The notes: generated from the sequence alone by a model not told the origin. A DNA stretch of 64,000 bases from Mycetocola manganoxydans (GCF_003667545.1 NZ_RCUV01000009.1:1-64000), one strand, 5' to 3'; positions 1 through 64,000 are shown, counted from the first letter of the stretch. Translations and numbers: made by a program.

Positions 1-2
1 CC

Positions 3-491
3 CGCTCCACCGACACCCCCACCGTCTCCGGCGCCTCCCCCACCGTCATCGTCCGCGTCGACGCCGACGTCCTCGAACGAGAACACGGCACCGGGCAGAT
101 CGTCGGAATCCCCGACCCGATCCCCTCCTCCGCGATCAAACAACTCCTCTGCGACAGCAGCACCATCCCCGTCTACCTCAAACCCGACGGTGGTATCGCC
201 GCGATCGGCACCGAGAAACGCACCTTCAACCGCACCCAACGCGCCGGAATGATCGCCCGTGACGGACCTACCTGCGCCCTCCCCAACTGCAACATCCCCG
301 CCACCGCCTGCGAAGCCCACCACATCGAGGAGTACCACACCGGCGGCCCCACCCACGTCGACAACGGCATCCTGCTCTGCTGGTTCCACCACCACATGGT
401 CGACACCAACATCTTCACCATCACCACCACCACCGGAAAACCCGTCATCACCGCCCCCGACTGGCTCACCCACCGCCCCTACTTCCACTGA
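3..491 (+). CDS. HNH endonuclease, DUF222/13E12 repeat family, 3' end only
   Basis: The reading frame is open from the first bases of the window to a TGA at 489-491, so the N-terminal part (normally the DUF222 domain) lies outside. The visible 162 residues end in a typical HNH module encoded around 282-405: a Cys pair, CEAHHIEEYHTGG, then an Asn (VDNGILLC) and FHHHMV. This is the standard C-terminal layout of the actinobacterial 13E12 repeat family. These genes are usually multicopy and their physiological role is unknown; nuclease activity is inferred from the HNH fold. The coding strand is unusually C-rich, as is common in this family. Confidence 0.88.
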   Translation, partial: RSTDTPTVSGASPTVIVRVDADVLEREHGTGQIVGIPDPIPSSAIKQLLCDSSTIPVYLKPDGGIAAIGTEKRTFNRTQRAGMIARDGPTCALPNCNIPATACEAHHIEEYHTGGPTHVDNGILLCWFHHHMVDTNIFTITTTTGKPVITAPDWLTHRPYFH

Positions 492-612
492 CACCACGGA
501 GCAGAGAAACAACACCCAGCCGGCGACATCCATCGACCCGTCCTGAGCGCGAACGGACAAATTTCACGGTCTCGAGGTCGCGCCGACGCACCGTAGTGGC
601 ACACTGACTTCT

Positions 613-2400
613 ATGGCGGTTCCGATCGAGGACTATGCACTGATCAGTGATTGCTACACGGCTGCACTCGTTGCGAAGAGCGGAAGCATCGACTGGCTCT
701 GCATGCCGCGTTACGACTCCCCCTCGATGTTCGGTGCGCTCCTCGGCACCGAGGACAACGGACGCTGGCTCCTCGCGCCAGCAGAGGATGGTGCGACAGC
801 GACGCGCCGGTACGACGGCGATTCGTTCACCCTCGTCACCACCTGGACGACGCCGACCGGAGTCGTCGACGTCGTCGATGTGATGCCGCGCAGCGACCAT
901 CGAGCCGACGTGATCCGCCGTGTCCGCTGTCTTCACGGCACGGTCACCATGCGGCAGCAACTCCGGGTTCGGTTCGGATACTCGACGGCGATGCCGTGGG
1001 TCCGCAAACTGCACGAAGGGAACGGGACGGCCCTCCTCGCGGTCGCCGGCCCCGACGCGGTGATCATCCGGGGTCCCGAGCTATTCGCCGCCGACCACGA
1101 GCACGCGGGAACCTTCGACGTGATCGACGGCGAGACGGTCGACATCACGATGACGTGGTTCCCGTCACACCGGGAGCCTCCTCCCCCGTCGCGAGTCGAC
1201 GACCAGGTCGCCCTCACGGCAGACTGGTGGCGTAACTGGGCGTCGATCCTCGAGCAACACGGTGCATACGCCGACGAGGTCGCCCGGTCACTGCTCATCA
1301 TGCGGGCGCTGACTCATGAGGAGACCGGTGGGATCGTGGCTGCCGCGACGACGTCCCTGCCGGAGGACTTCGGTGGAAGCCGCAACTGGGACTACCGATA
1401 CGTCTGGCTCAGGGACGCTTCGCTCACGGTCACGGCGCTCGTCTCCTGCGGGATCACCGAGGGCGTCGACCGCTGGAGGCTCTGGCTGCTCCGGGCGATC
1501 GCCGGCGACCCGAAGGACGTGCAGATCATGTACGGGCTCGGTGGCGAGCGCGACCTGCTCGAGCGTGAACTGCCCCATCTTCCCGGATATGACGGTGCTG
1601 CACCCGTGCGAATCGGCAACGGAGCCGCTCTCCAGTTCCAGTCCGATGTGATCGGTGAAGTGATGGTCGCCCTGCACGACGCCCGGGTCGCCGGCGTACC
1701 GGAAACCCCCTACTCCTGGGCTCTGCAACGTGCCCTCGTCAGCTTTATGGAGACGCATTGGCAGGCTCCGGATCAGGGCATCTGGGAGATCCGGGGAGAA
1801 CCGCAGCGTTTCACCCATTCCCGCGTCATGATGTGGGCGGCTTTCGACCGGGCGATCGCGGCGGTCACCGAGTTCGGGCTCGAAGGACCCGTCGATCGGT
1901 GGATCGAGTTACGCGCGCTCATTCGCGAGGAGATCGAGTCGGAGGGCTACGACCCGGCGCGCAACAGCTACACCCAGTACTACGGAACGACGGAGGTCGA
2001 CGCCTCGCTCCTGCAACTGGTCGACGTCGGTTACTGCCGGGCAGACGACCCGCGGATGCTCGGGACCGTCGCCGCGATCGAAAGCGACCTCCTACGCGAC
2101 GGATTGCTCCTGCGCTACCGCACGCAGACGGGGGTGGATGGCTTACCGGGCGACGAGCATCCGTTCCTCGCGTGTTCGTTCTGGCTGGTGTGCCAGTACG
2201 CACGAACGGGCAGACTCGTCGAGGCCCGGGCGCTGATGGACCGGCTGGTCGGATTCGCCAACGACGTCGGGCTGCTCTCGGAGGAGTACGACGTCACGAT
2301 CGGGCGCCAGGCGGGCAACACCCCACAAGCGTTCTCCCATCTTGCTCTCGTCCTCGCCGCGAAGGCGATCCGCGCCGGAGAATCGGGGGCTTACGGCTGA
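613..2400 (+). CDS. Glycoside hydrolase family 15 protein (trehalase/glucoamylase-like)
   Basis: This 595-residue protein starts with the PIEDYALISDC...SIDWLCMPRYDSPS block of the trehalase-like N-terminal domain (about 1-200), followed by an alpha/alpha-barrel. The barrel carries RNWDYRYVWLRDAS at about residues 257-270 and GNTPQAFSHL near the C-terminus, both hallmarks of bacterial GH15. The actinobacterial branch is best known for trehalases that split trehalose to glucose; a glucoamylase or glucodextranase activity cannot be excluded. There is no signal peptide, so it is probably cytosolic. Length is normal for the family. No strong Shine-Dalgarno sequence precedes the ATG. It converges with the acyltransferase gene downstream. 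Confidence 0.9.
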   Translation: MAVPIEDYALISDCYTAALVAKSGSIDWLCMPRYDSPSMFGALLGTEDNGRWLLAPAEDGATATRRYDGDSFTLVTTWTTPTGVVDVVDVMPRSDHRADVIRRVRCLHGTVTMRQQLRVRFGYSTAMPWVRKLHEGNGTALLAVAGPDAVIIRGPELFAADHEHAGTFDVIDGETVDITMTWFPSHREPPPPSRVDDQVALTADWWRNWASILEQHGAYADEVARSLLIMRALTHEETGGIVAAATTSLPEDFGGSRNWDYRYVWLRDASLTVTALVSCGITEGVDRWRLWLLRAIAGDPKDVQIMYGLGGERDLLERELPHLPGYDGAAPVRIGNGAALQFQSDVIGEVMVALHDARVAGVPETPYSWALQRALVSFMETHWQAPDQGIWEIRGEPQRFTHSRVMMWAAFDRAIAAVTEFGLEGPVDRWIELRALIREEIESEGYDPARNSYTQYYGTTEVDASLLQLVDVGYCRADDPRMLGTVAAIESDLLRDGLLLRYRTQTGVDGLPGDEHPFLACSFWLVCQYARTGRLVEARALMDRLVGFANDVGLLSEEYDVTIGRQAGNTPQAFSHLALVLAAKAIRAGESGAYG

Positions 2401-2415
2401 ACGACTCTTCACACG

Positions 2416-3423
2416 TCAGCGCCGCCCTGCCGCGAGGGCCAACACCCTCTCGAGTGGCCCACGACCGGCAACAGCGCGCCACACACTCGCACCGACGAGG
2501 GAGGCGACGGTGAGCCCGATCAGGAGCGGCCAGCCGGGGTAGCCCGGTCCTCCGGAGTCACGGGCACCCGCCGCCATGGCGAGCACGACGATTTGGGCCG
2601 TGTAGACCGTCAGGGCAAGCGCGCCGGCCGACCCGACCGGCCACAGCACGGTTCGAACCACTCCCGCGAACGGGCCTTCGGACGTTATGAGCAGGAGAAA
2701 ACCAAGGAGAGCAAGCGCGAGTCCCCCCGACCCGAGGATTTCGGCTGTCGATCCGGAATGAGCCGTCGCCGTGACGCCGATGATCAGTGCTGCGCCGCCG
2801 TACCCTGCACCCGCCGCAGTGGCGCCGCCGGCCAGCAACCAGATCTGGGTTCGACGACGGTTCAGGCCTGACCGGGCGGCGATCAGTCCGGCAAGAAGCA
2901 GCGGCATCCAGACCAGGGCGGGATAGGACCCGGTGAGCAGATACTCGCGAAGCACCTCGGGGACGGATGCCGGCGCCCGCTCGCCCGCATCGACCGCGTC
3001 TGCAAGCACAGGAGCACCGAACAGCACGAGGACCGCAACACCCGCCAGTACCGCGCGAGAGGCGAACAGCAGCGGGAGCACGAGAAGAAACATGACCGCG
3101 TAGTAATCGAGAATGATCGCGATCTCGCTCCCGAGTGTCCAGAGGAGGAGCCCGAGGAGAAAGACGAAGAGTGCTCGGATCAGCACCACCTGAACGATCC
3201 GGCCACGTGAACCTCGCGCGGGCGGATCGGAGCCCCCGGAGAGCAATCCCAGTGAGACGCCGGCCAGAGTCGCGAACAGGATCGACGACCGTCCGTCGAC
3301 GAGGAGCTCACTTTCATCGGCTCGCGGCATCGCGTGCGCAGCGAACATGCCGAGGATTGCGAGCCCGCGAGCGATATCGACGGCATCGATCCGGCCGGGA
3401 GTGTCGATTCCCCGGCCGGACAT
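2416..3423 (-). CDS. Membrane acyltransferase-like protein (DUF1624, heparan-alpha-glucosaminide N-acetyltransferase type)
   Basis: The 335-residue protein is almost entirely hydrophobic, with about ten predicted membrane segments. The N-terminus, RIDAVDIARGLAILGMFAAH, is the signature of the DUF1624/HGSNAT catalytic family: Asp-Arg-like start of TM1 and a conserved His at the end of TM1. Family members are thought to move an acetyl group across the membrane to a sugar amine, but the bacterial substrates are unknown. It lies 21 bp upstream (transcription sense) of nothing obvious and downstream of the peptide ABC operon, so it may be its last gene or independent. Confidence 0.8.
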   Translation of the reverse strand: MSGRGIDTPGRIDAVDIARGLAILGMFAAHAMPRADESELLVDGRSSILFATLAGVSLGLLSGGSDPPARGSRGRIVQVVLIRALFVFLLGLLLWTLGSEIAIILDYYAVMFLLVLPLLFASRAVLAGVAVLVLFGAPVLADAVDAGERAPASVPEVLREYLLTGSYPALVWMPLLLAGLIAARSGLNRRRTQIWLLAGGATAAGAGYGGAALIIGVTATAHSGSTAEILGSGGLALALLGFLLLITSEGPFAGVVRTVLWPVGSAGALALTVYTAQIVVLAMAAGARDSGGPGYPGWPLLIGLTVASLVGASVWRAVAGRGPLERVLALAAGRR

Positions 3424-3444
3424 GACGTTATCCCGAGATTCCGG

Positions 3445-5133
3445 TCAGGCGGGCAGGTCGGAAGATCGCAGGTCCGCGAGAACCCGTCGGCGTTCGGCCT
3501 GGGCGATCGGGTCCGGCACGGGGAGGGATGCCAGCAGTCGCTGGGTGTATGGATCTTTCGGTGCGCCGAGCACTTCAGCACCCGTTCCTTCTTCGATCAG
3601 TCTGCCGCGATACAGCACGGCGATCCGGTCCGACAGGATGTCGACGACGGCGAGGTCGTGACTGATGAAGAGGGCAGCGAACCCGAGTTCCTCCTGCAGC
3701 TCGGCGAAGAGCTCGAGCACTCGCGCCTGAACGGAGACATCGAGTGCGGATGTGGGCTCGTCCGCGATGAGCAGCGTCGGGTCGAGCGCGAGGGCACGGG
3801 CGAGGCTCGCACGCTGACGCTGGCCGCCGCTCAGTTCGTGCGGATACCGGGCGCCGTACGCCTTCGGCAATTGCACCGCCTCGAGGAGCTCACCGACGCG
3901 GGTCGACACCGCCCGCTGGTCGAGATCCCTCCGGTGTACGCGGAGCGGTTCAGCGACACATTCCGCGATCGTCAGCAGCGGGTTGAAGCTTGACGCCGGA
4001 TCCTGGAAGACGAAGCCGATCGAACTGCGCAGAGGGCGGAACTTCCGCTCCCGGACACCGTTCATCTCCGTTCCCAGAACCGTCAGGGATCCGCCTGTGA
4101 CCGGAGTGAGTCCCGCGATGGCCCGACCGATGGTTGTTTTTCCGGAGCCGGATTCGCCGACGAGCCCGACGACTTCACCAGGGGCGATGTCGAAGCTGAC
4201 GCCGTCGACAGCGACGAAACCGGGGCGTCCCAACCTCCCGGGGTACTCGATGCGCAGGTCACGTGCCCGCACGACAGGCATTGCTGCGCGGTCGATGGGC
4301 GCTTTGCGCTCGGTCGCTTCGATCCGGGAGCCGATCCTCGGCACGGCGGCGAGGAGCTTTTTCGTGTACTCGTTCTGCGGGTTTGTGAACAGGGTGAGGG
4401 CATCCGCTTCTTCGACCACCTTGCCCTGGTACATCACCGCGACCCGGTCGGCGAGGTCGGCGACGACACCCATGTTGTGGGTGATGAGCACGATCGACGC
4501 GCCGAACTCGTCACGGCAGCGCCGAAGCAGATCGAGAATTTCGGCCTGCACGGTGACGTCGAGCGCTGTCGTCGGTTCGTCCGCGACGATGAGGCCGGGG
4601 TCGAGGACGAGGGCCATGGCGATGACGACGCGCTGCTTCTGCCCACCCGAGAACTGGTGCGGGTAATAGTCGACCCGGCTTTCGGGATCCGGGATCCCGA
4701 CCTTCGTCAGGATTTCGACGGCCCGAGCCCGGCCGGCCTTGCGGCTGAGCTTCGGATCGTGAGCGCGAAGACCCTCCGCGATCTGCCAGCCGACCGTGTA
4801 GACGGGGTTGAGCGCGGTCGACGGCTCCTGGAACACCATTGAGACGTCAGCCCCGCGGATGCGACGAAGGTCCTCTTTCGACACGGAGACGACGTCGTTC
4901 TCGCTGGCGCCGTCCTTGCTCCGGAGCACGATGGCACCAGCGCGGGTGGCGGTTTCGGGAAGCAGGCCGAGGATCGATTTCGCGGTGACGGTCTTACCGC
5001 TTCCTGACTCGCCCACGATGGCGAGGACTTCGCCCGGTGCGACCGAGAGGCTGACCTTGTCGACAGCCTTCACGGAGCCGGCATCCGTCGCGAACGACAC
5101 ATCGAGGTCACGGATCTGCAGAACGTCGCTCAT
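3445..5133 (-). CDS. Peptide ABC transporter, fused double ATP-binding protein (DppD-DppF type)
   Basis: This 562-residue protein contains two complete ABC-ATPase domains. The first (about 1-265) has Walker A GESGSGKTVT, signature FSGGQKQRV and Walker B IVADEPTTALD. The second (about 285-555) has GESGSGKTTI, LSGGQRQRA and LIADEPTSALD. Each is followed by the oligopeptide-transporter C-terminal motif. It powers uptake through the two adjacent permeases. The frame stays open far upstream, but the start at MSDVLQIRDL is chosen because AAGGA sits five bases before it; it overlaps the permease stop. The fusion replaces the separate D and F subunits of enteric bacteria and is common in actinobacteria. 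Confidence 0.92.
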   Translation of the reverse strand: MSDVLQIRDLDVSFATDAGSVKAVDKVSLSVAPGEVLAIVGESGSGKTVTAKSILGLLPETATRAGAIVLRSKDGASENDVVSVSKEDLRRIRGADVSMVFQEPSTALNPVYTVGWQIAEGLRAHDPKLSRKAGRARAVEILTKVGIPDPESRVDYYPHQFSGGQKQRVVIAMALVLDPGLIVADEPTTALDVTVQAEILDLLRRCRDEFGASIVLITHNMGVVADLADRVAVMYQGKVVEEADALTLFTNPQNEYTKKLLAAVPRIGSRIEATERKAPIDRAAMPVVRARDLRIEYPGRLGRPGFVAVDGVSFDIAPGEVVGLVGESGSGKTTIGRAIAGLTPVTGGSLTVLGTEMNGVRERKFRPLRSSIGFVFQDPASSFNPLLTIAECVAEPLRVHRRDLDQRAVSTRVGELLEAVQLPKAYGARYPHELSGGQRQRASLARALALDPTLLIADEPTSALDVSVQARVLELFAELQEELGFAALFISHDLAVVDILSDRIAVLYRGRLIEEGTGAEVLGAPKDPYTQRLLASLPVPDPIAQAERRRVLADLRSSDLPA

Positions 5134-6182
5134 CATCGTCCTTCGTTCTCGAGGCCGGCGAGTCCGCCTGGGCCTGCGGTCAGGGTACCGCCGGGAACGA
5201 CGGATGTCTCGGCGACGGTTCCCGAGGCGGCGCTCACGGCACGACGGCCGCGCAGTCGCGGATCGGCGAGGTCGTTGAGGCTCTCGCCGACGAGCGTGAC
5301 ACCGAGCACGGTCAGGACGATGGCCAGCCCGGGCGGGATCGACGTCCACCAGATGCCACTGGACACATCGGAGAGCGCCTTGTTGAGGTCGATCCCCCAT
5401 TCTGCCGCCGAGGTCGGCTCGATGCCGAACCCGAGGAACCCGAGCCCGGCGAGGGTGAGGATCGCTTCGGAAGCGTTGAGCGTGAAGATGAGCGGAAGTG
5501 TCCTGGTCGCGTTTCGCAGGACGTGGCGGAACATGATCCGCACGTTGCTCGTGCCGACCACCTTGGCACTCTCGACGTAAGCCTCGGACTTGATCCGGAC
5601 CGTCTCGGCTCGGATGACGCGGAAGTACTGCGGAATGAACACGACCGTGATGGAGATTGCCGCCGCGAAGATTCCGCCCCACAGGCTCGACTGTCCGCCG
5701 GAGATGGCGATCGACATGACGATGGCGAGGAGAAGCGTCGGGAATGCGTAGATCGCGTCGCAGATGACAACAAGGATGCGGTCGAGCCAGCCGCCGAAAT
5801 ATCCGGAGACCAGACCGAGCGCCACGCCGGCGAAGATCGACAGCAGCACGGCGACGACGATCACGCTGAGACCGGTCTGCGCGCCCCAGATCACGCGGGA
5901 GAGCACGTCATAACCGCCGACGGTGGTTCCGAGGAGGTGTTCGGCGCTCGGCGGTCGTTGTGCGCCGAACGAACCGTCGTCGTCACGCAGCTGGCTGAAC
6001 CCGTACGGGGCGAGCAGCGGCGCGAAGAGCGCGGTCAGCACGAAGATGGACGTGAGGACGAGTCCGGCGACCAGCATCCCGCGCTGGATGCCGACGCTCT
6101 GCGAGAGGTGGTGCACGACGGGAAGACGGCGCCAGAGGCTCCGGCGGCTCGAGCCGGTTGCGGTGGTCTGTGGAGTTGCCAT
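5133..6182 (-). CDS. Peptide ABC transporter permease (DppC type)
   Basis: A 349-residue integral membrane protein of the BPD_transp_1 class. It has a cytoplasmic N-terminal tail, a first TM at about 34-55 (MLVAGLVLTSIFVLTALFAP, the OppC-type N-domain) and the five-helix core, with the EAA loop around the ESAKVVGTSNVRIMFRHVLRN segment. Together with the DppB-type partner, two base pairs upstream, it forms the channel for a peptide or other small-molecule importer. Start and stop overlap or abut neighbouring genes, consistent with one transcript: binding protein, DppB, DppC, DppDF. Confidence 0.92.
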   Translation of the reverse strand: MATPQTTATGSSRRSLWRRLPVVHHLSQSVGIQRGMLVAGLVLTSIFVLTALFAPLLAPYGFSQLRDDDGSFGAQRPPSAEHLLGTTVGGYDVLSRVIWGAQTGLSVIVVAVLLSIFAGVALGLVSGYFGGWLDRILVVICDAIYAFPTLLLAIVMSIAISGGQSSLWGGIFAAAISITVVFIPQYFRVIRAETVRIKSEAYVESAKVVGTSNVRIMFRHVLRNATRTLPLIFTLNASEAILTLAGLGFLGFGIEPTSAAEWGIDLNKALSDVSSGIWWTSIPPGLAIVLTVLGVTLVGESLNDLADPRLRGRRAVSAASGTVAETSVVPGGTLTAGPGGLAGLENEGR

Positions 6183-6184
6183 GA

Positions 6185-7306
6185 TCAGTACCTCACTCGC
6201 GGGTCGATGATCGCCGCGATGACATCGACGATGAAGTTGGTCAGGGCGACGATGACGGCGAGGAGCACGACAATGCCCTGGACCGCGACGAAGTCACGAG
6301 CCTGCAGGTACTCGGTCAGCTGGAACCCGAGCCCCTTCCACTCGAAGGTCGTCTCCGTCAGGACGGCTCCGCCGAGGAGGAGGGCGATCTGGAGCCCGAT
6401 GACCGTGATGATGGGGATGAGGGCGGGGCGGTACGCGTGCTTGGTGACGAGACGGAACTCGCTCACGCCGCGCGACCGTCCGGCATCCACGTAATCGGTC
6501 GACAGCGTACCGATGACGTTCGTGCGCACGAGGCGCAGGAAGATACCCGCGGTCAGCAGGCCGAGCGTGAGACCGGGCAGGATCGCGTGCGCGAGCACGT
6601 CACCGAGGATGCCGGGATCTCCGATGCGGAGGGCATCCCAGAGGTAGATGCCGGTCTTGCCCTCGAGCAGTTGCATTTCGAGTTCGGTGTTCGTCGTTCC
6701 TCTGCCGGAAACCGGGAGAACCTTGAGCCAGACGGAGAAGACGAGCTTGAGCAACATGCCGGCGAAGAACACCGGGGTCGCGTAGAAGAGAATCGCAACG
6801 ATGCGGAGGACAGCATCCGGCGCCTTGTCGCGGAAGTATGCAGCGACCATACCGAGCGGGATGCCGACGATGAACGCCACGATGAGCGCGTAGAACGCGA
6901 GCTCGAGTGTCGCCGCACCGTAGGTGAACAGCACCTCGATGACAGGTCGGTTGTCGCTCAGGGTCGTGCCGAAGTCGCCCGTGAATACCTGGCCGATGTA
7001 CTCGAGGTATTGCACGAAGATCGGCCGGTCATATCCGGCTGCGGTGATGCGCTCAGCGAGTTGATCGGCGGTGAGCCGGTCGCCCAGGGCTGCGGTGATC
7101 GGGTCGCCGGTCGTCCGCATGAGGATGAAGACGAGGGTGACGAGGATGAAAACCGTCGGGATGATGAGCAGGAACCGCACAACGAGGTAGCGCCACAAGC
7201 TGCTACCCGGTGCCTTACGCCTGCGTGGGGACGCCGGCGCCGAAGCGGGGTGGCCGCTTTCGTCGGATGCCGGGATGGTGAGAGTACTCAGCGGTCGACC
7301 TGCCAA
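6185..7306 (-). CDS. Peptide ABC transporter permease (DppB type)
   Basis: This 373-residue membrane protein has a basic N-terminal extension of about 35 residues, then the typical DppB start (LWRYLVVRFLLIIPTVFILV) and six predicted TM helices. The EAA-like loop is in DAGRSRGVSEFRLVTKHAYRP. It pairs with the DppC-type permease whose start is 2 bp away. The 74-bp gap to the upstream binding-protein gene contains two hairpins that probably set relative expression. The substrate cannot be read from sequence; dipeptides or oligopeptides are the usual cargo of the family. Confidence 0.92.
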   Translation of the reverse strand: MAGRPLSTLTIPASDESGHPASAPASPRRRKAPGSSLWRYLVVRFLLIIPTVFILVTLVFILMRTTGDPITAALGDRLTADQLAERITAAGYDRPIFVQYLEYIGQVFTGDFGTTLSDNRPVIEVLFTYGAATLELAFYALIVAFIVGIPLGMVAAYFRDKAPDAVLRIVAILFYATPVFFAGMLLKLVFSVWLKVLPVSGRGTTNTELEMQLLEGKTGIYLWDALRIGDPGILGDVLAHAILPGLTLGLLTAGIFLRLVRTNVIGTLSTDYVDAGRSRGVSEFRLVTKHAYRPALIPIITVIGLQIALLLGGAVLTETTFEWKGLGFQLTEYLQARDFVAVQGIVVLLAVIVALTNFIVDVIAAIIDPRVRY

Positions 7307-7318
7307 TCACAAAAGGGT

Positions 7319-7374
7319 GTGCAGGGCGACCGGGTTCGGTCGCCCTGCACAGGGAGCCGGAGATGATCTCCGGC
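7319..7374 (-). promoter_or_regulatory. Two tandem intercistronic hairpins between binding-protein and permease genes
   Basis: A perfect 14-bp stem with a 4-base loop lies at 7319-7350, and a second stem with arms GCCGGAG and CTCCGGC lies at 7356-7374, together filling the gap between the binding-protein stop and the permease start. Hairpins here typically stabilise the upstream message or partly terminate, giving excess binding protein over permease. A short T-rich stretch (CCCTTTT) follows the first stem on the minus strand, so partial termination is plausible. Confidence 0.7.
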
Positions 7375-7380
7375 GGCGGT

Positions 7381-9012
7381 TTACTTGCTCAGCGGTGCGT
7401 AGCGGAACTTGAACGACGCATCGAGGGTGACTCCCTCGACGTCGGATCCGGACACGGCAACCTGTGAGCCCTGAAGGTACGGAACGGTCGAGAGGTCAGC
7501 GGCCACCTTCGCCTGGATCTCCTCGAACATGCTCGCGCGCTCGTCCGGGTCGACGGTCGTCGCCTGCTCGAGGATGAGGTCGTTCACTTCCTGGTTGTTG
7601 TAGTGGTTCGCGAGGAAGTTCTCGATCTGGAAGAACGGCGTGAGGTAGTTGTCACCGTCGGAATAGTCCGGGAACCAACCCAGCTGGTATGCCGGGTAGA
7701 CGTCACTCGAGCGGTCCTCCGAGTACTGAACCCACTCGGTGGTCTGCAGGTTCACCGTGAACAGGCCTGAGGCCTCGAGCTGCGACTTGATCAGCGCGTA
7801 CTCGTCACCCGAGGACGGGCCGTAGTGGTCGTTCGAGTACTGCAGGTTGAGAACGACTGGTTCCGTGATTCCCGCTGCCTCGAGCCGCTCTGCAGCCTTG
7901 TCCTCTGACGGAGCTCCGTCGCCGTCGCCGTAGAGGTCCTTGAGCACGGTCGTTGCTCCGGTCAGGCCTTCAGGCATGAACGAGTAGAGCGGCGTGTATG
8001 TGCCCTTGTAGACCTCTTCCGCGATCTCGTTGCGGTCGATGAGGTCAGCGACGGCCTGGCGGACGGCGAGCGCCTTGGCCGGGTCGGCCTCTGGCGTCGA
8101 CGCACCGAACGGCTGCGTGTTGAAGTTGAAGACGATGTAGCGGATCTCTCCGCCGGGACCCTGGTGGACCGTGACGTCGTCGTTGCTCTCGAGGTCAGCG
8201 GTGTCGGTGGCGCTGAGGCTGCGGAACGCCACGTCGATGTCGCCCTCCTGCACGGCGAGCTTGAGGTTCGACGATTCCGCGTAGTACTTGACGTTGACGG
8301 TCTCGGTCTCAGCCTCACCGAGCAGACCCTGGTAATCAGGGTTCGCCTTGTACGAGATGAGGTTGTTGAAGTCGTAGCTCGCGATCGTGTACTGGCCGGC
8401 GAATGCTTCACCGTCGACGATTTCGTCATCGGGAGTGAGGGAATCTGCGGAGAAGACTTCCTCGTCGACGATCGGGCCGGCCGGGCTCGAGAGGATCTGA
8501 GCGAAGACCTGGTCGTTCTCCTGCTTGAGCTTGAAGACGACGGTGAGTTCGTCCGGGGCCTCGACGCTGTCGAGGTTGTAGAGCAGCGACGCGGGACCGT
8601 TGACGTCGTTGATGGCGAGCTGGCGGTCGAACGAGAACTTGACGTCGGACGACGTGAGTTCGTTGCCGTTCGCCCAGGTCAGCCCTTCCTTGAGGGTCAC
8701 CGTGTACTCGGACGGCGTCGTGAACTCAGCAGACTCCGCGATGTCGGGTTCGACGTCCGGGCTGCCGTACGGGGTGTTCATGAGGAACGGGAATACCTGG
8801 TTCATCACCGCGAAAGAGCCGTTGTCGTACGAACCAGCGGGGTCAAGGGTGGTGACCTTGTCTGTTGTTCCGATCGTGATCGACTTCGCCGCGCCGTCGC
8901 CGGAGGAATTGCTTCCCGACGTTCCGGCACAACCTGAGAGCGCCAGCGCTGTGACGGCGAACGCTGCTGTCGCTGTTGCGACGCGTTTGCCGGTGGTGGA
9001 TGCGGATGCCAT
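7381..9012 (-). CDS. Peptide ABC transporter substrate-binding lipoprotein (SBP family 5)
   Basis: A 543-residue extracellular solute-binding protein. The N-terminus has a basic region, a hydrophobic core and the lipobox LSGC with the lipid-attachment Cys at residue 28, then a Gly/Ser linker. The mature part has the SBP_bac_5 pattern (TTLDPAGSYDNGS, a central DSVEAPDELTVVFKL strand, YNNQEVNDLI near the C-terminus). It captures peptides or related molecules outside the membrane and delivers them to the adjacent permeases. GGGGAG lies seven bases before the ATG. First gene of its operon. Confidence 0.92.
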   Translation of the reverse strand: MASASTTGKRVATATAAFAVTALALSGCAGTSGSNSSGDGAAKSITIGTTDKVTTLDPAGSYDNGSFAVMNQVFPFLMNTPYGSPDVEPDIAESAEFTTPSEYTVTLKEGLTWANGNELTSSDVKFSFDRQLAINDVNGPASLLYNLDSVEAPDELTVVFKLKQENDQVFAQILSSPAGPIVDEEVFSADSLTPDDEIVDGEAFAGQYTIASYDFNNLISYKANPDYQGLLGEAETETVNVKYYAESSNLKLAVQEGDIDVAFRSLSATDTADLESNDDVTVHQGPGGEIRYIVFNFNTQPFGASTPEADPAKALAVRQAVADLIDRNEIAEEVYKGTYTPLYSFMPEGLTGATTVLKDLYGDGDGAPSEDKAAERLEAAGITEPVVLNLQYSNDHYGPSSGDEYALIKSQLEASGLFTVNLQTTEWVQYSEDRSSDVYPAYQLGWFPDYSDGDNYLTPFFQIENFLANHYNNQEVNDLILEQATTVDPDERASMFEEIQAKVAADLSTVPYLQGSQVAVSGSDVEGVTLDASFKFRYAPLSK

Positions 9013-9259
9013 ATCCGTCTCCCCTTCTCTGAGATGTGTGTGGACACGCGACCGAGCAGACAGTGGTCTGCAACATCGCAGTGCTTGGTGTGTTCCTTTA
9101 CTAGCACAGGCAAATGCAGCAGGTGTGCCCGTATGGGCAATGCCACGCCGGATTTACGCATTCGCAACATTACGCCGAAGAAGCTGCGACGGATGCCGCT
9201 CGGCGTCGAATTGAGCACCCCGAGATTGCACCAGGAGCACGAGCGAGCATTTAAATACG

Positions 9260-9294
9260 AAACCCTCGCAACAGAGTGCCTGTTACGAGGGTTT
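9260..9294 (-). terminator. Hairpin terminator downstream of tRNA-Glu
   Basis: Arms AAACCCTCG and CGAGGGTTT (one mismatch inward) continue into AACAG/CTGTT around a 5-base loop. It starts about ten bases after the 3' end of the tRNA-Glu on the minus strand, in the position of its terminator, and could also end transcription reading toward the binding-protein promoter region. Confidence 0.75.
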
Positions 9295-9303
9295 TGTCGG
9301 TTG

Positions 9304-9376
9304 TGACCCCAACGGGATTTGAACCCGTGCTGCCGCCGTGAGAGGGCGGTGTCCTAGGCCGCTAAACGATGGGGCC
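9304..9376 (-). tRNA. tRNA-Glu (anticodon CTC)
   Basis: The minus strand folds as a 73-base cloverleaf. The acceptor stem is GGCCCCA with TGGGGTC (one G-U pair), the anticodon arm is CCGCC-CTCTCAC-GGCGG with anticodon CTC, and the T arm is CACGGG-TTCAAAT-CCCGT type. The discriminator base is A and no CCA is encoded. Confidence 0.95.
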
Positions 9377-9551
9377 GGAAACAACGAGTTCGAGTATGAC
9401 ACACGAATTCGCATCGAACAAATTGGCACGATGACAGTTCTCGTACAGGCAGAAGACGGTCCGAGAAGCCCCGGGAGGTGCCGCATCCTCCCCAATGTCA
9501 AGTCGGGCGCGTCCGCTTGAAAGCCAGCGTGTGAGGGTATTAGCTCAACCT

Positions 9552-10190
9552 ATGCGACTGACAAAGCTCGAACACGCTGCCCTGCTTCTCGAAGACTCCG
9601 GACGGAAGCTCTTCATCGATCCGGGATCCTTCACGACGGCGATCACCGAGGGTGCACAATGCGTCGCGATTGTGATCACTCACGAGCATCCGGACCATTG
9701 GACGCCCGAGCAGATCGACCGCATCCTCAGCAAGAGCCCCGATGCCAGGATTTTTGGGCCAGCGGGCGTGGCCGCAGCGGCCAGCAACCTGCCCATCGAG
9801 GTCGTCAAGGCCGGTGACGAGGTCGAAGTGGGCCCGTTCACCCTTCGGTTCTTCGGAGAGAAGCACAACGTCATCCACGAATCGATTCCCGTCGTCGACA
9901 ACGTCGGCGTGCTCGTGAACGGAACGCTGTTCTACGGCGGTGACTCGTACACGGTGCCGGAGGATGTCGACGTCGACGTCCACGCGGTTCCTGCCGGTGC
10001 TCCCTGGCTGAAGATCGGCGACGTGATGGACTACGTTCTCGAGGTCAAGCCCAAGCGGTCCTTCCCCACGCACGAGATGACTCTCGCGAAAGCCGGCAAG
10101 GACATGTCGAACACGCGCATCAAATGGGCCACCGAGCAGAACGACGGCGAATTCTTCCCACTGATGCCGGGTGACTCCCTCGACATCTAG
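9552..10190 (+). CDS. Metallo-beta-lactamase-fold hydrolase (UPF0173/YtkL-like)
   Basis: A 212-residue protein of the small MBL-fold family. It begins MRLTKLEHAALLLEDSGRKLFIDPG, has the metal motif THEHPDH at about residues 42-48 (HxHxDH), an FGEKHNVIHES strand and a C-terminal FPTHEMTLAKAG histidine. Such proteins bind two metal ions and hydrolyse an unknown substrate. The start at 9552 is preferred over an in-frame codon 19 residues upstream because family members start at this point and a -10-like TTAGCT lies six bases before the ATG, suggesting a leaderless message. It converges with the histidine kinase gene. Confidence 0.85.
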   Translation: MRLTKLEHAALLLEDSGRKLFIDPGSFTTAITEGAQCVAIVITHEHPDHWTPEQIDRILSKSPDARIFGPAGVAAAASNLPIEVVKAGDEVEVGPFTLRFFGEKHNVIHESIPVVDNVGVLVNGTLFYGGDSYTVPEDVDVDVHAVPAGAPWLKIGDVMDYVLEVKPKRSFPTHEMTLAKAGKDMSNTRIKWATEQNDGEFFPLMPGDSLDI

Positions 10191-11911
10191 CCGACGGCGA
10201 CCGTCGCATCCTGAGGCAACCGGAGTGTGAACACTGTTCCCTCCCCCTCGACGCTCGCGACATCGAGTTCGCCGCCGTGCGCGCGAACGATCGCCTTTGT
10301 GATGACGAGACCGAGGCCGACCCCTGGCACCGCGTTCGCTGTTGCCGTCGAGGCGCGGAAGAAGCGCGTGGCGAGCTTGTCCAGTTCATCCGCCGCTATT
10401 CCCATGCCGGTATCCCGAACGGTGATCTCCACCGACTGCGGGAAGACGGACAGTCCGACGTGGACGCTCCCGCCGCGTGGCGTGAACTTGATGGCGTTCG
10501 AGACGAGATTGTCCACGGCCTGGCCGAGCCTGCGCCGGTCACCGGGGAACGATGTCGCTTCCGGGGCGATCTCCGCCGCCAGATGGATGCCGTTCGCCTC
10601 TGCGACGGGTCGCGCCGAGTCGACAGCGCCCTGGATGAGGTCCTCCGGGGACACCTCCTCGATCGTGAGCGGGAAGCCGCCTGAATCGGCCTGAGCGGTG
10701 AAGAGAAGGTCACCGACAAGACCGAGCAGCCGGTGCGCATTCCGTTCGGCCACCCCCAGGTACAACTGCTGCTCGTCGGAGAGGGGCGCGTCCTCGTCGT
10801 CCTTCATCAGTTCGAGGTAACCGAGAATCGAGCTCAGCGGGGTGCGGAGCTCGTGCGAAACGAGGCCGACGAATTCGTCCTTGAGCTTCGACACCTCGAC
10901 CGCGTGGGTGATGTCTGTCGCGACGAAGATGTATCCGGTGGGTGCCCCTGAAGCGTCCAGGCGAGGGCTGACAGCCACCTCGACGGGGAACTGGGTTCCC
11001 CCGGAGCGACGGTAGGTCCAGTCGTGGAGTTCCGGAACACCAAGCCGTGCAGACTCGACGAGTGCCGAGAAGCCGGGGTTGAGCACGGTGGCACCGGCCG
11101 GGTAGTTCAGTTCGCGCGACCTGTTCTCGAGTTCGTCGTCGAGGTGGAAGTCCAGGATCGACGCTCGCCCGACCACATCGGTCGCGCTGCGCCCCAGCAT
11201 CGCTTCCGCGCCCGGGTTGAACACATCGATCCGACCGACGAGGTCTGTGCCGATGATGGCCTGTATCGTGACGGCGTCGAGCACGCTCGACGTGAACTGG
11301 TTGGCGGTCCGGAGCTCGAACTCGGAGTCACGCAATTCGTCGAGGCTGTCCTCCCGCGCCTGGGCGAGGGACCGGATCGATTCCACCTGCACCCTTCGTT
11401 GCCGGGACATCTCGTTGACGATGCCTGCAACGATCGCGAAGACGAAGGGTGCGACGATGCCGCGCAGCCATTCGGTCGCGGTGCTGGGCACTTCGCCGTA
11501 GACGATGAACGGCAGCATGATGGCCGCCGCGGTCCCGATCCCGGCGACCAGAATCCATCGCCGACCCTCCTCCGCGGCGATCCAGATGACCGGGAGGATG
11601 ATGAGCGATGAGAACAGGGATGTCGCTCCTCCCGTCCCAACCCGGAGAAGAGCGATCGCGAACAACGCGGCGAGTGGCACGGAGAGCACCCAGAGGGACG
11701 GGGTCCTGGTCTTCGTGAACCACACAGCGAGGATCACCGACCCTGCTGCAACAGCAACGGCCACAACGAACGCGAACAGCTGGGTGATCGGAACGCCCGG
11801 GGTGTACAACGCGATGAGAAACGCCACCACGAGGGAGATCGCGGTGGGAGCATGCTTGAGCAAAGGACTTGGCTGGTCGACGCTGATCAGCTTGCCGACG
11901 TCGAACCTCAC
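10187..11911 (-). CDS. Membrane PAS sensor histidine kinase, last gene of the overlapping operon
   Basis: This 574-residue protein has six hydrophobic segments between about 21 and 165, a short coiled linker, a PAS domain (about 205-335), a HisKA dimerisation helix with phospho-acceptor His353 (VSHELRTPLS), and an HATPase domain with N box (DNLVSNAIKF), G1 (DTGMGIAADE) and G2 (GVGLGLVITKAI). It can sense a membrane or redox/ligand signal and pass phosphate to a receiver. Its start overlaps the stop of the upstream receiver by 4 bases. The only receivers in the operon are two stand-alone domains and one fused to a deacetylase, so no direct transcriptional output is visible. Confidence 0.93.
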   Translation of the reverse strand: MRFDVGKLISVDQPSPLLKHAPTAISLVVAFLIALYTPGVPITQLFAFVVAVAVAAGSVILAVWFTKTRTPSLWVLSVPLAALFAIALLRVGTGGATSLFSSLIILPVIWIAAEEGRRWILVAGIGTAAAIMLPFIVYGEVPSTATEWLRGIVAPFVFAIVAGIVNEMSRQRRVQVESIRSLAQAREDSLDELRDSEFELRTANQFTSSVLDAVTIQAIIGTDLVGRIDVFNPGAEAMLGRSATDVVGRASILDFHLDDELENRSRELNYPAGATVLNPGFSALVESARLGVPELHDWTYRRSGGTQFPVEVAVSPRLDASGAPTGYIFVATDITHAVEVSKLKDEFVGLVSHELRTPLSSILGYLELMKDDEDAPLSDEQQLYLGVAERNAHRLLGLVGDLLFTAQADSGGFPLTIEEVSPEDLIQGAVDSARPVAEANGIHLAAEIAPEATSFPGDRRRLGQAVDNLVSNAIKFTPRGGSVHVGLSVFPQSVEITVRDTGMGIAADELDKLATRFFRASTATANAVPGVGLGLVITKAIVRAHGGELDVASVEGEGTVFTLRLPQDATVAVG

Positions 11912-12303
11912 TGGGCCAGTTCCCTGCCGCGAGCGAGCTCAGCGAGCTTGGCGGCGAGAAGCCGTGGGCTGAAGGGCTTGGGCATGAAATCGTTCGCACC
12001 GGCGTCCATGCCGGCATCGCGCGAGGCTCCGCTGACGCCCGCAGACAGCAGAAGCACTGGGATGTGTTTGAGGGACGGGTCATTGCGGACCAGTCGGCAC
12101 ACATCAAGGCCGCTCATCCCCGGCATCGAGACATCCAGGACGACCACATCGGGGGCCTCATCGCGGATGAGAATCCAGGCCTGGGTTCCGTCGGTTGCGA
12201 CCGCCGCCAGTTCGAGACCGGCCTTTCGCACGGCGATCTCCACGAGCATCCGCATGTCGGGGTCGTCGTCGGCGATGACAACGCGAACGGGTGCCTCAGC
12301 CAT
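11908..12303 (-). CDS. Stand-alone response regulator receiver domain
   Basis: A 131-residue protein that is a single CheY-like domain: acidic pocket Asp12-Asp13-Asp14, phospho-acceptor Asp57 (VVVLDVSMPG), a Ser in place of Thr in LLLSAG, and the conserved Lys in PKPF. It has no output domain. The start follows GGAGGAACG directly and overlaps the upstream receiver gene by 8 bases; the stop overlaps the kinase start by 4 bases. A phospho-sink, a phosphorelay intermediate or a protein-interaction switch are the plausible roles. Confidence 0.93.
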   Translation of the reverse strand: MAEAPVRVVIADDDPDMRMLVEIAVRKAGLELAAVATDGTQAWILIRDEAPDVVVLDVSMPGMSGLDVCRLVRNDPSLKHIPVLLLSAGVSGASRDAGMDAGANDFMPKPFSPRLLAAKLAELARGRELAQ

Positions 12304-12664
12304 CGTTCCTCCAGTCGGGAAGGCAGCTTTCGAGCACCTGCTCGACGTTCTGTCTGGTGAATGGTTTCGGAAGCACGCCATCGGACTCGGGGAACTCAGC
12401 CGGATCGAGCACGCTCGTCACGACGATGGCGCATGCGGGCTGCTCGGCCTTCAGCAGTTCGATGAGCGTGGATCCGTCCATGCCCGGCAGCATGAGGTCG
12501 ACGACCGCGAGGTCAGGCGCGCTCTCGCGGTAGGCGAGAATCGCCTCTTCAGCGGATTTGGTGAGGACGACAGTGCAGCCTGCGCGTTCGAAGTTTCGCC
12601 GGAGCAGGTCCATCTGGTCCAGGTTGTCCTCGACGACGAGAACCCGCGGCGGGGACCCGGTCAC
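12296..12664 (-). CDS. Second stand-alone response regulator receiver domain
   Basis: This 122-residue single receiver has acidic residues Glu12-Asp13, phospho-acceptor Asp56 (AVVDLMLPGMDG), VVTS at the Thr/Ser position and LPKPF with the conserved Lys. It ends where the fold ends, so it lacks any DNA-binding or enzymatic output. It is one of three receivers encoded in the operon. Its start overlaps the stop of the small membrane protein gene by 4 bases and its stop overlaps the next receiver gene. Confidence 0.93.
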   Translation of the reverse strand: MTGSPPRVLVVEDNLDQMDLLRRNFERAGCTVVLTKSAEEAILAYRESAPDLAVVDLMLPGMDGSTLIELLKAEQPACAIVVTSVLDPAEFPESDGVLPKPFTRQNVEQVLESCLPDWRNDG

Positions 12665-12831
12665 GCGAAGAACAGCTCTCGTACGACGACCAGCAGCACG
12701 ACGAAAGCAATCGCGATCACCGTCTTGGGCACGAGTGCCCGCTCTCCCGCTCGGTTCTCATCGATCTCGGCCTGGAGGAACGCATCCCCCGGATGCCTCG
12801 GATCGCCGGCGGGCGGCGTGTGATCGATCAT
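12661..12831 (-). CDS. 56-residue single-pass membrane protein between glycosyltransferase and receivers
   Basis: The ATG at 12831 overlaps the stop of the glycosyltransferase gene in an ATGA junction, and the stop overlaps the next start in the same way, which argues that this short frame is translated. The peptide has a polar, Pro- and acid-rich N-terminal 33 residues and one C-terminal helix (TVIAIAFVVLLVVVREL, about 37-53) ending FFA. No family is recognised. A small partner of the processive glycosyltransferase, by analogy with PgaD-like subunits, is one possibility (inference only). Confidence 0.75.
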   Translation of the reverse strand: MIDHTPPAGDPRHPGDAFLQAEIDENRAGERALVPKTVIAIAFVVLLVVVRELFFA

Positions 12832-14327
12832 GCGGTGACTCTTCCCGTCTTCTCTGTCTTGTCCCACTTCGCCTCGGCGTGACGGAGTTCCTTGATGTAC
12901 GAGTCGAAGGTGATTGCGCACAGAAGTGAACCATAACCCACGAGGTAGATGAGAGCTGGCGAGAGCACCCGTCCGACCCTGGTCTTTTCGATCCTTCGCG
13001 CCAGCCAGGCACCGAGCATCGACACCGAGATCCAGATGTAGATCGACAGGGTGATCCAGAAGAGACCGGTCTCGGTCAATTGTGCTCCGAAGAGCGACGG
13101 CAGCCACTCGAGCAGCAGGCCGGGGAAGAACGCCGTGAGCATCACGAGCATGGAGATGATTCCCGGGAACGTCAGTACTTCACGCCAGGTCTTTCGAGTC
13201 AGTTCTCCATCGAGCTGGACAGCCAGGGCGAGAGTGAACGTGAACGTGCAGGCGGCGGTGATCCACAGAGCTCGGAAAAGCACCGTTGCCAGGTCGCTTT
13301 GAAGCAACAGGAGCCCGACGAGGCCGATCGACGAAAGAACCATCGCGATCGGGAGCAACCACAGGCTGAACCACACGATGCCGAACGAGATCGTGCCGAG
13401 CTTGTGGTCCTTCGATGGGCGGAACCAGATGTTGCGATACCGCGACGTGACGGTGACGTTCCCCCGCGCCCAGCGGAGTCGCTGCTTCCACAGTGCATCG
13501 ATCGAACCGGGCTCCTCCGCGAGAACGACCGCGAGCGGTTCGAAGACAACCGTGCGTCCCTTGAGTTGGGTTTCGAACGTGGTGATCGTGTCCTCGGCGA
13601 GAGACGACGTGTCGATCTGTCCGCCGATGGCGAGAAGATTCTCGCGAGAGTGCAATTGGGCACCGCCGGCGAGACAGGCCTGGGCGCCGAGCACATTCTG
13701 GGCACGGCGAGCCGCAGGTTGCGAAAGAACGTACTCGAGGGCGATGAACCGCGTGAGGTAGTTCTTGTCCTTACTTCCCTCGCGAATGTACGCAGATACC
13801 GCTCCGACGGCGGGGTCGGCGAGGTGCCGGGTCATCCGTCGCAGGGAGTTCGGGGTGTAGATGACATCAGCATCCATCACAAGGAGCGCCTGCATCCAGT
13901 CGTCTTCGAGGACGACGCGGATGCCGTGATTGAGGGTGTGGGCTTTGCCTTCGCCGCCCTTTTCCCTGCGCAGGTGGAACACGTTGCCGGGATACTGTTT
14001 TGCCTTGCGACGGACGACGTCGGGTGTGTCATCGGTGCTGGCATCGTCGACGACGTACAGGCGCAATGATTCGAGCGGGTATTCAAGCGCCATCAGTCGG
14101 TCGATCGACGCCCCGATCACCGCCCCTTCGTTCCAGGCGGGGATCACGATGGCCACCCGAGGCGTGTACGGTGCCGCCTTGCGGTAGTGGTTGACGACCG
14201 CGTGAACGGGGATCGCCAGGAACGTGTATGCGGCGGACACGACGGGGATCGCGCCGGTGCCGACGAAGACGAGAAGAATGACAGCGAGGATGCCGCCGAG
14301 CACCGCGAAAAGATCGTCCGCGTTCAC
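12828..14327 (-). CDS. Processive family 2 glycosyltransferase (PgaC/cellulose-synthase-like)
   Basis: A 499-residue membrane enzyme. It has one or two N-terminal helices (about 7-45), a GT-A domain (about 55-290) with PAWNEG (63-68), VVDDASTDD (92-100), the metal-binding MDAD (Asp152/Asp154), catalytic LAED (Asp246) and QRLRW (282-286), then four to five C-terminal helices. This D,D,D,QxxRW set defines processive beta-glycosyltransferases such as poly-N-acetylglucosamine, hyaluronan and cellulose synthases. The product is not predictable, but the deacetylase fused to a receiver in the same operon suggests an N-acetylated sugar. Start overlaps the PHP gene by 4 bases. Confidence 0.92.
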   Translation of the reverse strand: MNADDLFAVLGGILAVILLVFVGTGAIPVVSAAYTFLAIPVHAVVNHYRKAAPYTPRVAIVIPAWNEGAVIGASIDRLMALEYPLESLRLYVVDDASTDDTPDVVRRKAKQYPGNVFHLRREKGGEGKAHTLNHGIRVVLEDDWMQALLVMDADVIYTPNSLRRMTRHLADPAVGAVSAYIREGSKDKNYLTRFIALEYVLSQPAARRAQNVLGAQACLAGGAQLHSRENLLAIGGQIDTSSLAEDTITTFETQLKGRTVVFEPLAVVLAEEPGSIDALWKQRLRWARGNVTVTSRYRNIWFRPSKDHKLGTISFGIVWFSLWLLPIAMVLSSIGLVGLLLLQSDLATVLFRALWITAACTFTFTLALAVQLDGELTRKTWREVLTFPGIISMLVMLTAFFPGLLLEWLPSLFGAQLTETGLFWITLSIYIWISVSMLGAWLARRIEKTRVGRVLSPALIYLVGYGSLLCAITFDSYIKELRHAEAKWDKTEKTGRVTA

Positions 14328-15052
14328 GAGATACCCGCGCCCAGAAGAAGCTGCTGAACGCCGCGATAGACGCCGACGTCACCCGCCGTGTGGCTGTCGG
14401 TCGATGCGACCAGCTCCGCACCAGCAGCGAGCGCGGCTTTCAGCGCCCGGCTTCCGGGGCAGAGCCACTTCTCGTTCACTTCGATGAGGGTTCCCGTGCG
14501 AGCGGCCGCCGAGGCCCACACCGACAGGTGCTCGTCGCTGAGGTCGTCCTCGGAGAGCCCGATCTTCGGCAGGATCGAAAAGCAATGCGCGAGCTGCGCC
14601 GATGGTACGGACTCCATCGACGCGACGAGCGCGCCGATGAGGAGGTCAACGGCATCCGTCGCAGCCATGCCTGACTCGATGCGTTCGCGAGTCTCGCGGG
14701 GCGACCACGGACCGTCCGTTCCCGGGAACTGGTGGTCCGCAATTAGAACGGCATCGATACCGCCGGCGCCGAAGCGGAGACTCGGTGGTACATCGAGTCG
14801 GCCGCTGGCATCGAGGATCTTGACCTCGACGCCGGTGATGACCGTCATCCCGTCCGGCACGGTCAGTTCGCGCGTCGCACGAAGAAAGTCCGGCAGCCAT
14901 GGCGTGGACTCACGGACGTGATCGACCAGCCGGAGCCGGGTAAGACCTCGCGCGTGGGCCGCAGAGACATTCTCGGCGAGCGTGCTGGCGGCGTCGTCCG
15001 AGAACGTCGAGTGGACGTGGTGGTCTCCCTTGAGAAGGCCGGCGGCCGTCAC
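14324..15052 (-). CDS. PHP-domain metal-dependent phosphoesterase
   Basis: The 242-residue protein is a single PHP domain. DHHVHSTFSDDA (10-21) provides the first His-x-His motif, LVDHVRE the next His, GVEVKI the conserved Glu, IADHQF another His, and ASTDSH the terminal Asp-x-His. The family includes histidinol phosphatases and various phosphoesterases or nuclease domains. The histidine pathway is not otherwise present here, and the operon context suggests action on a sugar phosphate or a precursor of the surface product (inference). Four-base overlaps with both neighbours. Confidence 0.88.
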   Translation of the reverse strand: MTAAGLLKGDHHVHSTFSDDAASTLAENVSAAHARGLTRLRLVDHVRESTPWLPDFLRATRELTVPDGMTVITGVEVKILDASGRLDVPPSLRFGAGGIDAVLIADHQFPGTDGPWSPRETRERIESGMAATDAVDLLIGALVASMESVPSAQLAHCFSILPKIGLSEDDLSDEHLSVWASAAARTGTLIEVNEKWLCPGSRALKAALAAGAELVASTDSHTAGDVGVYRGVQQLLLGAGIS

Positions 15053-16047
15053 TGGTCGAGCCCGTCGTCGTGCGCAGCGTTCTCGGAGATCAGAATCTCG
15101 GAGGTCGGGACGAAGACGTCCTCGAGGTAGCGGACGTTGGCGATCTCGGCGAACTCGATCCGTTCGGGCAGTTCGGTGCCGAGCGCAAGATCGAGCGCCA
15201 GCGACGGCATGTCCACACCGGCAGCGATCGTGAGGGGCATGGCGCCGGGGAACCGCGGGTTGACCTCGAGGAGTGCGGGTATCCCGGCACGGTCGAGGCG
15301 CAACTGAACGTTGGCGACGCCGGTGAGCCCGATTGCGGCTGCGACGGTCGCTGCCGTCTCTTCGAGCGCTGAATCTCTCACGGTTCGACCGGCGATGGAA
15401 ACGCCGGAGTCGACGCGGGTCCTGGTTCGCGGGACAGCAGCGAGAACGCGACCGGAGGCATCCGCGAAGACGTCGACGGAGAACTCATCACCGGGCAGGA
15501 ACTCCTGGATGATGAGCGCTTCGTCGAAACCGGTCGCGACGAGAGCCTCCCGGCTGTCGACGATGCGGACGCCCCGGGATCCCGCACCACGCCGCGGTTT
15601 GACGATGACAGGGAAATCCCACGGCTCGGAGGCTCCCTCGGCGGTGAGGAGGTGTGTCGTGGGCACGCGAGCTGCCCCGGTCACACGCTCCGCGAGGAGG
15701 TATTTGTCGAGAGTGACGTCAAGCGTCTCGATGGAGGGCGCAGCGAGAACGGCCCCGGCTGCCTTCAGGTCAGCGCGACGAGCCGCGAGGGCCGGAAGCT
15801 CCGCGTCGACCGTTGAGAAGACGACGTCGATGGCTTCCGTGCGACACAGGTCGATGATGGCGTCGACGAAGTCCGCTGCGTCACCGCGCGGAACGATTCG
15901 GCGGCGGTCGGCGGATACGAGGTACAGGCCGCTTGCCCAGCCGTCCATGTCAGCGGAGAAGAGATCGACGTCAGCGCGCTTGAGCAGTGAACGGAGCACA
16001 GCGACTCCGGCCGGTCCCCCTGTCCCGGTTACCAGTACTCGTGTCAT
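15049..16047 (-). CDS. ATP-grasp domain protein (carbamoyl-phosphate-synthase-like)
   Basis: A 332-residue ATP-grasp ligase. The N-terminal pre-ATP-grasp fold starts MTRVLVTGTGGPAGVAVLRS, the ATP-binding part contains DFPVIVKPRRGAGSRGVRI and IIQEFLPGDEFSVDVF, and the metal site is in PALLEVNPRFPGAMPLTI. Proteins of this type join a carboxylate to an amine or thiol using ATP. No amino-acid or peptide partner is evident, so the substrate is unknown. Overlaps of 4 bases with the upstream receiver-deacetylase gene and the downstream PHP gene imply coupled translation. Confidence 0.9.
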   Translation of the reverse strand: MTRVLVTGTGGPAGVAVLRSLLKRADVDLFSADMDGWASGLYLVSADRRRIVPRGDAADFVDAIIDLCRTEAIDVVFSTVDAELPALAARRADLKAAGAVLAAPSIETLDVTLDKYLLAERVTGAARVPTTHLLTAEGASEPWDFPVIVKPRRGAGSRGVRIVDSREALVATGFDEALIIQEFLPGDEFSVDVFADASGRVLAAVPRTRTRVDSGVSIAGRTVRDSALEETAATVAAAIGLTGVANVQLRLDRAGIPALLEVNPRFPGAMPLTIAAGVDMPSLALDLALGTELPERIEFAEIANVRYLEDVFVPTSEILISENAAHDDGLDQ

Positions 16048-17120
16048 CGTTGTGCTCCCTCGTCGTGGCTTGCGTGTTTGACCGCGCGGACCGCGGTTTC
16101 GATGTCGCGGTGTGTTACCGCCAGTTCGGTCGCCTCCCGGACGATCTCAAGCGGTTCGCAGTTCTTGCCGGAGCCGTAGCGGCTCCAGTACCTCGCTGTG
16201 GCGAGGACGAAATCCGGCTCGAGGTAGTCGCGGATGCCAGCCTGTGACGCAAAGCTCGCCAAAAGCTCCAGTTTGGTCTCGGTGAAACCATCGATCGAGA
16301 CGAAACGCGTTGGCCGGAAATCGACCGTTGCCGACGGACTCTGGAAGCACGCCACCGTGTTCACCCGCCTGGTGGCGACGAGGGCAGCTGCATGGACGGC
16401 GCGATGGTCCTGATGGCGGTCGTGATCGCTGTGGGTGTAAACGATGGTGGGTGTGACCTCAGCCACGACCCGCTCGATGATTCCAACGGTTGGATCCGAG
16501 TTGCTGATCGCTGTATCGGGGAGGTCCTCGAGAAAGAGCCGCGCTCCGAGCATCTCCGCGGCAGCGAGGGATTCGTGCTGACGCCCGTCTGCTTCCCCAC
16601 CGCGCGACCCGCGCGACAGGGTCAGGATTGCGACCGAGTCCCCCGCTGCTCGATGAGCGGCGAGGAGCCCGCCGACGCCGATTTCGACATCGTCGGGGTG
16701 AGCGCCGATGGCAAGGACGACGTTGCGGGGTACGGATGCCTGCGCGCGGCGGAACCCCGCAGCCAGCCTTGTCGCCACGCTCACCATTTCGGCGGAGGCG
16801 ATGGGCTTGGTGAGGAATTCGTCCGCCGCGTTACGCAACGCGGAGACCGCGTAGCTCACCGAGACGTGCGCGGTCATCACGACGACGGGCGTACCCGGCT
16901 GCGCGTCACGGACCTCGGCGATGAGGTCGAGGCCGGTCATCCCCGGCATCTCGATGTCGGTGATCACCACGTCCGGGGCGAACTCAACGGTGTTCCGCCT
17001 GGCGGTGAGAGGGTCGGACAGCGCCCGGACGTCGAAGCCTTTTCTGGTGAGAATCGTCTGAACATAGAACAGAACGTCCAGGTCGTCTTCGACCACGAGC
17101 ACCCGATATGCGTTTTCCAC
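16044..17120 (-). CDS. Response regulator receiver fused to PIG-L family deacetylase, first gene of the operon
   Basis: This 358-residue protein has two clear parts. Residues 1-125 are a full receiver: Glu11-Asp12-Asp13, phospho-acceptor Asp55 (VVITDIEMPG), Thr83 and Lys105 (LTKP). Residues 133-345 are a PIG-L/LmbE/MshB-type de-N-acetylase with AHPDD (140-144), GxGG and the second zinc motif HSDHDRHQDHRAVH. These metalloenzymes remove acetyl groups from N-acetylglucosamine-type sugars. The fusion suggests that phosphorylation controls deacetylation directly. It starts with GTG after a GAGGGGGGA stretch, 64 bp after the M23 peptidase stop. A TAGAGT -10 candidate lies at 17146-17151. Confidence 0.92.
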   Translation of the reverse strand: MENAYRVLVVEDDLDVLFYVQTILTRKGFDVRALSDPLTARRNTVEFAPDVVITDIEMPGMTGLDLIAEVRDAQPGTPVVVMTAHVSVSYAVSALRNAADEFLTKPIASAEMVSVATRLAAGFRRAQASVPRNVVLAIGAHPDDVEIGVGGLLAAHRAAGDSVAILTLSRGSRGGEADGRQHESLAAAEMLGARLFLEDLPDTAISNSDPTVGIIERVVAEVTPTIVYTHSDHDRHQDHRAVHAAALVATRRVNTVACFQSPSATVDFRPTRFVSIDGFTETKLELLASFASQAGIRDYLEPDFVLATARYWSRYGSGKNCEPLEIVREATELAVTHRDIETAVRAVKHASHDEGAQR

Positions 17121-17184
17121 AGTCCCCCCTCAGAGCCTGGGGACTACTCTAAGTGCTCGCCGGAACCGATCCGGCATACACACC

Positions 17185-17736
17185 TCAGAGTGTGATTTTG
17201 CGGAGAGCCATGAACGGCTTCGGATCGACGTAGACGCCGCCGACGCGGATCTTGAGATCGAGGTGGCAACCGGTCACCACTCCCGTAGCACCGACCTTGG
17301 CGATGACGGCACCGGAGTCGATCTGATCTCCTGCTGCAACAGCGAACGATCCCGTCTGAAGGTGACCATAGATCGACTGGAGTCCTGATCCGTGGTCGAT
17401 GATGATTCGCTGGCCGAACGAACCGGCGTTCGCGGCCGCGGTCACGCGACCCGCGGAGACGGCCTTGACCGGTGTGCCGCAGGCGGAACCGAAGTCGATT
17501 CCATCGTGGAACGAATTCGAGCACCCCACCGGGTTGCAGATGACCTTCCGGGGGCCGTACGGAGATGTGACCTTCGCGGTGACGGGACGCACCCACGCAG
17601 CGTCGGCGTCGTGCATATAGTTCCCGGGACTCGTCGCGCCGGATGCTGGGAGCGCTGCGGTGGCGACCATCGCGGGAACGGCGATCGCCAGCACCAGGAG
17701 GGAACGGAAAGAAATCCGGCGGGCGCGGGTGGTCAT
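17185..17736 (-). CDS. Secreted M23 family peptidase with altered zinc motif
   Basis: A 183-residue protein with a signal peptide (basic start, hydrophobic core about 12-29, probable cleavage after ASGA) and a LytM/M23 domain. Visible metal and catalytic positions are His77 and Asp81 (FHDGIDFG), His125 (YGHL) and His158. The usual HxH motif reads HLD, so the last His is Asp160. M23 enzymes cut peptidoglycan cross-bridges; with Asp160 the protein may be weakly active or a regulator. The ATG at 17736 is chosen because AGGA precedes it by seven bases; an upstream in-frame ATG adds 11 unlikely residues. Same orientation as the downstream signalling operon. Confidence 0.87.
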   Translation of the reverse strand: MTTRARRISFRSLLVLAIAVPAMVATAALPASGATSPGNYMHDADAAWVRPVTAKVTSPYGPRKVICNPVGCSNSFHDGIDFGSACGTPVKAVSAGRVTAAANAGSFGQRIIIDHGSGLQSIYGHLQTGSFAVAAGDQIDSGAVIAKVGATGVVTGCHLDLKIRVGGVYVDPKPFMALRKITL

Positions 17737-17971
17737 GGTCGGATCCTGTCGGTGGTATGTCAGCGGCAACTCTCAAGTGTTGCACTTCCGGCGAACTCTG
17801 GCGACGCCACGTTCGCGGGTCACGGAGAGCCGGTGATACACCACAACCACCGCCGGGCACCACAGTTGCGCTTCCTTTACCGTTCGCTCGCGAATCCGGG
17901 GGATACTCGTGCTACCGAGTATGGGACTTTCGACCGCTTCCCGTGCTGATCAACAAGAGGAGCCCGACAGG

Positions 17972-20224
17972 ATGACTGACGAACCGGACATCGAGCCGAT
18001 CGAAATCACCTACGACGAGGACCGGTACCCGGCACGACCGCGCAAGCTTCGCCCACGCACGAACATGCGCACCAGCAACATCCGCCGGTCATTTTCGGAT
18101 CCCCGGTCGGCCGACGCCTCCAATCCCTCGTACGTCGAATGGCTCATCCGCCAGTCGATGCTGAGGGACGCAGAAATCCTCGGTCGTGGTCTCTCGGGTC
18201 AGCCGAGCATGTGGCGTCACCCCTACGCCCGCCCCGACGCGCGTCGCGCGATCGGCGTGGCATCCGTCTGGTTCACCGCGTACCCGATCTCGCTCATCAC
18301 AGGCAGCCAGTCCTATCTCGCCGCACTCGGTGACGACGCGCTGTGGGACGCATTCGAGAAGATCGGCATCACGGCGGTTCACACCGGTCCGGTGAAACTG
18401 GCCGGAGGAATAACGGGATGGTCCAGCACCGCGAGCGTCGACGGCCACTTCGATCGGATCAGCACCCAGATCGACCCCGCTTTCGGCTCGGACGACGACT
18501 TCCGCCAGTTGTCTGACGTCGCAGACAATCACGGCGGCAGCGTCATCGACGACATCGTGCCAGGACACACCGGCAAGGGCGCCGACTTCCGCCTCGCCGA
18601 GATGGGCTACAAGGATTACCCGGGGATCTATCACATGATCGAGATCCCGGAGGAGGACTGGCACGAGCTACCGCCGGTCCCCGAGCACCGGGACTCCGTG
18701 AACCTGGACGCCGCGACCGAAAAGCGACTCGCCGACCTCGGATACATCATCGGCCAGCTGCAGCGCGTCATCTTCTACTCCCCCGGCACCAAGGAGACCA
18801 ACTGGAGCGTCACCGCCCCGGTTCTCGGAGCGGACGGCAAGACCCGTCGCTGGGTGTACCTCCACTACTTCAAGCAGGGACAGCCGTCCATCAACTGGCT
18901 CGATCCCACGTTCGCGGGCATGCGCCTCGTGATCGGTGACGCCCTGCACTCCCTCGGCGACCTCGGTTCGAGCGCTCTCCGACTCGACGCGAACGGCTTC
19001 CTCGGTGTCGAAAAGAGCGCCGAAGGCTCACCCGCGTGGTCGGAAGGTCACCCGCTCTCCGAAGCGGCGAATCACCTCATCGCCGGCATGGTCCGCAAGG
19101 TCGGCGGGTTCTCGTTCCAGGAACTCAACCTCACCATGGAGGACATCCGCGACACCGGTCGCGTCGGAGCCGACCTTTCCTACGACTTCATCAACCGGCC
19201 CGCCTATCAGCACGCTCTCGCCATGGCTGACACCGAGTTCCTCCGGTTGACCCTGCGCACGTCGCTCTCGACCGGTGTCCAGCCGGTCGGCCTCGTCCAC
19301 GCCCTGCAGAACCACGACGAACTCACCTACGAGCTCGTGCACTGGGCGACGCTGCACCGCGCCGATCTGTACCCGTTCCGTGATGAGGAGGTCCCCGGCG
19401 CACAACTCGCTGAGACCATCCGGGCTGACCTGGTCGAGAAGCTCACGGGTGATGCCGCTGACTACAACCTCGTGTTCACGACCAACGGGATCGCCTGCAC
19501 CACGGCATCCGTCATCGCCGCGACGCAGGGGCTGACCACTCTCGACGCCATCACCGACGGGCACATCGACGACATCCGCGAGGCGCATTTGCTCCTCGTG
19601 ATGTTCAACGCGTGGCAGCCGGGCGTTTTCGCTCTCTCCGCCTGGGACCTGCTCGGGATGTTGCCGCTTCCGTCGAGTGAGGTGAGCGAGCTGATCGCCG
19701 AGGGTGACACCAGGTGGGTGCACCGCGGAGCGCACGACCTGATGGACGTCGATCCGGATGCCACCATGTCGACGTCCGGGATGCCACGGGGCCGGTCACT
19801 CTACGGATCCCTTCCCCAGCAGCTCGAACAGGACGACTCGTTCGCGACCCGGGTGTCGCAGATTCTCAAGATCAGGACCGAGATCGGGCTCGACATCGGT
19901 ACCCAGCTCGACATCCCTGATGTCGCCCATCCGGGCATGCTTGTGATGGTCCACCGGCTCGACGGGGGCGACGCCACCCTCGAGGATGCCCCGCTCCAGG
20001 TCACGGTTCTCAACTTCACCGGTGAGGAGATCGAAGGAACAGTCAGATCTGCCGAGCTCACCCCCCGCCGCACCGTCTACGACGCGGTGACCGGTGAGGA
20101 GATCGGACGGGTCGACGACCTCCAGAGCTTCACCGTGAAGCTGGCACCGTACGCGGGGCTCTGCCTCCTCGGGCGAGATTCAGACGATGAGGATCCGTCG
20201 ACGTCCACTGAGACTGCGGTCTGA
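17972..20224 (+). CDS. GH13 alpha-amylase-family enzyme, trehalose-synthase-like
   Basis: The 750-residue protein has a long polar N-terminus (about 1-85), then a GH13 barrel. Catalytic positions are present: nucleophile Asp339 in ALRLDANGF, acid/base Glu384 in FQELNL, and the transition-state Asp449 in QNHDEL. Conserved region I, normally DxxxNH, reads DIVPGHTG, so the Asn is Gly. A beta-sandwich C-domain follows (about 665-740). The layout resembles maltose/trehalose interconverting enzymes, but assignment within GH13 is uncertain. AAGAGGAG lies nine bases before the ATG; the frame is open for 21 codons upstream without such support. No signal peptide, so cytosolic. Confidence 0.85.
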
Positions 20225-20255
20225 TCCCACCGGCGCACTGGTCGGCGTCATCGAT

Positions 20256-20293
20256 AAAAGCGGCTGGATTCCTCGAGGAATCCAGCCGCTTTT
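20256..20293. terminator. Bidirectional terminator
   Basis: A perfect 38-base palindrome with AAAAGCGGCTGGATTCC as one arm and its complement as the other. It has A-tract and T-tract flanks on both strands and sits between the convergent GH13 gene and sugar permease gene. Confidence 0.92.
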
Positions 20294-20337
20294 CGTCACA
20301 ACACCGCAGCGCTGTCGCCACGGACGTTTTCGCAGAG

Positions 20338-21264
20338 TCAGCCTTTGACAGCACCCTCCATGACGCCGGCGACGAGCTGCTTGCCCGCGATCGCCAGAAC
20401 GATGAGAAGTGGGGCTGCGACGAGGAACACTCCCGACATCACGAGCCCGGTGTCCGATGTGAAGGCTCCTCGGAGCTGGGGGATCACGAGCGGCATCGTG
20501 AGTTGTGATCGCATCACCACCGACGGCCAGAAGAAGCTGTTCCACGATCCGATGAAGGTGAACAGCGCGAGCGTGGCCGCTCCCGGCCGCGCTGCCGGCA
20601 GCGCGATCGACCAGAAGATCCGGAACATCGAGGCGCCGTCGACGCGCGCCGCTTCGATCAGTTCGAATGGCAGCGCCTCCTGAAGGTATTGCGTCATCCA
20701 GAACACGCCGAAGGCTCCGATGAGACCGGGAACCGCCAGTGCGAGGAGCGAGTCGATCCAGCCGAATTCGTTCATCATGACGAACATGGGGATCGTACCG
20801 ATCTGGGCGGGGATCACCATGGTGCCGATCACCGCGACGTACAGCACCTGCCGGCCACGGAATCGAAGTTTGGAGAAGGTGAAGCCGGCGAGCGTTGCAA
20901 AGAACACCGTCGATGCGCTGACCGTGGTTGCAACGAGCAGAGAGTTCCCGAACGCCAGCCAGATGCTGAACTGCTCGGTGGAGAACACCTGGCCGAAGTT
21001 TTCCAGGAGCGTCACCGTCGGCAACCACGTCGGGAGAGTACCGACCGAGCGGGCGATCTCGGTGGTCGTCGATGATCCGTACATCGCGGCCGCATAGAGG
21101 GGGAAGACCGAGATGACGAAGACGACCGCGAGGATGGCGTAGGTGAGCCACCCCGGCCGGCGAGCTGATGGCTGGGTTGCGACGGACTTGCCCCTGGCGG
21201 TCCGTTTCCTGGCGTACCGTGCGGCTCCCTTGCCGGCCGTGTTCTCGATGTATGCCGTGTTCAT
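20338..21264 (-). CDS. Sugar ABC transporter permease (MalG type)
   Basis: A 308-residue membrane protein with six predicted helices. The N-terminus is basic and the first helix is at about 42-64 (LTYAILAVVFVISVFPLYA). The EAA loop reads EAARVDGASMFRIFWSIALP, as in MalG-type carbohydrate permeases. It forms the inner-membrane channel with the MalF-type partner, whose stop overlaps this start by 4 bases. It is the last gene of the GH39/LacI-controlled operon. No ATPase gene is present; such systems usually borrow a shared MsmK/MsiK-type ATPase encoded elsewhere. Confidence 0.93.
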   Translation of the reverse strand: MNTAYIENTAGKGAARYARKRTARGKSVATQPSARRPGWLTYAILAVVFVISVFPLYAAAMYGSSTTTEIARSVGTLPTWLPTVTLLENFGQVFSTEQFSIWLAFGNSLLVATTVSASTVFFATLAGFTFSKLRFRGRQVLYVAVIGTMVIPAQIGTIPMFVMMNEFGWIDSLLALAVPGLIGAFGVFWMTQYLQEALPFELIEAARVDGASMFRIFWSIALPAARPGAATLALFTFIGSWNSFFWPSVVMRSQLTMPLVIPQLRGAFTSDTGLVMSGVFLVAAPLLIVLAIAGKQLVAGVMEGAVKG

Positions 21265-22340
21265 CGGGCATTCCCTTCGGACGATTCGTTCACGTCGGCC
21301 GACGGAGCGGCCTGCGCGCGTGCCTTGGACGCAGCGCGGAGGAATTTGGGCATTCGTTTCGTTCCGGAGTCCGATGACGCGATCGTGCGTGTGAGCACGA
21401 TGTTGACGAGCGACAGCGTCAGGATGATGGCGGCGAAGATCCAGCCCACTGCAGCGGCCTGGCCGAGCCGGTCCTGCCAGTCACCGAATCCGAGGTTGTA
21501 CAGGTAGAGCACTACGGTGGTCCACTGGTTGTCCGCGCCACCGGTACCACCGCCGGTACCGCCTCCGTCGAACATCCGCGCCTCATCGAAGATCTCCAGA
21601 CCACCGATCGTCATGGTCAGAATGATGAAGATCAGGGTCGGACGGATGCCTGGAATGGTCACCGAGAAGAACTGGCGCACGCGGCCGGCACCGTCCACTG
21701 TCGCCGCCTCGTAGAGGTCACGCGGAACAGCCTGCATCGCGGCGAGGAAGATCAGCGCGTTGTATCCCGTCCACCGGAAGATGACCATCGATCCGATCGC
21801 GATGTGTGACAGCTGTCGGTCCTGGAAGAACGGAGAACTGTACTGGGTGAGAAGGCCGAGGTCGTGGAGGTTCGGAACGAGAAGGCCGAACTGACCGTAG
21901 ACCTGACCGAAGATCATCGACGTGGCGACGGGCATCACGACGAAAGGGATCAGCACGCTCATGCGCCAGAACGTACGGGCGCGCAGGTTCTGGTCGAGAA
22001 TCGACGCGATCACCAGCGCGAGAATCAGCTGCGGAATCCCGCCCCACAGGAAGATCGAGAAGGTGTTCTCGAGTGATCGCCAGAACAGCGGCTGGCGGAG
22101 CACCCAGGCGAAGTTGTCGAGACCGACGAAGTCGCCCATCCCCGAGCGCCTGTGCCAGTCGTGGAGTGCAACGACCACATTGAAGAAGAGGGGAAAGGCG
22201 CCGAAGACCGCGAAGACGATGAAAAACGGCGAGATATAGAGATAGGGCGAGACCTTGATGTCCCAGCGCGACAGGCGCTGCCCCCAGCCGACGCGGCGCG
22301 CGGTGCGCGGTGCGCCTGTAGCCAATGTTTCGGTTGCCAA
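21261..22340 (-). CDS. Sugar ABC transporter permease (MalF type)
   Basis: The 359-residue protein has a first helix at about 33-57 (VSPYLYISPFFIVFAVFGAFP) and five more. The EAA loop is YEAATVDGAGRVRQFFSVTIPGI-like (within residues 205-235) and a Gly-rich periplasmic loop lies near 265-280. It pairs with the MalG-type permease encoded next. It is separated from the upstream binding-protein gene by 90 bp containing a strong hairpin. The likely cargo is a plant-polysaccharide oligosaccharide, judged from the GH39 enzyme in the operon (inference). Confidence 0.93.
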   Translation of the reverse strand: MATETLATGAPRTARRVGWGQRLSRWDIKVSPYLYISPFFIVFAVFGAFPLFFNVVVALHDWHRRSGMGDFVGLDNFAWVLRQPLFWRSLENTFSIFLWGGIPQLILALVIASILDQNLRARTFWRMSVLIPFVVMPVATSMIFGQVYGQFGLLVPNLHDLGLLTQYSSPFFQDRQLSHIAIGSMVIFRWTGYNALIFLAAMQAVPRDLYEAATVDGAGRVRQFFSVTIPGIRPTLIFIILTMTIGGLEIFDEARMFDGGGTGGGTGGADNQWTTVVLYLYNLGFGDWQDRLGQAAAVGWIFAAIILTLSLVNIVLTRTIASSDSGTKRMPKFLRAASKARAQAAPSADVNESSEGNAR

Positions 22341-22383
22341 GGCTGATGCCTTCCGTGAGATTCAGTGGGGTGTGAAGCGAGCG

Positions 22384-22418
22384 GTGATCCGGTCCCCGGG
22401 GACCGAGGACCGGATCAC
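22384..22418 (-). promoter_or_regulatory. Intercistronic hairpin between sugar-binding protein and permease genes
   Basis: Perfect 12-bp arms GTGATCCGGTCC and GGACCGGATCAC enclose an 11-base loop. It occupies the same relative position as the hairpins in the peptide transporter operon, between binding protein and first permease. It probably protects the upstream message or reduces read-through. Confidence 0.7.
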
Positions 22419-22430
22419 GCGAGGGTGGAA

Positions 22431-23750
22431 TCAGTCAGCGGTGTCGAAGCCGAGCGCCTCGAAGTCGCCGACGACGGATTCCCACGCCTCTTCCGGCGTT
22501 GCGCCGCCGGACTCGACAAGCGAGATACCGTCTGTGACCAGCGACTGGATTCCCGCGAAGTTCTCGCCGCGGAAACCCCCAGCGGCCGAGTCTCCGGCTG
22601 CAGCCGCGAGGTCGCCGTAGACCTGACCGAGGCGCAGTCCGCCGTAGAACTCGTTCTCCGTCTCGGAGATGTCGGCGTTTTCGATCGCCTCAACCTGTGA
22701 GGGGAACTGACCAGTGGTGTGGAACCACTGCACGGCCGCCTCCGGCGACGTGAGATAGTCGGCGAGTTTCACGGCCCAGCCGGTGTTGTCACCGGTTGCT
22801 GGGACGGAGAAGAACGAGCCTCCCCAGTTTCCTCCCCCGTCGGGGAACGTGCTGGAAACGCGCCATCCTTCGATGCCCGCGGCGTTCTCGGCGATGATCC
22901 CGGTCATCCACGCCGGGGTCACCACGGTTGCCCACTGCTGATTCTGGAATCCTGCACCCCAGTCGGCGTGACCGATCGGGATCCCGGCGGACACGCCATC
23001 GTCCGCCGCGTCGGCGAACGTCATGAACAACTCCTTGACCTCGGCGTTGTCTGCGAGGTTGTACGGGTCGCCGGACTCCGGGTCTTCGAAGGCTGCCGGG
23101 AGCAGGTTGATCGCCGCCTGGAAGGCGCTGGAAAGCGAGTCGATGAAGTAGTTGTCGCTCGTCGCGACGTATTCGCGACCGGCATCGAGGAACGACTCCC
23201 AGGTCGCGGCGTCACCACCGATGAACTCACCGAACAGCTCCGGGTCGGCCGCAACGCCCGCGGCAGAGGTCATGTCCTGGTTGAAGGCGATGCCGAGAGG
23301 GCCGATGTCCGTGCCGTATCCGGTGATGACGTCATCAACCGAACCCTGCTTCACCTTCCAGTCCACCCAGCGGTCGGGGATCTCGGGAAGCTCCACCCAG
23401 TCGTCGGGAGCCGCCATCATCTCGGTCCACCAGTCGAGCTCGATGAGGTGGACGTCTGAGAGCCCGGCTCCTCCCGAGGAGAGGCCATTGCGCAGCACGG
23501 TCTGAGCTGAGGCGCCGTCGGGGAACGATTCGACGGCGATTTTGATCCCGTACTCCTCCTCGAATGACGCGAGCAGTTCCGGCGGGAAGTCCATCCAGGC
23601 AGCGACGGTCAACTGCTCCGGCTTGTTGTCTTCGGTCGCTTTCTCACCGCCGCCCCCGGCCGAACCACCCCCTCCGGTGCAGGCAGTGAGAGTGAGGGCG
23701 GTCACCGCCGCGAAAACGGCGATTCCTGCGAATTTTTTGGTTCGTCTCAT
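22431..23750 (-). CDS. Sugar ABC transporter substrate-binding lipoprotein (family 1)
   Basis: A 439-residue solute-binding protein with a lipoprotein signal: MRRTKK start, hydrophobic core, lipobox LTAC with Cys24, then a Gly-rich linker. The mature part shows the SBP_bac_1 pattern (LLASFEEEYGIKIAVESFPDG, ITGYGTDIGPLGIAFNQD, YLTSPEAAVQWFHTTGQFPS). It binds an extracellular sugar and hands it to the permeases. The start is set at 23750, where AAAGGA lies eight bases upstream, rather than 27 codons earlier. It sits 47 bp downstream of the GH39 gene. Confidence 0.93.
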   Translation of the reverse strand: MRRTKKFAGIAVFAAVTALTLTACTGGGGSAGGGGEKATEDNKPEQLTVAAWMDFPPELLASFEEEYGIKIAVESFPDGASAQTVLRNGLSSGGAGLSDVHLIELDWWTEMMAAPDDWVELPEIPDRWVDWKVKQGSVDDVITGYGTDIGPLGIAFNQDMTSAAGVAADPELFGEFIGGDAATWESFLDAGREYVATSDNYFIDSLSSAFQAAINLLPAAFEDPESGDPYNLADNAEVKELFMTFADAADDGVSAGIPIGHADWGAGFQNQQWATVVTPAWMTGIIAENAAGIEGWRVSSTFPDGGGNWGGSFFSVPATGDNTGWAVKLADYLTSPEAAVQWFHTTGQFPSQVEAIENADISETENEFYGGLRLGQVYGDLAAAAGDSAAGGFRGENFAGIQSLVTDGISLVESGGATPEEAWESVVGDFEALGFDTAD

Positions 23751-23797
23751 GATGCAAATCCTTTCGATACTTCGTCGTACGAGAAACTGAGGTGGGG

Positions 23798-25426
23798 TTA
23801 GTGGGCGGGAAAGATCGACATGACGGCCCACGGTGCGAGCGAGATGTCGATCGCGAGCACTCCGTCGGAGTCGACGGTGAGTGTTCGGTGATCCAGGTCG
23901 TCGGCGATCGTCGTGAGATCGGCGACGTCCTGGCGTGACAGGTTGAGGGGCTCGCCCATGAGGTGCCAGGCGGTTACAACATCACCGTGGTCCTGGTCGA
24001 GGATTTCAACGCGGTAAACGTCGCCCTGCCGCAGCCCCGCGACACTATGAGAAATGCGTCGATTCGGCCCTTCGCCGGCCAGACGCCGCGTCTGGGCGTA
24101 GGAATTTGCCGTACCGACGGATCTCGTGTCCATGGAATCCGGATAGTTGAAGAAGACCGCCGTGACGGCATCCGCTGCTGTGCGAGTGATGACACCATGC
24201 TCGGTCTGCAGCGCGATACGGTCGCCGAGGCGATTGAGCATCGCCATCGCGTGGAAGGTGGGCTTATGGATGCCCTGTTCGTTGACGAAGCCGAAGCCGC
24301 CGTGGAAGGGTCCGATGCCACCGCCGCCCTCCTCGAACACGTCGGTGAACGTCCAGTACGAAATGGAGTCGGCGAGCTCATGGCTTTGCAGGAATGCGCG
24401 AGCGATGTAGGTGGCAGCGAACACGGTGTCGTGCATCCGGTCACGGCTGGACGGCGACGTGGACCATTCGGTGATGTGCAACTCCGCCTGCGGGTACGGG
24501 GAATCGGCGATGACCTGCTTCATGACCCTCAGGTCATTGCGGGTCGCGTCACGCTGTCGGCTGATGGCCCGCCCAACGCCCTGGGTGTCGAAAGCGAAAT
24601 CGGTCGGGTACAGGTGGGTGGAGAGGAAGTCGATGGGCAGATCGCGTTCGGCGCAGTACGCGATGAACTCGTGGATCCATACCGGTTTCCATGGGAGCGC
24701 CTCGGGGTCCGGTGCTTCGGCCGTAGCGGTTTCGACCGACCGGTCGTGGTACTCACCGTCGTAACGCGCGTCAGGGACGAAGACGGATGACGACGGCCCA
24801 CCGACCCGCAGTTGTGAATCGATCGCCTTGACGGCGAGAACGGTTGCCTCATACAGCTCGAAGTACTCGGTCCTCGTGCCGGTCCAGAAGTGCGGAACGA
24901 GGTTCGGCTCGTTCCACACTTCGAACGGCCAGGTGCGGACCTCGTCGATTCCGTAGCGGTCGATCCAGTGTTCGATGGTCGCGGTGACGAGGGCGACCCA
25001 GGCACCCATGTCCTTCGGTGGGCTGCAGTGCGCCTTCCACCAGAACAGCGTCTCGGTCTGCGTCGCGAGCTCCCGTGGCATGAAGCCGAGTTCAACGAAT
25101 GGGCGGGCACCGGCATCGAGGATCGCGTCGAAGACCTTGTCCACATAGGCGAAGGTGTATACCGGCTCGGCGAGCGGCGTTGGTGGACCGAAGCCGCCAC
25201 CATCCGACGCGCGGTAGACGAACATGTCGTCGTGGAACACGCCGTGGAACCGCACGTATCGTGCGCCGAGCACGGTGACCGCTTCCTGGAAGTGACGCTG
25301 CCAGTCCGCACGCAGTGCCTCGTTCGCGCGACCGGCTCCGATGCATTCGTTCCAGATGTGTCGGAGCGGTAATTCGCCGGAGGGACGTCCGTCCACCAAT
25401 ATGCTTGCCGGTGATTCGACGGACAT
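23798..25426 (-). CDS. GH39 beta-xylosidase-type glycoside hydrolase
   Basis: A 542-residue cytosolic enzyme (no signal peptide) of the GH39 layout. The N-terminal strand is RPSGELPLRHIWNECIGAG, the barrel contains ARYVRFHGVFHDD, the catalytic acid/base is Glu173 in EVWNEPNLV, the nucleophile is Glu320 in LHITEWSTSP, and a C-terminal beta-sandwich follows. GH39 members are mostly beta-xylosidases acting on short xylooligosaccharides, with some alpha-L-iduronidases. First gene of an operon with a sugar importer, under the promoter and operator at 25470-25532, divergent from the LacI gene. Confidence 0.92.
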   Translation of the reverse strand: MSVESPASILVDGRPSGELPLRHIWNECIGAGRANEALRADWQRHFQEAVTVLGARYVRFHGVFHDDMFVYRASDGGGFGPPTPLAEPVYTFAYVDKVFDAILDAGARPFVELGFMPRELATQTETLFWWKAHCSPPKDMGAWVALVTATIEHWIDRYGIDEVRTWPFEVWNEPNLVPHFWTGTRTEYFELYEATVLAVKAIDSQLRVGGPSSSVFVPDARYDGEYHDRSVETATAEAPDPEALPWKPVWIHEFIAYCAERDLPIDFLSTHLYPTDFAFDTQGVGRAISRQRDATRNDLRVMKQVIADSPYPQAELHITEWSTSPSSRDRMHDTVFAATYIARAFLQSHELADSISYWTFTDVFEEGGGGIGPFHGGFGFVNEQGIHKPTFHAMAMLNRLGDRIALQTEHGVITRTAADAVTAVFFNYPDSMDTRSVGTANSYAQTRRLAGEGPNRRISHSVAGLRQGDVYRVEILDQDHGDVVTAWHLMGEPLNLSRQDVADLTTIADDLDHRTLTVDSDGVLAIDISLAPWAVMSIFPAH

Positions 25427-25469
25427 GACGACCTCCTTTGGTCACGATCGGCACCGTGCCGAATCGCTG

Positions 25470-25484
25470 GCGAAAATGTTTCGC
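25470..25484. promoter_or_regulatory. LacI-type operator in the GH39 leader
   Basis: The palindrome GCGAAAATGTTTCGC lies about 12 to 26 bases downstream of the predicted GH39 transcription start, a position where bound repressor would block transcription. A near-identical sequence precedes the lacI-type gene. Confidence 0.75.
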
Positions 25485-25502
25485 AACGTGTATCGTTGGT
25501 TC

Positions 25503-25532
25503 ATAGTAGGTTTGCAAGACAGCGGCTGTCAA
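25503..25532 (-). promoter_or_regulatory. Promoter of the GH39/sugar transporter operon
   Basis: On the minus strand TTGACA (25532-25527) is separated by 18 bases from TACTAT (25508-25503), a close match to the sigma-70-type consensus. The predicted start is near 25495, giving a leader of about 70 bases that contains the operator. Confidence 0.75.
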
Positions 25533-25578
25533 CTAGCAAAAATCACCCTGTTTTCAGCGCCGATGCAGAAGTGATCGC

Positions 25579-25593
25579 TCGAAATATTTTCGA
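25579..25593. promoter_or_regulatory. LacI-type operator before the regulator gene
   Basis: The palindrome TCGAAATATTTTCGA lies 12 bases before the regulator start codon, just upstream of its AGGAGG. It shares the CGAAAAT/TTTCG core with the operator in the GH39 leader, which indicates autoregulation by the same LacI protein. Confidence 0.75.
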
Positions 25594-25605
25594 CAGGAGG
25601 ACCGC

Positions 25606-26649
25606 ATGACGCAGGATCCCAACGCGCGGCGCGCGACACTGGACGACGTCGCCCTAGCGGTCGGCGTTTCGAAGGCGACGGTTTCCAAAGCGTTGAACGG
25701 GCGTGATGACATCTCGCCGCAGACCCGCGAGCGCGTTCTCGCGGCTGTTGCTGCGCTGGAGTATCGACCGACGACGGTCCCCTCCCCCGTCGCATCCCGT
25801 CGCACCCTGGCGGTCGTCTTCGACGTCCCTGCTTCGCCCTACATCCTCGGTGTGCTTCAGGGCACGCTGACAGAGGCGACAGACTCCCATATCGATCTCC
25901 TCATCCGCCTCGCACCCGAACGAACGTCACGCTCCCACCGCACCGTTGCCCGCGAGTGGATCGCCGAACAGCGCGATTCCGGCGTCGTCGGCATCATCGG
26001 TCTCACGCTGTCCGAACCTGATGGACTCATCGACGCGGCCAGCGACGCCAGACTGCCGTTCATCATCGTCGACCCTGTCGACACGAAGCACCGCCGAATG
26101 GTGAGCGTCGGATCAAGCAACTGGTCAGGCGCACGGACAGCGGCTGAACACCTCATCGCCCTGGGCCACCGACGCATCGCCTGGATCGGCGGCCCGGAGG
26201 CGTCAGACGCCGCCCGTGACCGCCGACTCGGTTATCAGGCCGCGCTCGATTCCGCTGGCCTGACGGTTGACCCTGCTCTGATCCGTTCGGGCCCGTTCGC
26301 CGTACTGACCGGGGCCGAGCTCGCGCGAGAGGTGCTTGCCCTGCCAAGCCCGCCCACCGCGATCATGGCGGCAGACGACGAAATTGCGGTGGGCGTTCTC
26401 GCTACCGCGCACTCGCTGGGCATCCGGGTTCCGGAGGAGCTCAGCGTCACGGGATTCGACGACACCCCCCAGGCCGCCTGGACAACACCCCCGCTCACGA
26501 CCGTCTACCAGCACCTCGCCGGAATGGGAGCGATGGCCGTCCGGACCATCCTCGTCATGGCTGATGGGCGCCGCCCATCCTCTCGGCATGTCGAATTGGC
26601 GACCTCGCTGACCGTTCGCGACAGCACGGCCGTCGCTCAACCCGGCTGA
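25606..26649 (+). CDS. LacI family transcriptional regulator
   Basis: This 347-residue regulator has the LacI helix-turn-helix and hinge helix at residues 9-60 (ATLDDVALAVGVSKATVSKAL) and a periplasmic-binding-protein-like sensor domain (about 66-340) with the usual AAEHLIALGHRRIAWIGGPE and DDEIAVGVLATAHSLGIRVP segments. It probably represses the divergent GH39/transporter operon and itself through the two near-identical palindromes, and is released by a sugar. AGGAGG precedes the ATG at good spacing. Confidence 0.93.
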   Translation: MTQDPNARRATLDDVALAVGVSKATVSKALNGRDDISPQTRERVLAAVAALEYRPTTVPSPVASRRTLAVVFDVPASPYILGVLQGTLTEATDSHIDLLIRLAPERTSRSHRTVAREWIAEQRDSGVVGIIGLTLSEPDGLIDAASDARLPFIIVDPVDTKHRRMVSVGSSNWSGARTAAEHLIALGHRRIAWIGGPEASDAARDRRLGYQAALDSAGLTVDPALIRSGPFAVLTGAELAREVLALPSPPTAIMAADDEIAVGVLATAHSLGIRVPEELSVTGFDDTPQAAWTTPPLTTVYQHLAGMGAMAVRTILVMADGRRPSSRHVELATSLTVRDSTAVAQPG

Positions 26650-26664
26650 CGACGACGATACGCG

Positions 26665-27144
26665 CTACTGCGCGTCGAGACGCGAAGCGACCTCGGGCGG
26701 GAAGCCACCCGTTGCGATCGGGCCCCAGCGAGTCGGAGTGATCCGAATCAGTGACTTGTCCTGAACGGCCATGGCCTCGCGGTACTCATTCCAATCCGGG
26801 TGTTCGCCAGCGATGCACCGAAAGTAGTCGACCAGTCCGTCAGCGGCTTCGGGCATGTGCAGAACCTCGGCGTCGCCATCCACCTGCACCCACGGACCGT
26901 CCCAGTCGTCCGAGAAGATTACGACGGAGGTGTGCTGATTCCTCGCGACATTTCGCGTTTTGCTTCGTGTCGGATACGTGGAAATGACGATACGCCCTTC
27001 GGCGTCGACTCCCCCGGTCACCGGGGACATCTGCGGCCGGCCGTCCGCGCGCGTGGTGGCGAGGAGCATCCGGTGTCGCGGGCGGACGAAATCGAGAACC
27101 TCTTCACGGTTCACGGACGTAGCAGTAGCGATTGTTCGAGCCAT
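26665..27144 (-). CDS. Pyridoxamine 5'-phosphate oxidase-like flavin/F420 protein
   Basis: A 159-residue split-barrel protein of the PPOX class: RPRHRMLLATTRADGRPQMSPVTGG near the N-terminus, ISTYPTRSKTRNVARNQHTSVVIF in the middle, and GPWVQVDGDAEVL. Members bind FMN or F420 and reduce varied substrates; the true substrate is unknown. Although the frame extends 24 codons further, the start at 27144 fits the family, and TATAGT lies exactly six bases upstream, so translation is probably leaderless from this ATG. It converges with the LacI gene. Confidence 0.87.
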   Translation of the reverse strand: MARTIATATSVNREEVLDFVRPRHRMLLATTRADGRPQMSPVTGGVDAEGRIVISTYPTRSKTRNVARNQHTSVVIFSDDWDGPWVQVDGDAEVLHMPEAADGLVDYFRCIAGEHPDWNEYREAMAVQDKSLIRITPTRWGPIATGGFPPEVASRLDAQ

Positions 27145-27185
27145 GACCCGACTATACCCACGGCTCTTCATCAGTGACCCACCCT

Positions 27186-27220
27186 CCGCACCGCACCGCA
27201 CCGCACCGCACCGCACCGCG
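27186..27220. repeat. Tandem CCGCA pentamer repeat
   Basis: Six complete CCGCA units followed by CCGCG, between the divergent PPOX gene and the persulfide operon. It is short and perfect, so its copy number could vary by slippage. No function is evident. Confidence 0.85.
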
Positions 27221-27244
27221 GCTCAGCCCCCGGTCCTCGCTGGT

Positions 27245-27273
27245 TTGCTATACCCCCCGGGGTATCCTACGAT
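27245..27273 (+). promoter_or_regulatory. Promoter of the persulfide-response operon
   Basis: TTGCTA (27245-27250) and TACGAT (27268-27273) are spaced by 17 bases. The first CstR-type operator fills the spacer and the second lies just after the expected start point near 27280. Confidence 0.65.
27250..27265. promoter_or_regulatory. CsoR/CstR-type operator 1
   Basis: The palindrome ATACCCCCCGGGGTAT matches the G/C-tract operators of the CsoR/CstR family. It lies between the -35 and -10 elements of the operon that encodes a CstR-like protein. Confidence 0.82.
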
Positions 27274-27284
27274 GGAAGCATCAG

Positions 27285-27300
27285 ATACCCCCCGGGGTAT
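27285..27300. promoter_or_regulatory. CsoR/CstR-type operator 2
   Basis: An identical copy of ATACCCCCCGGGGTAT, 35 bases after the first (centre to centre), in the 5' leader. Two full sites would let two tetramers bind around the promoter. Confidence 0.82.
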
Positions 27301-27325
27301 ACCCTCGATAGGAGAACCAAACCCG

Positions 27326-27490
27326 ATGTGCCGTGCCGTGAGCTGTAAAACCTGTGGGAAAACGACGTGGGCGGGCTGCGGCCAGCATGTCGATGACGTG
27401 ATGCGCGGGGTTCCTCGCACCGATCGCTGCCAAGGTCATGCCAGCGAACCACGCACGGGTGGGTTCTTTTCTCGACTGTTCTCCCGCTGA
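27326..27490 (+). CDS. Small Cys-rich protein, first gene of the persulfide operon
   Basis: This 54-residue frame begins MCRAVSCKTCGKTTWAGCG, with Cys at 2, 7, 10, 18 and 35 and His at 21 and 38, and a C-terminal GFFSRLFSR tail. CxxC plus CxxH-like spacing suggests a small zinc ribbon or a thiol carrier. I recall similar short proteins in other actinobacteria but no function. AGGAG lies 12 bases before the ATG. It is the first frame after the CstR operators and ends 25 bases before the CoA-disulfide reductase gene, so it should be co-induced by persulfide. Confidence 0.75.
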   Translation: MCRAVSCKTCGKTTWAGCGQHVDDVMRGVPRTDRCQGHASEPRTGGFFSRLFSR

Positions 27491-27515
27491 GGGTCGGGAC
27501 CGGGAAACGAGCGAC

Positions 27516-29186
27516 ATGAAAATCATCATCATCGGTGGTGTCGCCGGCGGAATGTCGGCGGCAACACGCCTCCGTCGGCTCGATGAGACAGCCGAGATCG
27601 TCGTCTTCGAGCGAGGCCCATACGTCTCCTTCGCGAACTGCGGCCTGCCGTACTACGTCGGCGGGGTCATTGAGGACCGCAACAGCCTGCTGCTGCAGAC
27701 ACCCGACTCGCTCTCCGCTCGCTTCCGCCTCGATGTGCGCGTCAACCAGGAAGTCGTCCGGATCGATCGGGCCGCAAAGACCGTACAGGTGACCGACGTC
27801 CTCGATGGCACCACGGCCACCGAAGGCTATGACGTTCTGATCCTCGCCGCCGGAGCGACCGCAGGGCAGGCTCTTCCCGGCCACGGCATTCCGGTACGCA
27901 GCCTCCGAACCGTCGATGACGTCGACGCGATCACCTCCGTGCTCGACAGCGTAGGAATCGGTGCCAGGGCAGTCGTCGTCGGAGCCGGGTTCATCGGCCT
28001 CGAAGCCATCGAGAACCTCGTCACCCGCGGCGTGGCGGTCACGCTCGTGCAACGAGGCCCTCGGCCCCTCTCCCCTCTCGACCCTGAGATGGCCGGCGCT
28101 GTTCTCGACACCCTGCTCCTCCACGGCGTCGATGTACGCGTCAACAGCACGGTCGCCGACGTGCGCGACGGCCGGGTACACCTCGACGACGGGTCTGTCA
28201 TTGAGACCGACCTCATCGTTGAAGCCCGAGGCGTCCGCCCCGACACGGACCTCGCGCGCTCAGCAGGCCTCACGATCGGGGCGACCGGCGGTATCACCGT
28301 CGACGAGTACCAGCGCACGAACGATCCGTCAATCTATGCGGTCGGCGACGCGGTCGAGAAGACGGATGCCATCGACGCGGCCGCAACGCTCGTCACCATG
28401 GCGGGACTCGCCAACAGACACGGCAGAACCGCCGCGGACGCCATCGCCGGAGTCGCTGACCCCAGCGTCCCGGCGCTGGGTACAGCGATCGTCGGTCTGT
28501 TCGGGCTCACCATCGCCATGGTCGGCTGGAGCGAGACCCGTCTCGCGGCCTCAGGTCGTCCGCACCGGGTCGTCCACACACATCCGTCTTCACACGCCGG
28601 CTACTACCCTGGCGCTGAGCAGATGTCGATGAAGCTGCTCATCGATTCACAAACGGACGCCATCCTGGGCGCCCAGATCGTCGGTGGAGCAGGCGTCGAC
28701 AAGCGGATCGACGTCATCGCCACCGCCATGGCAGGCGGCCTGACCGCATCACAGTTGTCGCGACTCGAGCTCGCCTATGCGCCGCAGTTCGGATCAGCGA
28801 AGGATGCCGTGAACATGGCCGGATACGTCGCCGACAACCTCGCGACCGGTGCGACCCGGAGCATCCAGTGGCACGAGCTCGACGACGCGACCACCTCCGG
28901 TGCGACCCTCGTCGACGTCCGCTCAGCCGACGAATTCGCGCGCGGCGCCATTCCAGGCGCGATCAACCTGCCGCTCGACGACATCCGGGCGCGAATCGCC
29001 GAACTGCCGGACACGCCCCTCGTCGTTCACTGCCAGGTCGGGCAGCGCGGTCACACCGCAGCGCGACTTCTCACCCAATTGGGCCGCCACGTGCGTAATC
29101 TCGATGGTGGATACCGAACCTGGCTCGCCGGGACCGCCGCGACAGGCAACTTCGCCGACACTTCCCCCGCTCAGACCTACGCTTAA
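27516..29186 (+). CDS. CoA-disulfide reductase-like FAD protein with C-terminal rhodanese domain
   Basis: The 556-residue protein has an N-terminal FAD site (MKIIIIGGVAGGMSAATRLR), the redox-active Cys42 in FANCGLPYYVGG, an NAD(P)H site (ARAVVVGAGFIGLEAIENL), a dimerisation domain (about 325-450), then a rhodanese domain (about 455-545) with active Cys506 in VVHCQVGQRGHTA. This CoADR-Rhd architecture reduces CoA persulfides, polysulfide or disulfides. The start at 27516 gives the canonical FAD-binding N-terminus; 26 upstream codons in frame have no support. Operon with CstR and thioredoxin. Confidence 0.92.
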   Translation: MKIIIIGGVAGGMSAATRLRRLDETAEIVVFERGPYVSFANCGLPYYVGGVIEDRNSLLLQTPDSLSARFRLDVRVNQEVVRIDRAAKTVQVTDVLDGTTATEGYDVLILAAGATAGQALPGHGIPVRSLRTVDDVDAITSVLDSVGIGARAVVVGAGFIGLEAIENLVTRGVAVTLVQRGPRPLSPLDPEMAGAVLDTLLLHGVDVRVNSTVADVRDGRVHLDDGSVIETDLIVEARGVRPDTDLARSAGLTIGATGGITVDEYQRTNDPSIYAVGDAVEKTDAIDAAATLVTMAGLANRHGRTAADAIAGVADPSVPALGTAIVGLFGLTIAMVGWSETRLAASGRPHRVVHTHPSSHAGYYPGAEQMSMKLLIDSQTDAILGAQIVGGAGVDKRIDVIATAMAGGLTASQLSRLELAYAPQFGSAKDAVNMAGYVADNLATGATRSIQWHELDDATTSGATLVDVRSADEFARGAIPGAINLPLDDIRARIAELPDTPLVVHCQVGQRGHTAARLLTQLGRHVRNLDGGYRTWLAGTAATGNFADTSPAQTYA

Positions 29187-29197
29187 GGACCCCCGAC

Positions 29198-29488
29198 ATG
29201 TCGACACCAGCCGAAGCGCCCACCGAGTCCGCCGCTGACAGCCAGAAGAAAATCCTCAACCGGCTGCGCCGCGCCCAGGGGCAGCTAACCTCGGTGATCA
29301 CCGCCGTCGAATCAGGTGCCGAGTGTCGCGACGTCGTCACCCAGCTCGCCGCCGTTTCGAAGGCGCTCGACCGCGCCGGCTTCACAATCGTCTCGTCGGC
29401 GATGCGGGACTGCATCAGCTCGCCGGATGACGCGAGCGACCCACTCACCGTGGAAGAGCTTGAAAAGCTTTTCCTCACGCTCGCCTGA
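29198..29488 (+). CDS. cstR: CsoR-family repressor of the persulfide-sensing (CstR) type
   Basis: A 96-residue all-helical protein of the DUF156/CsoR family (KKILNRLRRAQGQLTSVITAVESG). Cys43 and Cys72 are at the two conserved thiol positions, but the copper-ligand His four residues before the second Cys is Ala68. That pattern separates CstR, which forms di- or trisulfide cross-links with persulfides, from copper-sensing CsoR. It should bind the paired operators at 27250-27300 and release them under sulfide stress. It starts 11 bases after the reductase stop. Confidence 0.88.
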   Translation: MSTPAEAPTESAADSQKKILNRLRRAQGQLTSVITAVESGAECRDVVTQLAAVSKALDRAGFTIVSSAMRDCISSPDDASDPLTVEELEKLFLTLA

Positions 29489-29529
29489 GCGTTCGTGCGA
29501 CCGCAACGGCAACAGCCGAAAGGAATCCG

Positions 29530-29901
29530 ATGACCACCATCGACCTCACGTCTACCTCGTTCAACTCCGCTGTCGAAGACAACGACATCCTCTTCGTCGA
29601 CTTCTGGGCCGCGTGGTGCGGACCGTGCCGGGCGTTCGCGCCGACGTTCCAGGCGGCATCCGAAGCCCACCCCGACATCGTCTTCGGCAAGGTCGACACC
29701 GAGGCTGAGCAGGAACTGTCCGCGGCCGCCGGAATCACGTCCATACCGACCCTGATGGTCTTCCGAGACCAGATCCTCGTGTTCTCCCAGCCGGGCGCGC
29801 TGGCTCCGCCGCAGCTTGACCAGGTGATCGCGGCGGTGAAGGGGCTCGACATGGACGAGGTTCGCAAGTCCATCGCCGAAACGAACGCCCAGGGCTCCTG
29901 A
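29530..29901 (+). CDS. Thioredoxin
   Basis: A 123-residue thioredoxin with the WCGPC active site (Cys30, Cys33), the cis-Pro in TSIPTLMVF and no signal peptide. It reduces protein disulfides or persulfides in the cytosol. AAAGGA precedes the ATG at suitable spacing, 41 bases after the CstR gene, so it is probably the last gene of the persulfide operon, where it would regenerate the reduced rhodanese or reductase thiols (inference). Confidence 0.93.
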   Translation: MTTIDLTSTSFNSAVEDNDILFVDFWAAWCGPCRAFAPTFQAASEAHPDIVFGKVDTEAEQELSAAAGITSIPTLMVFRDQILVFSQPGALAPPQLDQVIAAVKGLDMDEVRKSIAETNAQGS

Positions 29902-29948
29902 GGCAGTCGCGTCTCACTCACCCGAGAGCTGGTCGACGAACTCCCTGG

Positions 29949-30434
29949 CTAGCCGGACAACACTCCCCGGGCTCGCAGGCTGTCCATCAGGGCATCCAGC
30001 ACGACAAGCTGGCCACGCACCAGCTTCACCCGCGCGTCTGCCAGTCCCACCCAGCGCGCGTCGTCCACTTCGGGAAACTCCCGCATCACGCCTGAGCCCT
30101 TCGGCCACTCAAGCGTGAACGTGTTGCTCGCCAGCCGATCAATAGCGAACTCGGTTTCCGCAGCGAACACCGTCACCACCTTCCCGGAGGGCTGCCTGAA
30201 TTCCCCCAGGTTAGCGTATTCCACGTTCGGCGTCGGCACACCGATCTCTTCTTCGAATTCCCGCTGTGCCGCGACGAACGGATCCGACCCAGGCTCGTAC
30301 TCCCCTTTCGGGATGGACCAGGCCGCGTCCTGCTTGCGGGCCCAGAACGGACCGCCCATGTGGGCGATCCACACCTCGGGTTCCCCGGCATCCGTCAGGC
30401 GATAGAGCAAAATGCCCGCGCTCTGAACGACCAT
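29949..30434 (-). CDS. Nudix hydrolase
   Basis: The 161-residue protein has a complete Nudix box at residues 44-66 (Gly44, then REFEEEIG at 58-65), preceded by AWSIPKGEYEPG. The box coordinates Mg2+ for cleavage of nucleoside diphosphate-linked compounds. The N-terminus (QSAGILLYRL) and the PFWARKQDAAWSIPKG segment resemble a group with diadenosine-polyphosphate or NTP substrates, but the substrate cannot be fixed. It converges with the thioredoxin gene. Confidence 0.9.
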   Translation of the reverse strand: MVVQSAGILLYRLTDAGEPEVWIAHMGGPFWARKQDAAWSIPKGEYEPGSDPFVAAQREFEEEIGVPTPNVEYANLGEFRQPSGKVVTVFAAETEFAIDRLASNTFTLEWPKGSGVMREFPEVDDARWVGLADARVKLVRGQLVVLDALMDSLRARGVLSG

Positions 30435-30493
30435 CGGTTTGCAACTCCGTTCCGGCTTTAGACCGTGCCAGCGTCCCCGGCACGAGGGTGGCG

Positions 30494-31099
30494 CTAAATG
30501 TACTGGTTCAGCCCCACATCGCCAATGCTGTCGACTCGGATCTCATCCCACAGAACGACGGACGAGGCATCCGCGGCGCTTGTTTGGATTGCGCGATCGA
30601 CCAGCCGTCGGGCGAGGAGTCCGGGATCGTTGCACCGCCCAGCCAGGATGATCGTCACGATGACGTAGGTCCCGACGCGTTGTTCCACTTCGGCCTGGAT
30701 TGCCTCGCTTGCGGTTTCGCACGCTGCCAGGAGAGTGTCGCGCGAATTGTTGGACGTTCGGCCTTGATCCGGCGAGCCGACAACGAGAATGATGTGCTGC
30801 AGAGTCGGCTGTTGTTGAACGAGCATCACGCACTCGACCGTGCGGGCCTGGAGATCGCCTTTCACGCGCACGGCATCGGCAGGTTCCGACAGTTCGACGC
30901 CGATGACGACGGCGCGGAACCTTGCGTCCGCCGTCCTCAGTTCTCCCCCAACGTCGACACCAGGGAGATCCTGCATCGCGCTAAGACACGGAAGGGGGTC
31001 ACCCAGCAGAAGGATGCTGGGCGGTTTCCGCCCCCGGTCTTCCGTGTCGACGTCTCGCCAGCCGGGCATCCGGTACGCGGTTCGTGATTCGATCACCAT
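30494..31099 (-). CDS. Hypothetical protein downstream of TraR/DksA gene
   Basis: A 201-residue soluble protein that I do not recognise. It alternates predicted strands and helices (for instance FRAVVIGVEL, VECVMLVQQQP, HIILVVGSPDQG, YVIVTIILAGR), suggesting an alpha/beta fold, and has no membrane segment or signal peptide. The start at 31099 is preceded by a purine-rich stretch (GGGAGAAAGAGAG); the frame is open for 51 codons upstream, but that part overlaps the TraR/DksA gene. It lies 34 bases after that gene, so co-transcription is likely. Confidence 0.6.
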   Translation of the reverse strand: MVIESRTAYRMPGWRDVDTEDRGRKPPSILLLGDPLPCLSAMQDLPGVDVGGELRTADARFRAVVIGVELSEPADAVRVKGDLQARTVECVMLVQQQPTLQHIILVVGSPDQGRTSNNSRDTLLAACETASEAIQAEVEQRVGTYVIVTIILAGRCNDPGLLARRLVDRAIQTSAADASSVVLWDEIRVDSIGDVGLNQYI

Positions 31100-31133
31100 G
31101 ACGCACTCTCTTTCTCCCGGCTGCGAAAGCCTC

Positions 31134-31460
31134 CTAAAACCTGTCAGCCGCGTCCTGGCAGCCGAGACAGGACGCTGCGAAAGGCACAGCGTCGAGGCGA
31201 CCGGCCGGAATCGCGTTTCCGCACTTTCCACACAATCCGTAGGTGCCGGCATCCAGACGCCTCAGAGCGCTCTGGATCTGCTCGGCCACTGCCTTCGCGG
31301 TCGCGCTGGTGGACCAGGCGACGGGATCGATGTGGGGAGCGGCACGGTCGGCGAGTTCGTGGATAAGCGTCTCCCGTTCAGCCAGCTCCTGCAGAAGCGT
31401 GCGACGCAAGGCGTCGTTCGTGGTGTTGGGGGCCACCGAGGCAATGGGTTGAGTGTTCAT
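31134..31460 (-). CDS. TraR/DksA-type zinc-finger protein
   Basis: A 108-residue protein with an N-terminal helical hairpin and a C4 zinc finger at the C-terminus: Cys77, Cys80, Cys98 and Cys101 (LCGKCGNAIPAGRLDAVPFA then CLGC). The family includes DksA, which acts in the RNA polymerase secondary channel, and many short relatives of unknown role. AAGGAG precedes the ATG. Immediately upstream is a hairpin with a T-run, so expression may be controlled by attenuation. Confidence 0.88.
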   Translation of the reverse strand: MNTQPIASVAPNTTNDALRRTLLQELAERETLIHELADRAAPHIDPVAWSTSATAKAVAEQIQSALRRLDAGTYGLCGKCGNAIPAGRLDAVPFAASCLGCQDAADRF

Positions 31461-31480
31461 TGTGAACTCCTTGAAAGAAC

Positions 31481-31507
31481 TAAAAAACGCGCCGCATGTG
31501 CGGCGCG
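31481..31507 (-). terminator. Rho-independent terminator in the TraR/DksA leader
   Basis: On the minus strand the stem CGCGCCGCA/TGCGGCGCG is followed at once by TTTTTTA. It lies between a 43-codon leaderless frame and the TraR/DksA ribosome-binding site, 21 bases before the start codon. It either ends the short transcript or works as an attenuator. Confidence 0.85.
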
Positions 31508-31533
31508 CTCCTACTGATCCAGTGTGCGGATCG

Positions 31534-31665
31534 TTACCCGCTGGAGCCCTGCCGGCCCGACATGCTGCGAACCCGAAGATGCGCTCGGTACCCTGCTGAC
31601 GAAACTCCACTGGGCGTGATCGAGGAGCGTCCTTCAGGGACTACCAACTCCGCGATCTCGCTCAT
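31534..31665 (-). CDS. Possible 43-residue leaderless small protein or leader peptide
   Basis: The ATG at 31665 lies exactly six bases after TATGGT, with TTGCCT 16 bases further upstream, matching the leaderless pattern seen at other genes in this window. The peptide is MSEIAELVVPEGRSSITPSG followed by a Ser/Arg-rich tail ending SGRQGSSG. It ends 27 bases before the terminator hairpin that precedes the TraR/DksA gene. It may be a free-standing small protein or a leader. No family is recognised. Confidence 0.45.
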   Translation of the reverse strand: MSEIAELVVPEGRSSITPSGVSSAGYRAHLRVRSMSGRQGSSG

Positions 31666-31731
31666 GGCCTCACCATAGCCCAGCCTGCAGGAAAGGCAAG
31701 TCCGCGGCGTAATCACCGGCCCAGCATCGAA

Positions 31732-32228
31732 GGCGTGCTCGTCTTCCGGGCTCTCCAGGGTGTCGCAGCCGCCATGGTGATGCCCCAGACGGTCGCCCTT
31801 CTCCGGTCAACGTTCCCCCGTGAAGAGTTCGGGATGGCAGTGGGAGCCTGGGGCGGCGTTTCATCCGTCTCCATCGCGGGCGGCCCTCTCGTCACCGGCC
31901 GACGTGGTGCAGGCTCCAAGCTGGGGCTGGGAAAGCGCCGCAACGATCGGGACCTTTGCAGCCGCTGTCCTCATACTTGCCCTCTTCGTCATCGTCGAAA
32001 GCCGGGTGAAGAACCCGCTCATTCCGCTGAGCCTGTTCAAGGCCGCCGGCGTCAGTGTCGGCGGTCTCGTCTCCGTCGCAAATTTCTTCGCGATCCTCGG
32101 CGTGACTTTCCTGCTGACCCTATTCCTGATGAACTCATTACTGCAGCAATCGACTCCTGCTCACGCTCTGGGGAGCCATCGGCAGCGCTCTGAAGGAACC
32201 AGTGCGCGAGTCAGGCGACGGGCGCTAG
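31732..32228 (+). pseudogene. Decayed MFS drug-transporter (DHA2/EmrB type) remnant
   Basis: Fragments of an MFS transporter appear in different frames. From about 31735 to 31899 the frame reads VFRALQGVAAAMVMPQTVAL and continues to GGPLVTG (motif C region, TM4-5). After an apparent deletion near 31900 a second frame gives ATIGTFAAAVLILALFVIVE and FLLTLFLMN (TM7-9 region). A third frame near 32157-32228 gives LLLTLWGAIGSALKEPVRE before a TAG. The N-terminus and most helices are missing. It is clearly non-functional. Confidence 0.8.
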
Positions 32229-32248
32229 TCGCGATTCTCTTCACCGGG

Positions 32249-32277
32249 AGCGTCCCAGCCGAGTCGGTTGGGACGCT
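32249..32277. terminator. Hairpin after the MFS remnant
   Basis: Arms AGCGTCCCA and TGGGACGCT continue into a short inner stem with a 3-base loop. There is no strong T-run. It is probably the surviving terminator of the decayed transporter gene. Confidence 0.5.
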
Positions 32278-32445
32278 GTCTTGTGCGGGATCGGCGCCCG
32301 CGCACTACACGTTCGGCGGCCGCGGACCTTTAACTCCCTCGTGAAATGATCTCCTACCAAGGATCTCGCGAGACCGCGGTTGCGAGGAGTCCTTGGTCAG
32401 GGCAGCACCGAGACGATACCGTGCGAACGTCGGAGTATGTAACAA

Positions 32446-32474
32446 CAAAACCCCCGCCGAAGCGAGGGTTTTTA
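32446..32474 (-). terminator. Terminator of tRNA-Gln
   Basis: Downstream of the tRNA on the minus strand, AAAAACCCTCGC and GCGGGGGTTTTG form a stem with a TTCG loop (one mismatch) followed by T-rich sequence. Confidence 0.8.
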
Positions 32475-32477
32475 CTG

Positions 32478-32549
32478 CTGGGGTACCTGGACTCGAACCA
32501 AGAACAAATGAACCAGAATCATCCGTGTTGCCAATTACACCATACCCCA
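32478..32549 (-). tRNA. tRNA-Gln (anticodon CTG)
   Basis: A 72-base cloverleaf on the minus strand: acceptor TGGGGTA with TACCCCA, anticodon arm GATGA-TTCTGGT-TCATT with anticodon CTG, T arm CTTGG-TTCGAGT-CCAGG, discriminator G. No CCA is encoded. Confidence 0.95.
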
Positions 32550-32606
32550 ATGGCCTAAAGCATTGCTTGGGCCGGTTGTCAACAGTACCCTACCGCTGGC
32601 TCACTC

Positions 32607-33542
32607 TCAAATTGAGGGAACCCTCGCGGACACCATGTCGCGCACGATGGTTGCCGACACCTGTGCCCCCGTGCCCGCCGCGACAATGAGCTGCTCCGGG
32701 CCCGGCGGGGTTATGTCTCCCGCGGCATATAGCCCTGGCACCGACGTGCGACCGTGCGCATCGACGACGAGCAAACCCAAGTTGTCTGTCTCTGCTCCCA
32801 GCCCATCGAGAAAGCCGAGTGCGCCGCTCCAGAGCGGGCGCACGAAGCCGCCCGTTCGCGCGATGACCTCGCCGTCAGCGAGTTTCAGCCCGGTGAGTTG
32901 TGCGCGTTCACCGACGAACTCCGACACGACGCGACGCTCGACCCGGATGCCGGAACTCGCCAGCATCCGCTCATCGGATTCGGAAACCTCACCGACTCCG
33001 TTGGTGAAGACGATGATGTCCTCGCTCCATACGGACGCGTGCATGGCACGCTCGGCGAGGTCGTCTGACTCACCGACAACGGCGAGGGCCTCCCCCGCTT
33101 TTTCGTAGCCGTCGCACTCGTAGCAGCTGTGCAGCGCGGTGCCGTAGAAGGCGCGCAGGTTTCCGATCGCCGGAAGCGTCTCGCGGAGCCCGGCGGCGAT
33201 GAGCACCCTCGTGGCGGTGACGTCCTGGTCGGGAGCGCCCCGGACGCCGGTCGCCGTGACACGGAAGCCTCCGTCGATCGCCGTCACACCGTCGACGAGT
33301 GCGAACTGCACCTCGGCATCGTCGTACTGGGCGACCTCTTCCCGGCCGAGCTTGCGCAGCTCAAGCGGAGAGATGCCGTCCCGGGTGAGGAACCCGTGCG
33401 AGTGCAGTGTCGCCGCGTTGCGGGGCCGGTTGCCGTCGAGCACGAGCACGCGCTGCCGCGCCCGGACGAGGTTCAGCGCGGCTGACAGGCCCGCCGGTCC
33501 CCCGCCGACCACGACGACATCGACATCGAGCCCGCCGGTCAT
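32607..33542 (-). CDS. Thioredoxin-reductase-like NAD(P)/FAD oxidoreductase
   Basis: This 311-residue protein has an FAD site ([17 protein letters not shown]), a redox CxxC at Cys140-Cys143 ([10 protein letters not shown]) and a second dinucleotide site ([14 protein letters not shown], which lacks the usual GGGxxA). The C-terminus has [26 protein letters not shown], typical of the TrxR fold. It differs from canonical TrxB, which has CATC, and belongs to the common actinobacterial TrxR-like group of unknown partner. Its ATG overlaps the gltX stop in an ATGA junction, so it is translationally coupled to glutamyl-tRNA synthetase. Confidence 0.88.
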
Positions 33543-35059
33543 GCTGACAGGTGAGCCGAGAGCCGGTTGAGCCGGGCGAGGGTGTCGGCCTTGCCGAGGA
33601 TCTCCATGGATTCGAACAGGGGCGGTGATACCCGACGGCCGGAGACGGCGACCCGCAACGGACCGTAGGCGATCCGCGGCTTGAGACCGAGGCCCTCGAT
33701 GAGCGCGCCGGCAAGCGTCGCCTGCAGGTTCTCGGTGGTCCACTCGGCCTCGGAGACACCGGTGAGGGCCGAAACCGACGCCGTGAGGACATCGCCGGCG
33801 TTCTGCGGGAGGCTCTTCAATGCGTCGTCCTGGAAGTCGATGCCGGCGGCATCCGTGAAGAGGAACCCGAGCATTCCCGGTGCCTCACCGAGGAGACCGA
33901 TGCGCTCCTGTACGAGCGGCGCCGCCTTGCTGAGAATGGCACGCTGCTCGTCGCTGAGCGGCTCGGTGAGGATGCCCTCACGCACGAGATACGGAATGGT
34001 GCGCTCCGCGAAGTCGGCGACGTCGAGCAGGCGGATGTGGTCCCCGTTGATCGACTCAGCCTTCTTGAGATCGAAGCGGGCGGGGCTCGGGTTGACGTTG
34101 ACGACGTCGAACGCGGCGACCATCTCGTCAAGCGAGAAGACGTCGCGGTCGGCGGAGAGTCCCCAGCCGAGCAGCGCGAGGTAGTTGACGAGCCCCTCGG
34201 GGATGAAGCCGCGGTCGCGGTGGTGGAACAGGTTCGACTCGGGGTCGCGCTTCGAGAGCTTCTTGTTGCCGTCACCCATGACGTACGGGAGGTGACCGAA
34301 GCGCGGGATGAACGTCGTCAGCCCGATGTCGACGAGAGCGTGGTACAGCGCGATCTGCCTGGGAGTCGATGGGAGCAGATCCTCGCCGCGAAGCACGTGG
34401 GTGATTCCCATGAGCGCATCGTCGACGGGGTTCACGAACGGGTAGAGCGGGTGGCCGTTGGGGCGGACAACGACGAAGTCGGTGAACGAGCCGGCGGGGA
34501 ACGTGATCTCACCACGGACGAGGTCGTCGAAGCTGAGGTCGGTGTCAGGCACCCGCAGCCGGAGGGCTGGCAGACGACCCTCAGCACGGAAAGCGGCGCG
34601 CTGCTCGTCGGTGAGGTCGCGGTCGAAGTTGTCGTATCCGAACTGCTTGGGGCGGCCTGCGGCGGCGTTGCGCTCGTCGATCTCTTCAGCGTTCGAGTAG
34701 CTCTCGTACACGTGGCCGGCGGCGGTGAGCTTCTCGATGACGTCGCGGTACACGTCGGCGCGCTGCGACTGTCGGTACGGGCCGTGGTCTCCCCCGGCGC
34801 CTTCACCCTCGTCCCAGTCGAGCTTCAGCCAGCGGAGCGCCTCGAGAATGAGCTCGTAGCTCTCCTCGCTGTCACGGGCGGCATCCGTGTCTTCGATCCG
34901 GAACACGAGCTTGCCGCCCGTGTGCCGCGCGTATGCCCAGTTGAACAGGGCGGTTCGGATGAGCCCGACGTGAGGCGTGCCGGTCGGCGACGGGCAGAAT
35001 CGGACGCGAACGTCGGTGCCGGAAGCCGTTGAGAAGAGGGGAGAATTATCGCTTGACAT
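33539..35059 (-). CDS. gltX: Glutamyl-tRNA synthetase
   Basis: A 506-residue class I synthetase. The HIGH-type signature is in [20 protein letters not shown], the KMSKS motif reads KKLSKRD, and the GoHAL features [14 protein letters not shown] and [16 protein letters not shown] are present. It charges tRNA-Glu; many actinobacteria also misacylate tRNA-Gln with it and amidate later. The start at MSSDNSP is preferred over an upstream TTG; AGGA lies nine bases before it. Confidence 0.96.
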
Positions 35060-35070
35060 CACCCGCAATC

Positions 35071-36324
35071 CTAGTCGCTGAGCCTGAACGCGGGCGCGGG
35101 CCTGCGGGCGACAAGAATCGCCGCGACGAGAACGGCGGCGACGAGGGCGCTCGCGACCAGCGAAAGCCCGTCGAAGCCGAGCAGGGCCAGCGTCGGCCCG
35201 GCCAGCGCTCCCCCTGCGGCGCCGGATAGATTCATCAAGGTGTCGGTGATGCCCTGCACCCGAGGCCGGCGGAGCGCTGCGGTCGACTCGGTCACGAGCG
35301 CTGAACCAGCCACCGTCGACGCGCTCCAGCCGAGGCCGAGCAGCACGAGTCCCGCTGTCACGGCCGATGAGGTCTCGGCACCGATCGCGAGAGTAGCGAG
35401 CGACGCGAGGAACAGCCCCTGCCCGAGGAGGATGACGGGCATGCGACCGAGTCGGTCCGCGAGCATCCCGAACACGGGCGAGAGCGCGAACATCCCGGCG
35501 ACGTGGAGGCTGATCGTGAGTCCGATGATGGTCAGGCTGGCGCCATGGTGCTGAAGATGCACCGGCGTCATCGACATCACGGACACCATCGTCGCGTGGC
35601 TGAGCGCAACGGTGAGGATTGCGAATCGTTCCCTCGAGCGCGATTCGGATGCCGTCGGTGCCGGCCGCGACATGGTATCCGTCTCGGCTCCGAGGGCTCG
35701 AGCCGTGAGGAGAGGATCAGGGCGAAGCGCGACGAGGTACACCGTCGCGGCGAGTACCTGGGCGGTGATCCCGAACAGAAACGGCCCTGTGAGCGGGACG
35801 AGGCCGAAGATCCGGCCCACCGCGTCGCCGGGTTCGAGCAGATTCGGTCCGGCGACGGCACCGAGGGTTGTGGCCCAGACAACGATGGACAGGTCCCTGC
35901 CGCGCGTGCGGTCGGTGGCGAGGTCGGTCGCAGCGAATCGGGCCTGAAGCCCGACGGCCGAGCCGGTGCCGATCAGGGCGAGCGCGACGAGGAGCAGCGG
36001 AAAGCTGCGAACGGATGCCGCCACGACGGTGAGCATGGCACCCGACGCGGACACCAGGGCACCGACGCTCAGCGCGACGCGCCGACCATGTCTGACGGCG
36101 ACCCTGGCGAGCGGGATCGCCGTGATCGCCGCTCCGAGCGTCGACATCGTCGCGGCCATGCCGGACCAGGCGTCGGATCCGGACACATCGGCGGCAAGCA
36201 GGGCACCGAGCGACAGGGTCGCACCGATGGCGAAACCACCGAGAACCTGGCCGGCGGAGAGAAACCAGACGCTTCGCCGCTGGAGCGCAGCGATCCGGGC
36301 GTCTCCGGTCGCTGTGTTGCTCAT
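35071..36324 (-). CDS. Major facilitator superfamily transporter
   Basis: A 417-residue protein with about twelve membrane helices and the MFS loop motif in [19 protein letters not shown] (after TM2) and [16 protein letters not shown] (after TM8). It begins with a 17-residue polar tail. The substrate is unknown; the overall form resembles drug or metabolite exporters of the YfcJ/tetracycline-like groups. It lies between gltX and a fumarylacetoacetase-family gene on the same strand, 6 bp from the latter. Confidence 0.9.
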
Positions 36325-36330
36325 CTCAGG

Positions 36331-37089
36331 TCAGGCCGCTGTGTTGCGGAGGACACCGAGGCCAGTGACGGCGACCTCGACGGTGTCGCCGGAGACGATC
36401 GGGCCCACTCCGGCCGGTGTCCCTGTGAGGATCACGTCGCCGGGAAGAAGCGTGAAGACCGCCGAGGCGTATGCGATGATCTCCGCGACCGAGTGGATCA
36501 TGTCTGACAGTGGTGCCTGCTGGCGCACGTCACCGTTGACCCGGGTTTCAATCGTGGCTCCGTCGAGCGAGAACTCGGTCTCGATCACCGGGCCGAGCGG
36601 GCAGAAGGTGTCGAAGCCCTTTGCGCGGGTCCACTGGCCGTCCTTCTTCTGAAGGTCGCGGGCGGTCACGTCGTTGCCGATCGTGTGCCCGAAGATGACG
36701 CTTGCAGCGTCCTCGGCGCGCACATTCCGTGCCACGGATCCGATGACGACGGCGAGTTCACCCTCGTGTTCGATCCTGTCCGAGAGGCTCGGAAGCACGA
36801 TGCGGTCGTTCGGTCCGATCACGGAGGTGTTCGGCTTGAGGAACAGGAGCGGCTCTGCGGGGGCCTCGCCACCCATTTCCTTGGCGTGGTCGGCGTAATT
36901 CTTGCCGACACACACGACCTTGGACCGAGGGATCACGGGAGCGAGAAGAACGGCGTCGGCGATCGGAACCCGCTCACCGGTGGTCTCGAAGCCGCCGAAC
37001 ATGGGGTCGGCGGCGAGCACCACCAGGTCGGTCTCGTCGATGATTCCGAAGTTGATGGCACCGTCATGGCTGAATCGCGCAATTTTCAC
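36331..37089 (-). CDS. Fumarylacetoacetate hydrolase family protein
   Basis: The 252-residue protein has an N-terminal domain (about 1-55) and the FAH core with [16 protein letters not shown], the metal-binding Glu residues in [11 protein letters not shown], and [14 protein letters not shown] plus [12 protein letters not shown]. Relatives act as acylpyruvate hydrolases, oxaloacetate decarboxylases or in aromatic degradation. The GTG start lies exactly six bases after TAGGCT, suggesting a leaderless message. The position between MFS and ilvE gives no substrate clue. Confidence 0.92.
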
Positions 37090-37122
37090 GAGTAGAGCCT
37101 AGCCGGGAACCAGCGTCGATGC

Positions 37123-38244
37123 TCAGGCGTCGAGCCGGTAGAGCCAGTTGTGGCGGTCGTCGCGGCGACCGTACTGAATGTCGGTGAGTTCCTCGCGGAT
37201 CGACATCGTGAGCTCGCCCGCCTCTGCGTCTGCTGACCCGATCGAGAATTCTGATGTCTTCAGCTCCGCGATCGGCGTGATCACCGCGGCCGTCCCGCAG
37301 GCAAACACCTCGGTGATGTCACCGGACTCGACGCCGGCACGCCAGTCTTCGACGCTGACCGCGCGCTCTTCGACCTCGTATCCGCGATCGCGAACGAGCT
37401 GGATGATGCTGTCGCGGGTGACACCCTCGAGGATGCTTCCCGTCAGCTCGGGCGTGACCACCCGGTTGTCCTTGTGCACAAAGAAGATGTTCATGCCACC
37501 GAGCTCTTCGATGTGGGTGCCGGTCTCGGCATCGAGGAAGAGCACCTGCGCGCAGCCGTTCTCCGCGGCTTCCTGCTGCGGCAGCAGCGAAGCAGCGTAG
37601 TTGCCGCCGCACTTCGCCGCTCCGGTTCCGCCACGGCCCGCTCGCGTGTACGTGGTCGACAGCCAGATGGAAACGGGCTTCACTCCCCCGGAGAAGTACG
37701 CCCCTGCCGGGCTCGCGATCACGTAGTAGCCGACCTTCTGGGCAGCGCGCACGCCGAGGAAGGACTCGTTCGCGATCATGAACGGACGCAGGTACAGGCT
37801 TGTGTCTTCTCCCGAAGGCACCCAGTCATTGTCGACGGCGACGAGACGGCGGAGGGATTCGAGAAAGTCGTCTGTGCTCAGCTCCGGCAGAGCGAGCCGT
37901 CGTGCCGACCGCTGGAATCTCTCCGCATTTTTCTCCGGGCGGAACGTCCAGACCGACCCGTCGTCGTGGCGGTAGGCCTTGAGGCCCTCGAAGATCTCCT
38001 GCGCGTAGTGCAGAACGGATGCCGCCGGGTCGAGGAGCAGCGGACCGTACGGCTGCACACGCGCGTCATACCACCCGTCCTCGAGCGTCCAGTCGATGGC
38101 GACCATGTGATCGGTGAAGTGCTTGCCGAAGCCGGGGTTCGCAAGGATCTCCTCGCGGCGCGCCTCGGCGATGGCTGATTCTGACGGACGGTGCTCCCAG
38201 GCGAGGGGGAAGGACTCGGTGCCGGTTCCTGCTGCAAGTGTCAT
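37123..38244 (-). CDS. ilvE: Branched-chain amino acid aminotransferase
   Basis: A 373-residue class IV PLP enzyme. The FEGLKAYRHDDGSVWTFRP segment, the PLP Lys in GAAKCGGNYAASLLPQ, and the EVFACGTAAVITPI phosphate-binding loop match the actinobacterial type II BCAT. It transaminates leucine, isoleucine and valine with 2-oxoglutarate. AAGGA lies a few bases before the start. It is followed upstream by leuB, also in branched-chain synthesis, in the same orientation. Confidence 0.95.
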   Translation of the reverse strand: MTLAAGTGTESFPLAWEHRPSESAIAEARREEILANPGFGKHFTDHMVAIDWTLEDGWYDARVQPYGPLLLDPAASVLHYAQEIFEGLKAYRHDDGSVWTFRPEKNAERFQRSARRLALPELSTDDFLESLRRLVAVDNDWVPSGEDTSLYLRPFMIANESFLGVRAAQKVGYYVIASPAGAYFSGGVKPVSIWLSTTYTRAGRGGTGAAKCGGNYAASLLPQQEAAENGCAQVLFLDAETGTHIEELGGMNIFFVHKDNRVVTPELTGSILEGVTRDSIIQLVRDRGYEVEERAVSVEDWRAGVESGDITEVFACGTAAVITPIAELKTSEFSIGSADAEAGELTMSIREELTDIQYGRRDDRHNWLYRLDA

Positions 38245-38268
38245 GTGCGTTCCTTTGGGTGCTGAGAT

Positions 38269-39324
38269 CTAGTGTGCGCCGAGTGAGGCCACGATCGCAT
38301 CCCCGACGGCGGAGGTCGATCGCTTCTCGCCCGTCCGGGCGGCGATGTCAGCGGTCACTGCGGCCGTGACGGCCGCGGCTTCGGCGGCGAGGCCCAGGTG
38401 CTCGAGCAGGAGGGCCACGGAGAGGATGGCGGCGGTCGGGTCAGCCACCTGTTGCCCGGCGATGTCAGGAGCCGATCCGTGGACCGGTTCGAACATGCTC
38501 GGGAAGGTGCCGTCCGGGTTGATGTTGCCCGAGGCCGCCAGACCGATGCCCCCGCTGATTGCGCCGGCCAGGTCGGTGAGGATGTCGCCGAAGAGGTTGT
38601 CCGTGACGATGACGTCAAATCTAGCAGGGTCGGTGACGAGGAAGATGGTCGCCGCGTCGACGTGGAGGTAGTCCACCGCGACATCCGGGTACTCCGCGGC
38701 GACGGCATCCATCGTTCGCTTCCAGAGCTTGCCCGAGAACGTCAGGACGTTGGTCTTGTGCACGAGGGTGAGCTTGTTCCGTCGGGTGGATGCCTTCTCG
38801 AACGCAAACCGGACGACGCGTTCCACCCCGTAGGCGGTGTTCACCGACACTTCGCTCGCGATCTCCTGCGGCGTTCCCTGGCGGATCGTGCCGCCGTTTC
38901 CGACGTACGGCCCCTCGGTACCCTCTCGGACGACGAGGAAGTCCACGTCACCCGGGTTCGCGAGCGGGCTCGGCACACCGGGGTACACCCGGGTGGGACG
39001 GAGGTTCGCGTAGTGGTCGAGCGAGAATCGGAGCTTGAGCAGCAGGCCGCGTTCGATGTTCGCACTGGCCAGCCGAGGGTCGCCTGGGGTCCCGCCGACG
39101 GCACCGAGCAGGATCGCGTCGTGGCTCCGGATCGCGTCGAGGTCGTCGTCGGTGAGCACGTCGCCGGTCTCGAGGTAGCGCGTGGCCCCAAGCGAGAATT
39201 CCGTCGTGTCGAAGCTGACGTCGCTTTCGCGGGTCACCGCGGAGAGGACCTTGACGGCCTCCGCGATCACTTCGGGTCCGATTCCATCACCCGGGATGAC
39301 CGCTAGCTTGACCTGACGCGACAT
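38269..39324 (-). CDS. leuB: 3-isopropylmalate dehydrogenase
   Basis: A 351-residue isocitrate/isopropylmalate dehydrogenase-family protein. Visible landmarks are [19 protein letters not shown] at the N-terminus, [20 protein letters not shown] with substrate arginines, [20 protein letters not shown] with metal-binding Asp residues, and [14 protein letters not shown] for NAD+ binding. It makes 2-oxoisocaproate precursor for leucine. It precedes ilvE by 24 bp and is probably co-transcribed. Confidence 0.95.
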
Positions 39325-39383
39325 GAACGCTCCATCCTGGGGATCTTCTCCGACCCGTCCAGCCTATCGCCGCGGAGGATCCG

Positions 39384-40913
39384 TCAGCGCACGCGACGAA
39401 GGGAGGTGAGCGCGAGGATCGCAGCGGCGATCATGAGTCCGACGCCCAGCCATGCGGCCAGGCCGACGCCGCTGTCGAAGGCGTGCCGTGCCGAGTTGAG
39501 GAGCTGTTCGGCGGCACCGGCAGGAAGCTCACCCGCGACGTGCACCGCTCCCCCGAGCGTCTCGCCGGCGGCGTTCTGCTGGGCGGCGTCGAGCCCGTCC
39601 GGCAGCACCACAGAGTTTCGGTACGAGGCGGTGAGGATCGTGCCGAGGATGGCCGTGCCGAGCACGGCACCCAGTTCATACGCGGTCTCCGACACCGCGG
39701 AGGCAGCGCCCGCCTTGTTGACGGGAGCGTTGGCAAGCACCAGTTCATTCGAGACGGTTTCCGCTGCGCCGATCCCGAGACCGAGCAGAAGGAAGCAGAT
39801 GGCGATCCCGATGGCATCGACGGCGCCACCGGTCACCGCGATGGCGGCATAGCCGACGGCCGAGATCGTCAGGGCGATCGGAACGACGACCGACGGGCGT
39901 ACCCGAGCCGCGATGGGCACAACAAGAAGTCCGGACAGAATCATGACCACGAGGCCGGGAACGAGTACGAGGCCCGCGGTGAGCGGCGAGAGGCCGAGCA
40001 CGAGCTGCAGGTGCTGGGAGACGAAGAAGAGGCCGCCGACCAGCGCGATCACGCTCAGCAGGTTGATGAGAATCGCGCCGCTGAAGGCCGGGATGCGGAA
40101 CAGCGCCATGTCGAGCATGGGAGTCTCGAGTCGGTTCTGCCGACGAACGAAGAGCGTTCCCGCTGTCAGCCCAGTCACGATGGCCACGACACCAAGAAGG
40201 TCCAAACCTTCCGTCGCCATGTGCTTGATTCCGTAAACGATGGGCAGCATCGTGACGAGTGAGAGGACAATGCTCGCGATGTCGAGCTTGCCCGGAGCCG
40301 GGTCGCGGGATTCGGGAACGAGGACCGGCGCGAGGATGAACAGGGGCAGCAGCACCGGCACGGCGATCAGGAACACCGACCCCCACCACAGGCTTTCGAG
40401 CAGGATGCCGCCGATCACCGGTCCGAGGGCACTCCCGGCGGCGAATCCGCTGGCCCAGACCGCGATCGCGAGCCGCCGCTGCTCCCTGTCGCGGAAGATG
40501 CTGCGGATGAGCGAGAGCGTCGACGGCATGAGCATGGCGCCGAAGAACCCCAGCGCTGCGCGAGCCGCGATGAGCATCTCGATCGACGGCGCGAACGCTG
40601 CGAGGATCGACACGACACCGAAACCTGCCGAACCGATGAGCAAAAGCTTCTTCCGTCCGACCCGGTCGCCGAGGCTTCCCATGGCGACGAGCAGTCCGGC
40701 GAGGACGAGCGGGTAGATGTCGATCATCCACAACAGCGCCGTGCCACTGGGGGTGAGTGCCTCCGAGATCGCGGGCAGCGCGAAGTTCAGCACCGTGTTG
40801 TCGACGGACACCAGCAACACGGGAAGCATGAGCACCGCGAGCGCGACCCAGCCGCGCGTGCCGACACGCAGGGATGTCGGTGTCGAGCCGGTGTCGAGCA
40901 GAGGGGTAGCCAT
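39384..40913 (-). CDS. MFS multidrug efflux transporter, 14-TM DHA2 type
   Basis: The 509-residue protein has about fourteen helices and the DHA2 features MIDIYPLVLAGLLVAMGSLGDRVGRKK (motif A) and a motif C-like GFAAGSALGPVIGGILLE. Such proteins export drugs, antiseptics or dyes with protons. AAGGAC precedes the ATG by five to six bases. It is transcribed divergently from a TetR gene through an operator that covers both -10 boxes, so the regulator probably represses it. Confidence 0.92.
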   Translation of the reverse strand: MATPLLDTGSTPTSLRVGTRGWVALAVLMLPVLLVSVDNTVLNFALPAISEALTPSGTALLWMIDIYPLVLAGLLVAMGSLGDRVGRKKLLLIGSAGFGVVSILAAFAPSIEMLIAARAALGFFGAMLMPSTLSLIRSIFRDREQRRLAIAVWASGFAAGSALGPVIGGILLESLWWGSVFLIAVPVLLPLFILAPVLVPESRDPAPGKLDIASIVLSLVTMLPIVYGIKHMATEGLDLLGVVAIVTGLTAGTLFVRRQNRLETPMLDMALFRIPAFSGAILINLLSVIALVGGLFFVSQHLQLVLGLSPLTAGLVLVPGLVVMILSGLLVVPIAARVRPSVVVPIALTISAVGYAAIAVTGGAVDAIGIAICFLLLGLGIGAAETVSNELVLANAPVNKAGAASAVSETAYELGAVLGTAILGTILTASYRNSVVLPDGLDAAQQNAAGETLGGAVHVAGELPAGAAEQLLNSARHAFDSGVGLAAWLGVGLMIAAAILALTSLRRVR

Positions 40914-40945
40914 GGGATGTCCTTGCCGGTGTGGGGAAAGCTTTG

Positions 40946-40969
40946 ACTATACCGACTGGACGGTATAGT
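40946..40969. promoter_or_regulatory. TetR operator overlapping divergent promoters
   Basis: ACTATACCG and CGGTATAGT form a perfect 9-bp inverted repeat around ACTGGA. TATAGT at 40964-40969 is the -10 for the TetR gene and its mirror at 40951-40946 is the -10 for the MFS gene. TTGACT at 40943-40948 may be the TetR -35, with a short spacer. Confidence 0.82.
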
Positions 40970-40975
40970 AGCAAC

Positions 40976-41566
40976 GTGACCTCTCCAGTATCGAGCTCAG
41001 ACAACCGGATGCCTCGTCCCGCCTCCGCGCGCGACCGCGTGCTCACCGCCTATGAAGATCTCCTGATCGAATCGGGGGAACGGGGCGCGACTCTCGACGC
41101 CGTCGCCGCCCGCGCCGGCGTCTCGAAAGGCGGATTGCTGTACCACTTCGGGTCCAAAGACGCGCTTGTCGAAGGCTTCATCGCCCGCTTGATGGACCTG
41201 ACCGAAGAAGACATCGACATCATGCTCGCCGCGCCGGAAGGCGTTGTGGACTACATCATCCGCACCTCGGTCAACGAAGGAACGGCTTTCGACCGGGCAC
41301 TCATCGCCGCAGCCCGTCTTGCCCAGACGGCCGATCCCCGGGCAGGAGTCGCGCTCGCCAGCATCCATGACCGCTGGCTCGACGTCGTGACGCAGGTCGT
41401 GGGCGATGCGACAGTGGCGCGGGCCATCGTCCTCATCAGCGACGGCCTCTATTACAACTCCGCACTGATGGGCATGGGAGCGACCGAACCGAACGATCCG
41501 ACAGACGAAAGGCTGGACCGCCTGCTCGAGGTCATCGCCCGTCTCGGTGCAGCTTCGCGCCCATAG
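40976..41566 (+). CDS. TetR family transcriptional regulator
   Basis: This 196-residue protein has the TetR helix-turn-helix at about residues 14-60 (RDRVLTAYEDLLIESGERGA then AARAGVSKGGLLYHFGSK) and a helical ligand domain. The GTG at 40976 is chosen because TATAGT lies six bases upstream, giving a leaderless start; a longer frame from 40931 would run through the operator. It probably represses the divergent DHA2 exporter and itself. Confidence 0.9.
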   Translation: MTSPVSSSDNRMPRPASARDRVLTAYEDLLIESGERGATLDAVAARAGVSKGGLLYHFGSKDALVEGFIARLMDLTEEDIDIMLAAPEGVVDYIIRTSVNEGTAFDRALIAAARLAQTADPRAGVALASIHDRWLDVVTQVVGDATVARAIVLISDGLYYNSALMGMGATEPNDPTDERLDRLLEVIARLGAASRP

Positions 41567-41667
41567 CACACGGGAGTTCCCGGCCGCGGGGATACCGGCA
41601 TCCCTAGCCGTGCGGTCCCGTCCGGCCCTAGGGTGATCTCATCAGCACCGGAAAGGGAGCTATCACC

Positions 41668-41916
41668 ATGAGTATTGGTTTGGGAATTTTCCTGTTTGCG
41701 ATCGGGGCGGTCCTGACGTTTGCATTGAACATCACGGTCGACTGGATCGACCTCGACCTGGTCGGTTACATCCTCATGGGTGCCGGCGTCGTCGTGGTCA
41801 TCATCGGTATCGCTCTGCTCGCGCGGAAGCGCAGCTCCGTCACGACGACGAGGAGCGGCATCGACCCCGCCACTGGCGCGCGCGTCAACACCTCGGAGCG
41901 CGACGAACGACTGTAG
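41668..41916 (+). CDS. Small two-helix membrane protein (DUF6458-like)
   Basis: An 82-residue protein with two hydrophobic segments (about 3-22 and 31-51) separated by TVDWIDLDLVGYILM, and a polar tail containing RKRSS and SERDERL. This matches a small family that is very common in actinobacteria and has no known function. GGAAAGGGAGC precedes the start. A strong hairpin follows 17 bases after the stop. Confidence 0.88.
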   Translation: MSIGLGIFLFAIGAVLTFALNITVDWIDLDLVGYILMGAGVVVVIIGIALLARKRSSVTTTRSGIDPATGARVNTSERDERL

Positions 41917-41933
41917 TCCGCCACCCGAACGAC

Positions 41934-41965
41934 AGAAGGGCCACCGCAACCGCGGTGGCCCTTCT
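41934..41965. terminator. Terminator between the small membrane protein and serA
   Basis: Arms AGAAGGGCCACCGC and GCGGTGGCCCTTCT enclose AACC. It serves the convergent genes on both sides. Confidence 0.92.
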
Positions 41966-41980
41966 TGTGTTTTCACTCTC

Positions 41981-43573
41981 TTACTGCTCGGTTACCTCGA
42001 TGGCCCGCAGCACGGAGGCGTCGATGTCAGACCGCACGGCGTCGAGAATCGCGTCTGGCACCGGAGAGTCGACGGTGAGCACGCTCAGCGCCTGGCCACC
42101 GGCCGCCCGTCGGGCGACCTGCATCCCGGCGATGTTGATGCCTGCCTCACCGAAGCGGCGGCCGTAGACGGCGACGATTCCGGGGCGGTCGGTGTACAGC
42201 ATGACGATGTGGTGCTGCGCGATCGGCACCTCGACGTCGTAGCCGTTGATCTCGACGAGCTTCTCGATCTGCTTGGTGCCGGTGAGCGTTCCGGAGACCG
42301 AGATCTGCGAGCCGTCGCTCAACGCGCCGCGCAGGGTGATGATGTTCCGGTATTCCTCGCTCTCGGCATCCGTGAGGAGTCGAACGACGATGCCACGCTG
42401 CTCGGCAAGAAGCGGAGCGTTGACGTACGAGACCGTCTCACTGACGATGTTCGTGAAGATCCCTTTCAGCGCCGCGAGCTTGAGCACGCTGACGTCGTAG
42501 TCGCTGAGCTCTCCGTGCACCTCGACGTCGACGCTCGTGAGCGGCGAGTGCGCGAGTGAGGCGAAGACCTGGCCCAGCTTTTCGACGAGTGGGATGCCTG
42601 GGCGCACGTAGGGATCGATGACGCCGCCGGCGACGTTGACAGCGTCCGGCACCAGTTCGCCGCCGAGGGCGAGACGCACGGAACGGGCGACGGAGACGCC
42701 GGCCTTCTCCTGCGCTTCGTCGGTCGATGCGCCGAGGTGAGGGGTGACGATGATGTTGGGCAGACCCAGAAGCGCGTCGTTGGTCGGAGGCTCGGAAACG
42801 AACACGTCGAGGCCTGCACCCGCGATCGTGCCGGAGACGAGTGCCTCGTGGAGCGCGTCCTCGTCGATGAGACCACCGCGGGCGACGTTGACGATGTATG
42901 CGGTCGGCTTCATGAAGGCGAACTGCTCGGTGTTGATCATGCCCGTGGTCTCCGGGGTCTTCGGCATGTGGATCGTGACAAAGTCCGAGCGCTCGAGGAG
43001 TTCATCGAGCGTGACGAGCTGGACGCCGAGCTGCTGCGCCCGTGCGCTCGTGACGTAGGGGTCGTAGGCGACGATGGTCGTGCCGAACGCCTGTAGACGG
43101 GCCGTGATGAGAGCACCGATCCGCCCGAGCCCGATGATGCCGATGGTCTTCTCGTACAGCTCGGTACCGGTGTACTTCGAGCGCTTCCACTGCCCCTGGG
43201 CGAGCGCGTTGTGTGCCTGCGGGATGTGGCGGGCGAGGCTCAGGATGTGTCCGACGGTCAGTTCGGCAGCAGAGATGATGTTCGAGGTCGGGGCGTTCAC
43301 GACCATCACACCGGCGGCGGTCGCTGCCTTGATGTCGACGTTGTCGAGTCCGACGCCGGCGCGCGCGATGACCTTCAACTGCGGCGCAGAGGCCAGCGCT
43401 TCGGCGTCGACCTGCGTTGCGGAGCGAACGAGGATCGCGTGGGCATCGGCGAGCGAGGAGAGCAGCGCCGGCCGGTCGGTGCCGTCCACCTGGCGGATGT
43501 CGAAGTCAGGGCCAAGCGCGTCGACGGTTGCTGGGGAGAGTTCTTCGGCGATGAGTACGACCGGTTTTGACAC
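41981..43573 (-). CDS. serA: D-3-phosphoglycerate dehydrogenase
   Basis: The 530-residue protein is the long actinobacterial form. It has a catalytic domain with GLDNVDIKAATAAGVMV, the NAD site IGIIGLGRIGALIT, an Arg-Glu-His active set (NVARGGLIDEDAL and VTPHLGASTDEAQ), an intervening ASB domain (about 310-450) and a C-terminal ACT domain (IVMLYTDRPGIVAVYGRRFG) that binds serine. It starts the serine pathway. The GTG at 43573 is chosen over an ATG three codons upstream because AAAGG then lies at normal distance and the family starts SKPVVLIAEELS. Confidence 0.95.
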   Translation of the reverse strand: MSKPVVLIAEELSPATVDALGPDFDIRQVDGTDRPALLSSLADAHAILVRSATQVDAEALASAPQLKVIARAGVGLDNVDIKAATAAGVMVVNAPTSNIISAAELTVGHILSLARHIPQAHNALAQGQWKRSKYTGTELYEKTIGIIGLGRIGALITARLQAFGTTIVAYDPYVTSARAQQLGVQLVTLDELLERSDFVTIHMPKTPETTGMINTEQFAFMKPTAYIVNVARGGLIDEDALHEALVSGTIAGAGLDVFVSEPPTNDALLGLPNIIVTPHLGASTDEAQEKAGVSVARSVRLALGGELVPDAVNVAGGVIDPYVRPGIPLVEKLGQVFASLAHSPLTSVDVEVHGELSDYDVSVLKLAALKGIFTNIVSETVSYVNAPLLAEQRGIVVRLLTDAESEEYRNIITLRGALSDGSQISVSGTLTGTKQIEKLVEINGYDVEVPIAQHHIVMLYTDRPGIVAVYGRRFGEAGINIAGMQVARRAAGGQALSVLTVDSPVPDAILDAVRSDIDASVLRAIEVTEQ

Positions 43574-43662
43574 AGGGGACATCCTTTGCTGGCAATGGGG
43601 AGGTCGGGCGCCGCAGTCGTCGGGACGCACGTGCTCCAACTTTAGTGGACGCCGGTGGCGTG

Positions 43663-44016
43663 TTACGTCAGGACGGTGCCCAGCCCGAAGACGGCGAGGA
43701 GGCTCAGGGAGATTGCCGCGACCGCCCCGAGTCCGGCCAGGTACAGCAGAACCTGGGCGAGTGGACTGCGACGTCTTCCGATCCAATAGGAGAGGCCGAA
43801 GACGCCGAGAGGGAGGAGGATCCCGAGAATCAGCACCACCCAGCCGACGGCGTTGATCGTGGTTCCGAGACCGGATGCCACGACGCTCACCCCGACCAGG
43901 TTGCCGACGGCTTCCCAGACGTCGAACGCGAAGAAGAGGCCGAAGAACACGGCGAGAGTGACACCCAGCCATGCGGGGGTCTGCGTGCGCGGCTCCACGG
44001 GAGTTTCGGCGGTCAT
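43663..44016 (-). CDS. Small membrane protein, four predicted helices
   Basis: This 117-residue protein has hydrophobic segments at about 17-38, 45-65, 67-85 and 92-115 and a short acidic N-terminus. It looks like a conserved actinobacterial membrane protein, but I assign no function. The ATG overlaps the stop of the upstream membrane-protein gene (TGATG), so the two are probably made together. The frame extends far upstream but overlaps that neighbour. Confidence 0.7.
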   Translation of the reverse strand: MTAETPVEPRTQTPAWLGVTLAVFFGLFFAFDVWEAVGNLVGVSVVASGLGTTINAVGWVVLILGILLPLGVFGLSYWIGRRRSPLAQVLLYLAGLGAVAAISLSLLAVFGLGTVLT

Positions 44017-44486
44017 CAGCTGGCTCCCACGATGAACGGCCACGGCGCGAGAACGAGCGCTCCCATGACGAGCGCGATCATCCGACCGCGGAGGGATGGT
44101 GCTCCACGCGTCAACCAGAGAGTGGCCGCCGTCCACAGGGCGGGCGCGAGCACGGCGAGCCAGAGGCCGACCGTGAACATGAGCGAACCGACGATGTCGG
44201 CGGGCGCTCCGGTTGCTCTCTGCGCCGCGATGAGCCAGCCGATCGTGTACAGGAGGTAGACACCGGCGAGGATGCCGTGGGTCACGAGAGCGACGGAACT
44301 CATCTGTCCCGAGCGCTGGTCCTGGGGTGCCGTCGCAACACGTCCCGGCTTCCCGACGACTCTCCATCCGCTGGAGACGGTGCTCTCCGATGACGGTGCA
44401 GACCCGGCCGGACGCGACACCTGCGCGCCCGGTTCGGTGTCGCCCGCCCAAGTCAGTGCGTCATCGTCTGGGGAATCCGAACTCAT
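44016..44486 (-). CDS. Small membrane protein (DUF6264-like), pair with downstream gene
   Basis: A 156-residue protein with a polar, acidic and Pro/Ser-rich N-terminal part (about 1-65, including WRVVGKPGRV) and three or four C-terminal helices (SSVALVTHGILAGVYLLYTI, LMFTVGLWLAVLAPALWTAA, MIALVMGALVLAPWPFIV). It is similar in form to uncharacterised actinobacterial membrane proteins. The start at 44486 removes a 16-codon in-frame extension with no support. Function unknown. Confidence 0.72.
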   Translation of the reverse strand: MSSDSPDDDALTWAGDTEPGAQVSRPAGSAPSSESTVSSGWRVVGKPGRVATAPQDQRSGQMSSVALVTHGILAGVYLLYTIGWLIAAQRATGAPADIVGSLMFTVGLWLAVLAPALWTAATLWLTRGAPSLRGRMIALVMGALVLAPWPFIVGAS

Positions 44487-44518
44487 GCCTGTCAGCGTAC
44501 CCGCGATGCGATGGTCGA

Positions 44519-44578
44519 GATCGCAGTTGCGCACTCAAGAACCCGCCCGCGGGCGATCTTGGGCGCGCAACTGCGATC
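44519..44578. repeat. 60-bp inverted repeat, possible REP/MITE-like element
   Basis: Perfect 14-bp arms GATCGCAGTTGCGC and GCGCAACTGCGATC enclose inner complementary stretches (CAAGA/TCTTG) and a central GCCCGCGGGC palindrome. It lies 34 bp from the membrane-protein start and 16 bp from the ilvC terminator. It is too long and complex for a simple terminator and has no T-run. Confidence 0.75.
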
Positions 44579-44594
44579 GCACCGCGAACAAACG

Positions 44595-44629
44595 ACGAAC
44601 GGCTCCCGCCTCAGGCGGGAGCCGTTCGT
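44595..44629 (-). terminator. ilvC terminator
   Basis: Perfect 16-bp arms beginning ACGAACGGCTCCCGCC enclose a 3-base loop, followed on the minus strand by CGTTTGTT. It is 15 bp after the ilvC stop. Confidence 0.9.
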
Positions 44630-44643
44630 GATGGTGCTGGAGA

Positions 44644-46241
<1,598 letters not shown>

Positions 46242-46243
46242 TC

Positions 46244-48052
46244 TCAGGCCTCCTCATCGAACGACGGGCTGTGGTCCCGCGCGTACTGGACGTAACTGTT
46301 GCTGACCCCCTGCGGCACCATCGGCCACACCATCGCGTCGGCGCTCACGACGAAGTCGATGACCACCGGGCGGTCATTGGTCTCGAGGGCCAGCTGAATG
46401 GCCGCGTCGACCTCGTCGGCCGTCGTCACTCGGATGCCGAGGCATCCGTAGGCTTCAGCGAGCTTGAGGAAGTCCGGGATCCGGACGGTATCGTGCCCGG
46501 TGTTGAGGTCGGTGTTCGAGTACCGGCCGTCGTAGAACAGCGTCTGCCACTGACGGACCATGCCGAGCGACGAGTTGTTGATCACCGCGACCTTGATCGG
46601 GATCTTGTTGATCGCACACGTCGCCAGTTCCTGATTCGTCATCTGGAAGCAACCGTCGCCGTCGATCGCCCAGACCACGCGGTCCGGTTCTGCGACCTTC
46701 GCACCCATCGCCGCAGGAACGGCGTAACCCATGGTTCCCGCTCCCCCGGAGTTGAGCCAGGAATTCGGGCGCTCGTACTTGATGAACTGCGCCGCCCACA
46801 TCTGGTGCTGGCCGACGCCCGAGGCGTAAACGCCCTCCGGCCCGGTCAGCTCTCCGATGCGCTGGATGACGAACTGCGGGGCGAGAAGACCGTCCGTCGG
46901 CTCGGTGTAACCCAACGGGAACTCCTCGCGGAGCCCGTTAAGGTACGTCCACCAGGCTTCGGTGTCCGGCGTCGTCGTGGCGAGGGCTGAACCCAGCGCG
47001 ACGGTGAGGTCGGCGATGACGTCCTTGGCATCGCCGACGATGGGGACGTCTGCCGTGCGGATCTTCGAGATCTCCGCGGGGTCGACGTCGACATGCACGA
47101 TCTTGGCGTTCGGAGCGAACAGAGCGGTCTTGCCCGTCACCCGGTCGTCGAACCGGGCGCCGAGGGACACGATGAGATCGGACTCCTGCAGCGCGAGCAC
47201 CGCGGGGACCGTTCCGTGCATTCCGGGCATTCCGAGGTGCTGCTCGTGCGAGTCGGGGAATGCCCCGCGCGCCATGAGCGTCGTCACGACCGGCGCTCCG
47301 ATGAGTTCGGCGAGCTTGAGCAGCTCGTCGGAGGCGTGGGCACGGATGACGCCGCCACCGACGTAGAGAACGGGCTTTTTCGCGTCGACGAGCAACTGCG
47401 CTGCGGCCTGGATCTGCTTGCCGTGCGCTTTGGTGACCGGGCGGTATCCCGGCAGGTCGATCTTCGGAGGCCAGATGAACGGCGCTTCCTGCTGCTGGGC
47501 GTCTTTCGTGATGTCCACGAGCACCGGGCCCGGTCGCCCGGTCGAGGCGATGTGGTACGCGGCGGCGATTGTCGACGGGATGTCGTCGGCATCCGTCACG
47601 AGGAAGGAGTGCTTCGTGATCGGCATCGTAATTCCTACGATGTCCGCCTCCTGGAAGGCGTCCGTGCCCATGAGGTTCGAGAACACCTGTCCGGTGATGG
47701 CGAGGAGCGGGACAGAGTCCATGTGCGCGTCCATGATCGCGGTCACGAGGTTCGTCGCGCCCGGGCCTGAGGTCGCGATGGCGACGCCAACTTTTCCGGT
47801 GGATGCCGCGTAGCCCTCGGCCGCGTGGCCGGCACCCTGTTCATGGCGAACGAGGATATGGCGGATCTTGGAGGTATCCATCAGAGGGTCGTAGACGGGC
47901 AGGATCGCGCCGCCGGGCAGACCGAAGACGTCGGTGATACCGAGAAGCTCCAGCGTTCGGACGACTGCTTCGGCTCCGGAGATGGTGTCCGGGCCTGGCT
48001 GGGCGGCCTTGAGATCGGCGGGCGATATGGCGGTGCGTGGTTCCGCAGGCAT
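46244..48052 (-). CDS. ilvB: Acetolactate synthase large subunit
   Basis: The 602-residue ThDP enzyme has the catalytic Glu in [15 protein letters not shown], the central FAD domain ([16 protein letters not shown]), and the ThDP/Mg2+ motif [17 protein letters not shown] ending [12 protein letters not shown]. It condenses pyruvate with pyruvate or 2-oxobutyrate. Gene order ilvD, ilvB, ilvN, ilvC in the same direction with short gaps suggests one transcription unit. The 48-bp gap to ilvD shows no leader peptide or attenuator. Confidence 0.97.
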
Positions 48053-48100
48053 CGTATGGATTCCCTAATCGATGGTTGGATCTGAATGTTGGGCGCAGAA

Positions 48101-49795
48101 CTACCCCGTGATCGCGCCCTCCGCGGCGGAGTGCACGAGCTTGGCGTATTTTGCGAGAACTCCACGGGTGTAGCGCGGGGGAAGCGGTGCCCAGCCTTGA
48201 CGGCGGGCGGCCAACTCTTCTTCGTCGACAAGTAGGTCGAGCGACCGAGCTGCGATATCGACCCGTATCAGATCACCATCGCGCACGAAGGCGATGGGAC
48301 CTGCGTCCACGGCTTCGGGTGCTATGTGGCCGATGCAGAGGCCGGTTGTGCCGCCTGAGAATCGACCGTCCGTCAATAGTAGTACATCTTTTCCAAGCCC
48401 AGCGCCCTTGATGGCGGCGGTGATGGCGAGCATCTCACGCATGCCTGGGCCACCCTTCGGGCCCTCGTAGCGGATGACGATGACGTCGCCGGCTGAGATG
48501 GCTCCCTCGGTGAGGGCATCCATCGCGGCGCGTTCGCGTTCGAAGACGCGAGCGGGGCCTTCGAAGATGTCCGCGTCGAAACCGGCGGTCTTGACGACGG
48601 CACCCTCGGGGGCGAACGTTCCGTGGAGCACGGTGATGCCACCGGTCGCGTGGATGGGGTTGTCGAGGGTGCGGATGACCTCACCGTCGAGCGGCATCGG
48701 GTTGAGGTCTGCCAGGTTCTCGGCGACGGTCTTTCCCGTCACGGTCAGGCAATCTCCGTGGATCAGGCCGGCGTCGAGGAGCGCCTTCATGACGACGGGG
48801 ACGCCACCGTGACGGTCGACGTCGTTCATCACGTACTTACCGAAGGGCTTGAGGTCACCGATGTGCGGGACCTTGTCACCGATCCGGTTGAAGTCTTCGA
48901 GGGTCAGGTCGACTTCGGCTTCACGTGCGATGGCGAGCAGGTGGAGAACGACGTTGGTCGATCCACCGAACGCCATGGCGACCGCGATGGCGTTCTCGAA
49001 CGCCTTTTTCGTGAGGATGTCGCGGGCGGTGATTCCGAGGCGCAGCATGTTGACGACGGCCTCACCCGAGCGGTGCGCGAAGTAGTCGCGGCGGCGGTCA
49101 GCCGACGGTGGCGCTGCTGAACCGGGAAGGCTCATTCCGAGTGCTTCGGCGACGGATGCCATGGTGTTGGCAGTGTACATACCGCCACAAGCGCCCTCAC
49201 CGGGTGCAATTGCGCACTCGATGCGCTTGAGGTCTTCTTCGCTCATGGTGCCGGCCTTGCAAGCGCCGACGGCCTCGAACGAGTCGATGATCGTGACGTC
49301 CTTCTCGGTGCCGTCGCTGAGCTTGACCCAGCCGGGGGCGATCGATCCGGCATAGAGGAACACGCTCGCGAGATCGAGCCTGGCGGCCGCCATGAGCATG
49401 CCCGGCAGCGACTTGTCGCAACCGGCGAGGAGAACAGTGCCGTCGAGGCGCTCCGCCATGACAACGGTCTCGACCGAGTCGGCGATGACCTCGCGGGAGA
49501 CGAGCGAGAAGTGCATCCCCTCGTGACCCATCGAAATCCCGTCAGAGACGGAGATCGTTCCGAACTGGAGCGGGTAACCCCCGCCGGAGTGAACGCCTTC
49601 CTTGGCGCCCTGCGCGAGCCGGTCGAGCGACAGGTTGCACGGGGTGATCTCGTTCCAGCTCGATGCGATACCGATCTGGGGCTTGTCCCAGTCTTCGTCG
49701 CCCATGCCGACAGCGCGCAGCATCCCGCGCGAGGTCGTGGCTTCGATTCCGTCTGTGACTGCTCTACTGCGAGGTTTCAGGTCGATCTCTGACAT
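48101..49795 (-). CDS. ilvD: Dihydroxy-acid dehydratase
   Basis: A 564-residue Fe-S dehydratase. The cluster Cys residues lie in [18 protein letters not shown], a following Cys in [14 protein letters not shown], and [15 protein letters not shown]. The C-terminal [21 protein letters not shown] is the substrate end of the active site. It forms the 2-oxo acids for valine and isoleucine. TAGACT lies exactly six bases before the ATG, so the message may be leaderless, with ilvBNC downstream. Confidence 0.96.
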
Positions 49796-49830
49796 GTACC
49801 GAGTCTAGAACCTCGAGCATGCTCCGGATT

Positions 49831-50613
49831 TCATCGACCGGTCGCCGCGCGCAGGGTCGCGAGCCGATCGAGGACCCGGGCCACCTCTTCCGGACCGCTG
49901 ACCCGGTACGGCGCCATCGTCGGGCCCTCACCGCTCTTCAGCGGAAGGTCGCCCTCGCCGAGCACGGCGAATGCGTCCTCGTCCGTTACGTCATCACCGG
50001 CATAGAGCACAGCCGTCGCACCGGTGTAGTCCCGCAGGTGGTCGATCCCGTCACCTTTGGTCGCGCTGAGAACCGAGAACTCGAGGACGTTCTTGCCGTC
50101 GCGCACCGTGGCATCCGGGGCGACATCTGCAATGATCCGGCGCGCGTCGTTCTCGGCGCGGAAGACGGCGTCGGCGTCGAGGCCGCGCGTGTGGACGGCG
50201 AAACCGGCGGGTTTACGTTCGATCTTGGCACCCGGGTGTTCGTCGGGAAATCCGGCGAATGCGCGGGCGAGAGCGGTCACCCGTTCGCTGTCCTCGGCGT
50301 CCAGCGGCGGGTGGGCGTCGACACCGTCGAACCGGTATTCGGCGCCGTGCGAACCCACGAGCAGCACGCCCTGCTGGGCGTCGGTCGCGAGTTGAAGGCT
50401 GTCGACGGCGCGCCCGGAGACGTACGCGACAGTGGTGTGCGACACCTCGAGCAGCCGATCGACGGCGAGACGAGCCTCGGGTAGCGCGCGGGCGTCTTCG
50501 GGGCGGTCGACGAACGGAGCCAGCGTGCCGTCGAAATCCAGGGCGACGAGCAGGTGCTCCGTTTCGGCGAGCCGCGCGAGTGCTGTGTCGAGGCCGGGGT
50601 CGAGCGCGCTCAC
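49831..50613 (-). CDS. otsB: Trehalose-6-phosphate phosphatase
   Basis: A 260-residue HAD-type phosphatase with nucleophile motif [32 protein letters not shown], the conserved Lys region in [14 protein letters not shown], and [18 protein letters not shown] for metal binding. It removes phosphate from trehalose 6-phosphate. The GTG at 50613 overlaps the otsA stop (GTGA); upstream codons in frame overlap otsA. Confidence 0.94.
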
Positions 50614-52115
50614 TTGCGGCCGTCCGGGTGCTCGTGCGACACCGGGTGCGCCGTCGTCGCGCCCGCGAGTTCCTCGAGGAAGACGCGAGACCATTTCACG
50701 ACGTCGTTCTCGAGAACGCGCTTGCGGAGTGCTCGCATCCGACGGCGCTTCTCGGACTCGGGCATCCCGATCGCCTGCATGATCGCATCCTTCACACCCT
50801 CGATGTCGTGCGGATTGATGAGGAGCGCCTGACGCAGATCGTCGGATGCCCCCGCGAATTCGCTGAGGATGAGGACACCCCCGAGATCAGCCCGGGTGGC
50901 GACGTATTCCTTGGCGACAAGGTTCATCCCGTCGCGGAGTGCGGTGACCAGCATGACGTCCGCTGCAAGGTACAGCGCGACCATCTCTTCGCGCGGGTAG
51001 CCCTGATGGAGATAGCTGATGGCGGTGTGGCCGATCGACCCGTAATCACCGTTGATCCGTCCGACCGTCAGCTCGATCTCGTCGCGGAGCTGCATGTAGC
51101 TGGCGACACGTTCGCGGCTGGGGCTCGCGACCTGGACGAGCGTCACGTCCTCGACGCTGACTTTGTCCTCAGCGAGGAGTTCGCCGAAAGCCTTGAGCCG
51201 GTGTCCGATTCCCTTGGTATAGTCGAGCCGGTCGACCCCGAGCATGATCGTTTTCGGGTTGCCCAGTTCTTCGCGGATCTGTTTCGCCCGAGCCTGGACC
51301 GACGGGTCCTTCGCGAGTTCGACGTAGCTTGTCGCATCGATCGAAATCGGGAATGCTCTGGCGATCACGCGGCGGACGGGTGCGCCTCGCACGTGCGACC
51401 GGTCGCCGGTCGTCGCATCGGATGAGTCGCCAACGGGAACCCAGACGCGGGACCCCTTCGTCTCGTACCCGAACAGACGGCGTACTGCGCGCGTGAAGTT
51501 GCCGGCGTCGGCGACCCTCTGGAATCCGATGACGTCTGCGCCGAGCAGCCCGGAGATGATCTGCTGCCGCCACGGCAGCTGGGAGAAGATGCCGTATGCG
51601 GGGAATGGAATGTGGTTGAAGAACCCGATGGTGAGGTCGGGGCGGGATTCCCGGAGCATCCCCGGCACGAGCTGCAGTTGGTAGTCATGAACCCAGACCG
51701 TTGCTCCGTGGTCCGATACCCGGGCAGCGGCGTCGGCAAAACGTCGGTTGACGTCGACGTAGGTCTCCCACCATTCGCGGTGATAGGTCGGCTGCGCGAT
51801 GACGTCGTGGTACAGCGGCCACAGGGTGTCGTTCGAGAAGCCCTCGTAGTAGAACTCGATCTCTTGTTCGTTCAGCGCGATCGGCACCATGCGGATGCCC
51901 TCGTGCTCGAACGGCTCAACCTCGACGTCTGGAGCCCCCGGCCAGCCGATCCATGCTCCGTCGGATGCTTTCATGAGCGGTTCGAGGGCGGCGACGAGGC
52001 CGCCCGGTGACATCCGCCAGCCGGTCGATCCGTCGGGCTGGGTGACACTGTCAACGGGAAGGCGGTTGGCGACGACGACGAAATCGTACGTCTCGCCAGC
52101 GCTGGGTGTCGTCAC
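50610..52115 (-). CDS. otsA: Trehalose-6-phosphate synthase
   Basis: This 501-residue GT20 enzyme has [11 protein letters not shown] at the N-terminus, the glucose-6-phosphate loop [64 protein letters not shown] and [14 protein letters not shown]. It makes trehalose 6-phosphate from UDP-glucose or similar. The GTG at 52115 is chosen because GAGGGAG lies seven bases upstream and the family starts just before this strand; the frame is open for a further 123 codons. Operon with otsB. Confidence 0.95.
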
Positions 52116-52268
52116 GGTTGAGCTCCCTCGGCCACGGTTGATCGGCGCCTCACAGGCTATCAGCCAGCTCCCGCGCCTTACCGGGGTCAGGCGATTGTGG
52201 TAAGCAGGAGCCCGCAGCAACTCGGACGCCCTGTGCCGATAGCGTCGATCTCTCGAAAGGTGCACCAC

Positions 52269-52460
52269 ATGCGCAAGTACGTTCTGAACTTCACCGTTAT
52301 CAGTGCCATCGCCGGTGCGTTCACACTCATTCGGACCAGCAAGGCCGCACCCCGCGACTGGCGACTCGCGTTGCTCTGGATCGGCTGGCTTGTCACGGTC
52401 GCAAACGCCGTCGCACAGGCTTCCGAACAGGCCGAGCAAAAGAAGAAACTTCCCCGCTGA
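52269..52460 (+). CDS. Small hypothetical protein, probable membrane association
   Basis: A 63-residue protein with two hydrophobic stretches (about 4-20 and 31-48) and a charged tail rich in Glu, Gln and Lys. AAAGG lies eight bases before the ATG, supporting translation. I do not recognise the family. It is transcribed divergently from otsA and followed by another hypothetical gene. Confidence 0.65.
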
Positions 52461-52571
52461 GAAATCACCCGTTTGCCGCGCCATCGTGCGCCTGTCGGCG
52501 TGTCAACGCCCCCGTCTCGGGGCCAGTGCGCCACACTGGAGCAACGTCACCAGTAGCAGGGAGCTCCGGAC

Positions 52572-53117
52572 ATGTTTGGTCGCCGCCGTCACCGCGCACC
52601 GGTCATCGTTGCCCCACCGGCACCGGTACCGGCGCCAGGAATCGAGCTCTCCGAGGAGCAGCTCTTCGAAAAGGTTCGCGCCAGACTTGATGCCCACATG
52701 GGCTCGACAGGTGACTGGACTCTCGTGCGCCGGAGCAACACAGACACCGACACGTTCTTCCACGAGATGGCTGCCTTCTCGCTGGCACGCCAGATCACGT
52801 CAGCGATCGTCGGGGCGCCGGTAGCCGCACGCGACACCGCTGAGACGGCACCGGATGTCGCTCCGACCATCACCGTGCAGGCTGTCGCCGCGACCGCTTC
52901 AGGAACCGCTGTCGACGTCGCCCCGGAATCATGGGTCGCACCCGCTGCGGATTCCTCCGCGACGGCCGCCACAGCCGAACACATCATGTTCGAGCTGAAC
53001 ACCGTTGCCGTCTGGGCTGATCCTCAGCGTCACGATCCCTCCCACGTCGACCAGGAGATGGTGACGCCGTCCCGCTCAGCCTCGAAGAGGCGCTGGAACG
53101 GAACGCGGGTTTCCTGA
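52572..53117 (+). CDS. Hypothetical protein, Ala/Pro/Thr-rich middle
   Basis: A 181-residue protein with a short basic start (MFGRRRHR), a Pro-rich stretch (residues 10-23), a helical acidic section (about 25-80) and an Ala/Thr/Val-rich middle of low complexity (about 85-140). AGGGAG precedes the start. Codon use is like the neighbours. It has no signal peptide or TM helix and I recognise no domain. It converges with the G6PDH-like gene, six bases away. Confidence 0.6.
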   Translation: MFGRRRHRAPVIVAPPAPVPAPGIELSEEQLFEKVRARLDAHMGSTGDWTLVRRSNTDTDTFFHEMAAFSLARQITSAIVGAPVAARDTAETAPDVAPTITVQAVAATASGTAVDVAPESWVAPAADSSATAATAEHIMFELNTVAVWADPQRHDPSHVDQEMVTPSRSASKRRWNGTRVS

Positions 53118-53122
53118 CCGAA

Positions 53123-54523
53123 TCAGCCCTCGCGTTCCTGGGGCAGAACTCCGATCGGCTCCCAGCCGTCCGGTCCGGGAGAACCCGCGGCGTACTCGTC
53201 GAGAGCGACATCGTTCGCGCGCCAGGCGGCGAGGATCGGTTCGACGATCCGCCAGCTCTGCTCAGCGGTGTCGCCGCGGACGGACAGGGCCGGGTCGTCG
53301 TCGAGAATTCCCTCGAGCACTTCGCCGTACGCGCTGAACTGGCCGGGACCGAAATCCGCCTCAAAAGTCGTGCGCTCGAGGTCATGCGGATCCGCCGGAC
53401 CGTTGATGTTGATTGACAGCGACATCTTGTCCGGGGCGAGGAAGAGGCGCAGAACAGTCGGGCCGGTCTTACCCTCAAAGCCGATGGGGATGTGGTTCGC
53501 GGGCTTGAACCGCACCACGATCTCGCGACGGCGCGCGGCGAGCGCCTTACCCGAGCGCAGCGTGAAGGGAACGCCTGCCCAGCGCCAGTTGTTCACTTCG
53601 AGGGTGACTTCGGCGAGGGTCTCGGTTTGCCGGTCCGGGTGGACACCCTCTTCGTCGACGTACGACGGGTAGGCGCGATCGTCGACACTGCCGGCGGTGT
53701 ATCGAGCGCGGGAGCTCGACGCGACCGGGTCGCCCGCCCATGGCCGGGTGGCGCGAAGGACGAGGCCCTTGGCATCGCGGAGGTCCGCCGCGTCGAGTGT
53801 CGCCGGTGGCTCCATCGCGAAGACCGCGAGCACCTGCAGGAGGTGGCTCTGGATCATGTCGACGAGCGCGCCGGCTCTGTCGTAGTACCCGGCCCTGCCT
53901 TCGAGACCGAGCTGCTCGTCGTAGACGATGTCGACGCGTTCGATGTGTTCGGCATTCCACAGAGGTTCGAAGATCCGGTTCGCGAAACGGAAGCCCAGGA
54001 GATTGAAGACGGTCGACCGACCGAGGAAGTGGTCGACGCGGTGGACGCGGTTCTCCGGAACCAAGCGAGCGAGCTGCGCGTTGAGAGCTGCCGCACTGCC
54101 GCTGTCCGTCCCGAATGGCTTCTCGAGCGCGAAAACCGTTCCTTCAGGCAGTTCGACCTCTTCCAATGCTGCGCACGCTTGCACAGTGACAGCGGGAGGA
54201 AGGGCGAAGTACAGCGCCGGCGTCCCCTCCGTCGCGCTTAGGAGCTCGGCGAGAGCTGCGGTGTCGGTGACATCGGCGCGACGGAACGTCGTGCTCGTCA
54301 GCAGCGCCTCGACGGCGGGACCCGCCGCCTCCACCGTCGCGAAGGAGGTCGTCACGATCGCGCGCCAGGCGGCATCCGTCAGTTCCTCCACTCCGACCCC
54401 CACGAGCCGCACGCGTCTCTCACTTTGGCTGGTGAGGAGCTGGCCGAGCGCCGGGAGAAGAAGCCTCGCGGAGAGGTCGCCTCCACCGCCGAGCAGGAAC
54501 AGGGTCGTCGTAGGCGGCGTCAT
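53123..54523 (-). CDS. zwf: Glucose-6-phosphate dehydrogenase-like protein
   Basis: The 466-residue protein has the NADP site as LLGGGGDLSARLLLPALGQL, FALEKPFGTDSGSAAALN, and the substrate motif HRVDHFLGRSTVFNLLGFRF where typical Zwf has RIDHYLGKE. It is somewhat shorter than standard Zwf (about 490-515), and no opcA, tal or pgl gene adjoins it. It may therefore be a second, divergent G6PDH. It would oxidise glucose 6-phosphate to the lactone with NAD(P)+. Confidence 0.88.
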   Translation of the reverse strand: MTPPTTTLFLLGGGGDLSARLLLPALGQLLTSQSERRVRLVGVGVEELTDAAWRAIVTTSFATVEAAGPAVEALLTSTTFRRADVTDTAALAELLSATEGTPALYFALPPAVTVQACAALEEVELPEGTVFALEKPFGTDSGSAAALNAQLARLVPENRVHRVDHFLGRSTVFNLLGFRFANRIFEPLWNAEHIERVDIVYDEQLGLEGRAGYYDRAGALVDMIQSHLLQVLAVFAMEPPATLDAADLRDAKGLVLRATRPWAGDPVASSSRARYTAGSVDDRAYPSYVDEEGVHPDRQTETLAEVTLEVNNWRWAGVPFTLRSGKALAARRREIVVRFKPANHIPIGFEGKTGPTVLRLFLAPDKMSLSININGPADPHDLERTTFEADFGPGQFSAYGEVLEGILDDDPALSVRGDTAEQSWRIVEPILAAWRANDVALDEYAAGSPGPDGWEPIGVLPQEREG

Positions 54524-54548
54524 GCTCCGACACTACGCCAGGGCCTCC

Positions 54549-55034
54549 TCAGCTCCCGGAATGACGCCCGGCGGTTGACTCGAGAGCAGCAATCAGGGAT
54601 TGTGCGTCGTACGGGCCGGTGTGCCGAACGCCGTTCACGAAGAATGTCGGAACCGCGGTGATGTCCATCGCCTCGGCATCGAGCATGTCGTCGCGTACGC
54701 GGCCAGCGACCGCCGCTGACCGGAGGTCCGACTGGAACTGCTCGACGTCGAGGCCGAGTTCCTGGGCGCGACGGATGATGTGCGACGGGAGCTGGTTCTC
54801 CTGGTCGGCGAAGAGGCTGCGTTCGAACTCGAAGAACCTGCCGTGCAGCGATGCAGCTTCGGAGGCTTCCGCTGCCGCGAGCGCGTTGGGGTGAAAGCGG
54901 GTCAGCGGAGCGTGACGCCAGACGTAGCGCAGGCGGTCGCCGAGCTCCCGGTGTACTTCGTCAACGGATCCCGTTGCCTTGCGCGGATGTGCTCTTTTAT
55001 AGCCCCGCCATCGCGTGAACGCAACGAGCGTCAT
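54549..55034 (-). pseudogene. Truncated DsbA-like thioredoxin-fold protein lacking its CxxC
   Basis: From about 54977 to the stop, the frame matches the C-terminal part of DsbA/NhaA-associated thioredoxin domains: LRYVWRHAPLTRFHPNALAA, FFEFERSLFADQENQLP and the cis-Pro segment ITAVPTFFVNGVRHTG. The part that should carry FECPYC is absent, replaced by an unrelated 23-residue start (FTRWRGYKRAHPRK). Without the active-site cysteines it cannot act as an oxidoreductase. It is more likely a 5'-truncated remnant than a working gene. Confidence 0.7.
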
Positions 55035-55155
55035 CTCTTGACGCAATCGGCACAGGAGATTGCACGGTTTACAGGATGCTTTCGCTCGTTTCGTCCTGAT
55101 AATCGTGCGATCTCCTGCAATGCCGACGACGCGATCTTCGCGTGGGCCGTCGGCA

Positions 55156-55503
55156 CTACCCCTCGTTCACGTCGAGTGCCTCCAAAGCGCTCAAGGCATC
55201 CTGCGCTCGCGCGAGACGGTCGGGTTCGTTCTCCTCCCACCAGTACGCTCCGCGTTCGCCGAGCCCGTTCTTGGCCAGGCCGACACGCTCTCGAGCTGCG
55301 GCCACAGCTCGGTCGTCCCCGGCCTGCTTCGCCCTGCGGACACCGGATCGCCCCCGACCGAGATGCGACTTCAGCTGCTCGACGACGTCGGGCAGGAGTG
55401 ATGGATCGGTTCGCCGCCACCGACGACCGTTGATCACGAGCCAGCGTTCATCGTCCTCGGGCGTCGATCCGGCGCGAGGACCACTCACATCGTCGGAGAA
55501 CAT
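55156..55503 (-). CDS. Conserved hypothetical protein
   Basis: A 115-residue soluble protein containing DERWLVINGRRWRRTDPSL and an Arg/Ala-rich helical part ending LGERGAYWWEENEPDR. This WVIxGRRWRxxDP...LGERGxxWW pattern is frequent in actinobacterial proteins often misnamed as transport-related; the function is unknown. The start is preceded by GTAGAGTCGAGCC, possibly leaderless. It is adjacent to the alpha/beta hydrolase gene on the same strand. Confidence 0.78.
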   Translation of the reverse strand: MFSDDVSGPRAGSTPEDDERWLVINGRRWRRTDPSLLPDVVEQLKSHLGRGRSGVRRAKQAGDDRAVAAARERVGLAKNGLGERGAYWWEENEPDRLARAQDALSALEALDVNEG

Positions 55504-55519
55504 GGCTCGACTCTACGAC

Positions 55520-56311
55520 TCAGGCCACGGACCTGAGGAACTGAGAAATGTCGGCACCGCATTGCTCCGGGCGCTCCCACAGCACGAGGTGCCCTGTCCG
55601 CTTGTAGACCACCAGACGCGCGCCCGGGATCGCAGCCGCGAGGGCCTCGTGATCCTGCGCTGGCACGAGGTCGTCGCCCTCGCCTCGCAGAATGAGGGTT
55701 GGGCATCGAATCTGTCCCGTAACGGTCGGCGGTCGGGCACTGGTCAGCGCCGTGAGCGTCCGCTGCCACGATCGTGCTGTCATCCCCCGCGCGTCGTTCT
55801 CGCGATCCGCAAGATACCAGGAAGGAACGGGACTGACGACGGGGAACAGCTCCAGCGTCCGCTGTGCCCATTCCGGGGAAACCGGGTCGGCAAGCGCCTC
55901 GACCTCGTCGGCGAAAGGAGCCCGGCCGTGCAGGCTCAGCGGCGCGCCGACCAGGATCAGCCCCGACACTCGATGGGGATGAAGAACCGCCGTTTGTTGC
56001 GCGACGTACCCGCCGCTTGAAGAACCGAGCAAGACCGCCGAGCGAATGGCCATGGCGTCGAGGAAGGCGATCACATCGAGCGCAGCGTCATCGAGTCCGT
56101 ATCCGCGAGCCGGTTCCCCGGCACCGCCGTGGCCGCGTTGATCGAACGCAAAGACGGGATGGTCGGCAGGGAGCTCCGGCAACAGGCGATCGAAGGCTCG
56201 CGCGGATTCTCCCCAGCCGTGCAGGAGAACGATGGGAAGTCCACCGGCCTCTCCGGCGCGATAGTAGGGCACAGACACACCGGTGCGAAGCTGCGCGACG
56301 CCTCGGATCAT
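55520..56311 (-). CDS. Alpha/beta hydrolase
   Basis: A 263-residue alpha/beta-hydrolase-fold protein. The oxyanion strand is IVLLHGWGESARAF, the nucleophile elbow is VLLGSSSGGYVAQQ (GxSxG), the acid is probably in ILRGEGDDLVP, and the catalytic His in YKRTGHLVLWERPE. The substrate is unknown; esterase, lactonase or C-C hydrolase activities are all possible. AGGAGAG precedes the start. Confidence 0.9.
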   Translation of the reverse strand: MIRGVAQLRTGVSVPYYRAGEAGGLPIVLLHGWGESARAFDRLLPELPADHPVFAFDQRGHGGAGEPARGYGLDDAALDVIAFLDAMAIRSAVLLGSSSGGYVAQQTAVLHPHRVSGLILVGAPLSLHGRAPFADEVEALADPVSPEWAQRTLELFPVVSPVPSWYLADRENDARGMTARSWQRTLTALTSARPPTVTGQIRCPTLILRGEGDDLVPAQDHEALAAAIPGARLVVYKRTGHLVLWERPEQCGADISQFLRSVA

Positions 56312-56416
56312 GGCTGCCTCTCTCCTGGAGTCCGACGAGCCGAGTATATGGATGACACGTCCATCGAGTCACCCCTGCGCATCTCGACATGGGCAGGGCT
56401 GACGCGGAACGCTGCC

Positions 56417-56449
56417 ACAAAAAAACTCCCCGAGCCACTCGGGGAGTTT
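56417..56449 (-). terminator. Terminator of tRNA-Lys
   Basis: On the minus strand AAACTCCCCGA pairs with TCGGGGAGTTT, followed by a run of T. It starts about 20 bases after the tRNA. Confidence 0.92.
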
Positions 56450-56470
56450 AGAAGTTTCGTGAGAATGTGG

Positions 56471-56543
56471 TGCACCCCCCGAGACTTGAACTCGGAACCC
56501 ACTGATTAAGAGTCAGTTGCTCTGCCGATTGAGCTAGAGGTGC
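56471..56543 (-). tRNA. tRNA-Lys (anticodon CTT)
   Basis: A 73-base cloverleaf on the minus strand: acceptor GCACCTC with GGGGTGC, anticodon arm ACTGA-CTCTTAA-TCAGT with anticodon CTT, T arm CCGAG-TTCAAGT-CTCGG, discriminator A. CCA is encoded directly after it (56470-56468). Confidence 0.96.
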
Positions 56544-56668
56544 GTTTCCTGGCCAACCGATTGCGCGGTGAACCGTGGAAAACTTTAGCATGCGTCTTGC
56601 AGGAATCGCGAATCGAGACACCGGCCGGCCGGCCAGCGCACGGAACCCTCGGCACTATCGTGGAAAGC

Positions 56669-57463
56669 ATGACGACGCCCCTTTCCTCCCTGGCGGATGA
56701 CCTCGCTCTCGCCCTTCGACTGGCCGATGCGGCTGACGCGATCTCGCTGGCCCGATTCCGTTCGGGAAACCTCGAGATTTCGACGAAGCCGGATGCCACG
56801 CACGTCACGGACGCGGACCTCGCGGTCGAGCGGGCACTCCGCGAGATCCTGCAGACCGAGCGCCCGGACGACGGCATCCTCGGCGAGGAATATGGCACAG
56901 GCGGCTCGACCCAACGTCAGTGGATTCTCGATCCCATCGATGGAACGGCGAACTTCCTCCGTGGTGTACCCAACTGGGCGACGCTGATCAGCCTCGCCGT
57001 CGACGGCGTTCCGGTCGTCGGCGTCGCGAGCGCCCCTGCCTTCCGTAAACGGTGGTGGGCAGCCGAAGGCGCTGGAGCGTGGCTGGCGGAGGATGGTCTC
57101 GACGCCCGCCGCCTGCAGGTGTCAGGTGTGGAGAAACTCGAAGACGCCTCGCTGAGCTTTCAGAGCATCGCCCAGTGGGACGAAGCCGGGTACCTCGACC
57201 GACTCATCGGCCTTGCGCGCTCGGTGTGGCGTGACCGCGCATATGGGGACATGTGGTCGTATGGTCTGCTCGCGGAGGGACTTATCGACATCGTCGGGGA
57301 ATTCGACGTCAAGGAGTACGACATCGCGCCCTTCGTCATCCTCGTGCGGGAGGCCGGCGGCCGATTCAGCGCGATCGATGGAACGGACACCATCGCGGGC
57401 CGGAGTTCGCTCGCGACCAACGGCATCCTGCACGATCAGGTTCTCGGAGCGCTCGCCCGCTGA
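56669..57463 (+). CDS. hisN: Histidinol-phosphatase, inositol-monophosphatase type
   Basis: The 264-residue protein is a Mg2+-dependent phosphatase of the IMPase fold: ILGEEYGTGG, the metal motif WILDPIDGTANFLRG, GDMWSYGLLAEG and VKEYDIAPFVILVREAGG. The pattern fits actinobacterial HisN, which removes phosphate from L-histidinol phosphate; a myo-inositol monophosphatase is the alternative. The start at 56669 is preceded by GGAAAG; 43 upstream codons in frame run through the tRNA-Lys gene on the other strand and are rejected. Confidence 0.88.
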   Translation: MTTPLSSLADDLALALRLADAADAISLARFRSGNLEISTKPDATHVTDADLAVERALREILQTERPDDGILGEEYGTGGSTQRQWILDPIDGTANFLRGVPNWATLISLAVDGVPVVGVASAPAFRKRWWAAEGAGAWLAEDGLDARRLQVSGVEKLEDASLSFQSIAQWDEAGYLDRLIGLARSVWRDRAYGDMWSYGLLAEGLIDIVGEFDVKEYDIAPFVILVREAGGRFSAIDGTDTIAGRSSLATNGILHDQVLGALAR

Positions 57464-57524
57464 CTCGCCTATCACACGGGAACATATGCTCGTACCTCAC
57501 AGTGAGCCCCTCTAACATTCCAGT

Positions 57525-58301
57525 ATGAGCACACGCCCCAGTGAACCCGTGTACAGCACCGCCATTGCAGCGGGTCGCACTTTGTTCGGCGGTCTCGGCA
57601 TCAAGCAGATCGTCACCGGCGCGGAAAACATCCCCGCGACAGGAGGCGCCGTTCTCGCTATCACGCATTTCGGTTACATGGACTTCGCGCTGACCGAGTG
57701 GATGGTGTGGGGTCGCAACCGCCGCCGCATCCGGTTCATGGCGAAGAAGGGTGCGTTCGACAAGCCCGTCGTCGGCTGGCTCCTGCGGGGAATGCGTCAC
57801 ATCTCGGTCGACATGAAGGCGGGCGCCGAAGCGTTCTCCCAGGCGATCGTCGCTCTGCGCAAGGGAGAGATGCTCGGCGTCTTCCCCGAGGCAGGGGTGA
57901 ACCGGTCGTTCACCGTACGGGAGTTGAAGACAGGCACTGTGCGGATGGCGGCGGAAGCCGGCGTCCCGGTCATTCCGATCGCGGTATGGGGTGGCCATCG
58001 TCTGTTGACGAAGGGCCGCAAGCCGTCCCTCCGTGAAGCCTTTCGTACGCCCGTAAGTTTCGCGGTCGGTTCCGCTTTCCTGGTCGACTCGACGGCGGAC
58101 GCGAAGGAGAGCACGATCGCCCTCCGGAAGACTCTTGAATCTCTGCTCGAATCGGCGCAGGCCGCCTATCCGGTGGATGGCCGCGGCAAGTGGTGGCAGC
58201 CCGCTCATCTGGGTGGTGCGGCGCCGACGCCGGAAGAGGCAGCTGTCATGGAAGCGGAGCGTCAGCGCCAGAAGGCCGCCGCCGAAGCCGAATCCAGGTG
58301 A
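57525..58301 (+). CDS. Lysophospholipid acyltransferase (PlsC-like)
   Basis: A 258-residue acyltransferase with the HX4D catalytic motif (His48, Asp53 in ITHFGYMDF), MAKKGAFDKPVVGWLLR, FPEAGVNRSF and VPVIPIAVWGG. It adds an acyl chain to lysophosphatidic acid or a related glycerolipid at the membrane. TAACAT lies exactly six bases before the ATG, suggesting a leaderless start. The C-terminal 25 residues are Lys/Glu/Ala-rich. The stop overlaps the next gene start. Confidence 0.92.
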   Translation: MSTRPSEPVYSTAIAAGRTLFGGLGIKQIVTGAENIPATGGAVLAITHFGYMDFALTEWMVWGRNRRRIRFMAKKGAFDKPVVGWLLRGMRHISVDMKAGAEAFSQAIVALRKGEMLGVFPEAGVNRSFTVRELKTGTVRMAAEAGVPVIPIAVWGGHRLLTKGRKPSLREAFRTPVSFAVGSAFLVDSTADAKESTIALRKTLESLLESAQAAYPVDGRGKWWQPAHLGGAAPTPEEAAVMEAERQRQKAAAEAESR

Positions 58302-59041
58302 GCGGCAGCGGCCGGCGTACCCGGACAGCTTTCCTCTGGGTGGTCTCGATCGTTCTCCTCGTCGTCATCGTGGGAGCGGTCTGGATCAACCAGGTGATGC
58401 AGGGAGAGCGGGACGTTGCCCTCGAAGTGTGGCGAAACGACGCCATCACGGTCTCGGACACCGGGAATGCCGTCGTTCTGGAACCCGCGGACGACGGCTC
58501 GGGCATCGGCCTGGTCTACGTGCCGGGTGCGAAGGTCGACCCGTACGCCTACATGTACAAGCTCTCAGCCATCGTCGAGGACGGCTACACCGTCGTGATC
58601 ACCAAGCCGACACTGAACCTCGCGCTCGCCGACCTGCGACCACTTGACGACTTCACGGGTTCCGTTCCCGGGATCTCCCGGTGGGTCGTCGGCGGTCATT
58701 CCCTCGGCGGGGTGAAGGCCTGCCAGTATGCGAACGAGAATTCGGTCGTGGGCCTCGCATTGTTCGGGAGTTACTGCGCAACTGATCTCTCGGCAAGCGG
58801 CGTTCCCGTCCTGAGCTTCGAGGCAGCCAATGACGGCCTCAGCACTCCGCAGAAGATAGCGGATGCCGCCAGCTCGCTTCCGGAAAGCACCGTCAGGGTT
58901 CGCCTCGCGGGAGCGAACCACGCCGACTTCGGTGACTATGGTGTTCAGCCGGGTGATGGCGAATCGCGGGCCGACGACGCTGATATCCGTCGTCAGTTCG
59001 CCGAGTCGTTCCGCGCCTGGGTGGTGTCGATCGAGAACTGA
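58298..59041 (+). CDS. Membrane-anchored alpha/beta hydrolase
   Basis: The 247-residue protein has one N-terminal helix (about 10-30, LWVVSIVLLVVIVGAVW) acting as anchor or uncleaved signal, then an alpha/beta-hydrolase domain with nucleophile VVGGHSLGGVKAC (GxSxG), FEAANDGL for the acid and AGANHADFGDYG for the His. This resembles the short alpha/beta hydrolase group (PF12695) of actinobacteria. The GTG at 58298 overlaps the acyltransferase stop (GTGA), so the two are co-translated and a lipid-related role is possible. Confidence 0.86.
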   Translation: MSGSGRRTRTAFLWVVSIVLLVVIVGAVWINQVMQGERDVALEVWRNDAITVSDTGNAVVLEPADDGSGIGLVYVPGAKVDPYAYMYKLSAIVEDGYTVVITKPTLNLALADLRPLDDFTGSVPGISRWVVGGHSLGGVKACQYANENSVVGLALFGSYCATDLSASGVPVLSFEAANDGLSTPQKIADAASSLPESTVRVRLAGANHADFGDYGVQPGDGESRADDADIRRQFAESFRAWVVSIEN

Positions 59042-59060
59042 CGGCACGGCATCCGATCGT

Positions 59061-59348
59061 TCAGCGCGGAACGGTGTCCAGTTTGCCCGGACCGACCGGA
59101 AGCCACGGCGCCCGATAGCGCAACGCCACGGGTGAACCCGGCTCGAGAGTGATCTCCGCGTAACCGAATTTCCACAACCGGTTGAACAGGAAAACGGAGA
59201 CGACGGTGGACTCTCCCGATGGCACCTGCCACGTACCGGTCCCCCACTGCGCCGGCTGTCCACGACCCCCGAAGACAACGGTGGGCTTCGGGAACCAGCC
59301 AACGGGTGGCTTGGTCAGGGTGAATTCGAGACGCGTCGGGTCGGCCAT
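59061..59348 (-). CDS. Hypothetical protein
   Basis: A 95-residue protein rich in Pro, Gly, Trp and aromatic residues with probable beta strands (LEFTLTKPPVGWFPKP, TVVSVFLFNRLWKFGYAEI, ALRYRAPWLPVG). No motif is recognised; it may be a small beta-sandwich. TTAGCT lies exactly six bases before the ATG, supporting a leaderless start. It converges with the membrane-anchored hydrolase gene and lies just downstream of the tmRNA terminator. Confidence 0.7.
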   Translation of the reverse strand: MADPTRLEFTLTKPPVGWFPKPTVVFGGRGQPAQWGTGTWQVPSGESTVVSVFLFNRLWKFGYAEITLEPGSPVALRYRAPWLPVGPGKLDTVPR

Positions 59349-59386
59349 CGCCCCAGCTAACCATGAAGAGATTCAGCTCCAGAAAT

Positions 59387-59421
59387 GCAAGGGAGGCCGC
59401 CCACTGGGCGGCCTCCCTTGC
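59387..59421 (-). terminator. tmRNA terminator
   Basis: Perfect 16-bp arms starting GCAAGGGAGGCCGCCC enclose a 3-base loop, with ATTTCT following on the minus strand. It is 27 bases after the tmRNA 3' end. Confidence 0.9.
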
Positions 59422-59447
59422 GAACGTCACGGTGTGACAGCAACCGA

Positions 59448-59823
59448 TGGTGGAGATGCGGGGAATTGAACCCCGGTCCACTGCTGTGGTCATGTGCCTT
59501 CTACGGGTGTAGCCAGTGCAGACGTTCTACTCGGCTCCGGAATTTGCCACTGGCACCTACTCCGACAAGCCCAGCCCGAGTTAAAGTCCCTCTACGCCCT
59601 CAGACACAACGCAGAAGCAATCTCTCTAAATGGCGCCAGGGTCCGGGTAGAGAGCATTCCCGGCCTGACGGACTTCTTTAGTGCGCTCGCTTAGGCAGCG
59701 AGGGCGAAGTCAGTGCGCTTTGAATTGGCACTTATTGTTTTCCAGAGATCGTTAACGAGATAACCCTGGATCCTCGACCCGCTTCTCACAGTTGCGCAGG
59801 CAGTGTCGAAACCGATCATCCCC
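59448..59823 (-). ncRNA. ssrA: Transfer-messenger RNA
   Basis: On the minus strand the RNA starts GGGGATGATCGGTTTCGACA and ends TTCAATTCCCCGCATCTCC plus A and CCA; the GGGGATG and CATCTCC ends pair as the tRNA-like acceptor. The tag frame at 59729-59691 encodes ANSKRTDFALAA followed by TAA, an actinobacterial-type degradation tag ending ALAA. It rescues stalled ribosomes with SmpB, which is encoded about 850 bp away. Confidence 0.96.
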
Positions 59824-59984
59824 ATGCACACCCTTAAGAGAGTGGGTTGCTGTCACACTGTGAAGTTACCAAACCGGCGAACCGGCATCCGGGCCTCACG
59901 ACCCAGCTTTTCAGTATACGTGCTCACCGGCCGTTCCACCAGAGCGGGGCCCCGGCGAGGGCGCGCATCCTCTAAGGTCTCAGC

Positions 59985-60659
59985 ATGACCGAACACTCCC
60001 CCGCAAGCGATGTCGTGATCTCCGTCCGCGGACTCGCCCATGCCGAGGCCCCGGCGGAAGAGGCGACCGTGTCGCTGTCCATCGTCTTCGATGGCGACAA
60101 CAGGAACGACGTCCGTAACCGGTCGGCCGCTGCCCTCGCGCTGTGCGTGGATTCGATCGCCGGGCTGCACGATCCCGCAGAAGGGCCGGTCACCGAGTGG
60201 AGCGCGAATGACGTTCAGATCTGGGCGGATCGGCCCTGGAACAGCGACGGGGCTCAGCTGCCGCTCGTCTACCACTCCCGGGCATCCGTTTCAGTGACGT
60301 TCAACGACGTGCCCCGGTTGAGTGTCTGGCTGGAGGAAAGTTCAGCCAGGGAGGGAACGACCATCGAAGGAATCGAGTGGGCGGTGACGGATCTGACGCG
60401 CAGCGAGCTCGAGTCGCGTGCCCAGAGGGATGCCGTCGCGCACGCGCTCGAGAAGGCATCTGTTTACGCAGCGTCGCTCGGGCACGCCGCACCACGACCG
60501 CTTGAGTTGAGCGAGCCATCGGTCTTCAGTAGCGCGCCCGCAACACACGACGGTGCGCGGATGTTCGCCATGGCGGGGGCTGCACCCGTGGATCTGTCGC
60601 CGTCACCGGTTCGGATCACCGTCGAAGTGCACGCGCGCTTCACCGCTTCACCGGCCTGA
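59985..60659 (+). CDS. SIMPL domain protein
   Basis: A 224-residue protein of the SIMPL/DUF541 family: VISVRGLAHAEAPAEEATVSLSIVF at the N-terminus, a central RNRSAAALALCVD helix and a C-terminal PSPVRITVEVHARFTA strand. These proteins form ring-like oligomers of uncertain role, often in the envelope, but this one has no signal peptide. TAAGGT lies six bases before the ATG, giving a probable leaderless start. It converges with smpB. Confidence 0.85.
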   Translation: MTEHSPASDVVISVRGLAHAEAPAEEATVSLSIVFDGDNRNDVRNRSAAALALCVDSIAGLHDPAEGPVTEWSANDVQIWADRPWNSDGAQLPLVYHSRASVSVTFNDVPRLSVWLEESSAREGTTIEGIEWAVTDLTRSELESRAQRDAVAHALEKASVYAASLGHAAPRPLELSEPSVFSSAPATHDGARMFAMAGAAPVDLSPSPVRITVEVHARFTASPA

Positions 60660-60677
60660 CGGCGGGTATCGCACCGA

Positions 60678-61154
60678 CTACTCGCCGAGGTGGTTCCTCG
60701 CTGAAACCGCACGGGCCGCCTCACGGGTCGCTTCTCGCTCGCGCAGGGTCTGCCGCTTGTCGTACTCTTTTTTACCCTTTGCGATGGCGATCTCGACCTT
60801 GGCCTTGCCATCGCTGAAGTACAGCTTCAGGGGGATGATCGTGTAGCCCCCGGGGGCGACCTTGTGACTGATCTTGAGAATCTGCGCTTTGTGCAGGAGG
60901 AGTTTACGCTTGCGCCTCGGCGGGTGGTTGTTCCACGTGGCGCCGGTGTATTCGGGGATGTGCACAGCATCGAGCCAGGCTTCGCCGCTCTCGATGTACG
61001 CGTACCCGTCGACGAGCGATGCACGCCCGGCACGCAGTGACTTGACCTCCGACCCGCTCAGGACGAGTCCCGCTTCGTAGGTGTCTTCAATGAGGTAGTC
61101 GTGGCGCGCTTTACGGTTGGTCGCTACGACGTTCTCGCCACGTTCCCTGGGCAC
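60678..61154 (-). CDS. smpB: SsrA-binding protein
   Basis: The 158-residue protein has the SmpB core ([71 protein letters not shown]) and the basic C-terminal tail ([20 protein letters not shown]) that enters the ribosomal mRNA channel. It delivers tmRNA to stalled ribosomes. The GTG at 61154 is chosen because GGAG lies seven bases upstream and the length then matches the family; 22 further in-frame codons lack support. Confidence 0.96.
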
Positions 61155-61266
61155 GGTTTCGCTCCGACTCTCGATTTCGCGGCCCTGTGCCGCTGGTGTT
61201 GGATGCCGCACCGGCGGCACGGCATCCCATCAGTCTAACAACACGGATGCCGCGCGCGCGGCTGTC

Positions 61267-62181
61267 CTAGATCTTCAGGTAGCGCTTGATCGCGAAGTTC
61301 GCCGAGAAGGCAGCGAGAACCATGCCGACGAGGATGAGAACAGGCACCACGACGAACGCGTCGGAGATGTTGACGAAGTTGACGAACGGCATCCGCGGGG
61401 CGAGGTATCCGGTGATGAAGTAGTGAACGATGCCGATCACTGCGGCTCCCGCCAGGATGGAGCCGATCACCGCCGAGAAGACACCTTCGAGGATGAACGG
61501 GGTCTGGATGAACCGGTTCGATGCTCCAACCAGTCGCATGATCCCGATCTCCTTGCGCCTCGAATACGCCGACAGACGAATGGTCGTCGCGATGAGGAGG
61601 ACGGCAGCCACGAGCATGAGCCCGGCGATACCGATGGCGGTGTAGCTCGCGACACTCAGCACCTGGAAGATGGCATCGAGGTATTGGCGCTGATCCGTCA
61701 CCTCTTCCACTCCAGGCGTCGCGGAGAACGCTTCGACGAGAACCTCGGATTGTGATGGGTCGACGAGGTTGACCCAGTAGGTCTCGTTGAGCTGCTCGGG
61801 CACGACGAGGCTGGCGAGTTCGTTGCCCTCGAACTGCTTCTGGAAATTCTCGTACGCGAGCTGGTGGTCCTCGAAGTAGAACTCGTCGATGAACGGGGCG
61901 AGGGTTTCGCCCTCCAGCTGGCTGGTGATGCTCGCTTTTTGATCGTCGGTTGCCGCTCCCGCAGTGCACGTCTCGGTCGGAGAGTCTGCCGTACAGAGGT
62001 AGACGGCTACCTGCGCGCGGTCGTACCAGTAGTTCTTCATCTCCCCGATCTGCATCTGCAGCAGGACGGCAGTGCCGACGAAGGTCAGCGAAATGAAGGT
62101 GACGAGGATGACCGAGATCACCATCGAGACGTTGCGGCGAAGTCCGGTGGTCGCTTCCTGCCAGATCAGTGACAATCTCAT
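61267..62181 (-). CDS. ftsX: Cell division ABC transporter permease-like protein
   Basis: A 304-residue membrane protein with an N-terminal helix (about 20-45, MVISVILVTFISLTFVGTAVL), an extracellular domain (about 50-165) with the typical QVAVYLCTADSPTE start, and three C-terminal helices with LSAYSRRKEIGIMRLVGASN. FtsX relays ATP hydrolysis by FtsE to cell-wall hydrolases such as RipC-like peptidases. Its ATG overlaps the ftsE stop by 4 bases. Order ftsE, ftsX, smpB is conserved in actinobacteria. Confidence 0.95.
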   Translation of the reverse strand: MRLSLIWQEATTGLRRNVSMVISVILVTFISLTFVGTAVLLQMQIGEMKNYWYDRAQVAVYLCTADSPTETCTAGAATDDQKASITSQLEGETLAPFIDEFYFEDHQLAYENFQKQFEGNELASLVVPEQLNETYWVNLVDPSQSEVLVEAFSATPGVEEVTDQRQYLDAIFQVLSVASYTAIGIAGLMLVAAVLLIATTIRLSAYSRRKEIGIMRLVGASNRFIQTPFILEGVFSAVIGSILAGAAVIGIVHYFITGYLAPRMPFVNFVNISDAFVVVPVLILVGMVLAAFSANFAIKRYLKI

Positions 62182-63218
62182 CGAACCGGCCCCACACTCT
62201 GCTCGTCGTCGGTATCCGGTTGGTCGTCGGCGGCCCGCAGGCCCAGGCGTTCGGCGAGCGACAGGTGGTCGGTGACGTCGCCGAGTTCACCGGACGACGG
62301 GAGAGAGATGGCGCCCGTTGCCCCCGTTGGGAGAGGTTCGACTTCGCCGGTTGGAACCGGAAGCGTCCTGCGCGACGTCGGAGCGGGTTCAGGTCGCGGG
62401 GCTGGATTGGCGATGAGAACCTGGTGAGCCTGCGTCTCGGCATCCGCCTGCGCCGCTGCTTCGGCAACTTCTTCGCGCGCCGTCTTCGCGGACTGGCCTT
62501 TGGCGACCGCCGGTTTCAGTTCCGGGACGATTCCCGTCGTGCCGTAGCCTCCCTCGAGTTCATCGCGCACAATGATGCCGTCGACGAGTTCGATCACCCG
62601 GCGCTGCATCTTGTCGACGATGCCGGCTTCGTGGGTGGCCATGAGAACTGTCGTTCCTCCGGCGTTGATGCGTTCGAGAATTTGCATGATCCCGGCGCTG
62701 GTCGCCGGATCGAGGTTTCCCGTCGGCTCATCGGCGAGAAGGATCTGGGGTTTGTTGACGACGGCGCGTGCGATGGCGACGCGTTGCTGTTCTCCACCGG
62801 AGAGTTCGTGAGGCAGCCGGTCGGCCTTGTTCTCGAGCCCCACCATTTTCAGCACGTCTGGAACGGCTTCCTGAACGTAGCCCCGTGATTTTCCGATCAC
62901 CTGGAGCGTGAACGCCACATTTTCGAACACCGTCTTGTTCGGGAGGAGACGGAAGTCCTGGAACACGACCCCCAGATTCCGCCGGAAATAGGGGATCTTT
63001 CGGCTGGAGATCGACCCGAGGTCGTTTCCGAGCACGAAGATCGATCCCTTCGACGGCTTCTCCTCTTTGAGGATCAACCGGAGGCAGGTCGATTTTCCTG
63101 AGCCCGACGCGCCGACGAGAAAGACGAACTCTCCCCTGGCTACCTCCAGGTTCATTTCGTTGATCGCCGGGCGCTTGGTGCCGGAGTATTTTTTCGTGAC
63201 GTTCTCAAACCGAATCAT
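62178..63218 (-). CDS. ftsE: Cell division ATP-binding protein with long C-terminal extension
   Basis: The 346-residue protein has a standard FtsE ABC domain (1-228): Walker A GASGSGKST, the FQDFRLLPNKTVFENVAF Q-loop, signature LSGGEQQRVAIARAVV and Walker B LLADEPTGNLD. Residues about 230-346 form a Pro/Ala/Glu-rich, probably disordered tail absent from the usual 220-230 residue FtsE. It works with FtsX at the septum. The tail could bind a partner; its function is unknown. Confidence 0.95.
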   Translation of the reverse strand: MIRFENVTKKYSGTKRPAINEMNLEVARGEFVFLVGASGSGKSTCLRLILKEEKPSKGSIFVLGNDLGSISSRKIPYFRRNLGVVFQDFRLLPNKTVFENVAFTLQVIGKSRGYVQEAVPDVLKMVGLENKADRLPHELSGGEQQRVAIARAVVNKPQILLADEPTGNLDPATSAGIMQILERINAGGTTVLMATHEAGIVDKMQRRVIELVDGIIVRDELEGGYGTTGIVPELKPAVAKGQSAKTAREEVAEAAAQADAETQAHQVLIANPAPRPEPAPTSRRTLPVPTGEVEPLPTGATGAISLPSSGELGDVTDHLSLAERLGLRAADDQPDTDDEQSVGPVR

Positions 63219-63291
63219 GACGGTTCGAGCCTAGGCAGCAGCGGCTGTGTTCTGGCCGTGACACGCCTACGCCCGCAAGGTTGGGCCGGCC

Positions 63292-64000
63292 TCAGTCGTC
63301 GGTGGGCTGTTTCCGCCAGCGAATACCAGCGGCGATGAACCCGTCGATGTCGCCGTCGAAGACGTTCTGCGGGTTGTTGACCTCGTGTTCCGTGCGCAGA
63401 TCTTTCACCATCTGGTACGGAGCGAGAACGTAAGACCGCATCTGGTCACCCCAGCTTGCGGTGATGTTCCCGGCGAGTTCCTTCTTCTTCGCGTTCTCCT
63501 GCTCGCGCTGGACGAGGAGGAGCCTCGACTTCAGAACGCGCATGGCGGCGGCGCGGTTCTGGATCTGGCTCTTCTCGTTCTGGCAGCTGACGACGATGCC
63601 TGTCGGAAGGTGGGTGATGCGCACCGCGGAGTCGGTCGTGTTGACGGACTGTCCACCGGGGCCAGACGAACGGAACACGTCGACCCGGATGTCGTTGTCG
63701 GGAATGTCGACCTCTTCGGTCTCGGGCATGAGCGGAACCACCTCGACGGCCGCGAAGCTCGTCTGCCGTTTGCCCGCCGAGTTGAACGGGCTCATCCGCA
63801 CCAGCCGGTGAGTTCCGGCCTCGACGCTGAGGGTTCCGAAGGCGTATGGCGCGTCGATTTCGAACGTCGCCGATTTGATCCCGGCCTCTTCGGCGTAGCT
63901 CGTGTCCAGAACCTTCGCCTTGTACTTGTGCTGCTCAGCCCACCGCAGGTACATCCGGAAGAGCATGTCGGCGAAGTCGGCGGCGTCGACCCCTCCCGCT
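63292..64000 (-). CDS. prfB: Peptide chain release factor 2, partial (3' part)
   Basis: The frame runs off the right edge of the window; 235 codons of C-terminal sequence are visible. They include [20 protein letters not shown], the peptidyl-hydrolysis motif [20 protein letters not shown] (GGQ) and [20 protein letters not shown], followed by the domain ending [13 protein letters not shown]. It recognises UGA and UAA. The N-terminus and any programmed frameshift site lie outside. The gene order prfB, ftsE, ftsX, smpB is typical. Confidence 0.95.

Follow-up and report, generated by a model that had tools for sequence, protein, structure and literature searches.

Two modules in one operon: a histidine kinase with a receiver–PIG-L fusion protein and a candidate amino-sugar pathway in Microbacteriaceae

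The window analysed here, a stretch of 64,000 nucleotides from Mycetocola manganoxydans (GCF_003667545.1, NZ_RCUV01000009.1:1-64000), contains an operon composed of two modules with separate histories. The signalling unit consists of RecPIGL, in which a receiver is fused to a PIG-L domain, and a membrane histidine kinase (HK), lone receivers being optional; the biosynthetic block consists of an ATP-grasp protein, a PHP-family protein, a GT2 glycosyltransferase and a 56-aa membrane protein. The PIG-L active site is reliably kept only alongside the other pathway genes, which argues that the genes act as one unit. We give a probability of roughly 0.55 to the reading that this unit is a pathway to a membrane amino-sugar conjugate, the deacetylation step of which is set by the kinase. 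Tentatively, we also suggest that the dedicated effector of this two-component system may be a sugar de-N-acetylase gating an undescribed amino-sugar pathway, and that loss of the pathway may have repeatedly left a non-catalytic signalling protein whose receiver and kinase are still selected.

Gene arrangement and conservation

An operon of eight fully overlapping genes at 10187–17120 had been predicted from the sequence, and we confirmed all eight open reading frames on the minus strand and seven of seven overlaps, which measure 4, 4, 4, 4, 4, 8 and 4 bases in gene order. The features are:

16044–17120, minus strand: RecPIGL (receiver and PIG-L domain), first gene
15049–16047, minus strand: ATP-grasp ligase (predicted), second gene
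14324–15052, minus strand: PHP-family metallophosphatase-like enzyme, third gene
12828–14327, minus strand: membrane GT2 glycosyltransferase, fourth gene
12661–12831, minus strand: 56-aa single-pass membrane protein, fifth gene
12296–12664, minus strand: lone receiver RecA, sixth gene
11908–12303, minus strand: lone receiver RecB, seventh gene
10187–11911, minus strand: membrane PAS histidine kinase (HK), eighth gene
17121–17184, minus strand: 64-bp gap preceding the first gene, putative promoter region
17185–17769, upstream of the operon: M23 peptidase-like gene beyond the gap

The domain order of the original prediction agreed with Pfam for seven of the eight proteins; the remaining one, the 56-aa protein, had no match in Pfam or NCBIfam. 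In the closest relative (GT2 identity 87%) a 4-base overlap was found at all seven junctions, start codons in relatives outside the window having been assigned by script, and the full eight-gene order is present in 17 non-duplicate loci of several Microbacteriaceae genera, the window included; the overlapping arrangement is thus not a matter of chance. The end of the HK gene overlaps a convergent gene for a metallo-beta-lactamase-fold protein by 4 bases. The gap at 17121–17184 likely holds the operon promoter; when the sequence upstream of the first gene was searched for repeats, nothing but one 8-base direct repeat appeared. The M23 peptidase-like gene was not met as an operon neighbour in relatives. 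In alignments of 9 to 18 relatives, the operon proteins keep the catalytic and phospho-acceptor residues expected of them.

A search for co-occurrence across genomes showed that the gene order is kept well beyond close relatives. The core order RecPIGL–ATP-grasp–PHP–GT2 is common to Microbacteriaceae and Thermoleophilia, and beyond the family it is Thermoleophilia and two Myxococcota MAGs that carry the core. The core genes of one Myxococcota locus lie close together but are rearranged, with PHP several kb from GT2; at the second locus no PHP gene was detected within the 15 kb examined. Of 150 Microbacteriaceae genomes sampled, 13 have a GT2 orthologue, a 14th match being a distant paralogue; a sample of 396 genomes from across the phylum added only 2 more. 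Plasmid origin was rejected, as no match was found in 72,556 plasmids.

Presence and absence of the biosynthetic block

When 400 Microbacteriaceae genomes were searched for the RecPIGL fusion, 64 full-length matches were obtained. The ATP-grasp–PHP block accompanied 42 of them, and in the other 22 RecPIGL was the only member of the core. Nearly all of these 22 loci contained HK, together with zero to two lone receivers. No ATP-grasp orthologue was found anywhere in any of the 22 block-less genomes, and no GT2 was found in them. All Microbacteriaceae loci with the block encode the 56-aa protein, as do two Thermoleophilia loci, and none of the 22 block-less loci does; it represents a new small family that belongs to the biosynthetic block.

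One genus, represented by nine genomes, has GT2 outside the operon, yet the gene is kept elsewhere in nine of nine, and the 56-aa protein remains beside ATP-grasp and PHP. We considered this relocation as evidence against coupling and rejected it, because those genomes keep the ATP-grasp–PHP operon; the case therefore supports coupling.

In the RecPIGL tree, the sequences from Thermoleophilia and Myxococcota, all with the block, are set apart, and the block changes state four times, which we interpreted as losses. The independent evidence is limited accordingly, since the 22 block-less rows trace to about four block losses. The same nitrilase and aminotransferase genes often border the locus, whether or not the block is present. 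These were rejected as pathway members because they flank both types of locus equally and do not occur near the window, and they look like chromosomal neighbours marking the same site.

Fate of the PIG-L active site

RecPIGL matched Response_reg (PF00072, 4.8e-27, residues 6–117) and PIG-L (PF02585, 2.8e-24, residues 134–330). Its receiver is complete (D12, D13, D55, T83 and K105, with D55 as the phospho-acceptor), and the PIG-L domain contains the catalytic and zinc residues H141, D143, D144, H236 and H239, the AHPDD and HxxH motifs both being present. The best PDB match of its AlphaFold model (pLDDT 87) was B. subtilis BshB (Foldseek 2e-13); other close structures were diacetylchitobiose deacetylase and teicoplanin deacetylase, and the structures closest to the PIG-L domain are GlcNAc or glucosamine-type de-N-acetylases. 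Motifs and fold thus point to a PIG-L/LmbE-type de-N-acetylase with predicted activity on GlcNAc glycosides, and the intact receiver suggests a response regulator with an enzymatic output, which is predicted to be controlled by phosphorylation.

The five catalytic and zinc residues were all kept in 50 of 50 primary RecPIGL copies with the block, whereas at least one catalytic residue was lost in 10 of 22 copies without it, the other 12 being intact. The receiver was intact in 21 of these 22, and over all primary rows its residues were kept, with standard substitutions allowed, in 71 of 72. Fisher's test of the block against the catalytic residues gave P 4e-5, with rows treated as unrelated and in a comparison that was not planned beforehand. 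On the tree there were seven separate active-site losses, all on block-less branches, which make up 29% of the branch length (P ~2e-4); for Microbacteriaceae only, where block-less branches are 39% of the length, P was 1.3e-3, and both values are rough because branches were taken as equally prone to change. An independent-pairs test yielded three to four pairs, which is a small number. Only two broken copies occur in block-carrying loci (L035 and L038), each an additional paralogue next to an intact copy.

A similar picture was obtained from overall conservation. Identity of the PIG-L domain decreased from 0.75 with the block to 0.58 without it, and that of the receiver went from 0.61 to 0.67, i.e. 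PIG-L is the more conserved half of RecPIGL when the block is present and the less conserved half when it is absent. Without the block, 12 of the 55 PIG-L positions that are invariant with it are mostly lost, as against none of the nine such receiver positions. This pattern of retention and decay would be expected if the deacetylase serves the block pathway and the receiver answers to the kinase either way, and at the sequence level it ties the deacetylase and the block into a single pathway and couples the receiver with the kinase. The deacetylase may also have a second use beyond the block, as the 12 block-less copies with intact catalytic residues indicate.

The kinase and its receivers

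HK (H353) is composed of PAS, HisKA and HATPase_c domains, and the HEL/MRTP motif was found in 67 of 68 kinase matches. RecA (PF00072, 1.4e-16; phospho-acceptor D56) has D13, D56, S84 and K100 invariant in nine sequences, and RecB (PF00072, 9.8e-26; phospho-acceptor D57) has D12–D14, D57, S87 and K109 invariant in 11. Each of them is absent from some loci. HK adjoins RecPIGL in nearly all Microbacteriaceae loci, and 10 loci of the family have both genes without any lone receiver. The lone receivers are therefore dispensable, and RecPIGL is the likeliest direct phosphotransfer partner of HK. The idea that these genes form a conserved functional unit was supported; the enzyme-linked receiver is intact, and the kinase travels together with it.

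The original prediction also held that this phosphorelay has no DNA-binding output. That is correct for the loci of Microbacteriaceae, but several Thermoleophilia have an OmpR-type DNA-binding regulator and a kinase beside the core (L039 and L115, and on the opposite strand L040), so the lack of such an output is lineage-specific. The core lies beside a hybrid kinase in one actinobacterial locus (L116) and beside hybrid kinases in Myxococcota.

The ATP-grasp and PHP proteins

The ATP-grasp protein matched ATPgrasp_Ter/ATP-grasp_3 (PF15632, 6.5e-33) and has a PylC-like N domain; its closest solved structure is 2pn1, and it is PylC/CPSase-like. K150, E261 and N263, the lysine and the Mg ligands, are invariant among aligned relatives. 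Domain and conserved residues are those of an amide ligase, and ligase activity is predicted. The PHP protein (PF02811, 9e-8) resembles YcdX/PolX/HisJ and matched ycdX 1m65 with E 1e-12. Its nine candidate metal ligands (D10, H14, D20, H45, E76, H107, H156, D219 and H221) are conserved across 18 sequences; a single HxH position differs in the protein of locus L042.

Proposed pathway and alternatives

In the pathway that we propose, GT2 would add an N-acetylhexosamine to a membrane acceptor at the cytosolic face, PIG-L would free the amine of the added sugar by cytosolic GlcNAc de-N-acetylation, the ATP-grasp protein would ligate a carboxylate, probably an amino acid, and the PHP protein would remove a phosphate, giving a GlcNAc-derived, membrane-associated amino-sugar conjugate. 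The membrane PAS kinase would phosphorylate the PIG-L-fused receiver, and the deacetylation step would thereby be set post-translationally; the two lone receivers would be accessory, as phosphate sinks or CheY-like outputs. We infer here the reaction order, the substrates and the product, as well as phosphotransfer from HK to the receivers and its sign. In the mycothiol and bacillithiol routes a glycosyltransferase is followed by a PIG-L deacetylase and then by a ligase. As an enzyme fused to a receiver, RecPIGL must be cytosolic and would act before any export, which favours a membrane-bound precursor or glycolipid as its target over a finished exported polymer.

GT2 matched Glyco_tranf_2_3 (PF13641, 3e-29), and its motifs DD, DAD, ED and Q282xxRW286 are invariant in 18 sequences; a C-terminal KT-K-G motif is also invariant. 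It had been described as a processive enzyme making polysaccharides. The D,D,D,QxxRW motifs and a synthase-like fold are indeed there, but these motifs do not prove processivity, and neither processivity nor an envelope polysaccharide was established. The best structural match of the model (pLDDT 83) was the membrane mannosyltransferase PcManGT (Z 28.7, 336 residues, 3.4 Å), followed by hyaluronan synthase (Z 22.6) and BcsA (Z 22.2), which align over ~370 residues with the membrane helices included, so both single addition and processive synthesis fit and a polymer product is possible. GT2 might thus be a processive synthase that exports an N-acetylhexosamine polysaccharide, with PIG-L, ATP-grasp and PHP tailoring precursors or the nascent chain and the kinase controlling its deposition. 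The QxxRW motif, the alignment with the two synthases, the operon having no separate exporter and a small membrane partner that recalls the PgaD/IcaD arrangement are all compatible with this, and the closest NCBIfam model is that of PgaC/IcaA (TIGR03937), although the score of 124.3 bits is far under the curated cut-off of 422.3. We consider it rather unlikely, given that PcManGT is the best match and that the polymer deacetylases PgaB/IcaB work outside the cell, whereas RecPIGL is on the cytosolic side.

Another explanation would give RecPIGL a chiefly signalling role, with a PIG-L fold whose output is to bind proteins, and would see in the biosynthetic block a frequent neighbour. It agrees with the occurrence of RecPIGL and HK alone in 22 genomes, with receivers that stay intact in spite of a broken PIG-L site in some copies, and with one dead RecPIGL paralogue carried by Agrococcus. 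It is nevertheless improbable in view of the complete active site in all primary block-carrying copies, in which PIG-L is the better conserved half.

The four enzyme types (glycosyltransferase, phosphatase, PIG-L and ligase) resemble the reaction types of mycothiol synthesis, and the operon could on this analogy make a soluble low-molecular-weight cofactor. This seems very unlikely to us, because the genome has two separate MshB-family matches, one of them full length, the operon encodes an integral membrane GT2 instead of a GT4, and a membrane protein travels with the block. The operon enzyme was also rejected as the MshB of this genome on account of the separate full-length match (G000:C1:18677-19513; 186 bits, under the curated cut-off). 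Several block-carrying genera had no clear MshB match.

That the genes are chance neighbours of no common function, kept by operon structure or transfer, would suit the patchy distribution of the block (42 of 400 Microbacteriaceae genomes) but is scarcely credible against its joint loss, the co-retention of the relocated GT2 and the decay of the PIG-L site after block loss.

Under the amino-sugar conjugate reading, the operon would be a compact example, open to testing, in which a sensor kinase controls a biosynthetic enzyme directly rather than through transcription, and it would also show how an enzyme can become a signalling pseudoenzyme once its pathway is lost. It points to an amino-sugar pathway, and to a new family of small membrane proteins, in Microbacteriaceae, Thermoleophilia and Myxococcota.

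Comparison with known systems

RecPIGL is similar to CheB and PleD in that the receiver is fused to an enzyme and not to a DNA-binding domain. The nearest described case is that of Methanobacteriales, where REC is fused to a BcsA-like GT2 (PMC5847659); there GT2 is the output, whereas here the output is PIG-L and GT2 is a separate protein. Full-text searches of open-licence literature returned no description of a receiver–PIG-L protein and, in keeping with the original prediction, no system of such composition, and the operon as a unit is apparently undescribed so far.

The fold and the zinc-site residues of RecPIGL are common to BshB, MshB and diacetylchitobiose deacetylase. The known PIG-L/LmbE deacetylases serve thiol, chitin-catabolic, GPI or antibiotic pathways, and we know of none with a fused receiver. 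The pga/ica operons for poly-N-acetylglucosamine likewise combine a deacetylase with a GT2 from the same superfamily and a small membrane protein next to it; however, GT2 of the present operon is far under the PgaC/IcaA cut-off, the pga/ica deacetylase is of another family and works on the opposite side of the membrane, and ATP-grasp, PHP and the kinase are extras of the present operon. Mycothiol and bacillithiol biosynthesis share with it the chemistry of a glycosyltransferase, a PIG-L deacetylase and a ligase, but these routes use a GT4 and MshC/BshC in place of the membrane GT2 and the ATP-grasp protein found here.

Genes around the operon

The kinase gene at the end of the operon converges with a metallo-beta-lactamase-fold gene, which it overlaps by 4 bases, and an M23 peptidase-like gene lies immediately upstream of the operon, a position in which it was not found in relatives. 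A tmRNA gene with the tag ANSKRTDFALAA is also present in the window.

9495-10190, + strand, metallo-beta-lactamase-fold gene
17185-17769, - strand, M23 peptidase-like gene
59448-59823, tmRNA gene

In relatives, nitrilase (omega-amidase-like) and aminotransferase genes border the locus (L021, 5515-6357 and 13463-14656; about 40 further loci), whether or not the biosynthetic block from ATP-grasp to the 56-aa membrane protein is present; neither is present near the window.

Variant loci in relatives

A second gene resembling RecPIGL, the receiver–PIG-L deacetylase fusion, follows the kinase in Agrococcus (L038, 13490-14977) and in L201. It has lost residues of both the receiver and the deacetylase, the AHPDD region reading GASLDA, and is a dead paralogue next to an intact RecPIGL. 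RecPIGL copies also stand in tandem in L035 (5975-8263), where the second-scoring copy carries H236N. One block-less locus (L151, 7905-17392) has grown to include a tandem array of four related kinases along with three lone receivers. In one genus the end of the kinase gene shares bases with a small gene for a GNAT-like acetyltransferase (L026, 10671-10958; L027, 6241-6528).

GT2 orthologues were observed as orphans, apart from the operon, in one genus (L023, L024, L025, L221-L227); G025, a genome from a different genus, holds an orphan GT2 and the operon GT2 together.
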